From: Chitinophaga pinensis
GTDB taxonomy: Bacteria > Bacteroidota > Bacteroidia > Chitinophagales > Chitinophagaceae
Assembly: GCA_945872815.1 (NCBI GenBank)
Contig: CAMCAY010000004.1
Span: 1 to 64,000 of the forward strand
Length of the DNA stretch: 64,000 nucleotides
Direction: 5' to 3'
The notes under the pieces were generated by a model. That model did not search any database and was not told the DNA's origin. It saw nothing but the letters and a program-made list of their open reading frames with translations. Positions within the stretch are counted from its first letter, which is position 1. Every line of letters begins with the position of its first letter. Below, one piece after another: positions 1-64,000 of the stretch. The translations under genes and the position numbers were made by a program.

Positions 1-1610
1 ATCTTACCTGTAGTATTTGACGATGTCAATACTGCTGATATAATCGTATCTCCAGACAATGTATAACTTGATACATTCACTCCATTTAATTTAACCGATG
101 TAATCGATGACAACTTCGTTCCCCTTATCACTACCGTTGATCCTACTACGCCACTCGTCGGACTGAACGATGTAATCACAGGGGTCACACAAAAACTATC
201 CGAACTGATACCACTGCCCCACGGCGTAGTAACCGTTATCTTTCCATTTCTATTCGATGATGACACTACCGCTGTTATGCTAGTTGAATTGTCTACCACA
301 TAACTTTGTACAGTATCACTCCCTATCTTAACAGATGTAGCTCCCGTAAACTTCGTTCCACTTATCACTATCGTTGATCCTACTAATCCATAGTTCGGAC
401 TAATTGAACTAATCGATGGCTTCACATAAAAACTATCTGAGGTGGTAATCGTTTCCCGCGGATTGCTCACACTTACCGTTCCTGTTACATTCGATGATGA
501 CACTACCGCTGTTATACTTGTATCCCCCGACAAAGTATAGCTCTGTACATTCACTCCTCCTATCTTCACCGACGTCAACACCTTAAACTTCGTCCCCTTA
601 ATCACAAAACTCGAACCTACTATTCCATTGCTAGGTGTGAAACTTGTAATCGTCGGCGTTACATAAAAACTATCCGTACTTGTGCCTGTACCTACAGGAG
701 TTGTTACTGTAAATTTACCAGATGAATTAGATGATGATAACACAACCCTTAAACTGTCATCACTTAAAGTTGTAAAATTATCCACATTAACAGAATTTAG
801 CTTTACTGAGGAAGCTCCAGTGAAATTGGAACCTGTCAATATAACCGTATCACCAACACTGCCATAATTTGGATTAATATTTTGGATATTAGGTATTAAA
901 GAAATGACACTTGAACTAGTATCAGAACCTCCTTTGGTAGTCACAATAATCAAACCGGATGTGTTTGAAGAAGAAATAGTAGCAGAAATAGATGTATTAC
1001 TTACTACGGTAAAACTTTGAACATTTTCGCCATTAATTTTTACGGAAGAAGCAGATAAAAAATTCTTTCCGGTGATAGTAATGGTATTAATAGAAGTATT
1101 ATTAAGAGGAGAAAATGATGTTATAACAGGTGTAACATAAAAACTGTCAGCGCTTGTTGCAGTTCCGGCAGGAGTAATTACAGAAATCAACCCACTGTTG
1201 CCAGTTGAAGGAACAAACGCGATAATAGAATCATTTGTATAAGTAATAGATGTCATGGTTACTCCATTCAATCTAACTGCTGAACCTCCAATAAAATTTT
1301 TACCAAAAATAACTACCCTAGCTCCACTTGCTCCGTAAAGTGGGCTTATACTCGATATGGTGGGTATTAAAAAAAACCTTGTTGCGCTAGTAACAGTATC
1401 TAAAGCTGTCATGACTGAAAGATACCCACTGGTGTTGGTGATTTTAATAGCAGCCTTTATCATTGTGTCACCTGAAATGGTGAAACTTTCTACTGAGTCT
1501 CCATTTAATTTAACATCCAAAACAGTTGTAAATCCTGTACCTTTAATTGTAATTGTATCTCCGTAGTTTCCAAAACCCGGAGTAAATGAATTGATGATAG
1601 GTGCAGCTAA
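1..1610 (-). repeat. Tandem ~237-bp coding repeats (IPT/TIG units)
   Basis: The marker ACATAAAAACTATC (and variants) recurs at about 187, 424, 661 and 1135, with spacing 237, 237 and 2x237. Degenerate copies lie near 898 and 1372. Confidence 0.85.
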
Positions 1611-1766
1611 AATTTTATTATTCAATGGGAAATTTCCATTACCATTGAATATCATTTTAATATTTTTGGAACTATTATTTAAACCAGCATGAACTTTTTT
1701 TACATTAAATACTATCAGAAAAAGTAAAAAAATACAAATTAAACTTTTAAAAAAACGTTTATTCAT
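1..1766 (-). CDS. IPT/TIG-repeat surface protein, incomplete (3' end lies outside the window)
   Basis: Reading the minus strand from ATG at 1766 gives MNKRFFKSLICIFLLFLIVFNVKKVHA (signal peptide) and then an open frame with repeats of the form 'PTISSISPLYGASGARVVIFGKNFIGGSAVRLNGVTMTSITYTNDSIIAFVPSTGNSGLISVITPAGTATSADSFYVTPVI'. The repeat is periodic at about 237 bp (79 aa). Absent from the ORF track because it has no stop inside the window. Confidence 0.85.
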   Translation of the reverse strand, partial: MNKRFFKSLICIFLLFLIVFNVKKVHAGLNNSSKNIKMIFNGNGNFPLNNKILAAPIINSFTPGFGNYGDTITIKGTGFTTVLDVKLNGDSVESFTISGDTMIKAAIKITNTSGYLSVMTALDTVTSATRFFLIPTISSISPLYGASGARVVIFGKNFIGGSAVRLNGVTMTSITYTNDSIIAFVPSTGNSGLISVITPAGTATSADSFYVTPVITSFSPLNNTSINTITITGKNFLSASSVKINGENVQSFTVVSNTSISATISSSNTSGLIIVTTKGGSDTSSSVISLIPNIQNINPNYGSVGDTVILTGSNFTGASSVKLNSVNVDNFTTLSDDSLRVVLSSSNSSGKFTVTTPVGTGTSTDSFYVTPTITSFTPSNGIVGSSFVIKGTKFKVLTSVKIGGVNVQSYTLSGDTSITAVVSSSNVTGTVSVSNPRETITTSDSFYVKPSISSISPNYGLVGSTIVISGTKFTGATSVKIGSDTVQSYVVDNSTSITAVVSSSNRNGKITVTTPWGSGISSDSFCVTPVITSFSPTSGVVGSTVVIRGTKLSSITSVKLNGVNVSSYTLSGDTIISAVLTSSNTTGK

Positions 1767-1994
1767 GACTGTTAGCTTAACAATTAAAAAAAAGAATGTT
1801 GTAAAAAATAATTATACCTTTCCTATTCAACTAAATAAATATACTCCAAAAGGAAAAAACGACTGCTAAATTTACAAAGTATTTGTTAAATTTTGGATTT
1901 ATTTCAAACAAAAATTATGAAATAAATAAATTACGTTCATTAAGTGATAAATACATATATACTAAATATAAATATAATAAAGGGGTGTAGAATT

Positions 1995-2978
1995 TCAAAT
2001 CAATAATTGATCTGCAATAACCATTGCAGTTATAGATTCCAGAACCGGCGGTATTCTTAAAGCAATGCATAAATCATGTCGACCTTTAACAATGAAAGAT
2101 TCAATTTTATCATTTTTTATATTTAATGAATCTTGTTTTTGAGGAGTGGAGGAAGTTGGCTTAACTGCAATTCGATATATAAGTTGATTCCCATTGGTTA
2201 GACCTCCGGAAATACCACCGCTATTATTAGTTTTTGTGCGACCTTGGGAATCTATGAAAGCATCATTGTGATCACTCCCAAACATTTTTGCTGCTGCAAA
2301 TCCCAATCCAAATTCAATTCCTCTTACAGCAGGAATTGAAAAAACTGCATGACTCAATAGAGATTCAACAGAATCAAAAAAAGGTTCGCCTAACCCGACA
2401 GGTAAGCCATCCACAACACATTCAACAATTCCACCAACAGAATCATTGGCTTCTACAGCAAGTTGAATACCTTTTTCTATGTCACAGTTTCCTGCAACTG
2501 AAATTAGCTTTGAATTGATTTCAATTTTATGATTTATAAAATGATGAGACAATACTTTTTTTGCAATTACTCCTGCCGCTACCAAACATACAGTGAGTCT
2601 TCCACTAAAATGCCCTCCACCCCTGTAATCTTCAAAGCCATTAAACTTTTTTGATGCCACAAAATCTGCATGTCCTGGACGCGGGAATTTCCTTATTTCT
2701 TCATAATCCTGACTTTGAGTATCCTTGTTGTTAAATACAATATTTATGGGGGTCCCTGTTGTAAAGCCATTGAATACTCCACTTTGAATCAATGGAATAT
2801 CATCTTCTTTTCTGGAAGTAGTACCTTTATCTCCGGCTCTTCTTCTATCAAGATCTTTAACAAAGTCATCTGAATGTATAGGTATTCCGGGAGGGCAACC
2901 ATCTATATTTATTCCTACAACCTTTCCATGAGATTCTCCAAAAATATGAACCCTGAAAAGTCTTCCAAATGAATTCAT
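1995..2978 (-). CDS. aroC: Chorismate synthase
   Basis: MNSFGRLFRVHIFGESHG..., RPGHADF, YRGGGHFSGR and GGISGG motifs. Confidence 0.97.
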   Translation of the reverse strand: MNSFGRLFRVHIFGESHGKVVGINIDGCPPGIPIHSDDFVKDLDRRRAGDKGTTSRKEDDIPLIQSGVFNGFTTGTPINIVFNNKDTQSQDYEEIRKFPRPGHADFVASKKFNGFEDYRGGGHFSGRLTVCLVAAGVIAKKVLSHHFINHKIEINSKLISVAGNCDIEKGIQLAVEANDSVGGIVECVVDGLPVGLGEPFFDSVESLLSHAVFSIPAVRGIEFGLGFAAAKMFGSDHNDAFIDSQGRTKTNNSGGISGGLTNGNQLIYRIAVKPTSSTPQKQDSLNIKNDKIESFIVKGRHDLCIALRIPPVLESITAMVIADQLLI

Positions 2979-3011
2979 GAATTTAATTTTTTAATGAAAT
3001 ACAAAATACAC

Positions 3012-4301
3012 TTATTTTTTTCTTATCATTTCCAAATCATTAAAAAAATTCGGATACGATTTCCCCACCACTTTAGCATCCATTATTTTAACAGGTTCCA
3101 TTGCAATTAGACCCAACAATGAACAGGCCATCGCAATTCGATGATCATTGAAAGAATGAATTTGGCCGCCAGTAACAATATGCCCTCCATGAACAATCAT
3201 CATATCATCTTGCAATTCAATTTTAACCCCCAGGGAGGCAAATGATTCTATTATTGAAACAGCACGATTACTTTCTTTAAACAATAATCTATTGACTCCT
3301 TCGATTATAGATATTCCATCACAATTAGCAGCAAGTGCAGCCAATGGCGGAAATAAATCCGGACATTGATTGGCATTAAAATGAAAGGGTTTCAACCTTC
3401 TGCTACCAAAAGGCTTTTCCACTTTGATTGAATCTTCTGAAACCGATAAATTGGCTTCAGCCAAACTCAAAGCTGTTAAAATTGATCTGTCTGCCTGTTT
3501 TGAATATATAGAAAGTCCATTCACATCAACTTTACCAGCTATAGCTCCGGCGACCAACAAAAAAGAAGCGCCACTCCAATCTCCCTCTACATCACACTCA
3601 ATAATACTTTCTGTTTTAGAAACAGGGTTTAATACAAAATTTTTATTGTTATCATTGACTACATCATAGCCAAATTTGAGAAGTATTTCAATCGTAAGAT
3701 CAATATATGGAATGCTTTTCAAATTACTAACCTCAATGCATACACGCTCTTTTATTTTATGTGAATAAGCAAACAATAAACCTGTAAGAAACTGTGAACT
3801 TAATGACCCGTCAATCTTTATGTCGGAGGGAATAATCGGACCAACAATTTCCAAAGGCAATTTCCCTTGATTTGATTTTGTTTTAACGCCCATCTGCGGG
3901 AATACATCCTCAAAAAAATCAACTGGCCTATGCAAAAGACTTCCAGCACCTTGCATCATGAAACGACCTGATGTCATAGCCGCAATAGCAGTGAACATTC
4001 TTAATGAAAGTCCACTTTCTCCGCAATCCAAAACAAACCCATCATCGGATGAAAAATCACTTAACAACAAATCTGGATTTCCTTGAATTATTAAGCATCC
4101 TTTCGAATCTACACTAACTTTTGCCCCCAATTTTTTAATTATCTCAATCGCCGCAAAATCATCTTCACTAACCCCGGGATTACGAATTATTGTTTTACCA
4201 TTATGTAATAAAGCTGCAGCACAAAATCTTTGCATGACACTTTTGGAAGGCGGAGCCTTTACTATCCCCTCAATGAAACCTGGTTTAATAATCTGTTGCA
4301 T
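3012..4301 (-). CDS. aroA: 3-phosphoshikimate 1-carboxyvinyltransferase (EPSP synthase)
   Basis: PPSKSVMQR, DCGESGLSLRM, FNDHRIAMA motifs. Confidence 0.96.
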   Translation of the reverse strand: MQQIIKPGFIEGIVKAPPSKSVMQRFCAAALLHNGKTIIRNPGVSEDDFAAIEIIKKLGAKVSVDSKGCLIIQGNPDLLLSDFSSDDGFVLDCGESGLSLRMFTAIAAMTSGRFMMQGAGSLLHRPVDFFEDVFPQMGVKTKSNQGKLPLEIVGPIIPSDIKIDGSLSSQFLTGLLFAYSHKIKERVCIEVSNLKSIPYIDLTIEILLKFGYDVVNDNNKNFVLNPVSKTESIIECDVEGDWSGASFLLVAGAIAGKVDVNGLSIYSKQADRSILTALSLAEANLSVSEDSIKVEKPFGSRRLKPFHFNANQCPDLFPPLAALAANCDGISIIEGVNRLLFKESNRAVSIIESFASLGVKIELQDDMMIVHGGHIVTGGQIHSFNDHRIAMACSLLGLIAMEPVKIMDAKVVGKSYPNFFNDLEMIRKK

Positions 4302-4320
4302 TGATTTAAAATCCTAATAA

Positions 4321-5349
4321 TTAAAATAATTGTGTAATTAGTTGAGACAATTCTGAAATAGGAATCTTTTTGATTTGTCCCTTACCTATTTCTTCAAGTA
4401 AAATAAATGAAATTTCATGACTACTTCTCTTTTTATCAAAAAGGATATTTTCAATGATTTTTTCTTTGTCAAAATCATATGAAACCGGAAGCGAATAAAT
4501 TTTCAGCAACTCTTTTAATCTTTTTACGTTTTCACTATTAAAATCTAAAAGCTTTTCAGAAAGTGAAATGGCACACATCATTCCAATGCTGACCGCTTGA
4601 CCATGAGAAAGTTTATACAATCTCTCCATTGCATGTCCAATAGTATGTCCAAAATTTAAGAGCTTTCTTTCTCCAGATTCAAATTCATCCGATTGAACAA
4701 TTAATGACTTAAGCAATACATTTTTTTCAATTAGTAAAGAAAATTCATTTAGATGTTGTTTATAGAAATTTATGGAAGATGATTCCAATTTTACAAACAT
4801 ATCATAGTCGCGTATGCATGCATGTTTAATGATCTCTGCGAAACCATTCGACCATTCTATATCAGGTAAAGTATTTAAAAAATTAAAATCATACAATATA
4901 AATGAGGGTTGCCTGATTGTGCCTAGCATATTTTTATATGTACCTACATCAATGCCATTCTTCCCCCCAATACATGCATCTACCATTCCAAGCAATGAAG
5001 TGGGAATAAACCCTGTTTTCAATCCTCTCATATAAATTGATGCGACAAAACCTGCAATATCTGTCACAACTCCACCTCCAACTCCAATCAAACAAGTTCC
5101 TTTATCAACACCATACTTGATTAATTGACTGATTACTTCGTCTATGGTTGACTGTTGCTTATTTTCTTCCCCTGATTTTATTACAATAGTCCTCCAACCA
5201 TAAAAAAAATCTGAATATAGTGAATGAATAATTTCATCGGTCAGCAAAACTGATTGCTCTTTAATACAAATAGTATCCAAATCATAGATTGAAGAATCAA
5301 AATAGCATCTGACCTTATTTGCACCAAAATCAATTTCTCTAGATTTCAT
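4321..5349 (-). CDS. aroB: 3-dehydroquinate synthase
   Basis: GVGGGVVTDIAGFVAS, PTSLLGMVDACIGGKNGID, NFGHTIGHAME motifs. Confidence 0.96.
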   Translation of the reverse strand: MKSREIDFGANKVRCYFDSSIYDLDTICIKEQSVLLTDEIIHSLYSDFFYGWRTIVIKSGEENKQQSTIDEVISQLIKYGVDKGTCLIGVGGGVVTDIAGFVASIYMRGLKTGFIPTSLLGMVDACIGGKNGIDVGTYKNMLGTIRQPSFILYDFNFLNTLPDIEWSNGFAEIIKHACIRDYDMFVKLESSSINFYKQHLNEFSLLIEKNVLLKSLIVQSDEFESGERKLLNFGHTIGHAMERLYKLSHGQAVSIGMMCAISLSEKLLDFNSENVKRLKELLKIYSLPVSYDFDKEKIIENILFDKKRSSHEISFILLEEIGKGQIKKIPISELSQLITQLF

Positions 5350-6409
5350 TTTCTTCTGATTGGTTATTCATGATCTTATTTTGATGACTGATACTTTCGA
5401 GATGAACAGCTTCAAGATATTTTTTAATAAACTCTTCACTTAACCCCAAATCTTTTTTTCTTACCAATGCATTTTCAAAAATATCATTCCATCTTTTCCT
5501 TTGAAAAATAGTAATCTCATTTTGTTTTTTATAACTTCCTATTTTTTCTGCAATTTTCATGCGATGAGATAATAAAGACAGTAATTCGTCATCAATGATA
5601 TCAATCTGTTCCCTTAATCTACTTAACGCATCTAAAAATTCTTTTTTCTCAGAATCTTCACTTCTCCATGTTAAGTGATTAATCATATCAAGTAAATCCT
5701 CGGGTGTAATTTGTTGTTTAGAATCACTCCACGCTTTATCTGGATTGTTATGGGATTCAATCATTAATCCATCAAAATCAAGATCAATTGCTTTTTGAGA
5801 AATAACATGAAGTAAAATTCTGTTTCCGCAAATATGAGAAGGATCACATAATAACAACATATCAGGATGCCTCCTTTTCATTTCTATTGGCAAATGCCAC
5901 ATGGGTGGGTTTCTGTATTCTGTATTGCCATAATTTGAAAATCCGCGGTGGATCATTCCAACATTTTCAATTCCGGATTTCTTAAATCGTTCCAATGCAC
6001 CGCTCCACAATTCAAGATCTGCATTAATTGGATTTTTTACAAACACAGGAATTTCAACTCCTTTTAACGAGTCAGCAATTTCCTGAACACTGAAGGGATT
6101 CGCTGTGGTTCTTGCACCAATCCAAAACATGTCAATTCCATAATTCAATGCTTCCTCTACATGCTTGGAGGTTGCGACTTCTATTGCAACCGGAAGCCCC
6201 GTTTGTTTTTTAGCGTTAGATAACCAAAGTAATCCTTCCGCTCCAACACCTTCAAACATTCCAGGTTTAGTACGAGGTTTCCAAATACCAGCCCTCAACA
6301 TATCTACCTTTCCTGTAGCAGCAATCTGAAGGGCAGTTTTCATTAATTGTTCTTCAGTTTCTGCACTGCATGGACCGCTAATAATTATTTTTTTTTCTTT
6401 ATTAAACAC
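5339..6409 (-). CDS. Bifunctional DAHP synthase (AroG/KdsA-like type) / chorismate mutase type II; GTG start
   Basis: SGPCSAETEEQL, GIWKPRTKPGMFEGVG, CDPSHICGNR; C-terminal chorismate mutase segment LREQIDIIDDELLSLLSHRMKIAEKIGSYKK; overlaps the aroB start by 11 bp. Confidence 0.93.
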   Translation of the reverse strand: MFNKEKKIIISGPCSAETEEQLMKTALQIAATGKVDMLRAGIWKPRTKPGMFEGVGAEGLLWLSNAKKQTGLPVAIEVATSKHVEEALNYGIDMFWIGARTTANPFSVQEIADSLKGVEIPVFVKNPINADLELWSGALERFKKSGIENVGMIHRGFSNYGNTEYRNPPMWHLPIEMKRRHPDMLLLCDPSHICGNRILLHVISQKAIDLDFDGLMIESHNNPDKAWSDSKQQITPEDLLDMINHLTWRSEDSEKKEFLDALSRLREQIDIIDDELLSLLSHRMKIAEKIGSYKKQNEITIFQRKRWNDIFENALVRKKDLGLSEEFIKKYLEAVHLESISHQNKIMNNQSEENEI

Positions 6410-6850
6410 GAATAAAATCGATTGTTATTAAAATGATTTCCAAATTACGTAAGAATAAACTGTAATGATATATTATTAACCAGATTTTTACTCTATTTAC
6501 AACAAATCAACTGCTATAAAGTTGTTTATGTAAAAAAATAAGGCCGTATTGATATTTATGATCTAATGTTCCAATAAATTAATATCTGCGACTACAAATG
6601 ATAAGTTTACCCTAGCAATTGAATAAATATTAATTGTCGATTTTTAATCTTAATGATTGATTAAATATTCACTCAATATTTAAATAAAGATAAAATTACC
6701 TAATGCGATTTTATTTATAGCATTATTTGCGACATACGGAAATGGAATATTTAAGGCAGGAAATTGCAGTTAAAATGAAAAAAAATTAACCCCTGAATTA
6801 ATAATCGGCTGAATTGAAATATTATTAAAAAAAGTGCTCTTTTAAATTAA

Positions 6851-7405
6851 TTATTCAATTTTTAACTTAATATTCAAAGTACAATTTAATGGTAAAGTAG
6901 TTTGTCTTCTGGCTTTAGCAACATATAAATACACCAATTCTGTTCCTCTCAAGTAATCTTTTAAATTAACTGAATCCATGCATTGAAATTGGAATCGATC
7001 TGAATAATTATCAGGAATTGTTCCAGTTGCAATTGTAATAGGGTCTGTATTGGTATTTGTGTTGAAAATAATACCTCCCGTTTCGAAATTTGAGATGTTA
7101 TTTGCTATGTCTGGATTATTAATAACTACCTCAGCAGATTCCAAACTTATTTTAGTTACATCATTCAAACTGAATAGTCCATTCGTTTTTGCCTGAATTA
7201 TGGAATCCACATTCAAGTGTGTTGATAACTGAGCAAAATCCGCCGTTATACTTGTGTCTGTTACTAAGTCTACATAAAAATCGAAAGTGCCTCCGTTAGT
7301 ACTGAATGAATTGAAAATTTCTTTTTTTATTTTGTCACAAGAAACAATAGAAATTAAAAAAGTCATGGAGAGTAAAAAGCTAAACAAAATGTATCTCTTT
7401 TTCAT
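6851..7405 (-). CDS. Hypothetical lipoprotein
   Basis: Signal peptide with lipobox-like LISIVSCDK; no recognised domain. Confidence 0.65.
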   Translation of the reverse strand: MKKRYILFSFLLSMTFLISIVSCDKIKKEIFNSFSTNGGTFDFYVDLVTDTSITADFAQLSTHLNVDSIIQAKTNGLFSLNDVTKISLESAEVVINNPDIANNISNFETGGIIFNTNTNTDPITIATGTIPDNYSDRFQFQCMDSVNLKDYLRGTELVYLYVAKARRQTTLPLNCTLNIKLKIE

Positions 7406-7568
7406 AAAAAATAATTTCAGTAAAATTAATCAGAATGTCAATAAATTAAATACTAATTTAAGAAATTTTAAAAAAGTAGCCAACCTGATTTAATAAAGTT
7501 CATATTTTGTAATCAATCTTACCCTTATAGCCGCTTTAATACTTTACTTTCGTCTGTAAAATAATATT

Positions 7569-8369
7569 ATGGAGTATGTTGGATATTTTTTGGCAATTAT
7601 GGTTGGAACAACATTAGGTTTAATTGGAGGGGGCGGAGCTATACTTACTGTACCAATTCTAGTTTACATATTGGCTATCAATCCAATGTTGGCGACTACT
7701 TATTCATTATTTATTGTCGGGTTATCATCATTGGTGGGATTGATAAAAAAGAGCAAAGAAAAAAATGTCGATTACAAAATAGCCGTCATTTTTGGAATCC
7801 CTTCAATTGCAGTAGTTTATTTAGTTAGACATTTGTTACTTCCCAATATACCTGATATTCTTTTTTCGGAAAAATCATACCATTTTACAAAATCTGTCGC
7901 TTTGATGACAATATTTAGTGTTGTTATGATAACCGCTTCCTTAAGCATGATATTCGCTGGTTCGAAAATAAAAAAAGCATCAAACCAAGAAACAGTGAAT
8001 AACTACTTTACAATTTTTAATCAAGCATTACTAGTAGGTATAATTACCGGTTTAGTGGGAGCTGGTGGAGGTTTTTTAATCATTCCAGCTTTAGTTGTTT
8101 TAATAAAAATGCCAATGAAGAAAGCCGTCGGCACTTCATTTATGATTATTGCTATGAATTCAATCATTGGATTTGCAGGATCATTGAATACGTCTTTAAT
8201 AATTGATTGGCAATTGTTGATTACATTTTCAATTTTTTCTATCATTGGTATTTATATTGGAACATTTCTTTCCAAAAAAATATCCGGCGAAAAATTAAAA
8301 AGCATGTTTGGGTGGTTTGTGTTATTAATGGGGATTTGCATTATTATCAAGGAGATTTTGTTGCAATAA
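7569..8369 (+). CDS. TauE/SafE family membrane permease
   Basis: Repeated GxxGLxGGGGxxxxVPxLV...YSLFIV and GLVGAGGGFLIIPALV..GTSFMIIA motifs; multiple TM segments. Confidence 0.9.
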   Translation: MEYVGYFLAIMVGTTLGLIGGGGAILTVPILVYILAINPMLATTYSLFIVGLSSLVGLIKKSKEKNVDYKIAVIFGIPSIAVVYLVRHLLLPNIPDILFSEKSYHFTKSVALMTIFSVVMITASLSMIFAGSKIKKASNQETVNNYFTIFNQALLVGIITGLVGAGGGFLIIPALVVLIKMPMKKAVGTSFMIIAMNSIIGFAGSLNTSLIIDWQLLITFSIFSIIGIYIGTFLSKKISGEKLKSMFGWFVLLMGICIIIKEILLQ

Positions 8370-8451
8370 CTTATCAGACTGTTACGACTGAAAGTGAAGC
8401 GAATAAAAGGATTCAATCTATTCTCAATTAGACAAATTTGAAAATAAAAGA

Positions 8452-9759
8452 TCATTTCATAGACAACAACCATTCTCTCAAACTATTATAATCAGCTTCC
8501 ATTTTGACAGACATTTTTGTTTTATGAATAATTTTTTCAATTGATTCTGGCAATGGAATTTTTTGCTGTATAACAGGTTCTACCACATCATAAAACTTCA
8601 CAGGGTGAGCTGTTTCAGCAAATACACCCTTTTGTGAGTGATTGTTATTTAAATATCTTTCCAACGCCAAAAAACCAACAGCGCCGTGCGGGTCTAACAA
8701 ATAATTACATTCCTGATAAATTCTTTTGATGGTATTTTTAGTTTCATCATCTGTTATGCTTACTGACGAAAAAACTTTTTTTAGTTCCGAAGCATCCATA
8801 CCAAATAATTGCTGTATTCTAATAAAATTGCTGGGGTCTCCTACATCCATGGCATTGGAGATAGTGGCTACTGGTGCCTTAGGCTTATAATGATGAGACG
8901 CAAGATATTCTGGAACCACATCATTGGCATTGCATGCAGCAATAAAATGTTGTATAGGCAACCCTGATTTCATAGCCAATAAGCCTGCGCAAATGTTTCC
9001 AAAATTTCCACTTGGAATACTAATAACCGGTGGCTGATTTTTATCAACCCATTGTTTGTATGCAAAAAAATAAAAAAATTGTTGAGGTAACCAACGTGCT
9101 ACATTTATTGAATTTGCAGAAGTTAAAAAAAGTACACTTGTTAAAATCGGATCTACAAAAGCCTGTTTCACCAAACGCTGACAATCATCAAAACTTCCAT
9201 TTACTTCAATAGCATGAATATTTTTACCCAATGTGGTCAATTGTTTCTCTTGCACAGTACTTACTTTACCCGAAGGATATAATATCACAACATCAACTCC
9301 TTCCACATCATAAAAGCCATCTGCAACTGCTCCTCCCGTATCACCGGAAGTTGCAACCAATACCGTCACTTTTTTATCATTGCCTTTTACAAAATAACCC
9401 AAACACCTGCTCATGAATCTAGCGCCAATATCTTTGAAAGCAAGCGTATTGCCGTGAAACATTTCCAATGAAAAAATAGACTCTTTTACAGGAACTAGCG
9501 GAATTGAAAAATTGACCGTTTGCGTTACAATATCTTTTAAAATATTTTCAGGCATTGAGTCTCCAACATAAGGCCTCATCACTTCATAAGCAATTTCCTC
9601 ATTGGGAATATCCTCAATTTCCTTTATAAATGAAGATTTAAATTGCGGGATAAACTCCGGGAAATACAACCCTTTATCCGGTGCTTGCCCGCTAATTGTG
9701 GCTTTTTTAAAACCAACTTCAGGAGATTGCCTATTCAGACTATAAAAATTCATTGTCAA
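8452..9759 (-). CDS. thrC: Threonine synthase
   Basis: MNFYSLNRQSPEVGFKKA, FHGNTLAFKDIGARFM (PLP lysine), VATSGDTGGAVADGF; adjacent to thrB and thrA. Confidence 0.96.
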   Translation of the reverse strand: MTMNFYSLNRQSPEVGFKKATISGQAPDKGLYFPEFIPQFKSSFIKEIEDIPNEEIAYEVMRPYVGDSMPENILKDIVTQTVNFSIPLVPVKESIFSLEMFHGNTLAFKDIGARFMSRCLGYFVKGNDKKVTVLVATSGDTGGAVADGFYDVEGVDVVILYPSGKVSTVQEKQLTTLGKNIHAIEVNGSFDDCQRLVKQAFVDPILTSVLFLTSANSINVARWLPQQFFYFFAYKQWVDKNQPPVISIPSGNFGNICAGLLAMKSGLPIQHFIAACNANDVVPEYLASHHYKPKAPVATISNAMDVGDPSNFIRIQQLFGMDASELKKVFSSVSITDDETKNTIKRIYQECNYLLDPHGAVGFLALERYLNNNHSQKGVFAETAHPVKFYDVVEPVIQQKIPLPESIEKIIHKTKMSVKMEADYNSLREWLLSMK

Positions 9760-9783
9760 ATTTTAATTTTAATAAAAACCAAC

Positions 9784-10704
9784 TTATTTTATTAATTCTA
9801 CTCCATTATTCGCAACAGTAGTAACGTAAGTTTTATAATCAATGCCTATTTGATTATACACTGATTTCATTTCGTTTTCAACTAAACGAGCAATGGCTTC
9901 TGTTTCACTCAACATAAACAAAGAAGGGCCGCTTCCAGAGATTCCACCACCCAAGGCACCTGCATCCAAGCATTTACATTTTGCATCATCAAAGCCTGGT
10001 ATCAATTTACTTCTAACAGGCTCTACTATCACATCTTGTAGAGAACGTTGAATCAACTCGTAATCATTTTTCATAAATCCTGATACCAATCCTGCTACAT
10101 TAGCCCATTGCGTCACAGCATTTTTCAATGAAATTTCCTTTGGGAGAATTTCTCTGGCATAGGAAGTCTTTATTTCAATTTGTGGATGAATGATGGTAAT
10201 AAATAATGGAGGTATATTAAGAAAAATGATATCCATTGAGGGGGTGTCACGAATCAGCACCAAACCGCCATAAATACAAGGAGCCAGGTTATCCGCATGT
10301 CTTGATCCGCTGGCTAGCACCTCTCCTTCCATTGCAAATGAAATCAATTGCTTTTTATTGAAAGGTTTACCTAGTAATTCATTTGCAGCAACGACAACAC
10401 CTGCAGCACTTGCAGCACTTGACCCAATTCCACTACCAGGTTTTATTTTTTTGTCAATTACTAATTCAAAACCTTGTTCATAATTCAATGAATCCATCAT
10501 TGCCTGCAATGCGACACCTGAAATATTCACTTTAGGATCAGCAGGAAGTTGATAAGAATCTTTGTGTTTGATTAAAATCCCTGATTCTTCTTTTTTAATC
10601 AATTCAATAATATCATAAGGCTCATTTAATGCCATACCCAATATATCAAAACCACAACAGAGATTTGAAAGCGTAGCGGGAGATTTAACTTTAATTGAAT
10701 GCAT
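9784..10704 (-). CDS. thrB: Homoserine kinase
   Basis: GHMP kinase motif PGSGIGSSAASAAGVV; GGGISGSGPSLF; operon position. Confidence 0.96.
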   Translation of the reverse strand: MHSIKVKSPATLSNLCCGFDILGMALNEPYDIIELIKKEESGILIKHKDSYQLPADPKVNISGVALQAMMDSLNYEQGFELVIDKKIKPGSGIGSSAASAAGVVVAANELLGKPFNKKQLISFAMEGEVLASGSRHADNLAPCIYGGLVLIRDTPSMDIIFLNIPPLFITIIHPQIEIKTSYAREILPKEISLKNAVTQWANVAGLVSGFMKNDYELIQRSLQDVIVEPVRSKLIPGFDDAKCKCLDAGALGGGISGSGPSLFMLSETEAIARLVENEMKSVYNQIGIDYKTYVTTVANNGVELIK

Positions 10705-10706
10705 AT

Positions 10707-13166
10707 TTAATTTTTAGTTGCTCTTATAATATCTGCAAACACCCCACTGGCTGTTACTTCTGCACCAGCACCAGCACCTTTTACCACCAAAGGCTGTTCC
10801 TTATATCTATCTGTATAAAACAACACAATGTTATCCTTTCCATACAAATGAAATAAATCATGCTTTGGGTGAATGTGCTGCAAACCAACGGAGGCTTTTC
10901 CATTTTCAAAACTTGCCACAAACTTTAACTTGTTTCCGGCTTTATCAGCATTGCTGAATAATTCTTTAAAATGCGCTTCATATTGTTCCATGGAAGTGTA
11001 AAACTCACTGACAGTTCCTTTCATGCAAGCTTCCGGCATAAAACTACTATTGGCAATAGTATCCATTTCCATACATTCTCCCGCCTCTCTTGCCAGTATC
11101 ATAATTTTTCTCATTACATCTGTTCCACCTAAATCCAATCGAGGATCAGGTTCAGTGTAACCTTCATCTTGAGCCTGTTTAACCACCTCTGCAAATTTTC
11201 TTTTGCCATCATAGTGATTGAAAACAAAATTCAATGTACCACTCAATACCGCTTCAATTTTATGAATTCGATCGCCACTGTGAATCAAATCATTGATGGT
11301 ACTGATAACTGGAAGACCAGCCCCAACATTTGTTTCAAATAAAAAGGGAGCATTGAATTCTCTTGAAAGATCTTTTAATTTCCTGTAATTTTCATAAGAT
11401 GAAGATGCTGCTACTTTGTTGCATGCGACAACAGCAATACTTTTGTGTAAAAGCTTATAATAAATACTTGCCACTTCATCATTGGCAGTAATATCAACAA
11501 ATACACTATTTCTCAAATTAAGATCCAAAACAGTTTGAACAAATTTTTGCAAATCCGCCGGCTCCCCTGAATTCAATGAATCCCTCCAGCGTTCAATATC
11601 AATGCCCGATTCATCAATCAGCATTTTTTTACTGTTTATAATTCCTGTTAACCTTATGTTTAACCTCATTTTCTCCATCAAGAAAGAGGTTTGTTGCTGT
11701 AACTGTGCCAACAATTTACTTCCCACATTTCCGGCTCCTGCTAAAAATACATTGACTTGTTTGAAAGTTGTTTCAAAGAATTCTTCATGCAATACATTGA
11801 TTGTCTTTTTAACATCATTGGTATCAATTACTGCAGAAATATTTTTTTCTGATGACCCCTGTGCTATTGCTCTAATGTTGATACCATTTCTTCCCATTGC
11901 ACTGAACATTCTACCGCTAACACCGGTATGATTTCTCATATTTTCTCCCACAAGTGCAACAATGGATAGATTTTTTTCGATCTTAAGAGGTTCAACTTTT
12001 TGTAATGCTATTTCATTAAAAAAAGCGGCATTTACCGAATTGACAGCTTTTTCCGAAGCATCACCTTCAATGGCAACGGAAATTGAATGTTCGGAGGAGC
12101 TTTGGGTTATCAGAATAACATTTATTCTTTCATTGCTAAGCGATTCAAATAATCTTTTGGAAAAGCCCGGAATTCCTATCATTCCACTGCCTTCCAGCGT
12201 AATCAGACTTACATTATTGATACTGGATATACCTCTTACAATATTGGTTTCATTTTTAGCAGAATCAGCAACATTAACATTAGAAATTTTTGTACCAAAG
12301 TCATTTGGAGCGAAAGTATTTTTAATCCATACTGGAATGTTTTTTGTCATTACCGGCTGAATAGTTGGAGGATAAATTACCTTGGCTCCAAAATGAGACA
12401 ACTCCATTGCTTCTTGATAAGCTATATGAGGAATTATCTTAGCATTTAAACACAATCTGGGATCTGCTGTCATCATTCCGCTAACATCAGTCCAGATTTC
12501 AAGATTAGTTGCATCCAGTGCTGCAGCAAAAATGGCTGCTGTATAATCAGAACCACCTCTACCTAATGTTGTAGTAATCCCAGAAAAATCAGATGCAATA
12601 AAACCGGGTATTAGAAATAAATTTGTGTCTGTTTTATTTATAAAATCTTTGATTCTTGCATTGGTTTCATTATAGTCAACAACAGCAGCACCAAAAGCAG
12701 CATTGGTTTGAATTAAATCTCTGGCATCTTTCCATTGTGACTTAATTTTTTTTTCTTCAAAAGCGACTGAAATTATTTGCGAAGATAAAAATTCTCCATA
12801 GCTGGCAATTCTGTCTTTTGTTCGTGCAGTTAATTCACCCAACATAAAAATACCATCAAAAAGATTGTTCAATTCTTTACAAACTTTTTCTACTTGAGTA
12901 ATTAATTGTGTTTTGTTGTCAGATTGAATCAAGGTATTTACACAATCAAGGTGTCTTTGTTGAAATAAACCCAACTTTTCATTGTAAGATTCATTGCCAT
13001 TTGAAGCTATGGAAGCTGCATCAAGCAATAGATCCGTAACTCCACCTAACGCAGAAACCACCACAACCGTTTTATCTTTTTTGATAGCCTCCGAAACTAT
13101 TGAAATGACTTTTTGTATGTTTTCCGCATTGGCTACTGATGTGCCTCCAAATTTCAATACTTGCAT
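10707..13166 (-). CDS. thrA: Bifunctional aspartokinase / homoserine dehydrogenase
   Basis: MQVLKFGGTSVANAENI; GRGGSDYTA; ACT-like segments; C-terminal HSDH with GAGNVGSKL and GLPVIST. Confidence 0.96.
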   Translation of the reverse strand: MQVLKFGGTSVANAENIQKVISIVSEAIKKDKTVVVVSALGGVTDLLLDAASIASNGNESYNEKLGLFQQRHLDCVNTLIQSDNKTQLITQVEKVCKELNNLFDGIFMLGELTARTKDRIASYGEFLSSQIISVAFEEKKIKSQWKDARDLIQTNAAFGAAVVDYNETNARIKDFINKTDTNLFLIPGFIASDFSGITTTLGRGGSDYTAAIFAAALDATNLEIWTDVSGMMTADPRLCLNAKIIPHIAYQEAMELSHFGAKVIYPPTIQPVMTKNIPVWIKNTFAPNDFGTKISNVNVADSAKNETNIVRGISSINNVSLITLEGSGMIGIPGFSKRLFESLSNERINVILITQSSSEHSISVAIEGDASEKAVNSVNAAFFNEIALQKVEPLKIEKNLSIVALVGENMRNHTGVSGRMFSAMGRNGINIRAIAQGSSEKNISAVIDTNDVKKTINVLHEEFFETTFKQVNVFLAGAGNVGSKLLAQLQQQTSFLMEKMRLNIRLTGIINSKKMLIDESGIDIERWRDSLNSGEPADLQKFVQTVLDLNLRNSVFVDITANDEVASIYYKLLHKSIAVVACNKVAASSSYENYRKLKDLSREFNAPFLFETNVGAGLPVISTINDLIHSGDRIHKIEAVLSGTLNFVFNHYDGKRKFAEVVKQAQDEGYTEPDPRLDLGGTDVMRKIMILAREAGECMEMDTIANSSFMPEACMKGTVSEFYTSMEQYEAHFKELFSNADKAGNKLKFVASFENGKASVGLQHIHPKHDLFHLYGKDNIVLFYTDRYKEQPLVVKGAGAGAEVTASGVFADIIRATKN

Positions 13167-13252
13167 AAAATTAATTTTTAGTGAGATGCCTAATTGAAAG
13201 TAGAACTTTTTCTTTTCTTACAGCCGAAGCCCTTTGGATAATATAATTAGAT

Positions 13253-13327
13253 TCAACCCTGACGGGTTGTTGTGGTAGTTGAAGTGCGCAACTTTGAAGA
13301 AAACTTGTATTGTTTTGCATTTATCAT
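13253..13327 (-). promoter_or_regulatory. Candidate threonine attenuator leader peptide (24 aa) upstream of thrA
   Basis: Minus-strand translation MINAKQYKFSSKLRTSTTTTTRQG*. The T-S-T-T-T-T-T run is followed by a CAACCC-GTCA-GGGTTG hairpin overlapping the stop. A Bacteroidota-like promoter (TTG...TATCTTAG) lies just upstream. Confidence 0.6.
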
Positions 13328-13495
13328 AGATGAGTACTAAGATAACTAATTTTTTTATAAAAAACAATAGATCACTTTAATATTTGAAAATTATTCAAAA
13401 AACGGAAGAAAAAATAAATTATTAACAAAACTGCTTGCAATACTAATAATCATCACTAGTTTAAACAACAACAATAAATATTCCTCTTTAATAAA

Positions 13496-14188
13496 CTACT
13501 TAAAATCAAGCACTGCATTAAACTCATATGATTGATGTGGCTGAATAGATACCCCAATGGAAGAATAAGTAGTAGATAAACATATTTCACGATGACCAAG
13601 CGAGGGGACATCGTAATCCAATAATAATGACATTACAATAGACAAAGCGTCTGAAAATCCATATGAACAACACTCTCCATAAAAATCTTCTTTACAATTG
13701 GAGTTTTTTCTATCATGTCCTACATAACCTATTTTGCCTGATGTTACAGCATGACATTTTGCACTGATAAAAGCATCTTCATTTGGGATGAGAAGTTTTG
13801 AATTCGGTTGAAGTTTTTGCAAAGTAGTAATCAAAGTTTCATCATAATGATTTCTAGCAGCAGGAAATTTGTAATAAGGAGAAGCAGGATTTAGTATTAC
13901 ACTGTTTAAAAATAAAACAGGATTTAAGCGAACCATGTTTAATATCTGAACAATCTCTTTTTCACTGGATGTAAAATATTTAATACCCCTAGCTGTATTG
14001 CACGCTTGGTATTTATCGACCCTCCATTCTTTTGAAAAAACAGCTAATGGATTATATATTGTATCAATGACATTTACTTTTTTGAAAAATGGAGCTTTTT
14101 TTGCTGAAATACATTCAATAGGTAAACAAAATGACAAAATAATTGTTACAATAATTATTGCCAAATCAAAAGTTTTAAAATTCTTCAT
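13496..14188 (-). CDS. CAP (SCP/PR-1-like) domain secreted protein
   Basis: Signal peptide; EKEIVQILNMVRLNPVLF, AKCHAVTSGKIGYVGHD, LGHREICLSTTYSSIGVSI resemble CAP domain elements. Confidence 0.65.
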   Translation of the reverse strand: MKNFKTFDLAIIIVTIILSFCLPIECISAKKAPFFKKVNVIDTIYNPLAVFSKEWRVDKYQACNTARGIKYFTSSEKEIVQILNMVRLNPVLFLNSVILNPASPYYKFPAARNHYDETLITTLQKLQPNSKLLIPNEDAFISAKCHAVTSGKIGYVGHDRKNSNCKEDFYGECCSYGFSDALSIVMSLLLDYDVPSLGHREICLSTTYSSIGVSIQPHQSYEFNAVLDFK

Positions 14189-14314
14189 GGCTATTTGTTT
14201 ATAACTTTGAATTGAAATTATTGTAAAATATATAAAATAAAAGTTAATAAAATAATTTCCACTGATCGTTCAGGTTAATTTTGGATTTATAGAAAAATAA
14301 AAAACAACCATAAT

Positions 14315-14947
14315 ATGAACATGATTGAAAGATTAAATTGGCGGTATGCTACAAAAACAATGAATGGCAAAGCTGTACCTCAGGAAAAAGTTGATAGAAT
14401 ATTGGAAGCCGCTAGATTGGCTCCTACTTCGAGCGGACTTCAACCCATTGAAATAATAGTTATTACCAATCAAGAAATGAAAGATAAAATCAAAGCCATA
14501 TCGAATAATCAATCGATGGTTTCTGATTGTTCTCATTTGTTGATTTTTACCGCTTGGGATACATACACTACTGAAAGAATCAATAAAATGTTTGATTTAA
14601 CAAATGAAACAAGAGGATTTACAAATGAAGGTTGGGAGAATTATCGCAACTACCTATTGAGTGCATACCCAAACAGAAGCAACGAAGAAAATTTCAATCA
14701 TGCTGCCAAACAAGCATATCTTGCTTTTGGTGTAGCTATTACAGCTGCAGCCTTTGAAGAAGTGGATTGCACCCCAATGGAAGGATTCAATAACCAAGCT
14801 GTTGATGATTTACTTGGATTAAATGAAAAAGGATTAAAAAGCGTTGTAATGCTTCCAATAGGTTATAGAGATTCTGAAAAAGACTGGTTGGCAAATTTGA
14901 AAAAAGTAAGGAAATCAAAAGAAGATTTCATTACCGAGATAAATTAA
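14315..14947 (+). CDS. NAD(P)H-dependent nitroreductase family protein
   Basis: RYATKTMNGKAVPQEKVDRILEAARLAPTSSGLQPIE; C-terminal GYRDSEKDW. Confidence 0.9.
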   Translation: MNMIERLNWRYATKTMNGKAVPQEKVDRILEAARLAPTSSGLQPIEIIVITNQEMKDKIKAISNNQSMVSDCSHLLIFTAWDTYTTERINKMFDLTNETRGFTNEGWENYRNYLLSAYPNRSNEENFNHAAKQAYLAFGVAITAAAFEEVDCTPMEGFNNQAVDDLLGLNEKGLKSVVMLPIGYRDSEKDWLANLKKVRKSKEDFITEIN

Positions 14948-14959
14948 TTAATCTTTATA

Positions 14960-14988
14960 GAAGTCCCAATTGATGCATTTGGGACTTC
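14960..14988. terminator. Hairpin terminator between convergent genes
   Basis: GAAGTCCCAA-ttgatgcat-TTGGGACTTC followed by TTTTTT. Confidence 0.75.
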
Positions 14989-14992
14989 TTTT

Positions 14993-16144
14993 TTAAGGCA
15001 CCCTTTTAATTACTTCCTTATTTACAGGCACTTTTTTCAATTGATTATTTATAGATTTTGGTACTTGAATCGGCTTTAAATTTACTGGCGGAGCTGTAGA
15101 CCTGTCTGGCACTTTACGAATCTGCTCCCATTTATCAGGATATCTATCTTCAACTTTTCTATTTTTTTCAGCTGGTTTATTTGGAGGAACAGGAGCTGGA
15201 TTGGTCATTTCCTTAAAATCTTTTTCTTTATTTATTTTTTCTTTTTGATCTTCATGAAAAATTGGTTTTTTCATATTGGGATCTTCTCTTTTTATCTGAT
15301 TTTGTAAAACATCTTTATTTACTTCCCCTTGGTTATTTTGCTTATCGTTTGTTTGAATTATTGATGGCTTAGCGATTTTCTTATCTTTTATTTCAAACAT
15401 AGGCTTATAAATATTCACCCGATTTTCTTTGATGAACATTTTACCCGGGAGATCAATTGCATTTACATAATATGGGTTTATTTTCTTCCGACTTCTCTCC
15501 TCTATTTCTTTTTTTGAAGGGCCTCCAACAAATATTTGCATCTTATTTTCCATCTTCCTTTTACCTGCAAGTATGTATTGTGAATACTGCAAAAATGTTT
15601 GATTACGTTCTACGTGATAGCAATGATCATTTACATTTTCGGAGGTAACAAAATATTGAGGCACAAAGGACCAGTAATAATATGGGAAATCACCAGGACC
15701 AGAAGAGTAAAGTATGGAAATTTCAATATCTGGCCCCAAAGGCGACCAACCATAAAAATCTGAACCATATCTCCATACCACCCATGCAGGACTCCATTCA
15801 TTAGCAGGAATCCAAATCCAACCATAATAGTTATCGTAAAACCATCTGCCATAATGGAATGGCGCCCATCCCCATTCATAATCCGAAACCCAAAACCATT
15901 CATATTCAGTTGTCCAAACCCAATGTCCTTTAGTTCTATAAGGATGAAAATCGACAGTTGAATGAGGATGCCATACATAACCATATTTCGGATACTCAAT
16001 CCAATTTCCATAAGGTGACAGATAATCATAAAAAAATTGAAAATTTACAGAGGATCTATACTGTGCTAGCGGACTTTGTGAAATTAAAAAAATGAAAAAA
16101 CAGGTTATCAGCAACTTTGAATTTAACTTATTTATTACTTGCAT
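14993..16144 (-). CDS. Secreted DUF6600-like protein (aromatic-rich 'YGNW...W' repeats, Lys/Pro-rich tail)
   Basis: Signal peptide; FFYDYLSPYGNWIEYPKYGYVWHP, GHWVWTTEYEWFWVSDYEWGWAPFHYGRW. Confidence 0.7.
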   Translation of the reverse strand: MQVINKLNSKLLITCFFIFLISQSPLAQYRSSVNFQFFYDYLSPYGNWIEYPKYGYVWHPHSTVDFHPYRTKGHWVWTTEYEWFWVSDYEWGWAPFHYGRWFYDNYYGWIWIPANEWSPAWVVWRYGSDFYGWSPLGPDIEISILYSSGPGDFPYYYWSFVPQYFVTSENVNDHCYHVERNQTFLQYSQYILAGKRKMENKMQIFVGGPSKKEIEERSRKKINPYYVNAIDLPGKMFIKENRVNIYKPMFEIKDKKIAKPSIIQTNDKQNNQGEVNKDVLQNQIKREDPNMKKPIFHEDQKEKINKEKDFKEMTNPAPVPPNKPAEKNRKVEDRYPDKWEQIRKVPDRSTAPPVNLKPIQVPKSINNQLKKVPVNKEVIKRVP

Positions 16145-16314
16145 TTTTTTATATTAAAGTGATTAGTGGTATCAAAACAACCTGAGTCGGAATTTTATGA
16201 CAGCAATATTATAATCACTATTAAGAACTATCATTGACAAAGAACATATTGAATGATGATCCTTTAATAAAAAAATACTATTGAAGAATATCATAATTTT
16301 ATAAAAAATTAACC

Positions 16315-17115
16315 ATGAATAAATTTTACTTGATTCTATCTGCAACAATAGTATTAATGATTTCCTGTAACAATAATAAAAACAAGATGACCATTAAAAC
16401 AGAAAATGTTAGCTATCTAGACGACTCTGTTGAATTGAATGGATTTGTAGCTTTTGATTCTACCATATCATCCAAGCTTCCAATTGTATTAATTATTCAC
16501 GAATGGTGGGGAATGAATGATTATGTAAAGAGAAGAGCTAAGCAACTTGCTCAATTGGGTTATTTAGCTATGGCAATTGATATGTACGGTAATGGCTTAA
16601 ATGCCTCCAGTGTTGAAGAAGCAGCAAAACTATCTGCTCCTTTTTATCGTGACAATCAAATGGCAAGAGAACGTTTCGATGCTGCACTTGAGAAGATCAA
16701 AACTTACAGCCAAGCCGATACTACCAAAATAGCAGCAATCGGTTATTGTTTTGGCGGTTCAATGGTATTGAATCTGGCAAAAATGGGAGAAACTTTCAAA
16801 GGAGTAGTTAGTTTTCATGGTGGCCTTGCAGGTGTTCCTGCAAATAAAGAATTACTTCTCGCTAAAATTTTAGTGTGTCATGGTGCAGACGATCAATTCG
16901 TTACTTCTGATGAAGTTCACCATTTTAAAAAAGAAATGGATTCTGTGCATGCGGATTACCTCTTCAAAGAATATAAAGGCGCTACCCATGCTTTCTCAAA
17001 TCCTGATGCAACTGAATGGGGAAAGAAATTCAACATACCTATTGCATACAATGCAGCAGCAGACTCCGCGTCATGGGACGAAATGAAAGTCTTTTTAGAA
17101 AGGGTTTTCAAATAA
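16315..17115 (+). CDS. Dienelactone hydrolase family lipoprotein
   Basis: Lipobox MISCNN; IHEWWGMNDYVKRRA; IGYCFGGSM (catalytic Cys); GATHAFSNP. Confidence 0.9.
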   Translation: MNKFYLILSATIVLMISCNNNKNKMTIKTENVSYLDDSVELNGFVAFDSTISSKLPIVLIIHEWWGMNDYVKRRAKQLAQLGYLAMAIDMYGNGLNASSVEEAAKLSAPFYRDNQMARERFDAALEKIKTYSQADTTKIAAIGYCFGGSMVLNLAKMGETFKGVVSFHGGLAGVPANKELLLAKILVCHGADDQFVTSDEVHHFKKEMDSVHADYLFKEYKGATHAFSNPDATEWGKKFNIPIAYNAAADSASWDEMKVFLERVFK

Positions 17116-17403
17116 TTCCAATTAATTGTATTTTATTAAAGTAATTGCTTGTTGAATCTACAGGTTGCGGTATCTCATGTTTCAAAAATGATATTTGAAT
17201 TTAATTTACATGTCCAAAATACCAATTTGCATGGTTAAAAGCCCTACGATTGGCTACTTTAATAACTCCAAATTAAACATTAAATCAGTACTTTTGCATT
17301 AGTCATATCAGACATACAATTACACGTCTGTATTATAAAATAATTGAAATATACCTATTACAAGATTCATTTTCAATTAAAATCAAATGCACTTATTTAA
17401 AAC

Positions 17404-19281
17404 ATGGAATCTAATATAATTAATAAGAATCTTCATCACACAGACAATATTGAGCTAGAAAGTGTTGTAATCAGATTTTCGGGCGACTCCGGCGATGGCA
17501 TGCAATTAACAGGTTCTCAATTTACTGACACAGCTGCATTTTTGGGAAGTGACATAAGCACATTTCCTGAATTTCCAGCTGAAATTCGTGCCCCAATCGG
17601 AACAGTTGCTGGAGTATCAGGGTTTCAAGTAAATTTTGGAAGTAAAGAAATTTACACACCCGGTGATGAATACGATGTTCTTGTAGCTATGAATGCAGCT
17701 GCATTAAAAGTTGATCTTCCCAAATTAAAAAAAGGAGGTATTATCATCACCAATACCTCCGGATTTGATAGAAAAAATCTTTTATTGGCCGGATACCCTG
17801 AAGGTGGTAACCCTTTGGAAAATGATACTCTTGCAAATTATGATGTTCATAAAATTGACATTACTAAACTTACAAAAGAGTGTTTGGTTTCTTCAGGATT
17901 AAGTAACAAAGAAATTGAAAGATCAAAAAATATGTTTGTGTTAGGTCTTTTGTTTTGGATGTTCGATCAATCAATGGATTTTACCATCAACTTTATAAAT
18001 GAAAAGTTTGCAAAAAAACCTGAGATTGCCAATGCAAATATCCTGACTCTTAAGGCAGGATGGAATTATGGCGACAATACAGAAATTTTTGCGACTCGAT
18101 ATAAAATTTCTCCGGCCAATTTACCTAAAGGTACTTACAGAAATATTTCCGGGAATCATGCAACAGCTATTGGATTAGTAGCATCCTCAGAACTGACAGG
18201 GTTACCTTTATTTTTGGGTTCTTATCCAATTACTCCAGCATCAGACATTCTGCATGAACTTTCACGTTATAAATCAAGCAACGTAAAAACTTTTCAGGCG
18301 GAAGATGAAATTGCCAGTATATGCGCAGCCATTGGTGCTTCTTATGCAGGAGCTTTGGCAGTAACTACTACGTCTGGACCAGGTATGTCGTTGAAAGCCG
18401 AAGCTATGGGTTTAGCGACCATGTTAGAAATTCCCTTACTGATTATTGATGTTCAAAGAGGAGGCCCTTCTACTGGCTTGCCTACTAAAACTGAACAATC
18501 GGATTTAATGCAGGCTATGTTTGGCAGACATGGTGAAGCCCCTTTGCCAATTATTGCTGCATGTTCTCCATCTGATTGTTTTCAAACAATTTTAGACGCT
18601 ACCAAAATTGCAATAGAACACATGACTCCTGTAATTTGTTTATCTGATGGATATATTGCCAATGGATCAGAACCTTGGAGATTTCCTTCAGCAAATGAAC
18701 TGCAGCCTATCCATGTAAAATTTGCAACTGAAAACAATAATCCTGATGGAACTTATCTTCCATACAAACGCGATGAAAAGCTTTCAAGACCTTGGGCAAA
18801 ACCCGGAACCCCTGAATTAATGCACCGAATCGGCGGGTTGGAAAAACAGCATGAAACAGGCAATGTTTCTTATGATGCTAAGAACCATGAATTAATGACC
18901 AAAATTCGTGCTGAGAAAATTGAACGAATCGCAGATTACATTCCACTAATTAAACCAGACAGTGGTAACGAAAAGGCGAAACTTGCTATACTTGGTTGGG
19001 GTTCTACTTACGGAGCCATAAAAACCTCCGTAAATGAATTACTTCAGGAAGGCTATGATGTAGCACACATTCATCTTCGCAATCTGAATCCATTTCCTAA
19101 GAATCTCGGAGAACTATTAAAAGGATATGAAAACATTTTGATTCCCGAAATCAATAGTGGACAATTGATTCAATTGATTCGTTCAAGATATCTAATTCCT
19201 GCAATAGGATTTTCAAAAGTACAAGGACTGCCATTCACCACTGCAGAATTAAAAAATAAAATACTGGAAATTATCAAATAA
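17404..19281 (+). CDS. korA: 2-oxoacid:acceptor (2-oxoglutarate:ferredoxin) oxidoreductase subunit alpha
   Basis: Fused gamma/alpha architecture: [16 protein letters not shown]...; [32 protein letters not shown]; paired with the beta subunit. Confidence 0.93.
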
Positions 19282-19286
19282 ACAGC

Positions 19287-20327
19287 ATGTCAACAATATC
19301 TGAATCTACTATAATTCCTAAACTTACCGCCAAAGATTTCGCTTCAAATCAAGAGGTGAAATGGTGTCCTGGTTGCGGAGATTATTCCATACTGAAACAA
19401 GTACAAACTGTATTTCCGGATTTTGGAGTACCAAAGGAAAACATTGTTTTCATTTCAGGAATTGGCTGTGCTGCTCGTTTCAGCTATTACATGGACACAT
19501 ACGGAATGCACAGTATCCATGGGCGTCCTGCAGTAATTGCAGCCGGTGTAAAAGCACAAAATCCCGATTTAAGTGTTTGGGTAATTTCAGGTGATGGAGA
19601 TGCATTTTCTATTGGTGGAAATCATTTCATTCATGCTTTAAGAAGAAATTTCGATTTAAATTACTTGGTTTTCAACAACCAGATTTACGGACTTACAAAA
19701 GGACAGTACTCACCAACTTCCGAAAAAGGAAAAGTGGCCAAATCAACCCCCTATGGATCTTTGGAAGAACCATTTAATTCAGCGATGTTGGCTTTAGGTG
19801 CCAAAGGCAGTTTTATTGCACGCTCTATGGACAGAGATCCCAAGCACATGCAAGCAATGTTAAAAAGAGCAAATGAACACAGGGGCACTTCATTCTTAGA
19901 AATCTATCAGAATTGCACCGTTTTCAATGAAGGAGCTTTCTTTTCTTTCAGTGAAAAAGAATCCAAAAAAGATCAAGCATTATTTCTTGAACATGGAAAA
20001 CCAATCCTTTTTGGTGACAATAACCAAAAAGGAATAAAATTGGATGGGCTAACTCCTGTTGTCGTTGAATTAGGAAATGAAGCTTCTTTAAGTGATTTAT
20101 GGATTCATGATGAACACGATAAAATCAAAGCTCAGATTTTAGCAAGCTTCTCTGATACTTCTTTCAATGACATAATGATGCCTAGGCCATTTGGTGTGAT
20201 TTTTTCTGAGCAAAGACCTACTTATGAAATTGAAATGCAAGAACAAATAGAAGCACAGATTGTTAAAAAAGGAAAGCCCAGTTTAGACGAAATTTTATCT
20301 GGAGAAAAAACCTGGACGATTCTTTAA
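19287..20327 (+). CDS. korB: 2-oxoacid:ferredoxin oxidoreductase subunit beta
   Basis: WCPGCGDYSIL, SGIGCAARFSYYMDTYGMHSIHGR, GDGDAFSIGGNHFIHALRRN, NNQIYGLTKGQYSPTS. Confidence 0.94.
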   Translation: MSTISESTIIPKLTAKDFASNQEVKWCPGCGDYSILKQVQTVFPDFGVPKENIVFISGIGCAARFSYYMDTYGMHSIHGRPAVIAAGVKAQNPDLSVWVISGDGDAFSIGGNHFIHALRRNFDLNYLVFNNQIYGLTKGQYSPTSEKGKVAKSTPYGSLEEPFNSAMLALGAKGSFIARSMDRDPKHMQAMLKRANEHRGTSFLEIYQNCTVFNEGAFFSFSEKESKKDQALFLEHGKPILFGDNNQKGIKLDGLTPVVVELGNEASLSDLWIHDEHDKIKAQILASFSDTSFNDIMMPRPFGVIFSEQRPTYEIEMQEQIEAQIVKKGKPSLDEILSGEKTWTIL

Positions 20328-20465
20328 ATCCTTACTAAAAGTAAAAAAATAAATGTAGTTATTAAAAAACTAAAAACTTTTTATAATACAACAACGTACT
20401 CTTTGAGGGAAAACTATCTAACCAAATGGTAACTGATTTGGTAGAGCTCTATAGAATTTAACGCA

Positions 20466-20765
20466 TTAAGCAGCATTTCTGTTGAACTGCTTTATGCTTT
20501 TAAAATCTAAGTTTTTTTGTTTTTGTTGCTCTTCGATATCATAATCATCCTGTAGTCCAAGCCAAAATTTTGGACTGTTTCCAAAATATTTTGACAACCT
20601 CAGTGCTGTATCTGCAGTAATACTTCTCCTGCATTTCAAAATCTCTGAAATCCTTGTTTGAGGTATTGCAATATCCTTGGAAAGTCTGTAAGCCGATATT
20701 TGTAACGGAACAAGAAATTCTTCCATAAGCACTTCTCCCGGATGTATGTTATTTAAATGTTTCAT
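20466..20765 (-). CDS. higA: HigA-family addiction module antitoxin (HTH-XRE)
   Basis: NNIHPGEVLMEEFLVPLQISAYRLSKDIAIPQTRISEIL...FGNSPKFWLGLQDDYD. Confidence 0.93.
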   Translation of the reverse strand: MKHLNNIHPGEVLMEEFLVPLQISAYRLSKDIAIPQTRISEILKCRRSITADTALRLSKYFGNSPKFWLGLQDDYDIEEQQKQKNLDFKSIKQFNRNAA

Positions 20766-20774
20766 ATACGATTT

Positions 20775-21056
20775 TTAATGATAATCAATAATAGTAACTT
20801 CATACGCATTTCCGTTATTCCATTTAAAAGTAATTCTCCATTGATTATTTATTCTGATAGAATAATGATTTTTCAAATTGCCTTTTAACTTTTCTAGTCG
20901 ATTGGATGGGGGGATCATCAAATCATTTATGTCCATTGAATTATTAAGCATCCTTAATTTTCTTCTTGCCACCCCCTGTATCTCAGTAGACAAAGACTTT
21001 ATCCGGAATCCCTCCCATATTTTTTGAGTATCCTTGTCTCCAAATGAAATAATCAT
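20775..21056 (-). CDS. higB: RelE/HigB-family toxin
   Basis: MIISFGDKDTQKIWEG...NRLEKLKGNLKNHYSIRINNQWRITFKWNNGNAYEVTIIDYH; directly upstream of higA. Confidence 0.93.
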   Translation of the reverse strand: MIISFGDKDTQKIWEGFRIKSLSTEIQGVARRKLRMLNNSMDINDLMIPPSNRLEKLKGNLKNHYSIRINNQWRITFKWNNGNAYEVTIIDYH

Positions 21057-21195
21057 AATTACGAATTACGTTACTAACGACAAAGATAATCATTTTGATG
21101 AAACAAAAAAAGCCCCAAAATTTCTTTTGTGACAACTCGGGTACCCTTAGGAGGACAATTATCTAACCTGGTGGTGATGGATTTGGTCAATTTTA

Positions 21196-21444
21196 TCAAC
21201 GGATAGTTACCAAATCAGGAGTTAATTCTTTTAAAAAATTAGGACAGAAATCCATGCCGTTGGGCCATTCCAATCCCCCACCGCTTTCAATTGTAACCTG
21301 TTTGAAATATTCTTTATTTAACAGAGGAGCACTGACTCCTTTTCCAATCATCGTTTTAAAGTCTACGATTTTTGATTCCCCATCTTCAAATTGTAACCAA
21401 ATCTGGTAATCTTCCAAAACTTTCAATGCAACGATTCTATTCAT
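21196..21444 (-). CDS. DUF2442 domain-containing protein
   Basis: VLEDYQIWLQFEDGESKIVDFKTMIGKGV...WPNGMDFCPNFL; follows the DUF4160 gene. Confidence 0.85.
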   Translation of the reverse strand: MNRIVALKVLEDYQIWLQFEDGESKIVDFKTMIGKGVSAPLLNKEYFKQVTIESGGGLEWPNGMDFCPNFLKELTPDLVTIR

Positions 21445-21453
21445 AATTTTGAA

Positions 21454-21714
21454 TTAATTGAGTGGTGCAATTTTTTTAATTTCCATCATATTGACTGCCA
21501 ATTGCCAATCCTCTATTAGTTCTTCTCTGTGTAAAGATGCCCATTCCAAAACCATAGCATGTGCACGAATTGGCAGACTCCCCCTAATCACCGTTAATGT
21601 TTTAATGTCATACTCTGCAGTAAAATCTTGGTACTCTGCATGAAAATGTGGAGGATTACGATCTCCAAAATACATTCTTATTATAATTCCAAAAAAGCGA
21701 CTAACCTCGGGCAT
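21454..21714 (-). CDS. DUF4160 domain-containing protein (start trimmed from the 21786 ORF to MPEVSRFFGI)
   Basis: MPEVSRFFGIIIRMYFGDRNPPHFHAEYQDFTAEYDI; adjacent to the DUF2442 gene. Confidence 0.87.
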   Translation of the reverse strand: MPEVSRFFGIIIRMYFGDRNPPHFHAEYQDFTAEYDIKTLTVIRGSLPIRAHAMVLEWASLHREELIEDWQLAVNMMEIKKIAPLN

Positions 21715-21757
21715 ATAATTATTTAAAGATTGTAATAAAATTACAAAATTAAAATAA

Positions 21758-21788
21758 AAAATGCCCCAGAACTTCTTCTGAGGCATTC
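21758..21788. terminator. Hairpin AATGCCCCAGAA-cttc-TTCTGAGGCATT
   Basis: Inverted repeat just downstream of the T9SS fragment. Confidence 0.5.
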
Positions 21789-21813
21789 ACTTCTCTCATT
21801 CAGCTTATAAAAC

Positions 21814-22560
21814 CTACTCCTTCACCAACCTCATCGTCTTCACACCATCTTCTGTCAGCAGCCGCAGGTTGTAAATTCCTGCAGATGTTTGTTTGGGAAG
21901 GGTGATAGTGGATTGAGTGGTGTGGGCAGGTATTTGTTTACGATAAACCAACCGGCCATCCTCGGAATACACCTCCAGCATCGCATAGCTTTTCAGCGAT
22001 GGAGTGTTGAGGGTGAAGCGGCCGTTGGATGGATTGGGATAGATTGAAACAGGAATTTCTGCCATCATCCTACTCAAATCGGTGGTCTTACCGGTGTTTC
22101 CACATGAGTTTTGCTGTCCCTGTATCACCAGTGTTCTCTGGGATCCATTGCCCTTGCAATTGGAAGCCCGAACCGTCAAATTCGCACGGGTGAAGCCGGG
22201 AAGTACTTCCAAATGTATTTGAGAAGTACCTTGTCCGCTTACTATGATTGCCGTGTTGTTGGATACACTCCAGGTGTATGTGGCTCCGGGCATCGGTGCT
22301 ACAGAATAGCTACCCGAAATATGTGGCGCTGCAGGTTTGGTAATTTGCAGAGAACCCGTTGGAGGTGTGTTAAGTAACGTGATGGGTCTGCAGAGGCTAG
22401 CTCCCGCACCGCAGGCGTTCACCGGCGTTACGCAGATATTGCCGCCTCTGAAATTGTTACCGAACTGCACGATGATGCTATTGTTTGTAGAAGCTCCTGT
22501 TGCACCCGAAGGTAAAGTCCACTGATAGGAAGTGGCATACGGCACCGGGGATTTCAGACA
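21814..22560 (-). pseudogene. C-terminal fragment of a PKD-like/T9SS type A sorting-domain surface protein, 5'-truncated
   Basis: PVPYATSYQWTLPSGATG... PKD-like module and C-terminal VSIYPNPSNGRFTL...GIYNLRLLTEDGVKTMRLVKE. No signal peptide; coding similarity appears to stop near 22545-22560. Confidence 0.7.
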
Positions 22561-23438
22561 CGCTGATTGCATCACCTATATCTTTATCAGTACCCGCTAA
22601 CACTGACCCGGGAACATATACTGGCTTAATTGTAGTAACAAATGCAAGCGGATGTAGCAGTGACAGTATTCCATTCAGTATTAACATAAGTGATATTCCA
22701 CAACTTAATGTCAGTGGTCAAAATCCAAGTTGTCAAGGTGAATGTGACGGAGCAATACAAATCAGTGTTATTGGAGGAAATGCGCCATATCATTATGTTT
22801 TAGCTGCCAACAATCCTCCCGTAAATATCAGTTGGGTTGGAAGCGCCGACACTACTATTAGGAACTTATGTGAAGGCAATTATGATGTTTCTGTAACTGA
22901 CGACAATGGCCGTACGACAAACAGAACAGTTTATGAAATAACAAACAAAAGCTCAGGCTGCATAAAAATAATCAGTATACTCGCAGACGCATATTCGGAA
23001 AAAGAATCTGATGAAGAAATCATCTTTTTAAAAACAGGGAATAAAAAAATAAAACCAACCGACATTAAAGTAAAATGGCCTACTGGAGAAAAATGGCAAG
23101 GCTGCTGCAATAATTCTGAATATGTAAAAAATGCTAATCGCAAGATAACTTCTGACGGAAAATTAATCTCTGTTGAATCGGCTGATTTCATTCCTGAAAA
23201 TTCAAATCTTATTATTGTCAGCAGCAACAAACTAAAAAGCAGTGCAATAGATTTATCAAAGATTTCCGAGAATGTCTATATTTTATTTCAATGTAGTTAC
23301 GAATTAAATAAAACTGATTTCTTGAACGACAACATTAATGAAAACAAAGAAGTTTCTCTAGAAATCAGCGTTGGCAACGAATGTGTTGAAAAGGTAAAAT
23401 ACAATCCTTCACAGTTAAAGAAAAATAACAAGCAGTAG
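22545..23438 (+). pseudogene. 5'-truncated surface-protein fragment with SprB-like repeat
   Basis: ISDTLIASPISLSVPANTDPGTYTGLIVVTNASGCSSDSIPFSINISDIPQLNVSGQNPSCQGECDGAIQISVIGGNAPYHY...LCEGNYDVSVTDDNGRTTNR. Begins mid-domain with no signal peptide. Confidence 0.65.
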
Positions 23439-23455
23439 ATTTTTAAGGTATTAAA

Positions 23456-24163
23456 TTACTTATGGCAACAACTGTGCACCACACCGTTTTTAATTTCAAT
23501 CACAGGACTTAAATAAGGAATGCCTAAACTTAATCCTCTGATGATTAGTAAACAAGAAACCAGTAACATCGCATAAGGATATATTTTTTTTATTTTTCTG
23601 CTGAGAGAAACTCCAAAATAATTCCCTAAGAAACTCACTGACCACATCATGGGAATTGTGCCCAATCCAAATGCTGCCATAAAAAGAGTGCTACCAACTG
23701 AATCACCAGTTGCTATAGCGCCGGCAAAAGCAAGATATACAAAGCCACATGGGAGAAAACCATTTAAAATGCCAATTAAAAAAACAGTTCCTAATGATTT
23801 CTTGAAATACAATTCGCCTAATTTTTTTCTGATGATTTCAAAAAAAGAAGAGAAATAATTTGACGATCCGAAGATGCCAAATTTGATGTAAAGCAAATAA
23901 ATTAGAATGACTAGTCCTGCTAATATTGAAAGCCATTGTTGAAGACCAGCCATTTTAAGTGAATTACCAAACAAGCCAATCAAAATGCCAAAGAAACTGT
24001 AAGTCATTACTCTGCCTAAGTTATAAAGCAGCAGACCAAAGAATCGAGAGATTGAATTAAAACCATGCAATGGCAATGACAAAGCCAAAGGCCCGCACAT
24101 ACCAACACAGTGAAAGCTCCCAATCATGCCCATTAAAAAAGCAGTTATAAAAATATTGAACAT
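23456..24163 (-). CDS. Sulfite exporter TauE/SafE (UreH-like) family membrane protein of the cco cluster
   Basis: FLMGMIGSFHCVGMCGPLALSLP; GFLPCGFVYLAFAGAIATG; follows ccoH. Confidence 0.87.
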   Translation of the reverse strand: MFNIFITAFLMGMIGSFHCVGMCGPLALSLPLHGFNSISRFFGLLLYNLGRVMTYSFFGILIGLFGNSLKMAGLQQWLSILAGLVILIYLLYIKFGIFGSSNYFSSFFEIIRKKLGELYFKKSLGTVFLIGILNGFLPCGFVYLAFAGAIATGDSVGSTLFMAAFGLGTIPMMWSVSFLGNYFGVSLSRKIKKIYPYAMLLVSCLLIIRGLSLGIPYLSPVIEIKNGVVHSCCHK

Positions 24164-24172
24164 AGTTTGTGA

Positions 24173-24610
24173 TTAATCGTTAATAAATAAATCTTGTTCC
24201 TTATAGTATGATTTACCATCTGCACTCCAATAAATTTTGATGTGCCTAAAACCAACTGAATGATATGGAACAGCGAAAGAGACAACTCCTTTTGCTAAAA
24301 CAAACTCTTGTTTTACATCTTTTTTCTCATCATCAGGACAGTAAATTAACACATCACCTTTTATATCATTACCAGAAAAAAAATCCGAAAAAACGACATT
24401 CAAAGAATCCTTTTTGTAATGAACATCAACAGGATTAGTAATACTGTCAGTTCGATTACTTTCATCTATTCTTTGTTGGTATTTTAATTCCTGTTCATAA
24501 TATTCATTTGTGACTAGGTCTTGATTTTGATTCATCGCTTTGATAACCAAAAAAACAATTCCTGCTACAAATGCTAAATAAATAAATAATATTTTTTTAC
24601 CCCAGTTCAT
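24173..24610 (-). CDS. ccoH: FixH/CcoH family protein
   Basis: MNWGKKILFIYLAFVAGIVFLVIKAMNQNQDLVTNEYYEQELKYQQRID; operon position. Confidence 0.85.
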   Translation of the reverse strand: MNWGKKILFIYLAFVAGIVFLVIKAMNQNQDLVTNEYYEQELKYQQRIDESNRTDSITNPVDVHYKKDSLNVVFSDFFSGNDIKGDVLIYCPDDEKKDVKQEFVLAKGVVSFAVPYHSVGFRHIKIYWSADGKSYYKEQDLFIND

Positions 24611-24621
24611 GTTAATTTTTT

Positions 24622-26118
24622 TTAGTTATAAATTTCAGGCCCGATGAATTTGGCTTCTATTGTTTTAATTTTGACGCCATTTTCATATAACCCCATTATT
24701 AATTGTGTTTTCCAGTTTTTAATTAAGCTTCTGTCTAGAATGATAAAAAATTGACAATGACTGTAATCCTCTTTTTTAATAACCATTTCATTATTGCCGA
24801 TAATATTTATTTCACCTTTGATATTTTCCAACTTTAAAGCGTAATGAATAATCTTATGTGTTTTATTGGTCAACTTCAAATTGTACAGGTTGCTAATTCT
24901 CCCATCGGGCATAGAGGTATAAGTCATACCAGCAGTTCGCATGAGGCGTACATCCAAATCGGTTCTGCTGACTAATAAAAAAACAAGCAATGAAATCAGC
25001 AACAACAATACCATAGAATAAGATTTAATCCTGGTATTAATCTTCAATTTTTCTCCTTGGGCAATACTGTTTTCAGAAGCATAACGTATAAGACCAACAG
25101 GCTTGTTGACCTTTAGCATTATTGCATCACAGACATCCATACATGCAGTGCAATTGATACATTCTAATTGAGTACCATTGCGAATATCAATTCCTGTTGG
25201 ACAAACCCTTACACAAGCAGAACAATCTATACAATCACCATGCATAGCAATAGCATTGAATTTTTCAGCCAAATCCTTACAGCCACCATTCCCTTTGCAA
25301 TCTGTGCACTTACAATTGTCATCATTCTTTTCTACAACATGAGATCTTGTTTTATGTTCCTTACCTCTAGGTTCTCCCCTTTTTTTATCATAAGCTACGA
25401 TGATAGAATTCTTATCAAGTAACACTCCTTGTAATCTACCATAAGGGCAAACCACAATACAAGCTTGCTCTCTGAACCACCAGTAAACAAAGAAAAAAAC
25501 AGTGGTGAAAATAAAAAGAGAAACTAAAGTACCTGAATTTGCAGCAGGGTGATTAATATAATCAGCCAACGTTCTCATTCCAATTAGATAAGCAAGAAAA
25601 AAATTAGCAATTAAAAAAGACAGCGTAAAAAAAACAACAAACTTGAAACTTCGTTTTAAAATCTTTTCTGCATTCCATGGCATAGCAGTCAACTGCTTTT
25701 GCATGTTGGCATCACCATCAATCCAGTATTCAATTTTACGAAATACCATTTCCATAAAGATGGTTTGTGGACAAGCCCAGCCACAAAATATTCTTCCAAA
25801 AACAACAGTAAATAAAATAATAAAGACAATAAAAGTGAGCATGCCCAAACCGAAAATAAAAAAATCCTGAGGCCAGAAAATCATTCCAAAAATGATAAAC
25901 TTTCTTTGCAGAATATTGAACATCAATAATGGCTCTTCATTTATGTAAATGAATGGAAGTGTAAAAAACACAATCAAGTAAAAAATACTGAAAGCAGTAC
26001 GCTTGTTGTAAAATTTACCTGAAGGTCTTTTAGGATAAATAAAATTCCTTTTACCTTCTTTGCTTATGGTTGCAACGGCATCTCGATAACTTCCCTTGTT
26101 GTCAATTTGTTTATTCAT
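24622..26118 (-). CDS. ccoG: Cytochrome c oxidase accessory protein CcoG
   Basis: FCGWACPQTIFMEMVFRKIEYWIDGD; CIVVCPYGRLQGVLLD; ferredoxin CX2CX2CX3CP clusters. Confidence 0.95.
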   Translation of the reverse strand: MNKQIDNKGSYRDAVATISKEGKRNFIYPKRPSGKFYNKRTAFSIFYLIVFFTLPFIYINEEPLLMFNILQRKFIIFGMIFWPQDFFIFGLGMLTFIVFIILFTVVFGRIFCGWACPQTIFMEMVFRKIEYWIDGDANMQKQLTAMPWNAEKILKRSFKFVVFFTLSFLIANFFLAYLIGMRTLADYINHPAANSGTLVSLFIFTTVFFFVYWWFREQACIVVCPYGRLQGVLLDKNSIIVAYDKKRGEPRGKEHKTRSHVVEKNDDNCKCTDCKGNGGCKDLAEKFNAIAMHGDCIDCSACVRVCPTGIDIRNGTQLECINCTACMDVCDAIMLKVNKPVGLIRYASENSIAQGEKLKINTRIKSYSMVLLLLISLLVFLLVSRTDLDVRLMRTAGMTYTSMPDGRISNLYNLKLTNKTHKIIHYALKLENIKGEINIIGNNEMVIKKEDYSHCQFFIILDRSLIKNWKTQLIMGLYENGVKIKTIEAKFIGPEIYN

Positions 26119-26137
26119 TGCTAATCTTACTTATTGA

Positions 26138-27298
26138 TTATTTTTTTACAGCAGTGTCTTCTGCCACTATGTTTGTTGTATCTTTTATTTCTTCAACATA
26201 CAAATCACCTTTTGGCGCCTGAGCTCCGGGAGGATTTGTGCCTCTTAAAGTTTTGATGTAACTGGCGAGATAACTGATTTCTTTGGGTGTAAATGTTTTG
26301 TCCCATGCCTGCATTCCTTTATCAGGATAACCAACTTTAATAGACTTATAAATATCGTTTAATGAACCTTTGTGAATCCAGTAATCATCAGTAAGATTAG
26401 GACCTGTACCTCCTTCACCCAACTGTCCGTGACAACTCCAGCACATAGCAGGATTATGAAAGATCTCACTTCCTTTTGCAATACCTACCGCATTAGCTAT
26501 AGGCACATTAGCTTCGTCTATTTTGTCCTTATTTTGAGCTTCGTAATTTTCTTTTTGTATTCTGGCATTTTCCATTTCTGCCTGATATTCTTCAGTAGGA
26601 TTTTTTCCATAACCAAATACATGAAAATTGAAAAGATAAATAACGCCAACAAAAATCGTTACATAAAAACCATATTTCCACCATGGTGGCAAGGCGTTAT
26701 CCAACTCACGAATACCATCATAATCATGATCAAGCAATACATCTGCTTCTTTCTCCACAGGCACAGCTCTGGTGAATATCTTTTTATCCAAGGCCGACCA
26801 CCATTTCAAAAGTTTGTTTTCAGATTCAGCTTCTTTGATTTTTTCAGGCAGTAGTTCATCATACATCCTTTTTATCGCAAAAGTGAGGAATGCTATGGCA
26901 AACAACTCAATAGTTATCACAGCAATAAATGTATAAAAAGCATTTTGGTTTAAACCTCCAATTGTAGTAGATGTTGTTGTTATAGCTGCAGTGGTTTGTG
27001 CAAAAACTTGATTACTCACAAAAAGTAATAACACCATTGTCGCAACTTTGGTTACGATATTATTTTTTTGCTTATCTCTCACAAGTCTTGCTAAAGCTAG
27101 CAACACCTGAGACATTCCCCAGATTACAAAAACGAAAATAAGGGACACAATAGAGAGTACAGTTACTAATGTATCTGAAGCGGAACCAGTGCTCGTAGCT
27201 GCTGCAGGCATATTGGTTTGAGCATAAGATACATTCAGTATAAGTAACATTGCCGTAATCAGCAATAGTTTGATTTTTGATAATAATTTTAGTGTCAT
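26138..27298 (-). CDS. ccoP: cbb3-type cytochrome c oxidase subunit III
   Basis: ELDNALPPWWKYGFYVTIFVGVIYL; MCWSCHG heme c motif; TFTPKEISYLASYIKTL. Confidence 0.93.
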   Translation of the reverse strand: MTLKLLSKIKLLLITAMLLILNVSYAQTNMPAAATSTGSASDTLVTVLSIVSLIFVFVIWGMSQVLLALARLVRDKQKNNIVTKVATMVLLLFVSNQVFAQTTAAITTTSTTIGGLNQNAFYTFIAVITIELFAIAFLTFAIKRMYDELLPEKIKEAESENKLLKWWSALDKKIFTRAVPVEKEADVLLDHDYDGIRELDNALPPWWKYGFYVTIFVGVIYLFNFHVFGYGKNPTEEYQAEMENARIQKENYEAQNKDKIDEANVPIANAVGIAKGSEIFHNPAMCWSCHGQLGEGGTGPNLTDDYWIHKGSLNDIYKSIKVGYPDKGMQAWDKTFTPKEISYLASYIKTLRGTNPPGAQAPKGDLYVEEIKDTTNIVAEDTAVKK

Positions 27299-27330
27299 AG
27301 TTTGTAATTTTTAAAAGACATTAATGATAA

Positions 27331-27525
27331 TCAGCAAAACAATTCGGTTTTATCAACCTCCTTTTCAAAAGGAATATTAGACAATTCGTCTACACGCTTT
27401 TTATCCATTTTTATCACCAGATAAAGGAGTACAACAAAAAAGACAAGAAAAATGAACAAAGAAAAAAGCGGATATACATTGACGTTATCTATTGTTTCGG
27501 CATATTGTTTTATGAATTTGAACAT
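27331..27525 (-). CDS. Small CcoQ-like protein
   Basis: Single TM protein between ccoP and ccoNO: MFKFIKQYAETIDNVNVYPLFSLFIFLVFFVVLLYLVIKMDKK. Confidence 0.75.
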   Translation of the reverse strand: MFKFIKQYAETIDNVNVYPLFSLFIFLVFFVVLLYLVIKMDKKRVDELSNIPFEKEVDKTELFC

Positions 27526-27531
27526 GTTATT

Positions 27532-29661
27532 TTATTTATTGGTGTTTGAATTTTTATCTATATCCTTTCCTAATCTTTGTAAATAAGCAATCAAGGCAAT
27601 CACTTCCTTATTGGGTGATATTCTGATGCTATCTGTATAAAGATTTTGTGATATTTCATTGGCTTGTTTCATCAATTCTTCATTGGCTTTGAATTCATAA
27701 CCTTTGTCGTAAGGAACGCCCAAAGTTCTCATGGCGTTAATCTTAGAGACAGTTGTAGAAGTATCTAAATTTTCCTCAAGCATAAAAGCATAAGGCGGCA
27801 TGATAGAGCCTTCGCTCATAGAAGATGGCTCTCTTAAATGCCTGAAGTGCCAGCCATTGCTTTTCTTTAAATTACCAACTCCTTCTCTTGCCAAATCCGG
27901 ACCTGTTCTTTTACTGCCCCATTGAAATGGATGATCATATACAAACTCACCGGCCTTTGAATATTCACCATATCTTTCAGTTTCACTTCTGAATGGACGT
28001 ACCATTTGAGAATGACACACATAGCAACCTTCTCTGATGTAGATATCTCTTCCTTGCAGTTCAAGTGGTGTATATGGTTTTACACTGCGGATCGTTGGGA
28101 TGTTTGATTTGATGAGAAATGTTGGCACCAATTCGATTGCACCGCCAATGATTACAACAACCAAAGCCAAAACCATAAGTTGAATGGGTCTTCTTTCAAT
28201 CCATCTGTGCCAATGTTCTCCTGCATGTATAGGCTCATCTTTAATTAAAGGCGCTGCTTCTGCTGGTTCATCAGCAACTAATTTTCCGGATTTAACTGTT
28301 TTAATTAAATTGTAAACCATGATGAAAACGCCTATCAAATAAAGGGTTCCACCAAAAGCGCGCATGGCATAAAATGGTTTTAAATATGTTACCGTTTCAA
28401 GAAATGAATATTTTATTTGACCTGCATCAGTAAATTGTTTCCACATTGAGCTTTGTGTAAAACCTGCCCAATACATTGGAACCGCATAAAAAACAATACC
28501 TAAGGTACCCAACCAGAAATGCTGACTAGCCATTTTTTTAGAATACAAACTAGTGCTGAACATTCTTGGAATCAACCAATATAAAATACCAAATGTCAAC
28601 ATGCCATTCCAACCCAATGCGCCAATATGTACGTGAGCAATAATCCAGTCTGTAAAGTGACTGATGGCATTTACATTTTTTAGAGACAACATTGGGCCTT
28701 CAAAAGTGGCCATACCATAAGCAGTTACAGCTACCACCATGAATTTCAAAATAACGTCATCCCTTACTCTGTCCCATGCACCTCTTAAAGTCAATAAGCC
28801 ATTGATCATACCACCCCAACTTGGGAAAATCAACATGAATGAAAATACAACACCTAATGATTGAGCCCAGTTAGGCAAAGCAGTGTACAGCAAATGGTGT
28901 GGACCTGCCCAGATGTATAAAAATATCAAAGCCCAAAAGTGAATAATAGAAAGACGATAAGAATAAACTGGACGATTAGCCGCTTTTGGCATAAAATAGT
29001 ACATCAATCCTAGATATGGAGTGGTAAGAAAAAAAGCCACTGCATTATGACCATACCACCATTGCACCAATGCATCCTGAACACCTGCATACCATGAATA
29101 ACTTTTAAAGAATGAGATAGGCAATTCAAAAGAATTGACAATATGCAACATGGCAACTGTAACGAAAGTGGCGATGTAAAACCAGATGGCAACATAAAGA
29201 TGCTTTTCTCTTCTTTTTAAAATAGTACCAAACATATTCCACCCGAAAACAACCCAGATTAATGCAATGGCAATGTCAATAGGCCATTCCAATTCTGCAT
29301 ATTCTTTTCCTGTTGTGATACCTAATGGTAATGTCAAAGCAGCTGCAACGATTATCAACTGCCATCCCCAGAAATGAATTTTACTAAGTGTATCACTGAA
29401 CATTCTTGCTTTACAAAGACGTTGCAATGAATAATAAACACCCATAAAAATCCCATTACCTACGAAGGCAAAAATAACAGCATTCGTATGCAAAGGACGT
29501 AGCCTTCCGAATGAACCATATTGTGTTACATTTAAAGCAGGGAAAATCAGCTGCAGCGCAACGTATAAACCTGCTAGCATACCTACCACGCCCCATAACA
29601 TGGTAGCATATGCGAAGTTTTTTACAATTCTGTTGTCGTAATAAAATTTCTCAGTTTGCAT
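27532..29661 (-). CDS. ccoNO: cbb3-type cytochrome c oxidase, fused subunits I/II
   Basis: CcoN segment (RLRPLHTNAVIFAF, QWWYGHNAVAFFLT, HVHIGALGWNG) followed by CcoO segment (GRDIYIREGCYVCHSQMVRPFRSETERYGEYSKAGE). Confidence 0.96.
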   Translation of the reverse strand: MQTEKFYYDNRIVKNFAYATMLWGVVGMLAGLYVALQLIFPALNVTQYGSFGRLRPLHTNAVIFAFVGNGIFMGVYYSLQRLCKARMFSDTLSKIHFWGWQLIIVAAALTLPLGITTGKEYAELEWPIDIAIALIWVVFGWNMFGTILKRREKHLYVAIWFYIATFVTVAMLHIVNSFELPISFFKSYSWYAGVQDALVQWWYGHNAVAFFLTTPYLGLMYYFMPKAANRPVYSYRLSIIHFWALIFLYIWAGPHHLLYTALPNWAQSLGVVFSFMLIFPSWGGMINGLLTLRGAWDRVRDDVILKFMVVAVTAYGMATFEGPMLSLKNVNAISHFTDWIIAHVHIGALGWNGMLTFGILYWLIPRMFSTSLYSKKMASQHFWLGTLGIVFYAVPMYWAGFTQSSMWKQFTDAGQIKYSFLETVTYLKPFYAMRAFGGTLYLIGVFIMVYNLIKTVKSGKLVADEPAEAAPLIKDEPIHAGEHWHRWIERRPIQLMVLALVVVIIGGAIELVPTFLIKSNIPTIRSVKPYTPLELQGRDIYIREGCYVCHSQMVRPFRSETERYGEYSKAGEFVYDHPFQWGSKRTGPDLAREGVGNLKKSNGWHFRHLREPSSMSEGSIMPPYAFMLEENLDTSTTVSKINAMRTLGVPYDKGYEFKANEELMKQANEISQNLYTDSIRISPNKEVIALIAYLQRLGKDIDKNSNTNK

Positions 29662-29851
29662 TTGTTTGTAATTTTACTTTTGTATTAGTATTTGAATTTT
29701 GGTTTTTATTTTTTTCTTCATCTAGTAAGATTCTGATGGATGGCGTGTAATCATCTTCATATTGACCATTCTTTATGCTCCAGATAAATGCGGCTAAAAA
29801 AGAGCCCGCTATCAATAAACTGCATCCAATCAAAATAAATAATGCGCTCAT
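29651..29851 (-). CDS. ccoS: cbb3-type oxidase assembly protein CcoS
   Basis: MSALFILIGCSLLIAGSFLAAFIWSIKNGQYEDDYTPSIRILLDE. Confidence 0.93.
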   Translation of the reverse strand: MSALFILIGCSLLIAGSFLAAFIWSIKNGQYEDDYTPSIRILLDEEKNKNQNSNTNTKVKLQTNAN

Positions 29852-29853
29852 GT

Positions 29854-32259
29854 TTAATTAATTTTATGATTCATCTTTCTACTTGCCCAGTTTGTTAAAA
29901 TAATAGCCAATGTCACAATTGAAATACTGCTAACTGGCATTAAAATCGCTGCTACTACAGGCTTTAACAAAGACTGCACAGCAAATGACAATCCTACAAT
30001 ATTGTAACAAATTGAAAATGCAAACCCTGTAAAAACAAATTGTTTATTCTTTCTGATATAGTTAAGTAAATCTGGCAATTCCACAAGATGATTACCATCA
30101 ATGATACCATCACTTGCAGGGGTAAAATTGGCATTGTTGTCATTAACAGCGATTCCAACATTGGCTTGCATTAAGGCTCCAGCATCATTTAACCCATCCC
30201 CAATCATCAACACTTTTTTTCCATCAGCCTGCAACTGTTTTATATAATTCAATTTATCTTCAGGAGTTGCACGAAATACCATAGGCACATCATTACCTAA
30301 TATTTGTATTAAGTTTTTTGCCTCAGCATCATTATCACCTGATAAAATGTGAATTTTATATCTGGTTTTTAATTGAAGTAAAACTTCGTTTATGCCTTTA
30401 CGATATGGACGCTTTACAGAAAAATAGCCTTTGTACTGATTTCCAATATTTACATGCACTTCAGCACTGTTGACTTTAGATAAGCTTACAGCATTAGTAA
30501 CAAATGATCGTGAACCCAATACTAATTTTTTATCCACGGCATTGGAGACTATTCCCATTCCAGGGTATTCTTGATAATCATCTACCATCTCAACAACATG
30601 ATCAGTAGTTTTATCATTTAAATGAATATATAGAGATTGACTCAGTGTATGTGAAGAATGAGCGGTAGATGACCTTATAAGATTTTGATCCTCTCTAGAC
30701 AATTGAATACCTGAATAAACTATAGAAGTATTTTGTTGAGAATTTAATGTTCCCGTTTTATCAAAAACGATATGTTGAATATCCGCAAGTGATTGAATGA
30801 CTGTGGCATTTTTCAGAAACAATTTATGCTTTTCAATCTGGCGCATCATATTTCCAAAAGTGAAAGTGGATGTCAATAGTAATGAACATGGGCAAGCAAC
30901 AATGAGTACAGAAGTTACTACATTCAATATTTTGGAGCTGTCTACAACAGACCAATAAATAGCCGCAAACAAAGCAACTGTAAACAAAATCATGGTAAAA
31001 TATCGGCTCCATGGATGTACAAAAGAATCTTTCTGTTGTTTGTTTTTTTCAAAAACACTGTTGTTCCATAATTCAGTAATGTAACTCTGGGATGGTAGCT
31101 TAACGGCTTTCAATAAAATAGATTGACCCATCTGCTTTCCACCTGCATAAACCAAATCACCTATCGCAGGTTGTTGTGTACTATTTTCTCCATTAACAAA
31201 ACTGTAATCAATATTGGCGTTTTTGCTTATCATCAAAGCATCTGCAGGAATTAGCTCATTGTTTCTAATCACCATCACATCATCTACGGCCAATTTATTG
31301 ACAGGAATACTGATTTCTTTGTCATCTTTTTTTATCATCACTCCCAATGGAAAATAAGACTGGTACTTTCTTTCGAATGATAATGTTTCGTAAGTCTTAT
31401 TCTGAAACCATCTTCCCACAAGCATGAAAAATATAATACCTGTTCCAGAATCGAGATATCCTGCTCCGATTCCAGAAATAATTTCAAAATAGCTTCTTGA
31501 AAATGTAATAATGATTGCTAATGCAATAGGTGCATATATATTGATGTCTTTTTGACGAAGTCCAGCATAAGCATTTTGAAAAATGGAAGATGCACTGTAC
31601 AATAAAACCGGAATTGATAAAAATAAATTCAACCAAGTAAAAACATTTTTCAAACCATTTGTTTCAATCAAACCACCTGAAAAATATTCAGGAAAACTCA
31701 ACATCATGATATTGCTGAAACAAAAGCCTGCAACACCAATTTTAATTATAGCGACGTTTACATTTGACGAGTTTTTATTTTCTATGGTATCCTGTATGCT
31801 GATATTGGGCTCATATCCAACAAAGGCAAGTGTTTCAACAACCTTACGTAATGATACCAGTTTGGGATTAAATGAAACAAAAATTTCTTTCTTTTGAAAA
31901 TTAACTCTTGAATAAATAATGCCTTCATTTATTTGATGAAGCTTTTCCAGTAAGAAAACACAAGAAGCGCAATGAATCTGTGGAAGAGAAAAAATAACAT
32001 TAATCAGATTGTCATTCTTGAATAAAACCAATTTTGAGATTAATTCTTCGTCATCGAGATATGCGAACTTCTCACCGGAGAATTTGCCTTTTACAGTGAT
32101 GCCAGCATTATCTGAAATATCATAGTAATTACAGAGATTATTTTCTTTAATCAACAAATACACCTGCAAGCATCCATTACAGCAGAAATACTTTTCTTCA
32201 GTTGTAATTTGATTGTAGCAATTTTCTCCGCAATGGTAGCAGTTATTCAAATCATTCAT
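29854..32259 (-). CDS. ccoI: Heavy-metal (copper) translocating P-type ATPase, CcoI-like; likely start trimmed to MNDLNNCYHCGENC
   Basis: N-terminal Cys-rich domain; CPCS metal motif; DKTGTLN; GDGLNDAGAL; directly upstream of ccoS. Confidence 0.92.
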   Translation of the reverse strand: MNDLNNCYHCGENCYNQITTEEKYFCCNGCLQVYLLIKENNLCNYYDISDNAGITVKGKFSGEKFAYLDDEELISKLVLFKNDNLINVIFSLPQIHCASCVFLLEKLHQINEGIIYSRVNFQKKEIFVSFNPKLVSLRKVVETLAFVGYEPNISIQDTIENKNSSNVNVAIIKIGVAGFCFSNIMMLSFPEYFSGGLIETNGLKNVFTWLNLFLSIPVLLYSASSIFQNAYAGLRQKDINIYAPIALAIIITFSRSYFEIISGIGAGYLDSGTGIIFFMLVGRWFQNKTYETLSFERKYQSYFPLGVMIKKDDKEISIPVNKLAVDDVMVIRNNELIPADALMISKNANIDYSFVNGENSTQQPAIGDLVYAGGKQMGQSILLKAVKLPSQSYITELWNNSVFEKNKQQKDSFVHPWSRYFTMILFTVALFAAIYWSVVDSSKILNVVTSVLIVACPCSLLLTSTFTFGNMMRQIEKHKLFLKNATVIQSLADIQHIVFDKTGTLNSQQNTSIVYSGIQLSREDQNLIRSSTAHSSHTLSQSLYIHLNDKTTDHVVEMVDDYQEYPGMGIVSNAVDKKLVLGSRSFVTNAVSLSKVNSAEVHVNIGNQYKGYFSVKRPYRKGINEVLLQLKTRYKIHILSGDNDAEAKNLIQILGNDVPMVFRATPEDKLNYIKQLQADGKKVLMIGDGLNDAGALMQANVGIAVNDNNANFTPASDGIIDGNHLVELPDLLNYIRKNKQFVFTGFAFSICYNIVGLSFAVQSLLKPVVAAILMPVSSISIVTLAIILTNWASRKMNHKIN

Positions 32260-32338
32260 ATTATACAATTTGGCAAGCACCAAAGTTTAATACTATAATA
32301 TATTAATACCTTTTTATCTTTTTATATTTCAAAAAAAA

Positions 32339-32773
32339 CTACTTGTTTCTTAAGAAGAACTTTCCACTGTCTAATTTTTCATTAAACGCTGCCAGCGTGT
32401 TGTTTTCTATCATCTTTATTAGATTCTTCTTGATTTCTTTGAATTCGAAATGAACAGGACAAGGATTTTTTTCTGAGCATACTTTTAACCCCAATACACA
32501 ATCCTTATATATGGTATCCCCATCAATTGCTTTTACAATATCCGCTATAGAGTTTTTAAGATCACTGGCATCCATATAAAAACCACCATTAGGTCCTTTG
32601 GCAGAATGAATCAGTTTTCTTCTGCTGAGGTCTTGCATGATTTTGGCCATAAAATGCTCTGGAGCATCTGTCCCTTTGGCAATTTCCTTAATCCCTACCC
32701 TTTGCTCTTCTTTAGACTTTTGAGCTACAAAAATCATTGCTTTTATTGCATATTCGCAGGATTTTGAAAACAT
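32339..32773 (-). CDS. Rrf2 family transcriptional regulator (start probably MFSKSCEYAIKAM)
   Basis: SKSCEYAIKAMIFVAQKSKEEQRVGIKEIAKGTDAPEHFMAKIMQDLSRRKLIHSAKGPNGGFYM; Cys triad in CVLGLKVCSEKNPCPVH. Confidence 0.93.
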   Translation of the reverse strand: MFSKSCEYAIKAMIFVAQKSKEEQRVGIKEIAKGTDAPEHFMAKIMQDLSRRKLIHSAKGPNGGFYMDASDLKNSIADIVKAIDGDTIYKDCVLGLKVCSEKNPCPVHFEFKEIKKNLIKMIENNTLAAFNEKLDSGKFFLRNK

Positions 32774-32808
32774 AGTTTTAATTTGTTGAAACAAAAATAA
32801 GAACTTTT

Positions 32809-32844
32809 TTAATAATAAAAGAGTTTTTTATCTTTTATTATTAA
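32809..32844. promoter_or_regulatory. Perfect 14-bp dyad upstream of the Rrf2 gene (candidate operator)
   Basis: TTAATAATAAAAGA-GTTTTTTA-TCTTTTATTATTAA read directly. Confidence 0.6.
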
Positions 32845-33072
32845 AAATATTTTTTAGGCAAATAGAATGGGGAATCAGAAATAAAATTCAATCTTAAAAA
32901 ATTGTTGATTTTTCCATTATATGATTATTGTTAATAATAAAAAAGAAAAATAACCAACAAGTCATTATAATATCATCACTTAAAATAAAAATATATAGAG
33001 CTTATTAATCTTTAACTGATCTTATTGAGAATCCGTAAGACTTGTAATCATGACCTCTATGAAATCTAGAGC

Positions 33073-33420
33073 TTGTGTTGTCTAAAATTTGATTACTTGC
33101 GTCAGTATGACCTCACTTTCGAACATCTCAACAAACAAATCCATAAAATCAGCAAAGAATTGAACAATGGAAAAGTGAAAATATCTAACCTCGAATCTGT
33201 GTTTAAAACCACTTTGAATAAACTTGAAAAAATCAGTAAAATATTCGGTTCTAGCGAGTTGGAAGACAAAAGAGCACTTCAAAAACGTTGTTTCTGGGAG
33301 GAATTTACTATGATGCAAAAAACAACCAATATCTAACCAAAAATACGAATCAATTTATTGAGCTAGTTGCTTGCTTATCAAGCAGTTGTGAGGGCATAAA
33401 AAAAGAGGATTCTTCAATTT
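33073..33420 (+). pseudogene. C-terminal remnant of a serine (zinc-ribbon) site-specific recombinase, frameshifted
   Basis: Frame 1: FEHLNKQIHKISKELNNGKVKISNLESVFKTTLNKLEKISKIFGSSELEDKRALQK. After a shift in the A-run at about 33285 it continues TLFLGGIYYDAKNNQYLTKNTNQFIELVACLSSSCEGIKKEDSS, resembling recombinase C-termini. No plausible 5' end. Confidence 0.6.
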
Positions 33421-33438
33421 TTTTGAAAAATCCTCTTT
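33402..33438 (-). terminator. Terminator hairpin downstream of tRNA-Leu
   Basis: AAAGAGGATT...AATCCTCTTT immediately 3' of the minus-strand tRNA. Confidence 0.75.
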
Positions 33439-33440
33439 AG

Positions 33441-33526
33441 TACTCGGGATGGGAGTTGAACCCACACTCGCATTGCTGCGAACAGGATTTTAAGTCCTGC
33501 GTGTCTACCAGTTCCACCACCCGAGT
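33441..33526 (-). tRNA. tRNA-Leu (anticodon TAA)
   Basis: Acceptor ACTCGGG/CCCGAGT, long variable arm, anticodon loop CTTAAAA, TTCAACTCC T-loop. Confidence 0.95.
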
Positions 33527-33624
33527 GACACTTTTTTTATTTATTTTCCATTTACTTAAAAGCAGATTAACCAATTGATAATTAAAACACTTCGTTATTC
33601 TAACTTCCAAGTATTGAAAAAAAA

Positions 33625-33653
33625 TCCCGTCATGAAATTTATTCGTGACGGGA
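33625..33653 (-). terminator. Terminator hairpin downstream of tRNA-Gly
   Basis: TCCCGTCA...TGACGGGA. Confidence 0.7.
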
Positions 33654-33663
33654 AAAATTTCTG

Positions 33664-33736
<73 letters not shown>

Positions 33737-33802
33737 AGAATGTTTAAGAACTTTTTTAAGGACTGCAAAACTAGTGTTCTCCGTCCAAAAAAACAAAAAT
33801 TA

Positions 33803-34006
33803 TTATTTATAACTTGGGTTGTAAAGTGTATTTTCAGGTACGTTTACTTCAGGCTTACCCTTATACCTGTTTGAATACAAACTATAACATCCACCCAACA
33901 CAAATGCCAAAATCACAAAGACCTGGCAAAACCAGATAAAACGTGAAGATGATACCCAATTATGGGCAAAATCTTTATGTGTATTGTCTATTATTTCCTT
34001 CTGCAT
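33803..34006 (-). CDS. Small hypothetical single-TM protein
   Basis: 67-aa ORF MQKEIIDNTHKDFAHNWVSSSRFIWFCQVFVILAFVLGGCYSLYSNRY, hydrophobic segment. Confidence 0.6.
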   Translation of the reverse strand: MQKEIIDNTHKDFAHNWVSSSRFIWFCQVFVILAFVLGGCYSLYSNRYKGKPEVNVPENTLYNPSYK

Positions 34007-34060
34007 CTTGTTTTATTTATGGGTGCAAAAATAAGGGCTTATTTGCTAAAAATAATATTA

Positions 34061-35080
34061 TTACCGAATAATTTCAGAAAATGTTTTTCTTTTTTTAATG
34101 AAATATTGCCAAATGATACTCCCCGAATAAACCCCAGAAAGCTGTCTATTTGATTTATCAATCTTTATATTTTTTTTCTTTTCAAAAAAAATCCATTTGA
34201 TAAATGAAAAATGAGCATTAGCTATAGCTACCCACCCTCCGGCATCACCTTTCATCAATCCTCTGTAAGCTGCCAATGCATCCAATATAAAGCGAATTGG
34301 GATAATAAGCAAAGCTTTTGAAAAAGATAAATTCTTCGCCAACATGATTAGATTATTCCTGAAATTCAAAAACACCTTTTTACTATTCCCTTTTGGTAGG
34401 GTTCCTCCCCCAACATGATATACAACCGACTTTGGTTCAACAAATATCTTATACCCATGCAATTGCATCCTCCAACACAAATCTATTTCCTCCTGATGTG
34501 CAAAAAAATATTCATCCAACCCACCTAACTCATGATAAACTTTAGATCTCACAAACATAGCTGCCCCTGTTGCCCAAAAACAAGGAATAGCATCATCGTA
34601 TTGTCCATGATCCTGCTCGCAATCATCAAAAATCCGTCCTCTCGTAAACGGATATCCGAACTTATCAATCCAACCACCCGAAGCCCCTGCATATTCAAAC
34701 TCTTTTTTATTATCATAAGAAAGCAACTTAGGCTGACACGCTGCGATTGAAGGATTTTTTTCCATCAAACTTATAATTGGCTCAATCCAACCAGGAGTTA
34801 CTTCCACATCACTATTAAGTAATACATAATAATCACTTTCGATTTGCTGTAAAGCCAAATTATATCCTTTTGCAAATCCTTCGTTTCCGGGATTTTCTAT
34901 AACCCTTATTTGTGGATACTTCTCCCGCAAAAAAATCAATGAATCATCTGTAGACGCATTATCTGCAACTATAATTTTCTGATTGGGATAAGTAGCCGAC
35001 AACACCATTGGCAAGAACTTTTCAAGAAATGCTCTCCCATTCCAATTTAAAATCACAATTGCTATAGATGGATTATGCAT
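34061..35080 (-). CDS. Glycosyltransferase family 2
   Basis: SIAIVILNWNGRAFLEKFLP...IIVADNASTDDSLIFL...YVLLNSDVEVTPGW; FFAHQEEIDLCWRMQLHGYKI. Confidence 0.94.
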   Translation of the reverse strand: MHNPSIAIVILNWNGRAFLEKFLPMVLSATYPNQKIIVADNASTDDSLIFLREKYPQIRVIENPGNEGFAKGYNLALQQIESDYYVLLNSDVEVTPGWIEPIISLMEKNPSIAACQPKLLSYDNKKEFEYAGASGGWIDKFGYPFTRGRIFDDCEQDHGQYDDAIPCFWATGAAMFVRSKVYHELGGLDEYFFAHQEEIDLCWRMQLHGYKIFVEPKSVVYHVGGGTLPKGNSKKVFLNFRNNLIMLAKNLSFSKALLIIPIRFILDALAAYRGLMKGDAGGWVAIANAHFSFIKWIFFEKKKNIKIDKSNRQLSGVYSGSIIWQYFIKKRKTFSEIIR

Positions 35081-35180
35081 GTATTTTATGGTTAAAGTAT
35101 TCGGTTAGAAACAAAAAAATACTTAAAGGATTGTTTACACAAACTTACATTATTTAAATGCTTATTCTTTACTTTTACTC

Positions 35181-36329
35181 ATGTTTTCTTCATTATTAAA
35201 TTGGCGAACAGGATTGGCGGTGATTGCTATTGCAATCGTGTCGGGAACTATTTTCTATTCGAATTTTATTTCAAATAAAATTGCAGCAGATGAAAAACAA
35301 AAAGTAGAACAATGGTTGCAGGCTGCTACTGAAATAAATAATACCACTTCGGGTTCTACAGATCTTGCTGGAAAAATTCTCACGGAAAACAGCATAGGAA
35401 TTCCCATGATAACTGTAACTGAAACTGACAGCATATTAGACCACTACAATTTAAACGCAAACAAAATAAAACACGACAAAAAATATTTACATAAAAAACT
35501 AGAGGAATTCAAGCATACTTATCCTCCCATTATATGGAAGAATCCAATGAATCCTAATCAAACGAATTTGGTATACTACGGAGAATCTGATTTGCTTATA
35601 CAAATACGATACTTTCCTATTGTTCAATTGATCATTGTAGCACTTTTTATTTTTGTAACATTAATTGCCATCAACACTCAACATAAGAGCACTCAAAATC
35701 AAGTTTGGGCTGGCATGGCTAAAGAAACAGCCCATCAATTAGGAACGCCCATTACTTCATTGCAAGGTTGGATAGAAATGCTTAAGGACAAACAAGTAAA
35801 TGAAAAAATAATTTCAGAAATCAGCAAGGATGTTGAAAGATTAAAATTAGTTAGTGATCGATTTGGCAAGATTGGAAGTTCACCTCAATTAGTGGCCACA
35901 AATCTTGTACAACAAATTAATGTAATGGTTCAGTATATAAAAAAACGTTCCAATGAGGCTGTTCATTTCTCTGTGAATTCCAATGAAAATGAAATTATGG
36001 GAATGATCAACGCTCCATTATTTGATTGGGTGATAGAAAATTTATTAAAAAACGCATTGGATGCAATTGATGGAAAAGGAAAGATAGAAGTAATCGTAAA
36101 AAACGAAAAAAGCAATATAATAATTGATGTAAGAGATTCAGGTAAGGGCATCAGCAAATCCAATATAAATAAGGTTTTCAAGCCAGGTTTTACTACAAAA
36201 AAACGCGGTTGGGGATTGGGTCTTTCATTGAGTAAAAGAATTATAGAACAATACCACCAGGGATCCATTTTTGTGAAATCCAGTGAATATGGAAAAGGAA
36301 CCACATTCAGAATTATTCTCAAAAAGTAG
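35181..36329 (+). CDS. Membrane sensor histidine kinase
   Basis: H-box WAGMAKETAHQLGTPITSLQGWIEML; N-box ENLLKNALDAID; DSGKGI; GWGLGLSLSKRI. Confidence 0.93.
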   Translation: MFSSLLNWRTGLAVIAIAIVSGTIFYSNFISNKIAADEKQKVEQWLQAATEINNTTSGSTDLAGKILTENSIGIPMITVTETDSILDHYNLNANKIKHDKKYLHKKLEEFKHTYPPIIWKNPMNPNQTNLVYYGESDLLIQIRYFPIVQLIIVALFIFVTLIAINTQHKSTQNQVWAGMAKETAHQLGTPITSLQGWIEMLKDKQVNEKIISEISKDVERLKLVSDRFGKIGSSPQLVATNLVQQINVMVQYIKKRSNEAVHFSVNSNENEIMGMINAPLFDWVIENLLKNALDAIDGKGKIEVIVKNEKSNIIIDVRDSGKGISKSNINKVFKPGFTTKKRGWGLGLSLSKRIIEQYHQGSIFVKSSEYGKGTTFRIILKK

Positions 36330-36416
36330 TGTATCACACTCAAGGATTATTATTTCAATTTTCAGTTCATTCATTTTATCTTCGCACAGCAATTTCAATA
36401 AACTGATTGTATTAAA

Positions 36417-36500
36417 GCGGCGATGGCGAAATTGGTAGACGCACTACCTTGAGGTGGTAGCGCTCGAAAGGGCGTGGGAGTTCGAATCTCCTTTGCCGCA
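36417..36500 (+). tRNA. tRNA-Leu (anticodon GAG)
   Basis: GCGGCGATGGCGAAATTGGTAGACGCACTACCTTGAGGTGGTAGCGCTCGAAAGGGCGTGGGAGTTCGAATCTCCTTTGCCGCA. Confidence 0.97.
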
Positions 36501-36726
36501 CAACAAATAGTCCTGCATGAGAGTGCGGGATTGTTTGTTTTAGCGAATCAAGCTTGCTTGAATGAGCATAAAACAAACAATCCCAACGAGCGAAGCGAGT
36601 GAGGAGTATTTGTTGTCAACCCACCCTTATCATCCGAGCGAAGCGAGGATAATCTCCTCTTCTGTTTTAGCGAATCAAGCTTGCTTGCATGAACTTAAAA
36701 CAAACAATCCCAACGAGCGAAGCGAG
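36500..36726. repeat. Nested inverted repeats plus 63-bp direct repeat downstream of tRNA-Leu
   Basis: GGGATTGTTTGTTTTA...TAAAACAAACAATCCC (16-bp arms, 36527-36584). Outer ACAACAAATA...TATTTGTTGT (36500-36616). Direct copies at 36537-36599 and 36664-36726. GAGCGAAGCGAG occurs three times. Confidence 0.8.
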
Positions 36727-36785
36727 AACAATTCCTTTTTACAATAAGACAATCCAAATAATGAAATAATTGCAGAACCCTACTA

Positions 36786-37406
36786 TCACATCACCCATAC
36801 TAGGCAATATCCCTCAAAAAAAATAGCATGTGCTATCAATAAAATATCAGTCGATTTCTTAAAAACAACATCAGCTTGTAAATGATTATCAAATTCAGCA
36901 ATAGATTCAATACAAATGTGTTTGATAAAATCAACCTGCCCCTGTCCATACCATTTGAATACGGCTTCTTTTATACACCAAACAAGCGTATGCTGATAAT
37001 AATCATCCATAGGAAGTGTTGACATAATCAACAACTCCGAATCATTTACAAACTTGTGTTTTATTGACTTTATTTTAGGTTGAGGCAACTCAATATCTAT
37101 ACCTGCATTATTTCTTTCACTTATAATTGCGGCTGCATAATTACCCGAATGAGAGACAGAAAAATGAAATTGTCCATCAATTAAATATGGCTTCTTTGAA
37201 TTTGATATCTTAACTTCGTTAACAGAAAATCTTTTATCCAATTGCTTAAGTAAAAATCTTCCTGCCAAAAACTGAACTCGTTTGTTCGGATTTTTTATCT
37301 CCCCTTGTAAACTCACCTCTGTCAAAAAATATGTTTCCGGCTCCGTGATATGCCAAACACCTATTTTTGTGTGGTCGTTGATATTTTGTTGATAAACCAA
37401 TGGCAT
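36786..37406 (-). CDS. 4'-phosphopantetheinyl transferase superfamily protein
   Basis: HFSVSHSGNYAAAII...AGIDIE; WCIKEAVFKWYGQG. Confidence 0.9.
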   Translation of the reverse strand: MPLVYQQNINDHTKIGVWHITEPETYFLTEVSLQGEIKNPNKRVQFLAGRFLLKQLDKRFSVNEVKISNSKKPYLIDGQFHFSVSHSGNYAAAIISERNNAGIDIELPQPKIKSIKHKFVNDSELLIMSTLPMDDYYQHTLVWCIKEAVFKWYGQGQVDFIKHICIESIAEFDNHLQADVVFKKSTDILLIAHAIFFEGYCLVWVM

Positions 37407-37477
37407 AACTGAAAGAGAAATATAAAATTAGAAAATGAAATTTTTATTTTTACAAAATAACAAATAACAAACTAGAA

Positions 37478-38014
37478 ATGATTTTAAGTGATAAAAGAAT
37501 TCTGGAAGAAATGGAAAAAGGTACCATAAAAATTTTGCCTTACAATCGTGAATGCCTTGGCAGCAATAGCTATGATGTGCATTTGGGTAAAAACCTGGCC
37601 ACCTATGACAACAATGAATTGGATGCAAAAAAACACAACACTATCACTCATTTCGAAATACCGGATGAAGGATTCTTATTGTTACCAGAAAAATTCTACT
37701 TAGGCGTAACGGATGAGTATACCGAAACACATGCACACGTACCTTTCCTGGAAGGCAAGTCCTCTACAGGTCGCTTGGGAATAGACATTCATGCAACAGC
37801 GGGAAAGGGAGATGTAGGTTTTTGTGGCAACTGGACATTAGAAATTTCAGTAAAACAACCTGTCAGGGTATATAAAGGAATGCCCATTGGACAATTAATT
37901 TATTTCCCTGTAGATGGAGAAATTGAAGTGAAATACAATGAAAAGAAAAATGCAAAATACAGTGGCCAACCAAACTTACCAGTTGAAAGCATGATGTGGA
38001 AAAATAAATTCTAA
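37478..38014 (+). CDS. dcd: dCTP deaminase
   Basis: MILSDKRILEEMEKGTIKI...LGSNSYDVHLG; EGKSSTGRLGIDIHATAGKGDVGF. Confidence 0.95.
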   Translation: MILSDKRILEEMEKGTIKILPYNRECLGSNSYDVHLGKNLATYDNNELDAKKHNTITHFEIPDEGFLLLPEKFYLGVTDEYTETHAHVPFLEGKSSTGRLGIDIHATAGKGDVGFCGNWTLEISVKQPVRVYKGMPIGQLIYFPVDGEIEVKYNEKKNAKYSGQPNLPVESMMWKNKF

Positions 38015-38040
38015 TGAGCAGTAATGAGTCACCAACTAAA

Positions 38041-39117
38041 TTAAATTTCTCCTGTTTTTTGATAATAATGTATTAAAAGACTAGTTACTTCATTATACGT
38101 CATCAGTCCCTTTGGTTGACGATTGTTCTTAAGAAAAAATCCATACCAATATGTTATCAATGGCTCAATTGGGTTTTCATGTGATTTAATAAAATCTCTC
38201 CATTCCTTTATATCTTTTTTTACAGATGGGGTCAACTGGTCACGTAAACGCATAGACGAACCTGAATCAAGAATATACAAAGTTCGGTTGGCGTACATAA
38301 ACAACTCCAGATAAGCGCTGTATTGAATTAAGTAATTATTGGAATTTTTTGCTGCAAGATAACCAACAAAATTGGCCTCATTTTCTTTTGCATAACCCAA
38401 CTGATGCGCAATTTCATGACAAGCGATGTAGGGTTGGAGAAATGCCGGAACCGTTGTATTCACTTGAGCTTCGCCCGTAAATGGATTATAATAACCCGTA
38501 AATCCCAGATAATTTCCCAACCAACCCCACATAGATGGCTTGATGGAGGAATATTTATACTTCATAAAATCATACTTTGCTGAAGTAGATTGGAATGCTT
38601 CAGCAGCAGCAATGAAAAGCAATTTATGATCTGAAATTACTGTATTACTTTTTATCACAGAATCTTTTGTTTCATTTACTTTCTGCAATAAAAGTTGATT
38701 GATACGTCTCAATTGAATGGAATCATATTGACCGGCATTAAGTTCAAGCTGTGAAGATATTCCCCTACGACTGTAATTGATTCCCCAAAAAAAATTGAAA
38801 ACAATATAGATTGTTAACAACAGCCCTACTATTTTAAATATACTTTCCCTGAATGAACAATTGCCTGGTTTTCGAAAAATGATTCGTCTAGAAAAATTCA
38901 CTATTATCCAAATCAACCAACAACTTAATATCAAATAAAATACATCGCCTATGCTAATGGGAATCCATCCGAATATCAAACGCAAAAACTTGGAAATAAT
39001 CGGGTAAACCAATTTGGAATATTGCAATTCAACCCTTATTTCATTTTGAGCATAGAAATGTATCCCAACACTTAGAATAATTAATATTATCAATATGTTA
39101 TTTTTCCTGGCTATCAC
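38041..39117 (-). CDS. DUF3810 family membrane protein with HExxH motif
   Basis: ACHEIAHQLGYAKENEANFVGYLAA; WGINYSRRGIS; N-terminal TM segments. Confidence 0.88.
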   Translation of the reverse strand: MIARKNNILIILIILSVGIHFYAQNEIRVELQYSKLVYPIISKFLRLIFGWIPISIGDVFYLILSCWLIWIIVNFSRRIIFRKPGNCSFRESIFKIVGLLLTIYIVFNFFWGINYSRRGISSQLELNAGQYDSIQLRRINQLLLQKVNETKDSVIKSNTVISDHKLLFIAAAEAFQSTSAKYDFMKYKYSSIKPSMWGWLGNYLGFTGYYNPFTGEAQVNTTVPAFLQPYIACHEIAHQLGYAKENEANFVGYLAAKNSNNYLIQYSAYLELFMYANRTLYILDSGSSMRLRDQLTPSVKKDIKEWRDFIKSHENPIEPLITYWYGFFLKNNRQPKGLMTYNEVTSLLIHYYQKTGEI

Positions 39118-39295
39118 ATTACAATAATTAACACAATTGGAGTGAATGATTAATACTTTATGTAATACATAAAATATTAAAGGATGAAATTTGTTCGAAA
39201 ATAGCCCCTATTATACAATTCTCCATAAAAAGTGGCTCACAAATACACAAATTGAATAAATTAATGTAACTTCGCACTCCTTAAAAACGAACGCA

Positions 39296-39838
39296 ATGGG
39301 TAAGAAGAGGGTTTTCGAGATTCCGTTTGTAGGGTTAAAACCCGGTATTCATGAGTTTGTTTTTGAGCTAGATGAAAAGTTCTTTGTTGAAAAAGGTGCA
39401 CAGGATTTTCTTCATCCTAAAGTTATAGTGAACATGACACTGGAAAAAAATACCGGTTTCATAATACTGAATTTTTCAATTGGAGGCAAAGCCGAAGTGA
39501 CCTGTGACAGATGTGGAAATTCATTAAACATCAATCTTTGGGACGAATTTAAAATGCTGGTTAAGTTGGTAGAAAACCCTGAGGAGATGAATGAACAGGA
39601 AGAAGACCCCGACGTTTTTTACATATCAAGAAACGAAAGTCATCTTTCTCTTGAAGACTGGTTGTATGAATTTTCAATGCTGAGTGTACCCATGCAAAAA
39701 ATGTGCAGTCCGGAAGAAATGGGAGGTCCACAATGCAACAATGAAGTTCTTCAAAAATTGAAAGAGATGGAAGCGAAACATCAAGATAACAATTTCAATT
39801 CTTTGTGGAAAGGATTAGATAAATTTAAAGATAATTAA
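39296..39838 (+). CDS. DUF177 (YceD-like) protein
   Basis: GGKAEVTCDRCGNSLNINL; immediately upstream of rpmF. Confidence 0.9.
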   Translation: MGKKRVFEIPFVGLKPGIHEFVFELDEKFFVEKGAQDFLHPKVIVNMTLEKNTGFIILNFSIGGKAEVTCDRCGNSLNINLWDEFKMLVKLVENPEEMNEQEEDPDVFYISRNESHLSLEDWLYEFSMLSVPMQKMCSPEEMGGPQCNNEVLQKLKEMEAKHQDNNFNSLWKGLDKFKDN

Positions 39839-39869
39839 AAGTATAGTATAACAATAAAAACGTAAAGTC

Positions 39870-40064
39870 ATGCCAAATCCAAAGAGGCGCCATTCGCAAC
39901 AACGCAGTGCTAAAAGAAGAACACATTATAAAGCTACAGAGCCTACATTGAGCCAGGATGCAACAACCGGTGAAACACATGTTCGCCATCGCGCACATGT
40001 AAGCGAAGGTAAATTGTACTACAAGGGTAAATTGGTTGCTGAAAAAGCTCCTCTAAAAGCATAG
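39870..40064 (+). CDS. rpmF: 50S ribosomal protein L32
   Basis: MPNPKRRHSQQRSAKRRTHYKA...RHRAHVSEGKLYYKGK. Confidence 0.97.
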   Translation: MPNPKRRHSQQRSAKRRTHYKATEPTLSQDATTGETHVRHRAHVSEGKLYYKGKLVAEKAPLKA

Positions 40065-40148
40065 TATTCTACTAAGATTATTAATTCCAGAATCATGGAT
40101 TGATTTATTTCCGTCTTGATTTTGGAATTTTTAATTTAATATTTTCCC

Positions 40149-41099
40149 ATGATTAGAATCGGTCTGGACATGATGGGTGGCGATTTTGCCCCGTATGAAG
40201 CGGTCAAAGGTGTGCTTGCTTTTTTTGAAAGCGCACCTCAAGACACTCATTTGATATTGATTGGAGATGAACCCCAGATTGCGAAATATTTGAGTGAATA
40301 TTCTTTGTCTCCATCCCTATACTCAATCATTCATGCTTCTCAGGTGATTGAAATGCACGAGCATCCTACCAAAGCGCTTAAAGAAAAGCAAGACTCCTCC
40401 ATTGCTATCGGTTTTCATTTATTGGCAACAGAAAAAATTGATGCTTTCATCAGTGCTGGAAACACCGGCGCCATGATGGTGGGTTCTTTGTTCAGCATAA
40501 AAGCAATTCCGGGTGTGTTAAGACCAACCATTGGTGCTTACATTCCGAGAGAAGACGGAAGTTTGGGATTATTGGTTGATGTTGGTTTAAACGCAGATTG
40601 CAAAGCGGAAAATCTAAACCAATTTGCCATATTGGGTTCCTTGTTTGCTGAATACATTCTCAATATCAATAATCCAAAAGTTGGTCTTGTAAATATAGGT
40701 GAAGAAGAGGGCAAAGGAAATCTTCTTGCACAAGCCACCTATCCCCTTCTTAAAGAAAACAATCAGATTCATTTTGTCGGCAACATTGAAGGCAGAGACA
40801 TTTTGCTAAATAAAGCAGATGTAATGGTATGCGAAGGTTTTACCGGAAATGTGTTGCTAAAAATGGCTGAAAGCGTTCATGATATTGTTAAACGCAGAAA
40901 TATTGATGACGAACATTTCAACCGTTTCAATTTTGAAGCTTATGGAGGTGTTCCTGTATTGGGTGTATCTAAACCCGTTATCATTGGGCACGGCATTTCT
41001 TCTTCCGTTGCATTTAAAAACATGATAAACATTGCCTGTAAGATGATTGAAACCAAGCTTACAGAAAAAATTATTACTAGCTTCTCCACAATATCATAA
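40149..41099 (+). CDS. plsX: Phosphate acyltransferase PlsX
   Basis: MIRIGLDMMGGDFAPYEAVKG; SAGNTGAMM; GFTGNVLLKMAE; follows rpmF. Confidence 0.97.
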   Translation: MIRIGLDMMGGDFAPYEAVKGVLAFFESAPQDTHLILIGDEPQIAKYLSEYSLSPSLYSIIHASQVIEMHEHPTKALKEKQDSSIAIGFHLLATEKIDAFISAGNTGAMMVGSLFSIKAIPGVLRPTIGAYIPREDGSLGLLVDVGLNADCKAENLNQFAILGSLFAEYILNINNPKVGLVNIGEEEGKGNLLAQATYPLLKENNQIHFVGNIEGRDILLNKADVMVCEGFTGNVLLKMAESVHDIVKRRNIDDEHFNRFNFEAYGGVPVLGVSKPVIIGHGISSSVAFKNMINIACKMIETKLTEKIITSFSTIS

Positions 41100-41232
41100 T
41101 ATTTTCAAATTCCATTGTTAAATACATGTTAACTCGAAAATCGAATTTTTCGTTGTTGAGTCATTTTTGTATTTTACAGAATATATTTTCAACAAACAAT
41201 TGCTAATTAACCTTTTATTTAAACTCCAAAAA

Positions 41233-41832
41233 ATGAAAAAAAAATTCTTAGTACTTTCTGTTGTAATTACAGGAATGATTTATGTTAATTCAAGTTGCAA
41301 AAAATCCAGCACCCCTACTCCTACTCCTACTCCTACTAATCCCTGCACTAATACAAACATCGTTATAACGGAAACTGTAACGGATTACACCGCTTGTCCT
41401 TCCGTAATAATGGGATCCATCACAGTTACTGCATCAGGATCTACTGGTTTCACATACAACAAAAATGGTGGTGCATATCAAACTAGCAATATACTTTCAG
41501 GATTAACTGCAGGCACCTATACAATTGGTGTGAAAGATGCAAATGGTTGCACAAATACTAAATCTGTTACTGTAGGTGAAACAGCCGGAATTAATTTCAA
41601 AAATGTAAGAAGCATTATCAGAAATAATTGCGGTGGTAACAATTGTCATTTAAACGGGCAAATTCAGCGTGGATATAACTTTGACAATGAATGCGATATT
41701 GTAAGTTCATGGAATATGATTCAAACTACCTGTGTTACCCAACAATCTATGCCAACTTCTGGCCCTTTATCATTAGCAGACCGCCAAGCTATTACAAACT
41801 GGGTTAATGCAGGACACTTATACACTAATTAA
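41233..41832 (+). CDS. Lipoprotein with (PT)n linker, SprB-like repeat and cytochrome c-like C-terminus
   Basis: Start at MKKKFLVLS; lipobox VNSSCKK; TPTPTPTPT; SGLTAGTYTIGVKDANGCTNT; RSIIRNNCGGNNCHLNG (CX4CH) with SMPTSGPLSLADRQAITNWVNAGHL. Confidence 0.7.
   Translation: MKKKFLVLSVVITGMIYVNSSCKKSSTPTPTPTPTNPCTNTNIVITETVTDYTACPSVIMGSITVTASGSTGFTYNKNGGAYQTSNILSGLTAGTYTIGVKDANGCTNTKSVTVGETAGINFKNVRSIIRNNCGGNNCHLNGQIQRGYNFDNECDIVSSWNMIQTTCVTQQSMPTSGPLSLADRQAITNWVNAGHLYTN
41314..41337 (+). repeat. Short tandem repeat CCTACT x4
   Basis: Encodes the Pro-Thr linker; read directly. Confidence 0.9.
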
Positions 41833-41851
41833 TTAACCTCAAATTTTACAA

Positions 41852-42253
41852 GTGGACAGAAAAGAATTTCTATCATCAATTGGCTTTTCAGCCGCATCTC
41901 TTTTTGTGGCAACTTGTGTTGGTTCTTGTAAAAAAGATTCAGTAAGTGGCCCTACGGTAGATTTCACAATTGATCTGACACTATATCCAGCATTAAATAA
42001 TGCAGGTGGCTATGTTTATTTAAACGGAGTGATTATAGCTAAAACAAGTTCAGCCAATTTAATTGCTGTTGCTGCTGCATGTTCGCATGAAGGTGCGAAT
42101 GTACAGTACCAGAATAACAACAATCAATTCTATTGCCCGAGACATGGAGCAAAATTCAACACATCGGGTGCTGTAACACAAGGCCCTGCATCTACTCCAT
42201 TAAAACAATACACTGTTACGGTAAATGGCAACTCTGTTAGAATAAATGGATAA
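41852..42253 (+). CDS. Rieske (2Fe-2S) domain lipoprotein, GTG start
   Basis: CSHEGANVQYQNNNNQFYCPRHGAKFNTSGAVTQGPASTPLKQY. Confidence 0.92.
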   Translation: MDRKEFLSSIGFSAASLFVATCVGSCKKDSVSGPTVDFTIDLTLYPALNNAGGYVYLNGVIIAKTSSANLIAVAAACSHEGANVQYQNNNNQFYCPRHGAKFNTSGAVTQGPASTPLKQYTVTVNGNSVRING

Positions 42254-42274
42254 AACAGAAATAAAACAATTTTT

Positions 42275-42301
42275 AAAAGCTCTTCAATTTGGAGAGCTTT
42301 T
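42275..42301 (+). terminator. Hairpin AAAAGCTCT...AGAGCTTTT after the Rieske gene
   Basis: Inverted repeat followed by a T-run. Confidence 0.7.
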
Positions 42302-42405
42302 TTATTTTGTCATCAATTTGTCATATTTGATGACAATGGATAAAACGTGACAGTTTCATGATCGTTTATTTGATAATTAGGTGCAAATTTGCGCCTCGAT
42401 TATCC

Positions 42406-44529
42406 ATGACAAAGACATTTTCAATTATACTATTTAGTTTTTTATCATCCAATCTTTTTGCTCAAAAAGACAGTTCTGGTGAAATTAAAATCCTGAATGA
42501 AATTGTCGTTACTTCAACAAGAACAGAAAATAAATTGGGCAATGTTGCTGTTCCTGTCTCTGTAATCAACAAAAAAACAATCAATCAAGCCGGTTCTCTA
42601 CGTTTAAAAGATATATTGCAAGAACAAGCAGGATTAAATCTAACCAATGGCTTTGGTGCAGGAATTCAAATGCAGGGATTAAGCCCTGACTATACATTGC
42701 TGCTGCTGAATGGAGAACCCTTGGTGGGCAGAACTGCAGGAGTGCTTGATATCAACAGAATTGGCATCAGCAATATCAAAAAAATTGAAATCGTCAAAGG
42801 ACCATCATCCAGTTTGTATGGCTCAGAAGCGATGGCAGGGGTTGTAAATATCATTACGGAAGATTCTTATAAAAAATCATTAGAAACCAATATTAGATAT
42901 GGATTTGGAAATCCTGACAAAGGATGGATTGCTCCTACAGACAAAGAAGTATTTAAAAATGTGGATTTCAATTTTAACGGAAGTACTGTTTACAAAAAAA
43001 CTTCCCTTCGATTCTCAAGTAATTCATTTTACATTGACGGTATCAGCTATAGACCCTATTCTACTTTAAGAGTTCCTCAGCCAATTTGGCGATTGACCAA
43101 TCAATTTCACTTGAATCATAGTTTTTCATCAAAAACAAATCTGAATTTAACTGTCAGGCATGGTTATGATTACATCAAACAGGAATTATCAGTAGGGAAT
43201 TTAGGAAGCATCAGTAATTCTTATGGAAGAGAAGCAAATAGTGATTTAAATATTAACCCAACCCTATCTCACAATTTCAACAACAAAATAAAATCAACGC
43301 TTCGTTTATACAAAACACAATACAATGGCTCTCAAAAACTATCCTTTACAGATAAGCCGGATAGTATTTATGATGACGAATTCAGACAAAATTTTTTAAG
43401 AGCAGAGAATCAAACTGATTTCAACTGGAAAAAAAACAGATTAGCTATTGGTGCAGGCTATAGTGCAGATGAAGCCAACTCAACCAGATATGACAATGTT
43501 AAAAACAAAAAAAACAACACCATCATTTCCGCTTTTATACAAAATGAATGGATGCCATTTGATAAGATGACCATTATCGCAGGCATGAGGTATGATCACA
43601 ACAAATTATTTGCAGCAGCCTTTAGTCCAAAATTAGCAGCAAGGTATAGCATCAATAAAAAAATAAGTTTCAATGCCTCTATTGGTCGTGGATTTAAAGC
43701 TCCTGATTTCAGACAGTTGTATTTAAATTTCACTAACAATGCAGCTGGCGGCTACTCTGTTTTTGGATCAATAGATGCAGTTAAAATCATCAACCAAATA
43801 CAGTCTCTTGGTCAAATCAGTGAAATAAAAGATGACTTCTATAAATTAACTGCATTAACACCTGAATATTCTACAGGAATCAATATTGGCAGTACCATAG
43901 CAATAACAAAAAAAATGTTATTCAATTTTAATTTTTTTAGAAATGACATTGAAGCATTGATAGATGTAAGACAAGTTGCCACTAAAGCAAATGGTGCTCA
44001 AATATTCAGCTACATCAACATCAAAAATGCTTACACAAAAGGAGGAGAAGCTGAATTAAACTGGCAATTAACCAAACAATTGAAAGTATCATCCGGGTAT
44101 CAGTATCTATTGACTGCTGACAAAGACGATATAAAGAATATTAATTCTAAAAAAGTATATACAAGAAACAATGACGGAATCAGCCGATTACTTGTAAAGA
44201 GTGAATACGTTGGATTGCCTAACAGAAGCAAGCACATGGCAAACATAAAACTCAGTTATGAAAACAAACATGATTTTTTTGCAACAGCAAGACTCATGTA
44301 TAAATCCAAATGGTATGTATCAGATAAGGACGGAAATGGACTAATCAACACCAATGATGAGGCAGCCAATAGTTATACGCTAATCAATTTATCAGCAGGA
44401 AAGAAAATAAATAAACTCATCTCAATGAATATAGGCATGGATAATATGCTCAATTACCAGGACGCAACTTATCTACCAAATCTTCAGGGAAGAATGATAT
44501 ATGTTACAGCAAATTTTAAACTTAAATAA
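42406..44529 (+). CDS. TonB-dependent outer membrane receptor (start trimmed to MTKTFSIILF)
   Basis: IVVTSTRTENKLGNVAVPVSVINKKTI plug; VEIVKGPSSSLYGSEAMAGVVNIIT-like motif; C-terminal beta-barrel. Confidence 0.92.
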   Translation: MTKTFSIILFSFLSSNLFAQKDSSGEIKILNEIVVTSTRTENKLGNVAVPVSVINKKTINQAGSLRLKDILQEQAGLNLTNGFGAGIQMQGLSPDYTLLLLNGEPLVGRTAGVLDINRIGISNIKKIEIVKGPSSSLYGSEAMAGVVNIITEDSYKKSLETNIRYGFGNPDKGWIAPTDKEVFKNVDFNFNGSTVYKKTSLRFSSNSFYIDGISYRPYSTLRVPQPIWRLTNQFHLNHSFSSKTNLNLTVRHGYDYIKQELSVGNLGSISNSYGREANSDLNINPTLSHNFNNKIKSTLRLYKTQYNGSQKLSFTDKPDSIYDDEFRQNFLRAENQTDFNWKKNRLAIGAGYSADEANSTRYDNVKNKKNNTIISAFIQNEWMPFDKMTIIAGMRYDHNKLFAAAFSPKLAARYSINKKISFNASIGRGFKAPDFRQLYLNFTNNAAGGYSVFGSIDAVKIINQIQSLGQISEIKDDFYKLTALTPEYSTGINIGSTIAITKKMLFNFNFFRNDIEALIDVRQVATKANGAQIFSYINIKNAYTKGGEAELNWQLTKQLKVSSGYQYLLTADKDDIKNINSKKVYTRNNDGISRLLVKSEYVGLPNRSKHMANIKLSYENKHDFFATARLMYKSKWYVSDKDGNGLINTNDEAANSYTLINLSAGKKINKLISMNIGMDNMLNYQDATYLPNLQGRMIYVTANFKLK

Positions 44530-44539
44530 AACAACCAAC

Positions 44540-45208
44540 ATGAAAAAAAAAATCATCACTTTAGTGGCAGTGTCCGCCATTCTATTCAGCGCTTGTAAAA
44601 AAGATTCAAATATTATAACACCTGCAGGTCCCGGCGTAAATGATTACAGCGTTACTGTAAACGGAAAAATCGTAACAGTTAGAAATCTTGATGCTGACAC
44701 TATCATTGGTATGGGTGGGCAAGGGCCTTATGGAGCAGGTAAGTATAGTTTCTTTAGTCTTGCATCTAACTCCAGGGTCAGCAATTCGGATTCTGCTACC
44801 TCTAATTGGGACTTAGCGTTTGGAGGAACAACCATTCGAGTAAATTGTGGAACGAGCGGACCTGGTAATGGAGGAGCATATGTATATACAGGTTTATTTG
44901 ATGACCTAACATCTGTTTCTGCAGATTCTACTTTCAAAACAGATAACGCTCCCGCTTATGCCATCACAAAGGGTTCAGGAAAAGGATGGTACAGTTATGA
45001 TGGACCAAATAATATAGTAACAGCGACACCTGGAAGAACATTGGTAATCAAAACAGCCAATGGAAAATATGCTAAAGTCGAGATTTTAAATTATTATAAA
45101 GGCGGTACAACCCCATCTATTTCAGCTTCGGATAGCATTAAAACTTATGATTCTCGTTATTATACATTCCGTTATACTTACCAAGCAGATGGTTCCACTA
45201 CATTTTAA
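44540..45208 (+). CDS. HmuY-family heme-binding lipoprotein
   Basis: Lipobox LFSACKK; SNWDLAFGGTTIRVNCGTSGPGNGGAYV; C-terminal YTFRYTYQADGS; follows the TonB receptor. Confidence 0.85.
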   Translation: MKKKIITLVAVSAILFSACKKDSNIITPAGPGVNDYSVTVNGKIVTVRNLDADTIIGMGGQGPYGAGKYSFFSLASNSRVSNSDSATSNWDLAFGGTTIRVNCGTSGPGNGGAYVYTGLFDDLTSVSADSTFKTDNAPAYAITKGSGKGWYSYDGPNNIVTATPGRTLVIKTANGKYAKVEILNYYKGGTTPSISASDSIKTYDSRYYTFRYTYQADGSTTF

Positions 45209-45227
45209 TATTATTTGATACTAATCA

Positions 45228-45257
45228 CAAAAGTCATCCCTAATCGGATGACTTTTG
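45228..45257. terminator. Hairpin CAAAAGTCATCC...GGATGACTTTTG
   Basis: 12-bp stem between convergent genes. Confidence 0.8.
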
Positions 45258-45281
45258 TTTTAATAAGATATAGTTTTAACT

Positions 45282-46094
45282 TTAAACTGACACATTAAAA
45301 TCTCTCAATGCATCGTTCAGACTTGTTTTTAAGTCAGTACTAGATTTTCTTTTTCCAATAATCAGTGCACAACTGACATTATATTCTCCTGCAGGAAATT
45401 TCTTAAGGTAACTACCGGGGATGACTACACTACGAGCGGGGACAACGCCTTTCATCTCAATGGGTGATGATCCACTGACATCAATTATTTTAGTAGACTG
45501 AGTTAATACAACGTTGGCTCCCAACACAGCTTCCTTCTCCACTCTAACACCTTCAACAACAATACATCTACTACCAATAAAGCAACCATCTTCAATAATA
45601 ACCGGACTAGCCTGTAATGGCTCTAACACACCGCCAATACCAACTCCACCACTTAAATGTACATTCTTTCCTATTTGCGCACAACTGCCAACTGTTGCCC
45701 ATGTGTCTACCATGGTACCTTCATCAATATAAGCGCCGATATTAACATAAGAAGGCATCAGTACTACATTCTTAGAGATAAAAGCACCATAGCGAGCTAC
45801 CGCATGTGGTACAGCCCGCACACCCAAGGATGCGTAATTGGATTTCAATTTCATTTTATCATAAAACTCAAATGGTGGAAGTGAATGAGTCTCCATAGGC
45901 TGTATAGCAAAATACATGAGTATAGCCTGTTTTACCCATTCGTTAACCTGCCAAATTTCATTTACAGGCTCCGCAGTGCGCAACAAACCCTTATCAACTT
46001 TTTCTATTACAGCCCTAACAGCATCAGCATACTTTTCTTCTTTTAATAACGCCCTATTTTCCCAAGATTCAGCTATTAATGATTTCAATTCCAT
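45282..46094 (-). CDS. dapD: 2,3,4,5-tetrahydropyridine-2,6-dicarboxylate N-succinyltransferase
   Basis: RAVPHAVARYGAFISKNVVLMPSYVNIGAYIDEGTMVDTWATVGSCAQIG. Confidence 0.96.
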   Translation of the reverse strand: MELKSLIAESWENRALLKEEKYADAVRAVIEKVDKGLLRTAEPVNEIWQVNEWVKQAILMYFAIQPMETHSLPPFEFYDKMKLKSNYASLGVRAVPHAVARYGAFISKNVVLMPSYVNIGAYIDEGTMVDTWATVGSCAQIGKNVHLSGGVGIGGVLEPLQASPVIIEDGCFIGSRCIVVEGVRVEKEAVLGANVVLTQSTKIIDVSGSSPIEMKGVVPARSVVIPGSYLKKFPAGEYNVSCALIIGKRKSSTDLKTSLNDALRDFNVSV

Positions 46095-46187
46095 AAAATA
46101 ATTTTTGCGAACATACTTATCTTATCGGAAAATTTAAAACATAATTTCAATAGATTGGATTTATATTTGTTAGTATAAAATCTTGCA

Positions 46188-47336
46188 ATGAAAATTGCCT
46201 TTGACGCCAAAAGGATTTATCAAAACAGAACAGGCTTGGGCAACTATAGTCGAACCCTGGTAGATTCATTGTGCACCAACTTTCCTGATAACGAATATTA
46301 TTTGTATGCTCCCAAAGTGACAAGCTTATTCAATGAGTCGCTGTATAAAAATCTACAAACAAAGACTCCAACAGCATTTCCTGAAAAATACTTCAAATCG
46401 TTGTGGAGAAGCAGCTGGGTAAAAAAAGACCTGATTAAAGACAATATTGACATTTTCCATGGGTTAAGCCACGAGATTCCTTTTGGCATTGAACATACCA
46501 ATATAAAATCTGTTGCCACCATTCATGATTTGATTTTCGAGAGATATCCTGAACAATACAATTCAATTGACATAAGTATCTACAGAAGAAAATTCAAAAA
46601 TGCATGCAAGAATTCAAACGTCATTATTGCAATCAGCGAACAAACGAAAAATGACATCATCGAATTTTACAACATTGAAGAAAGCAAGATAAAAGTGTGC
46701 TATCAAAGTTGTGATACATCCTTTTACAAAGAAGTAAGTTCTGATGATAAAAATGCGATTCAATTAAAATATAATTTACCGGAAAAGTATTTTTTGTACG
46801 TCGGATCAGTAATTGAACGAAAGAATTTATTAGGCATTTGCAAAGCAATACAAATAAACTCTGACAAATCACTTCCTCCATTAGTAGTCATTGGATCTGG
46901 AAAAAAATATCTTCAAACTGTAAAAGACTTTGTCGAAAAAAACAATCTTGAAAAAAAAATAATTTTCCTCTCTGAAGAAATGAATAATGGCAAACCTATA
47001 CCTTTTATTGATTTTCCGGCAATTTATCAGTCTGCTACTGCAATGATTTACCCTTCCATATTTGAAGGCTTCGGCATTCCTATCCTGGAATCTTTAGCAA
47101 GCAAATTACCAGTCATAACTTCCAATATTTCTTGCATGCCCGAAGTTGGTGGGGACGCTGCTATTTATGTAAATCCTTTTAATCCTGAAGAAATTGCCCA
47201 TGCAATGGCTACTGTTATTTCGAATGACAATGAATTATTAATAAAAAAAGGAATTGAGCAAGCTGCAAAATTTACAAATGAACATTGCGCCAACGCAGTT
47301 ATGGATGTTTATAAAAATGTAAGAAATGATGATTGA
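46188..47336 (+). CDS. Glycosyltransferase family 4-type (GT-B)
   Basis: MKIAFDAKRIYQNRTGLGNYSRTL; IYPSIFEGFGIPILESLASKLPVITSNISCMPEVGGDAA. Confidence 0.94.
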   Translation: MKIAFDAKRIYQNRTGLGNYSRTLVDSLCTNFPDNEYYLYAPKVTSLFNESLYKNLQTKTPTAFPEKYFKSLWRSSWVKKDLIKDNIDIFHGLSHEIPFGIEHTNIKSVATIHDLIFERYPEQYNSIDISIYRRKFKNACKNSNVIIAISEQTKNDIIEFYNIEESKIKVCYQSCDTSFYKEVSSDDKNAIQLKYNLPEKYFLYVGSVIERKNLLGICKAIQINSDKSLPPLVVIGSGKKYLQTVKDFVEKNNLEKKIIFLSEEMNNGKPIPFIDFPAIYQSATAMIYPSIFEGFGIPILESLASKLPVITSNISCMPEVGGDAAIYVNPFNPEEIAHAMATVISNDNELLIKKGIEQAAKFTNEHCANAVMDVYKNVRNDD

Positions 47337-47895
47337 TGATGACATACAAGCTTGTATAAAAGTAATGAATAAAGGAGGATTGATTCTTTATCCTACAGAT
47401 ACCGTATGGGGTATTGGTTGCGATGCCACTAATGAAGAGGCAGTTGCAAAAATATATCAACTTAAAAAAAGAGAAGAAAGCAAAAGCATGATTATTCTTG
47501 TGGCAAATGAAGAAGATATTTTAAATTATTGCGATGACGCCGGTCCACTTATATTTGATTATATAAAAGGAATTCAAAAGCCAGTAACAGTTATTTATAA
47601 AAAAGCAAAAAATCTTGCAAAAAACATAATCAATCAAGACGGCAGTATCGCCATAAGAATTGCAAAAGACAATTTCTGTCAAAAGCTGATTGGTTCGTTC
47701 GGAAAACCTATAGTATCTACCTCTTCTAATATTTCCGGCTATCCTACACCGGCTTTATTTTGTGATATAGATTTTGAAATAAAAAAGGGGGTTGACTATA
47801 TAGTACAATACAGACAAGATGATCTAACACCCGCCAATCCAAGTTCCATCATCAGCATCAACGATGATGGGACGATACAAATTATCAGAAAATAA
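47326..47895 (+). CDS. L-threonylcarbamoyladenylate synthase (Sua5/YciO/TsaC)
   Basis: GGLILYPTDTVWGIGCDATNEEAVAKIYQLKKREESK; SIAIRI; STSSNISG. Confidence 0.94.
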   Translation: MMIDDDIQACIKVMNKGGLILYPTDTVWGIGCDATNEEAVAKIYQLKKREESKSMIILVANEEDILNYCDDAGPLIFDYIKGIQKPVTVIYKKAKNLAKNIINQDGSIAIRIAKDNFCQKLIGSFGKPIVSTSSNISGYPTPALFCDIDFEIKKGVDYIVQYRQDDLTPANPSSIISINDDGTIQIIRK

Positions 47896-48480
47896 TTAAA
47901 ATAATTTCAAAGCAACTCCGATGTGCAGTGACTGACTTTTCCATTTATCTGAAGAAATTGCATCATTGATATTATTCAATCCTACCTGATACCTGCCATA
48001 AACATATAAACTGGAAAGCTTTATCTGAACTCCTCCCACCATTGCTATGTCACCTGACTTGATTGCGTCCTTAGCCTGATCTTTCACTGATAAATTACTT
48101 TTAGATAGAATTCCAAAACGAGGACCTGCCTGCAGAGCAAATTTTTTCGAAAGATTTATATTCAATAAAATAGGCAAATTGAGATACCCAAACTTGATTT
48201 TTGAAATATCGATTGATTGATAAGTTTGAGAAAAGTTATTGGCAGTATCAAAATTCACTTCACTGTAATACAGCTCGGGCTGAATAGCAAATGTAGAAGA
48301 CAATTTAAATTGAACAAAACCTCCAAAATGATATCCAAATGCAAATTTGCTATTGAAATTATTGCCATCAATTTTTTGGATATCAGTTCCCCCTTTTGCT
48401 CCAATATGTAGCCCTTGAGAAAATGCTACAGTTGAAAGGAAAATAAAAGCGAAAAAGCAGCATAAATATTTTTTAAGCAT
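47896..48480 (-). CDS. Outer membrane beta-barrel protein (PorT-like)
   Basis: Signal peptide; GLHIGAKGGTDIQKIDG...GYHFGGFVQFKLSSTFAIQPELYYSE; FALQAGPRFGIL. Confidence 0.88.
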   Translation of the reverse strand: MLKKYLCCFFAFIFLSTVAFSQGLHIGAKGGTDIQKIDGNNFNSKFAFGYHFGGFVQFKLSSTFAIQPELYYSEVNFDTANNFSQTYQSIDISKIKFGYLNLPILLNINLSKKFALQAGPRFGILSKSNLSVKDQAKDAIKSGDIAMVGGVQIKLSSLYVYGRYQVGLNNINDAISSDKWKSQSLHIGVALKLF

Positions 48481-48659
48481 ATAATTGTTTTAAAAGTGAA
48501 CAAATTAATTATTAATCAATAAACAATGTAATGATAAATTGATAATTACACAAGTGTATTTCTTTGTATAAACCTCTAAATTCACTGATTTTCAGTAGTT
48601 TGTAGAAACTATAACAATAAAATTCAGCTTTTCAAAAAAATAACTTACCTTTGCAAAGA

Positions 48660-48845
48660 ATTATTAAAACTGAGAATTACATGACATGCTCAGTTGCTGT
48701 TGAAAGCAGGTATTAAGTTAAACTTTTCTCTCCGAGATTTTTTCTCTCCAACGGCCCGAAGCATTACATGTGACCATCAAAAATCATTTTTGGACCACAT
48801 GCTTGTTGCTATAGCAATAAGGGGTCTTTACATTAAAACAAAACA
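48660..48845 (+). promoter_or_regulatory. Structured ~185-nt 5' leader of a DEAD-box helicase gene
   Basis: TACCTTTG (-7-like) near 48645; hairpin AACTGAG...CTCAGTT; ATGTGACCA..CAAAAATCATTTTTG..CCACAT; palindrome TTGCTATAGCAA. Confidence 0.45.
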
Positions 48846-50567
48846 ATGAATACATTTGAATCATTGGGTCTAAAACCCGAAATTTTACAATCAATCAACG
48901 ATTTAGGATTTACAAATCCAACCCCCATTCAAGAACAAGCAATCCCTGTTTTACTTTCAGGCACCATGGACTTTGTAGGTTTGGCGCAAACCGGTACAGG
49001 TAAAACTGCTGCTTTTGGTCTTCCTCTTTTACAACTAATAAATGCTGCAGATAAATTTCCGCAAGCTCTAATTGTTTGTCCTACCAGAGAACTCTGTTTG
49101 CAAATAACCAATGACTTACTTGTTTTTAAAAAATATTTAAAAGGCGTTAACACTGAAGCAGTTTATGGAGGTGCATCTATCACTATGCAAATTAGAAATC
49201 TTCGTCAGGGAGTTCAAATAGTAGTAGCAACACCTGGAAGATTGATTGATCTTATTGAAAGAAAAGCCATTGACCTACAGAAAGTGAAGTATGTAGTTTT
49301 GGATGAAGCAGATGAAATGCTGAACATGGGATTCAGAGACGATATCGACTTCGTATTGAAGAATACCATTAACAGAGAAAGTATTTGGTTATTCAGTGCT
49401 ACCATGCCGCCGGAAGTAAGGGCTATTTCAAAAAATTTCATGACTTCCCCTAAAGAAATCACAGTTGGGAAAAAGAACAGCGGAAATGTAAATATAGATC
49501 ATCAGTACTACTTAACAGCTGCACATCAACGATATGAAACGCTCAAGAGATTGATTGATTTCAATCCGGGAATGTATGGCATCATTTTTACCAGAACAAA
49601 AGCTGATGCACAAGAAATTTCTGAAAGACTTTCAAAAAACGGATATGATATCGAAGCATTGCATGGCGATTTAACCCAACAACAACGTGATAAAGTGATG
49701 GGACGATTCAGAAGCAAAGTCCTTCAATTACTTATAGCAACGGATGTTGCAGCAAGAGGCATTGATGTGGATGGCATTACTCACGTTATAAATTATGAGT
49801 TGCCTGATGATATGGAAGTATATACACACAGAAGCGGAAGAACAGCCAGAGCAGGGAAAAGCGGAATATGTATTTCCATCTGTCACACAAGAGAAACGTT
49901 CAAAATCAGACAACTTGAAAAAATGATCAATGCTACTTTTCACAAAGTAGATATACCAAGTGGAAAGGAAGTTTGTAGAAGACAATTTTTCCACTTCATG
50001 GACAAGTTGATTCAAACAGATATTTCACACGGAGATTACGAAACATATCTTCCAGATTTGATGCAAAAATTTGAAAATGTTTCCAAGGAAGAAGTATTGC
50101 AAAGAGTTGCTGCTTTGGAATTTGATCATTTCCTGAAATATTATGAAAACGCAGACGATCTTAATGTAAGAATGGACACGCGCAATCGCAATATGGTGAA
50201 TGAAAGAGGGGCCCCTCAAAACAGAAATGACAGAGGTGAAAGAAATTTCAACAGAAGGGACAATGGATTCACTAGATTATTTATAAATCTGGGAACAAAG
50301 GATGGATTCTATAAAGCCAGTTTTCTGCAATACATATTGGACGAGAGCAATTTGAAAAAAGAAGTTTTGGGTAAGATAGACATGAGGGAAATGAACACTT
50401 GGGTTGAAGTAGATAAATCCAATGCAGGAAAAATGATTAAAGCCATTGACGGCAAACGTTACAATAACAGAACTGTAAGAATGAATGAAGCAGATGGTGG
50501 CTTTAGAAAGCCAACAGATGAAGGAAGAAAAAGAAATTACGCCCCTAGAGAAAGAAGGCAGTTTTAA
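48846..50567 (+). CDS. DEAD/DEAH-box RNA helicase with DbpA-like C-terminal RNA-binding domain
   Basis: AQTGTGKTAAFGLP, PTRELCLQ, VLDEADEMLNMGF, SATMP, ATDVAARGIDV, HRSGRTARAGKSG. Confidence 0.96.
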   Translation: MNTFESLGLKPEILQSINDLGFTNPTPIQEQAIPVLLSGTMDFVGLAQTGTGKTAAFGLPLLQLINAADKFPQALIVCPTRELCLQITNDLLVFKKYLKGVNTEAVYGGASITMQIRNLRQGVQIVVATPGRLIDLIERKAIDLQKVKYVVLDEADEMLNMGFRDDIDFVLKNTINRESIWLFSATMPPEVRAISKNFMTSPKEITVGKKNSGNVNIDHQYYLTAAHQRYETLKRLIDFNPGMYGIIFTRTKADAQEISERLSKNGYDIEALHGDLTQQQRDKVMGRFRSKVLQLLIATDVAARGIDVDGITHVINYELPDDMEVYTHRSGRTARAGKSGICISICHTRETFKIRQLEKMINATFHKVDIPSGKEVCRRQFFHFMDKLIQTDISHGDYETYLPDLMQKFENVSKEEVLQRVAALEFDHFLKYYENADDLNVRMDTRNRNMVNERGAPQNRNDRGERNFNRRDNGFTRLFINLGTKDGFYKASFLQYILDESNLKKEVLGKIDMREMNTWVEVDKSNAGKMIKAIDGKRYNNRTVRMNEADGGFRKPTDEGRKRNYAPRERRQF

Positions 50568-50592
50568 AATATTTTCGTCCGCTATTTTTATT

Positions 50593-50616
50593 AGCCCACC
50601 ATTTAAATGGTGGGCT
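50593..50616. terminator. 24-bp perfect palindrome AGCCCACCATTTAAATGGTGGGCT
   Basis: Followed by ATTTTATTA at the 3' end of the helicase gene; a partial inverted copy lies at 50766-50786. Confidence 0.75.
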
Positions 50617-50798
50617 ATTTTATTAAATGTATTATACTAAAAAAGTTGACCATAAAATCAACAAAAAAGTAATTGTAAAAGTTTCATTTAAAAGTCATTT
50701 TACAACATTATTGAGGCGTTAAAAAAACATTATCCAATGTAGATTTAAGAGATTTTCTTTTGTTTCACCATTTAAATGGTGGGCTAATAAATAAAAAA

Positions 50799-52046
50799 TT
50801 ACTTCAACTCAATTACCGTTATCTCCGGCATCACTCCCACTCTTCCGGGATACCCAATAAACCCAAATCCTCTGTTAACATACAATTTCTTATTGTCTTC
50901 TTCATATAAACCCGCCCATTCTTTATACATATACTGAACAGGACTCCATTTAAAGCCGGGAATCTCCACACCAAATTGCATACCATGCGTATGACCACTA
51001 AGGGTAAGATCAATATCAGGATATTGAGTTCTAACTTGGGCGTGCCAATGGCTGGGATCATGACTCATCAATATTTTAAAAGGATATTGATCAGCACCCT
51101 GATATGCTTTATCCATTTTTCCGTGTTTTGGAAAACGACCTTTTGCACTCCAATTTTCAATTCCAATCAACGCAATTTTCTCATCATCTTTTTCAAATAC
51201 AACATGTTCATTCATCAACAATCTCCACCCCATTTCAGCTTGCACTTTTTTTAAGTTTTCAAGATTTTGTTCTTTAGTGATTCCTTCATTCGGCCATTGT
51301 ACATAATCCCCATAATCATGATTGCCTAATGTAGAATATACGCCCATTGGCGCTTTCAGGCGAGAAAAAACATCTTTAAAATCATTCATTTCAGAAGCTT
51401 TATCATTGACCAAATCTCCTGTAAATAAAATCAAATCTGCTTGTTGAGCCATGATCATTTCTACCCCATGCTCCACCGCTTTTTTATCTGTAAAGCTTCC
51501 GCTATGAATATCACTGATGTGAACAATTTTCAGTCCGCGAAAAGACGCAGGTAAATTTTTAAAGGACAATTTTTGGCGGATTACTTTGTACTGATATTTA
51601 TTTCTAAAACCGTAAAACAAACTTCCAAACAGAACGGTGCCGGCTGTTAATCCAAGCCAACTAAGGAATACAGATCTTGAAATGAATTCTTCTGGATTGT
51701 TTTGAATACCTCTTGACACAGAAATTTTTTGCAGCAACCATTGTATCATTCTTCTCACATCATCTATCATCAAAAACAAAGAAGCAAGAAATTTAGCAAG
51801 TAACAATCCAATGATAATTGCAAAAAGATAAGTTCGGACAATTTTCCCCAAAAAATCTTGAGGTGTATATACAAACATCAGAAACCCTAATATGGATAGA
51901 ATAGTTAGGCCCCAATAGATTGAATTAATAATGTATTTTGTTCGGAAGAGAGAGTTGTGGGTTACCAGCTTAATTGCCTGAAAAACATAGAGGTCAAGGA
52001 CTAATAGTATTAATATAAAAATAAAGACTCCAGAAGTTGATCGCAT
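50799..52046 (-). CDS. Membrane metallophosphoesterase
   Basis: IVHISDIHSGSF, FTGDLVNDK, TLGNHDYGDY, SGHTHGMQ. Confidence 0.95.
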   Translation of the reverse strand: MRSTSGVFIFILILLVLDLYVFQAIKLVTHNSLFRTKYIINSIYWGLTILSILGFLMFVYTPQDFLGKIVRTYLFAIIIGLLLAKFLASLFLMIDDVRRMIQWLLQKISVSRGIQNNPEEFISRSVFLSWLGLTAGTVLFGSLFYGFRNKYQYKVIRQKLSFKNLPASFRGLKIVHISDIHSGSFTDKKAVEHGVEMIMAQQADLILFTGDLVNDKASEMNDFKDVFSRLKAPMGVYSTLGNHDYGDYVQWPNEGITKEQNLENLKKVQAEMGWRLLMNEHVVFEKDDEKIALIGIENWSAKGRFPKHGKMDKAYQGADQYPFKILMSHDPSHWHAQVRTQYPDIDLTLSGHTHGMQFGVEIPGFKWSPVQYMYKEWAGLYEEDNKKLYVNRGFGFIGYPGRVGVMPEITVIELK

Positions 52047-52315
52047 GGAATTAATTTAGGAAGTAATGGATAATAAATTGGCCAAAAATTTCAATTCGAG
52101 TAATGTGCAAATTTCGGCTTGAATTTTTATAAAAATTGCATTTGACAAATAAATAACAATATCATACAATAACATTTATAAAGCATTATTGTTCAATATC
52201 TTAAATCGATTACCTACATTTGTTAACTTTAGTTTCGGATGTCTTAATAACTTTAAATAAAATAAAGAAAAAAATCACCGAATTTTGCATTATATAAAAT
52301 AGCATAAATTATTAT

Positions 52316-53116
52316 ATGGCAAGAATTATTGGCGTAGCCAATCAAAAAGGAGGGGTAGGAAAAACAACCACAGCAATAAATTTAGCTGCAAGCCTTGCTA
52401 TACTGGAATATAAAACCTTACTTGTAGATGCCGATCCTCAGGCAAACAGTACAACGGGAGTTGGATTTGATCTTCAAAATATCACCAAAAGCTTATACGA
52501 CTGTATGGTCAATGAAGCTGAAGCTAAAGATGTGATTCTTAAGACTGCAATTCCTCATCTTGATTTAATTCCTTCGCATATTGATTTGGTTGGGGCAGAA
52601 ATAGAAATGATTGAATATCCCAATCGTGAAATGGTTATAAAAAAAGCACTTGAATCTATTTCCGATGATTATGAATTTGTAATCATTGACTGTTCTCCTT
52701 CTTTAGGTCTGATTACCGTAAATGCATTGACGGCAGCCGATAGCGTTGTTATTCCGGTACAAACAGAATTTTTTGCATTAGAAGGATTGGGGAAATTATT
52801 GAATACCGTTAAGATTGTTCAAAACCGATTGAATGTAGAGCTAAAAATTGAAGGTATATTGATGACCATGTACGATGGACGTTTAAGATTATGCAACCAA
52901 GTAGTAAGTGAAGTAAGACGACATTTTGAAGACATGGTTTTCAGCAGTATCATCCACAGAAATACCAAATTAAGCGAAGCACCCAGTGTAGGAAAACCTG
53001 TTATCCTATATGATTCGGATAGTAAGGGTGCTGTAAATTATCTTAACCTTGCAAAAGAAATACTGCAAAAAAACAACATGACGAAAATCAAACAGGAAGA
53101 TAAAATCATCAATTGA
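52316..53116 (+). CDS. parA: ParA family chromosome-partitioning ATPase
   Basis: [53 protein letters not shown]. Confidence 0.96.
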
Positions 53117-53172
53117 TTTTTGATTTCCTATCATGACTTTTGCTGATACTTACGAACATAATAACAAAACCC

Positions 53173-54081
53173 ATGCAAAAAAAATCAGACGCTTTAGGAA
53201 AAGGAATCAGAAGTCTGTTGCAGAATATTGATGCCGAATTAAAAAACACTTCAGGTAGTTTGAAAAATGAAGTGATTGAAAAGTCTACCGGCACCATGAA
53301 TGTATCTTTGGATAAAATTGATGTAAATCCGCATCAACCAAGAACAGATTTCAACGAGACTGCCCTTAAAGAACTTTCTGATTCTATAAAATTACATGGA
53401 ATCATTCAACCATTAACTGTATCAACCATACCGAATGGCAGGTACAGACTTATAGCAGGAGAAAGAAGATTCCGTGCTTCAAAAATGGCTGGGCTTAAAG
53501 AAGTACCTGTTTATATTCGTGATCTCAATAAAGACAGCATCCTCGAATTAGCGCTTCTTGAAAACCTGCAAAGAGAAAACCTAAATGCAATTGAAATAGC
53601 CATCAGTTATAAAAGACTCATGGATGAATTGAGTTACACTGAAGAACAACTTGCAGACAGAATCGGAAAAGACAGAAGTACAGTTGCCAATGATATCAGA
53701 TTGTTAAAACTCCCTCCAGCTATTCAAATTGCCGTAAGAAGCAAAGAAATCAGCAAGGCGCATGCTAGGTCAATCATCAGTATAGAAATGGCCGATAAGC
53801 AAATGTTTATCTTCAACGAAATCAAAAATAAAAAATTATCGGTAAGACAAACCGAAGAGCTGGTTAGAAAAATGCAGGCAGGCAAATCGGCGAAAGAATC
53901 TTCCAAGCAATCTCCCATTCCCGATACCTATAAGAAAATTGAAAATAACATTGCTTCACAATTTGGCACAAGGGTTAAACTTACTCACAATAAAAAAGGA
54001 TACGGCAGTATACTTTTTGAATACTATTCAATTGATGAATTGAATGCGCTGCTCGAAAAATTAAAAATCAATGTAAGCTGA
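53173..54081 (+). CDS. parB: ParB/RepB/Spo0J family partition protein (start trimmed to MQKKSDALGKGIRSLL)
   Basis: NPHQPRTDFNETALKELSDSIKLHGIIQPLTV; AGERRFRASKMAGLKEVPV; ENLQRENLNAIE. Confidence 0.96.
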   Translation: MQKKSDALGKGIRSLLQNIDAELKNTSGSLKNEVIEKSTGTMNVSLDKIDVNPHQPRTDFNETALKELSDSIKLHGIIQPLTVSTIPNGRYRLIAGERRFRASKMAGLKEVPVYIRDLNKDSILELALLENLQRENLNAIEIAISYKRLMDELSYTEEQLADRIGKDRSTVANDIRLLKLPPAIQIAVRSKEISKAHARSIISIEMADKQMFIFNEIKNKKLSVRQTEELVRKMQAGKSAKESSKQSPIPDTYKKIENNIASQFGTRVKLTHNKKGYGSILFEYYSIDELNALLEKLKINVS

Positions 54082-54665
54082 TGCTACTTTTTCAAAAAAG
54101 TCATTCAATATTTTTTTTGTTGATGTTCTCTCATTTTTTATCATCAGCCCAACTGAATGAAACTTCAGCTTCTGCAAAGAAAAGTAAATCAATAAATTCA
54201 GCTAACCCCTATAACCCTCGCATTCCCATCATTCATTCTGCAATCATTCCGGGATGGGGTCAAATTAACAACAAAAAATACTGGAAACTGCCGCTTGTTT
54301 ATGGTGCATTGGGAACAACTGCTTACTTATTTAACCGAAATATCAAAACATACAAAGATGCCAGAAGCGCCTATACTTTGGCAGTAGATGGAGACCCATC
54401 CAATGACTATCTGATAAAACAACCCTATTATACAGTAAAAGACCAGCCGGAGAGAATAAGAACATTCAGAGATCAAGTAAGACAAGATGTAGATTACTGT
54501 GTAGTTTTTTTTATTTTCTTTTGGGGATTAAATGTCGCTGATGCCGCTGTAGATGCACATTTGAAAACTTTCGATGTAAGTGATAACCTTAGTATTGAAT
54601 TCAAACCCGGCTATTCTCCCACGGCGCATACCAACGGATTAAGCCTTTTACTCAATATTAAATAA
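54081..54665 (+). CDS. DUF5683 domain-containing protein
   Basis: NPRIPIIHSAIIPGWGQINNKKYWKLPLVYGALGTTAYLFNRN; 1-nt ATGA-type overlap with parB. Confidence 0.88.
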   Translation: MLLFQKSHSIFFLLMFSHFLSSAQLNETSASAKKSKSINSANPYNPRIPIIHSAIIPGWGQINNKKYWKLPLVYGALGTTAYLFNRNIKTYKDARSAYTLAVDGDPSNDYLIKQPYYTVKDQPERIRTFRDQVRQDVDYCVVFFIFFWGLNVADAAVDAHLKTFDVSDNLSIEFKPGYSPTAHTNGLSLLLNIK

Positions 54666-54737
54666 GTTAGAAAATTAGATCTTGCTTTTAAAATTATTTA
54701 AAGATAGATTTGATACAAATAGTATTAATTTAAAATC

Positions 54738-55460
54738 ATGAAAATAGCAATTATCGGATATGGTAAAATGGGCAAGGCAATTGAAGAAATAGCATTGCAA
54801 AAAGGACATGAAATTGCACTGACTATTTCTATTGAAAATATAAATGAGTTTACTAAAGAAAATTTGCAAAAATGTGATCTGGCAATTGAATTTACCGGGC
54901 CTGAAAGTGCGGCAGATAATATTAAAAAGTGTTTTGACGCAGGGCTTCCAGTTGTATGCGGAAGTACAGGTTGGTTAAATCAATGGGAAGAGATTGAACA
55001 ATATCGAAAGGAAAAAAATGGAGCTTTTTTATACGCAAGTAATTTCAGTATAGGCGTTAATGTGTTTTTTGAAATCAATCGTCAATTAGCAGATTTAATG
55101 AATAGCAGACCTGAATACAACATTACAGTAGAAGAAATTCATCACACCCAAAAAAAAGATGCACCCAGTGGCACAGCCATCACGATTGCTGAAGGAATAC
55201 TTGAAAAAATAAAAAGAAAGAGCAAATGGATTTTGGGTATAAGTGAGAATACAGAAGAACTAAACATTGTTAGCAAAAGAATTGACCCAGCCCCCGGGAC
55301 ACATATTGTAACTTATGATTCAGACATTGATAGTATTGAAATAAAACATACTGCTCACAGCAGAAAGGGCTTTGCTTTTGGAGCTGTTTTGGCTGCTGAA
55401 TTTCTGAAAGAAAAAAAGGGAATTTATTCTATGCAAGATGTGCTTAATTTTAAATCTTGA
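54738..55460 (+). CDS. dapB: 4-hydroxy-tetrahydrodipicolinate reductase
   Basis: KIAIIGYGKMGKAIE; FTGPESAADNI; EIHHTQKKDAPSGTAI. Confidence 0.95.
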   Translation: MKIAIIGYGKMGKAIEEIALQKGHEIALTISIENINEFTKENLQKCDLAIEFTGPESAADNIKKCFDAGLPVVCGSTGWLNQWEEIEQYRKEKNGAFLYASNFSIGVNVFFEINRQLADLMNSRPEYNITVEEIHHTQKKDAPSGTAITIAEGILEKIKRKSKWILGISENTEELNIVSKRIDPAPGTHIVTYDSDIDSIEIKHTAHSRKGFAFGAVLAAEFLKEKKGIYSMQDVLNFKS

Positions 55461-55487
55461 TTAATCAGCTTCAAACTTTCTAAAAAT

Positions 55488-55519
55488 AACAAAGGCTGCC
55501 TATTTAGACAGCCTTTGTT
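55488..55519. terminator. Hairpin AACAAAGGCTG...CAGCCTTTGTT
   Basis: 11-bp stem between convergent genes. Confidence 0.8.
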
Positions 55520-55547
55520 TTATTTAAGTGATATTTAATTCAATAAG

Positions 55548-56120
55548 TTAAAACTTATAATTCAGACCAACTGCAATGTTAGATAAATTGAAATTTAAAT
55601 CAAGCCCATTTACAGATTTAGACCCAGATACGTCAAAGCTCGTAGTACTATAATTAATTGATCCAATAGTAGCTTGCATAGCAAACTTATCGGAAACAAA
55701 ATAACTGATAGCTGGTGAAACTCCCACAACAAATGCATTAGTCTTAAATTTATTAACCTTATCATTTATTGTAACATAAGCTGCACCTAATCTGCCAAAA
55801 AATGAAAACTTATTGGCGGGAGTGAAATAATATCTTGAAGCAATTCCAAAACCCATCGAATTGTCATTTATGGTTTTTAAGTTTACTTCCTCAAATGTTT
55901 CTTGACCAAAAAGCAATTCTCCTTCAAGCGATAAATTATTAGTGATAAAATATCCTACACTTGGACTAAAGGAAAACGAAGTTTGTTTTGTATCATTATT
56001 GTTATCGGTTAATGACGAATAGCCAACTGAACCTGAGGCAAACATGTCACCTTTAGCAAATTGAGCGCTACTTGTAAACGCTGTACCAGCAAAAGCGGCA
56101 ATCATTAATAGTTTTTTCAT
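55548..56120 (-). CDS. Outer membrane beta-barrel protein
   Basis: Signal peptide AGTAFTSSAQFAKGDMFASGSVGYSS; FSFSPSVGYFITNNLSLEGELLFG; C-terminal NIAVGLNYKF. Confidence 0.88.
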   Translation of the reverse strand: MKKLLMIAAFAGTAFTSSAQFAKGDMFASGSVGYSSLTDNNNDTKQTSFSFSPSVGYFITNNLSLEGELLFGQETFEEVNLKTINDNSMGFGIASRYYFTPANKFSFFGRLGAAYVTINDKVNKFKTNAFVVGVSPAISYFVSDKFAMQATIGSINYSTTSFDVSGSKSVNGLDLNFNLSNIAVGLNYKF

Positions 56121-56171
56121 TTTGTTTGGTTTTTGGTTAGTAAATAAAAAACAATCTTTAATTAAATATTC

Positions 56172-57065
56172 TTAAAAATAAAAATTCATACTGATTGAAC
56201 CAACACCCACACCACCTAAACCAATTCTATTATCTTTTGGCCCTTGCTTGGTAAAATCAGAATAATATGCCGCTGCATCAGAAGCAGCAGGTAATCCCTG
56301 AATACCAATGCCTGTGAATTTGTGAATTTCTTTACTATAAGCCTGGTAATTAAAAGTCAACCCATAATTATATTGAGCTCCTATAGCAATTTTTGGGAAA
56401 ATAAAATATTCAGCTCCAATAAATCCTTGAACAGTAAAACCTACACCTAGGCCACTTGTGTGCGCGATAGATCTTATATAGTCACTTTTATTATACGAAG
56501 ATTGATCTCCAAAACCCAACTGCGAAGGTCCTTTAAAATATTGAGTAGCGCTGTCAATTTTACTTGATTTTATGTTTAATAAAACATCTGCTCCGTAAAA
56601 TCCTTGTAAGCGTGTTTTACCTTTTCTGTATTCTTTACCTACACCAAGTGTTACATTAAAGTTAGAATTGGTTACAGTTAATGTTCTAGATATTAGTGGG
56701 GCTAATATTGGAGATTCTCCAACAGTTGGATTAGGTATTGCAGTATCTCTTGCGTAAGTTGGAGAAATAATTTTACCGGTATTAATATCCAAATTTACAA
56801 TTGCTCTGTTTGCTTGGTGAGCTGTAACAAATTTTTTACCAACGATAACACCCGTTTTCAAAAAATCTACATTAGGGGCATCATTATTATCAGTACCGTT
56901 AAAAATATTTCCAACATATTTAAATAAACCGCTTGGGTTGAACCCAATTGACCAATCCCCTTTCTCAGGCAGATAATTTTCTCCTTTTTTCGATTTTAAT
57001 TCTTGTGCATTTGCTTGTGATGCGATCACAACAAAAGCAGTAAATAAAATAGATAGCTTTTTCAT
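56172..57065 (-). CDS. Outer membrane beta-barrel-like protein
   Basis: Signal peptide FVVIASQANAQ; glycine/aromatic-rich strands; ends SMNFYF. Confidence 0.75.
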   Translation of the reverse strand: MKKLSILFTAFVVIASQANAQELKSKKGENYLPEKGDWSIGFNPSGLFKYVGNIFNGTDNNDAPNVDFLKTGVIVGKKFVTAHQANRAIVNLDINTGKIISPTYARDTAIPNPTVGESPILAPLISRTLTVTNSNFNVTLGVGKEYRKGKTRLQGFYGADVLLNIKSSKIDSATQYFKGPSQLGFGDQSSYNKSDYIRSIAHTSGLGVGFTVQGFIGAEYFIFPKIAIGAQYNYGLTFNYQAYSKEIHKFTGIGIQGLPAASDAAAYYSDFTKQGPKDNRIGLGGVGVGSISMNFYF

Positions 57066-57196
57066 TTGATTTAGTTTAATTTAATGGTAAGTAATACCCC
57101 AAAAGTAGTATATTATTTTTAAAATTCCACAATTTATTAACAAACTTATAAACATAATAATAGTATTAAATTCATATACAATTGATAATGTTTTAC

Positions 57197-58141
57197 TTAA
57201 TAAATAATATTTTTTATCATGTCTGATGTCATGTTGGATAAGTTAAATTCTTCTTTCCAACCCCAATCTTTCCTTGCAACGGAATCATCTATACTTTGAG
57301 GCCAGCTATCTGCAATCGCCTGTCGATAATCAGCATGATAATTAATTCTAAAATCTGGAATGTGTTGAGTTATCTCACTACTAATTTCCTTTGGAGAAAA
57401 ACTCATTCCGGAAATGTTATAGGATGTTCTTACAGATATTTTGTCAAGTGGCGCCTCCATCAACTCAATCGTTGCTCTGATCGCATCGGGCATGTACATC
57501 ATTGGTAAGTACGTATCTTCTTTTAAAAAACAATTATACCTTTTTTCCTGAATGGCTTCATGAAATATCTCTACTGCATAATCAGTGGTACCACCCCCAG
57601 GTGCACTTTTGTAACTAATCAATCCGGGATACCGCAAACTCCTTACATCTACCCCATATCTGTTGAAATAGTAATTACACCAAAATTCTCCGGCATATTT
57701 ACTGATTCCATAAACTGTGATGGGCTCAATGATCGTTTGCTGCGGGCAATTTACTTTGGGTGAAGTGGGCCCAAATACAGCAATACTACTGGGCCAGTAA
57801 ACTTTATGCAATTTTTCTTCTCTGGCAATATCCAATACATTCAACAGACTTTGCATATTCAAACTCCAGGCTAGATTGGGATTTTTTTCTCCCGTAGCTG
57901 ACAGTATCGCTGCGAGCAAATAAATTTGTGTTATCCCCTGACGAATCACTTGCACATGGAGCATCTCCTTATTCATCACATCCAAACTAACATAAGGTCC
58001 TGTCCCTTTCAATAGTTCATTTTCTTCGCGCAAATCAGATGCGATAACATTGCTGTTCCCGTATATTTTCCTCAATGCAAGTGTAAGCTCTACGCCTATT
58101 TGTCCACTTGCACCTATTACCAAAACTCTTTCTTTTACCAT
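57197..58141 (-). CDS. NAD-dependent epimerase/dehydratase (L-threonine 3-dehydrogenase-like SDR)
   Basis: RVLVIGASGQIGVELTLALRKIYGNSNVIASDLRE; YGISKYAGE; resembles the SDR-type threonine dehydrogenase family. Confidence 0.87.
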   Translation of the reverse strand: MVKERVLVIGASGQIGVELTLALRKIYGNSNVIASDLREENELLKGTGPYVSLDVMNKEMLHVQVIRQGITQIYLLAAILSATGEKNPNLAWSLNMQSLLNVLDIAREEKLHKVYWPSSIAVFGPTSPKVNCPQQTIIEPITVYGISKYAGEFWCNYYFNRYGVDVRSLRYPGLISYKSAPGGGTTDYAVEIFHEAIQEKRYNCFLKEDTYLPMMYMPDAIRATIELMEAPLDKISVRTSYNISGMSFSPKEISSEITQHIPDFRINYHADYRQAIADSWPQSIDDSVARKDWGWKEEFNLSNMTSDMIKNIIY

Positions 58142-58215
58142 AATATTGATATTTAAAGTTGTAAATGTAATTGTTAAGTATATTTTGCAGAAAAATAATT
58201 GACTAATTTTACAAA

Positions 58216-59037
58216 ATGAATCAAGATTTAAAAAGCCTTTTTAACAAGCAAAATATTAATGAAAATAATTTCTTTCTAATTGCCGGTCCATGTGTAGTCG
58301 AAGATCAGGAAATGGTGATGAGTATATCCAACAAGGTTGCGGAAATTTGTAACAGACTTCAAATACCTTTCATTTTCAAGGCCTCTTACAAAAAAGCCAA
58401 TCGAACAAGCGCTGGATCCTTTACTGGAATTGGTGATATCAAAGCCCTGGAATTTGTTCACCAGGCCGGAAAAGAAAATAATATTCCAACTACAACTGAC
58501 ATACATTCTCCAGAAGAAGCGAATATTGCCTCAAATTATGTGGATGTACTGCAAATACCTGCTTTTCTATGCAGACAAACAGATTTACTATTGGCAGCCG
58601 CAGCTACAAACAAAATTGTCAATGTAAAAAAAGGTCAATTTGTAAGCGGCCCTGCTATGAAATTCGCTGTTGACAAAATTAAACAAGCAGGCAACTCACG
58701 GGTATGGCTAACCGAAAGAGGCAACAGCTTCGGATACCAGGATTTAATAGTTGACTATCGCAACATTACCTGGATGAAAGAACATCAGGTTCCGGTAATA
58801 ATGGATTGTACCCATTCATTACAACAACCCAATCAAACATCAGGCGTTACCGGAGGCAACCCACATCTAATCGAAACCATTGCTAAAGCTGCTATTGCAA
58901 CAGGGGCAGATGGTATATTTATTGAAACACATCCCAATCCATCTAAAGCCAAGAGCGATGGAGCCAATATGCTTCAACTTGATTTATTGGAACCTTTACT
59001 GGAAAAACTGGTTATACTAAAAAAGGGAGTTGTTTAA
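58216..59037 (+). CDS. kdsA: 3-deoxy-8-phosphooctulonate synthase
   Basis: IAGPCVVEDQEMVMSI; FKASYKKANRTSAGSFTGIG; LTERGNSFGYQDLIVDYRN; DCTHSLQQPN. Confidence 0.96.
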   Translation: MNQDLKSLFNKQNINENNFFLIAGPCVVEDQEMVMSISNKVAEICNRLQIPFIFKASYKKANRTSAGSFTGIGDIKALEFVHQAGKENNIPTTTDIHSPEEANIASNYVDVLQIPAFLCRQTDLLLAAAATNKIVNVKKGQFVSGPAMKFAVDKIKQAGNSRVWLTERGNSFGYQDLIVDYRNITWMKEHQVPVIMDCTHSLQQPNQTSGVTGGNPHLIETIAKAAIATGADGIFIETHPNPSKAKSDGANMLQLDLLEPLLEKLVILKKGVV

Positions 59038-59089
59038 TTTTTAGAAGAAACATTCACCAAAACAAGTTTCAAAGGCAAAGTCAGAAATA

Positions 59090-59308
59090 TCAATACCTAA
59101 CTGGATTTCTCCTGGAAGCAAAAATGTATTTTTTTACATTCATCCAAAATGCCAGAAACAAATAAACTATTAATGGTGAACCCATGGTCAGAAAAGATAT
59201 ATAAATAAAATACCTTCTTATTATAGATGTTGCAATTCCCATCTTTTCTCCAATGGCAGTGCAAACGCCGAAAATATGCCACTCCACAAAATATTTTATC
59301 TTTTCCAT
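59090..59308 (-). CDS. PspC domain-like small protein (start trimmed to MEKIKYF)
   Basis: VEWHIFGVCTAIGEKMGIATSIIRRYFIYISFLTMGSPLIVYLFLAFWMNVKKY. Confidence 0.82.
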   Translation of the reverse strand: MEKIKYFVEWHIFGVCTAIGEKMGIATSIIRRYFIYISFLTMGSPLIVYLFLAFWMNVKKYIFASRRNPVRY

Positions 59309-59483
59309 ACCTATAAAATTATCACTTTTTATCAAATTCCTACAATGATTTCAGTAATTTTGCAGCTCAATTATTCATATATAATTATTATGCCTGTAAC
59401 TGTTGGTTAGCATGATTATTAATTTTAAATGAATTTTTCTGACAATCAAAGATTTAGATTCATCAAAATATAAAATTTAAATT

Positions 59484-61757
59484 ATGGCTTTTGACATTGA
59501 AATGATTAAAAAAGTGTACGCCAATTTTCCAGAAAGAATTGCTGCAGCAAGAAAAGTAGTTGGCAAACCATTAACCTTAACTGAAAAAATATTGTATGCT
59601 CACTTATGGCAAGGAAATGCAACTGAAGTTCAAGAAAGAGGGAAGTCTTATGTAGATTTTGCACCTGACAGAGTTGCCATGCAAGATGCTACTGCTCAAA
59701 TGGCCTTGCTGCAATTTATGCAATCAGGTCGTGCTGTTGTAGCTGTTCCAAGCACCGTACATTGTGATCATCTTATTGAAGCGAAAGTTGACAGTAAAAC
59801 AGATTTAAACAGAGCCATCAATGAAAGCAGTGAAGTATATGACTTCCTTTCATCAGTGTCAAATAAATATGGTATTGGTTTTTGGAAACCCGGTGCAGGT
59901 ATCATTCATCAGGTGGTACTCGAAAACTATGCATTCCCTGGAGGTATGATGATTGGAACAGACAGCCATACTGTTAATGCGGGTGGATTGGGCATGATTG
60001 CCATTGGTGTTGGAGGTGCGGATGCATGTGATGTGATGGCTGGATTACCTTGGGAATTGAAAATGCCAAAATTGATAGGCATCAAACTTACCGGGAAATT
60101 AAATGGATGGACTGCTCCCAAAGATGTAATATTAAAAGTAGCTGGAATTCTTACTGTTAAAGGTGGTACGGGAGCTGTTGTTGAATATTTTGGTGAAGGT
60201 GCAGTGAATATGAGTTGCACCGGCAAAGGCACTATTTGCAATATGGGTGCTGAAATTGGTGCTACTACTTCTACTTTCGGTTACGACGAAAGTATGAGCA
60301 GATACCTAAAAGCCACAGGTCGTGAGGAAATAGCTTTTATGGCTGATCAAATTAAAGAACATTTAACCGGCGATGCAGAAGTATATGCAGACCCCTCTAA
60401 ATATTTTGATGAAGTGATTGAAATAAATTTAAATGAACTAGAACCTCATTTAAATGGACCATTCACACCTGATTTGGCTACACCTATTTCTAAAATGAAA
60501 GAAATGGCTGCTGCAAATAATTGGCCTACCAAAATTGAAGTAGGTCTAATTGGAAGTTGCACCAACTCTTCTTATGAAGATATCAGCAGAGCTGTTAGTT
60601 TAGCCAAACAAGTGGATGAAAAAGGGTTGAAATTAAATGCAGCATTCACCATCACACCAGGATCTGAGTTGGTTCGTTATACCATAGAAAAAGATGGTTT
60701 CTTAGAAACATTCGATAAAATTGGAGCTACTGTATTTGCCAATGCATGTGGTCCTTGTATTGGAATGTGGGCAAGGCTAGGTGCAGAAAAAGCAGAAAGA
60801 AATACAATCGTTCATAGCTTCAACAGAAATTTTGCTAAAAGGGCAGATGGCAATCCAAATACTTTTGCATTTGTAGGCTCTCCTGAAATTGTAACTGCAA
60901 TGGCTATTGCAGGTGATCTTAATTTCAATCCATTGACTGACACTTTAACCAATGCCAATGGAGATCAAGTTAAACTTGATCCTCCAACCGGTTCGGAACT
61001 TCCTCCTAAAGGATTTTCTGTTGAAGATCCCGGATATCAGGCACCAGCAACAGATGGCAGCAATGTTCAAGTAAAAGTATCTCCTGATAGCAAAAGACTT
61101 CAATTACTGGAACCATTCTCCAAATGGGAAGGCGCTGACTTAAAAGGATTGAAACTTTTGATTAAAGCAAAAGGCAAATGCACAACAGATCACATATCCA
61201 TGGCGGGCCCTTGGCTTAAATTCAGAGGTCACCTCGATAATATCAGCAACAATCTATTGATTGGCGCTGTCAATTATTTCAATGACAAAACAGATAATGT
61301 AAAAAATCAATTGACCGGAGAACATGGTACTGTACCTTCAACACAACGCGCGTACAAAGCCGCAGGAATAGGCAGTATTGTTGTAGGTGATGAAAATTAC
61401 GGCGAAGGCTCATCAAGAGAGCATGCAGCTATGGAACCTCGTCACTTAGGTGTAAGAGCCGTGTTAGTAAAATCTTTTGCACGCATACATGAAACCAATC
61501 TTAAAAAACAAGGTATGCTTGCATTGACTTTTGATGACAAAAATGATTATGAAAAATTCAGAGAAGATGATAACATTGACATTATTGGATTGACTGAGTT
61601 TGCTCCCAATAAAAAACTAAAAATGGTTTTGAATCATACAGATGGCACCACGGATGAAATAAATATCAATCATTCTTATAACGAACAACAAATAGAATGG
61701 TTTAAAGAAGGGGCTGCATTGAATATCATCAGAAGAGATTTTGCAAGTAATAAATAA
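59484..61757 (+). CDS. Aconitate hydratase
   Basis: [71 protein letters not shown]. Confidence 0.97.
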
Positions 61758-61770
61758 AAAATAATCTACA

Positions 61771-61810
61771 ATAAAAAATGCGAACTATTTCAATAGTTCG
61801 CATTTTTTAT
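61771..61810. terminator. Strong hairpin ATAAAAAATGCGAACTA-tttcaa-TAGTTCGCATTTTTTAT
   Basis: 17-bp perfect stem directly after aconitase. Confidence 0.9.
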
Positions 61811-62007
61811 TGTAACCACTTTAGAATATTAGGTAAAGTAAGCTAATCAATGTTCTTGTTTAGTAAAATTACTGCCTAATCAAGATTGACTAAAAATACA
61901 CTATAAAAAAAATAGATGTTACGATTATTGTGACACTTGTTCATTAGAGAATTGACAACTGATTGTTTTAAAAAAATCATCCATAAAATGAATTTCAAAG
62001 ATTCTTA

Positions 62008-62394
62008 TCAATCATTTGTATCAAACCATATTTTTTCTTTATTGTCCCAATCACCATTATAATTGATAGTAAGTTCTTCGCCAGCTTTAATTTCTCTTAC
62101 AGTTTTAATAAAGATGGATTCTTCATCAAAATCCATAAAATACTCGCAATTGCTGGAATAATGATGATTATACATTGGAATAAATCCCAAAGCCATACAG
62201 CATTGTTCCTGATGTTTACCCCATTCAAAAATATAATCATGAAGCAGTGTTTTGTCCAAGTGAGCACGATCTTCTTGACTCATGACAATAACCGGCGATA
62301 TTTCAATAATAATGTCTTTTTCCAACTGAGATTTTGTAAATACTCCCCTTCCTTTTTTTTCCGTTACATCAATATATAAATTTTGATTAATCAT
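62008..62394 (-). CDS. SET domain-containing protein (start trimmed to MINQNLYID)
   Basis: KKGRGVFTKSQLEKDIIIEISPV; MYNHHYSSNCEY; REIKAGEELTINYNGDW. Confidence 0.9.
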   Translation of the reverse strand: MINQNLYIDVTEKKGRGVFTKSQLEKDIIIEISPVIVMSQEDRAHLDKTLLHDYIFEWGKHQEQCCMALGFIPMYNHHYSSNCEYFMDFDEESIFIKTVREIKAGEELTINYNGDWDNKEKIWFDTND

Positions 62395-62482
62395 GTATAA
62401 CTGAAGATAATAAAGTAAATTGCAAACCAAAGCGAATTTAATAAAAGGAATTGATTTTTATTATTAAAACTGTCTTATTGGA

Positions 62483-63874
62483 ATGGCATTGGAATTAGAT
62501 GACATAACGTTACAACAACAATTTGAAGAAGTAATTGCTTCCGAAGACAAATTAGCAATAAAGGAATTTCTGAACAATCAAAACATCAGTGATGTTGCTG
62601 ATTTGATTTATGAAAATCCGGATTATGAATCGCAAATCATTTCTCATCTTTCCATACACAGAGCGGCAGGAGTATTTAAGATACTGGATGCTGTCGTTCA
62701 AAAAAGAATCATTGAAAACCTTCCTGGATTTAAATCAGCGGAACTACTCAATGAACTTCCTGCAGATGACAGAGTTGCATTTTTGGAAGAATTACCCAAC
62801 AGCGTTGTACGAGACCTCATCAAAACCCTCGATCCGGATGAAAGAAAAATCACTTTAGAATTATTAGGATATCCTGAAAACAGTGTTGGTCGTTTGATGA
62901 ACCCTGATTATGTATATGTATACGAATACAATACTGTCAAAGAGGTAATTGAAACCATTCGTAGATTCGGAACGAACAGTGAAACGATAGATGTTATTTA
63001 TGTAATCAATTACAAGGGAGAATTACTGGATGATATCAGAATCAGGGATATCATTCTTGCTTCACCTGAAGCCAAGGTCAATGAAATCATGGACGACCGA
63101 TTCATTGCTCTTAATGCCAATGATGATCAGGAAATTGCCAACGAGGCATTTAAAATGAATAATCGTGTAGCCCTTCCCGTTATTGATGATCAGAATATTC
63201 TGCTTGGTATCGTAACCATTGATGACATTCTTTGGGTTGCCAATGAAGAATTCAGTGAAGACATTCAAAAAATTGGTGGTACTGAAGTATTGGACGAACC
63301 CTATCTTGAAATAAGCATCATAAAACTTGTCAAAAAAAGAGCAGGCTGGTTGGTTGTACTTTTTCTTGGAGAGATGCTGACTGCATCGGCTATGCAGTTT
63401 TTTCAACATGAAATTGAAGCAGCAACAGTATTGGCTTTGTTTATTCCTTTGATAATGAGCAGCGGTGGTAACAGTGGATCTCAGGCCTCTACACTTATTA
63501 TTCAGGCAATGGCACTTGGAGAACTGACTGTTGCAGATTGGTGGAGGGTAATGAGAAGAGAATTAACCACGGGTTTCTTATTGGGGGTTATACTAGGAAG
63601 TATTGGAATTTTAAGAATATTTTTATGGCAAAACCTTCATGTATTTGATTATGGTGCTCATTGGCACCTCCTTGGAATTACTATTTTCTTCTCATTGATT
63701 GGAATTGTTCTTTGGGGAAGTATGATGGGATCTATGCTTCCAATTATACTTAAAAAACTTAAACTTGACCCTGCTGCTTCTTCTGCCCCTTTTGTAGCCA
63801 CATTGGTGGATGTTACCGGAATTGTCATTTATTTCTCTGTAGCCTATTTCTTTTTAAAAGGAATCCTATTATAA
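62483..63874 (+). CDS. mgtE: Magnesium transporter MgtE
   Basis: LLNELPADDRVAFLEELP; CBS-domain pair; SSGGNSGSQASTLIIQAMALGEL. Confidence 0.96.
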   Translation: MALELDDITLQQQFEEVIASEDKLAIKEFLNNQNISDVADLIYENPDYESQIISHLSIHRAAGVFKILDAVVQKRIIENLPGFKSAELLNELPADDRVAFLEELPNSVVRDLIKTLDPDERKITLELLGYPENSVGRLMNPDYVYVYEYNTVKEVIETIRRFGTNSETIDVIYVINYKGELLDDIRIRDIILASPEAKVNEIMDDRFIALNANDDQEIANEAFKMNNRVALPVIDDQNILLGIVTIDDILWVANEEFSEDIQKIGGTEVLDEPYLEISIIKLVKKRAGWLVVLFLGEMLTASAMQFFQHEIEAATVLALFIPLIMSSGGNSGSQASTLIIQAMALGELTVADWWRVMRRELTTGFLLGVILGSIGILRIFLWQNLHVFDYGAHWHLLGITIFFSLIGIVLWGSMMGSMLPIILKKLKLDPAASSAPFVATLVDVTGIVIYFSVAYFFLKGILL

Positions 63875-64000
63875 TCATAATTTTACCCTATCTCAGGTCC
63901 TTTGTTTGCCCATAAAATGCTTAAATTGCAATGAGAAATAGTTTATATTAAATCTTAGTGATTTGATATTCATCTCAAAATATAGATGATAGACTGTTAC

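Follow-up and report, generated by a model that had tools for sequence, protein, structure and literature searches.

Introduction

Textbook accounts of leader-peptide control are built on a terminator hairpin. In the proteobacterial thrL (Rfam RF00506, Thr_leader), a GC-rich hairpin overlaps the end of the leader, and the E. coli peptide shows a pattern of Thr plus Ile. The Bacteroid-trp leader RNA (RF01692) is a leader-peptide attenuator of Bacteroidota whose regulatory codons lie close to a hairpin. A study of Flavobacterium psychrophilum (PMC9723704) reported strong clues to such attenuation ahead of amino-acid operons; threonine does not appear in its main text, no module of the kind presented below is described there, and it lists elements that lack Rfam hits. 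The mycobacterial cys operon leaders lack a terminator hairpin and Rho was suggested to act on them (PMC1262725), and the tnaC leader is cited in the same paper as Rho-dependent. A survey from 2010 knew no such leaders outside Proteobacteria and Actinobacteria except its own hisS case (PMC2965389).

The leader upstream of thrA analyzed here shares with thrL both the GC-rich hairpin overlapping the leader end and the mixture of Thr and Ile codons. It differs from RF00506 in having no Rfam match, no U-tract terminator and no conserved antiterminator, and in carrying an invariant CATATNRYC module. It resembles RF01692 in the placement of the regulatory codons near the hairpin, but RF01692 has no match in the genome of the window (the whole 64 kb stretch of DNA that was analyzed) and the codons are those of Thr and Ile, not Trp. 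With the mycobacterial cys leaders (PMC1262725) it has in common the run of amino-acid codons near the stop, the missing terminator hairpin and the proposal of Rho; the amino acid and the phylum are different. No description of a thr leader in Bacteroidota or of the CATATNRYC module was found in the literature searched, though one may exist elsewhere. Leader-peptide attenuation as such is known; what appears to be new is the output part, a module in place of the terminator.

Results

The thrABC locus and its leader ORF

The features of the locus, all on the minus strand, are as follows:

8452–9759, minus strand: thrC, threonine synthase (NCBIfam TIGR00260, 272 bits)
9784–10704, minus strand: thrB, homoserine kinase (NCBIfam TIGR00191, 221 bits)
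10707–13166, minus strand: thrA, bifunctional aspartate kinase/homoserine dehydrogenase, AK-HSD I (NCBIfam NF006959, 1012 bits)
13221–13232, minus strand: GGGC-N-GCTG motif or putative hairpin B (GGC-UUCG-GCU), GGGCTTCGGCTG, conserved in the family
13237–13245, minus strand: CATATNRYC element, here TATATTATC, conserved, predicted single-stranded, 13 nt after hairpin A
13254–13269, minus strand: hairpin A, CAACCC-GTCA-GGGTTG, whose 5' arm holds the last Thr codons (covariation, folding)
13253–13327, minus strand: leader ORF (thrL-like), MINAKQYKFSSKLRTSTTTTTRQG* (sequence; position and Thr/Ile content kept in relatives)
13265–13285, minus strand: Thr codon run ACT TCA ACT ACC ACA ACA ACC, the candidate sensor, with the only TTTTT in six frames
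13337–13344, minus strand: Bacteroidota-type -7 element TATCTTAG (TAnnTTnG), enriched in related leaders
13365–13367, minus strand: possible -33 promoter element TTG, located 20 nt before the -7 element; weak alone

The original prediction of a 24-codon ORF just upstream of thrABC was confirmed from the sequence, and the NCBIfam assignments confirmed the identity of thrA, thrB and thrC. The ORF starts 161 nt before the thrA start and lies directly upstream of thrA-thrB-thrC, with an untranslated gap between the leader and thrA. The string TTTTT occurs once in the approximately 128,000 six-frame residues of the window, in the leader ORF. The perfect hairpin said to be overlapped by the stop codon was also found: the TGA (13255–13253) overlaps the 3' arm of hairpin A, and in the window, as in some relatives, the stop comes after the hairpin and not in its loop. 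Perfect 6-bp hairpins with at least four GC pairs and a loop of 3–6 nt number only four in 64 kb. Our analysis added the [C/T]ATATTATC element, which is the CATATNRYC site of the window (13245–13237), the GGGCTTCGGCTG motif and the Ile codons that are mixed with Thr codons in relatives.

The Bacteroidota-like promoter that had been placed just upstream of the leader gained support, since its -7 element is enriched there in related leaders. In the window, TATCTTAG lies nine nt before the leader ATG. A TAnnTTnG match was present in 75 of 122 leaders of the family group (26 in shuffles) and in 42 of 44 flavobacterial leaders (7.6 in shuffles), at about 113–120 nt before the leader stop, and from this position the transcript would start a few nt upstream of the leader start. 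A scan for sigma-70 promoters was negative for the relevant strand, which is to be expected of a Bacteroidota promoter. Comparison strongly supports translation of the leader and makes its transcription from a promoter of its own probable.

Conservation of the leader peptide

Searching 150 genomes of the window's family gave thrA in 101, and 90 upstream regions were compared. A Thr/Ile-rich peptide was present at the same place in 86 of them, and one of the remaining four is interrupted by a contig end. The family leaders mostly end in ..TTTR*, ..TTL* or ..TTIR*, and their stop lies mostly about 80–125 nt (range 63–266) from thrA. Thr or Ile makes up 75–97% at codons -2 to -9 of 131 related leaders that have their stop inside the hairpin loop. 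At codons -3 to -9 the entropy reaches 1.35–1.8 bits at the third position vs. 0.2–1.1 bits at the first, and the other reading frames contain only 0–5% Thr/Ile. Such strongly synonymous variation, together with other frames nearly devoid of Thr and Ile, marks a peptide that is translated and under selection.

Seven loci of family f63 (L160, L167, L168, L171, L174, L175, L176) have a thrA about 63–66% identical to that of the window and no clear Thr leader, which would mean that the leader was lost or that the gene moved without it. In many family leaders (e.g., L026, L027, L031, L033; read by eye) the Thr run is immediately preceded by an inverted repeat, GTAGC..GCTAC (peptide VAxxAT), possibly a further hairpin.

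A conserved RNA module at and beyond the leader end

Hairpin A shows covariation. We counted 33 double-change cells against 10.5 in shuffles, none of 500 shuffles reached 33, and the signal collapsed once the partners were slid. The stem appears in variants such as CAACCC/GGGTTG, AATCCGC/GCGGATT and TACCC/GGGTA. In the family its folding z is -3.2 and the paired probability is 0.95–0.99; folding of the single window leader was uninformative (z 0.02). The look of an anticodon arm raised the idea of tRNA-Thr mimicry by hairpin A, which was rejected because the loop is set by the stop codons and no anticodon is kept across the groups.

The CATATNRYC element is the most uniform part: over 157 leaders, the A, T and A of ATAT are present at 100% and the last T at 98–100%. 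The pairing probability of ATAT is 0.24–0.34, and a search of the predicted ensembles for a partner found it unpaired for the most part and yielded no conserved partner. ATAT keeps a fixed spacing from hairpin A (median 12–14 nt; CATATNRYC about 14–15 nt past the first base of the 3' arm), whereas its distance to the thrA ATG ranges between 16 and 251 nt within the family and between 62 and 178 nt in flavobacteria. Downstream of CATATNRYC there is TGGGC..GCYG in the family and other hairpins elsewhere. For hairpin B, folding reached significance in flavobacteria and family f24 only. Within the family of the window a strong structure was rejected because of its energy (z -0.2), though the sequence of hairpin B is conserved. 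Altogether, the comparison strongly supports hairpin A, ATAT and the GGGC..GCYG motif as one conserved module.

A second copy of the motif, [CA]ATAT[TC], was noticed early in the leader (e.g., L031, L293), in 78 of 122 family-group leaders vs. 23 in shuffles and in 33 of 44 flavobacterial leaders vs. 9.7. It lies in different reading frames in the two groups (61 of 78 vs. 24 of 33 copies), and the enrichment despite different frames suggests selection at the RNA or DNA level. This copy is missing in the window and in f24 is no commoner than in shuffles.

Distribution in Bacteroidota

The covariance model R1, built from 66 relatives with the window left out, found the window at 50 bits (E 4.8e-10); the next best match in the genome, at 19.5 bits, is not credible. 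Matches were obtained in 91 of 150 family genomes and 39 of 393 phylum genomes, and those examined in the phylum all lie just upstream of thrA with a Thr/Ile leader, except L154. The matches L093 and L154 were discarded as false positives located inside or beside unrelated genes. R1 reaches the thrA leaders of flavobacteria and of another class of Bacteroidota. The module was seen at loci of Niastella, Longitalea, Chitinophaga, Sediminibacterium, Flavobacterium, Chryseobacterium, Cloacibacterium and Sinomicrobium, and in looser versions in Kordia, Algibacter, Seonamhaeicola and Solitalea. Other families of the order mostly gave no leader in the genomes sampled, and none was found in Acidobacteria-labelled MAGs with a similar thrA. 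Rfam scans gave no match in the window at the gathering threshold, at the locus up to E=5 or in 16 relatives up to E=1.

A missing Thr run or a shifted frame in the homologues would have spoken against the original prediction; run, frame and hairpin are kept in the family, in flavobacteria and in another class. The mixture of Thr and Ile fits the suggested likeness to the logic of thrL. The conserved Thr/Ile leader, the covarying hairpin and the fixed module point to a leader-peptide device sensing Thr and Ile, and we consider it very probable that the peptide is the sensor of both amino acids.

Intrinsic terminators in his leaders and their absence from thr leaders

A simple terminator scan of the window revealed no U-tract terminator between the leader and thrA. 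This absence, already proposed from the sequence, held when the his leaders of the same genomes were used as an internal control. In 30 genomes compared, an intrinsic terminator was found in 26 his leaders vs. two thr leaders, and both thr patterns are marginal, being hairpin A followed by a loose, T-rich stretch. Each of the 24 discordant pairs had the terminator in the his leader only (p 1e-7, to be taken as indicative because the genomes are related). Strict terminator patterns occurred in 4 of 122 and 2 of 44 thr leaders, and loose ones in 40 of 122 (4.8 in shuffles) and 30 of 44 (1.6 in shuffles). The comparison shows, at the level of sequence patterns, that the thr module is not an intrinsic terminator.

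The his leader peptides precede hisG in flavobacteria and the window's family (L315–L342; e.g., MKINIHIHHHHFISNG, ..QLHHHHFHYCSQAMC, HIHHHHTYPSR*). Clear intrinsic terminators follow the his leader peptides of all 26 class-mates. The four his leaders that lack one belong to f24 (L313, L314, L326, L335), a family of another class, and in three of these four TTACTGATTTC stands directly before the hisG ATG. In the genome of the window (99.85% complete, 2.4 Mb) hisG was not found, and given this completeness the organism is probably a histidine auxotroph.

The same discrepancy was seen with trp in genome G168, whose trp leader (RF01692) has the canonical terminator GGCTTGTC-ATCA-CGACAGGCC-T9 and whose thr leader has none. 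The Hymenobacter thr leaders also lie upstream of an orthologous thrA and have the stop codon in the 1:2 hairpin loop. In contrast to the window they form a full classical attenuator (strand 1 ACCCGC, strand 2 CGGGCTGC, strand 3 GCAGCCCG, strand 4 CGGGCTTTTTTT) with 1:2, 2:3 and 3:4 elements followed by T5–7, and they lack CATAT. It thus looks as if a single sensor can be joined to either of two outputs, the CATAT module or the terminator.

Discussion

The leader of the thrABC operon probably controls these genes as a ribosome-mediated attenuator, with charged tRNA-Thr and tRNA-Ile as the signals sensed. A short ORF without function, of the kind that AT-rich DNA commonly has by chance, is hardly credible here, being refuted by the conservation of the peptide, the hairpin and ATAT across the family and the phylum. 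The question is then how the signal is read out.

Translational control, in which stalling in the leader would refold the RNA and expose the thrA start, seems improbable. There is a precedent in the poly-cysteine leaders of mycobacteria, for which stalling-dependent exposure of a downstream gene start is reported, and translation initiation in Bacteroidota is sensitive to structure; the lack of a terminator in the window and the short untranslated gap in most genomes would also suit such a device. However, masking of strand 1 as a mimic of the stalled ribosome shifted the predicted accessibility of the thrA start by only 0.007 (mean differences 0.002–0.008). In the same thermodynamic predictions no strand 2 partner conserved in position, i.e., no antiterminator, emerged except a C-rich coding stretch of thrA. 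Folding therefore gave no support to the translational option that the original prediction had listed among the output mechanisms. The unchanged accessibility of the thrA start and the variable distance from ATAT to thrA, set beside the fixed spacing between hairpin A and ATAT, speak against a masked start and in favor of a module that acts on RNA polymerase, and a transcriptional rather than translational output is likely.

Hairpin A could act on the polymerase as an atypical intrinsic terminator or pause, its GC-rich stem being followed, after a few bases, by the U-rich linker ACATTTTC; a ribosome on the Thr codons of the 5' arm would then prevent its folding with no separate antiterminator. 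The stability and conservation of hairpin A agree with this, as do the linker (T at 50–87% in positions -6 to -2 ahead of ATAT in flavobacteria, and a little less often in the family), the excess of loose patterns over shuffles and the fact that both thr matches among the 30 genomes were hairpin A. Nevertheless, the U-tract is broken up and out of place, hardly any leader shows a strict pattern, full terminators are present in the his leaders of these genomes and the invariant ATAT is left unexplained, which makes this an unlikely solution. ATAT would find a role if a trans-acting factor, be it a protein or a small RNA, bound to CATATNRYC and thereby completed the switch. The invariance and predicted single-strandedness of ATAT speak for such a site, as does the second copy, which in two groups is enriched near the beginning of the leader and in different frames, but no candidate factor was identified and the second copy is missing in the window and at shuffle level in f24; we regard this explanation as rather unlikely.

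The model that we prefer is pausing followed by factor-dependent termination, to which the unchanged accessibility of the thrA start, the fixed spacing, the presence of Rho and the untranslated gap all lead. With ample Thr and Ile, ribosomes would clear the leader and hairpin A would form. RNA polymerase would pause near ATAT, 11–14 nt downstream of hairpin A, and Rho or a different factor would then terminate transcription by the paused enzyme within the untranslated stretch ahead of thrA. Under shortage of Thr or Ile, a ribosome stalled in the run would block both hairpin A and the access of the factor, allowing read-through. A pausing role of ATAT is suggested by the spacing, which resembles that of the hairpin-stabilized pauses of the E. 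coli his and trp leaders. The organism has a rho gene (TIGR00767, 623 bits). The leader is only mildly C-rich and G-poor (91st–93rd percentile for C minus G), hence not a striking rut site, and Rho alone would leave the invariant ATAT unexplained. The position of the stop beyond hairpin A, seen in the window and some relatives, also counts against the model. Rho specifically as the terminating factor is possible, if somewhat doubtful.

At somewhat less than even odds, hairpin A, CATATNRYC and hairpin B may constitute an undescribed, widespread output element of Bacteroidota that works without an intrinsic terminator, through programmed pausing of the polymerase plus a factor or else through an RNA-binding partner, and that is evolutionarily interchangeable with the terminator of Hymenobacter. 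A large phylum would thus retain the threonine sensor yet swap the terminator for a conserved module absent from Rfam. The his leaders of the same genomes, with their classical terminators, offer a natural comparison for the study of leader-peptide control without an intrinsic terminator. For common soil and water bacteria, the module would represent an unrecorded regulator of the threonine genes.
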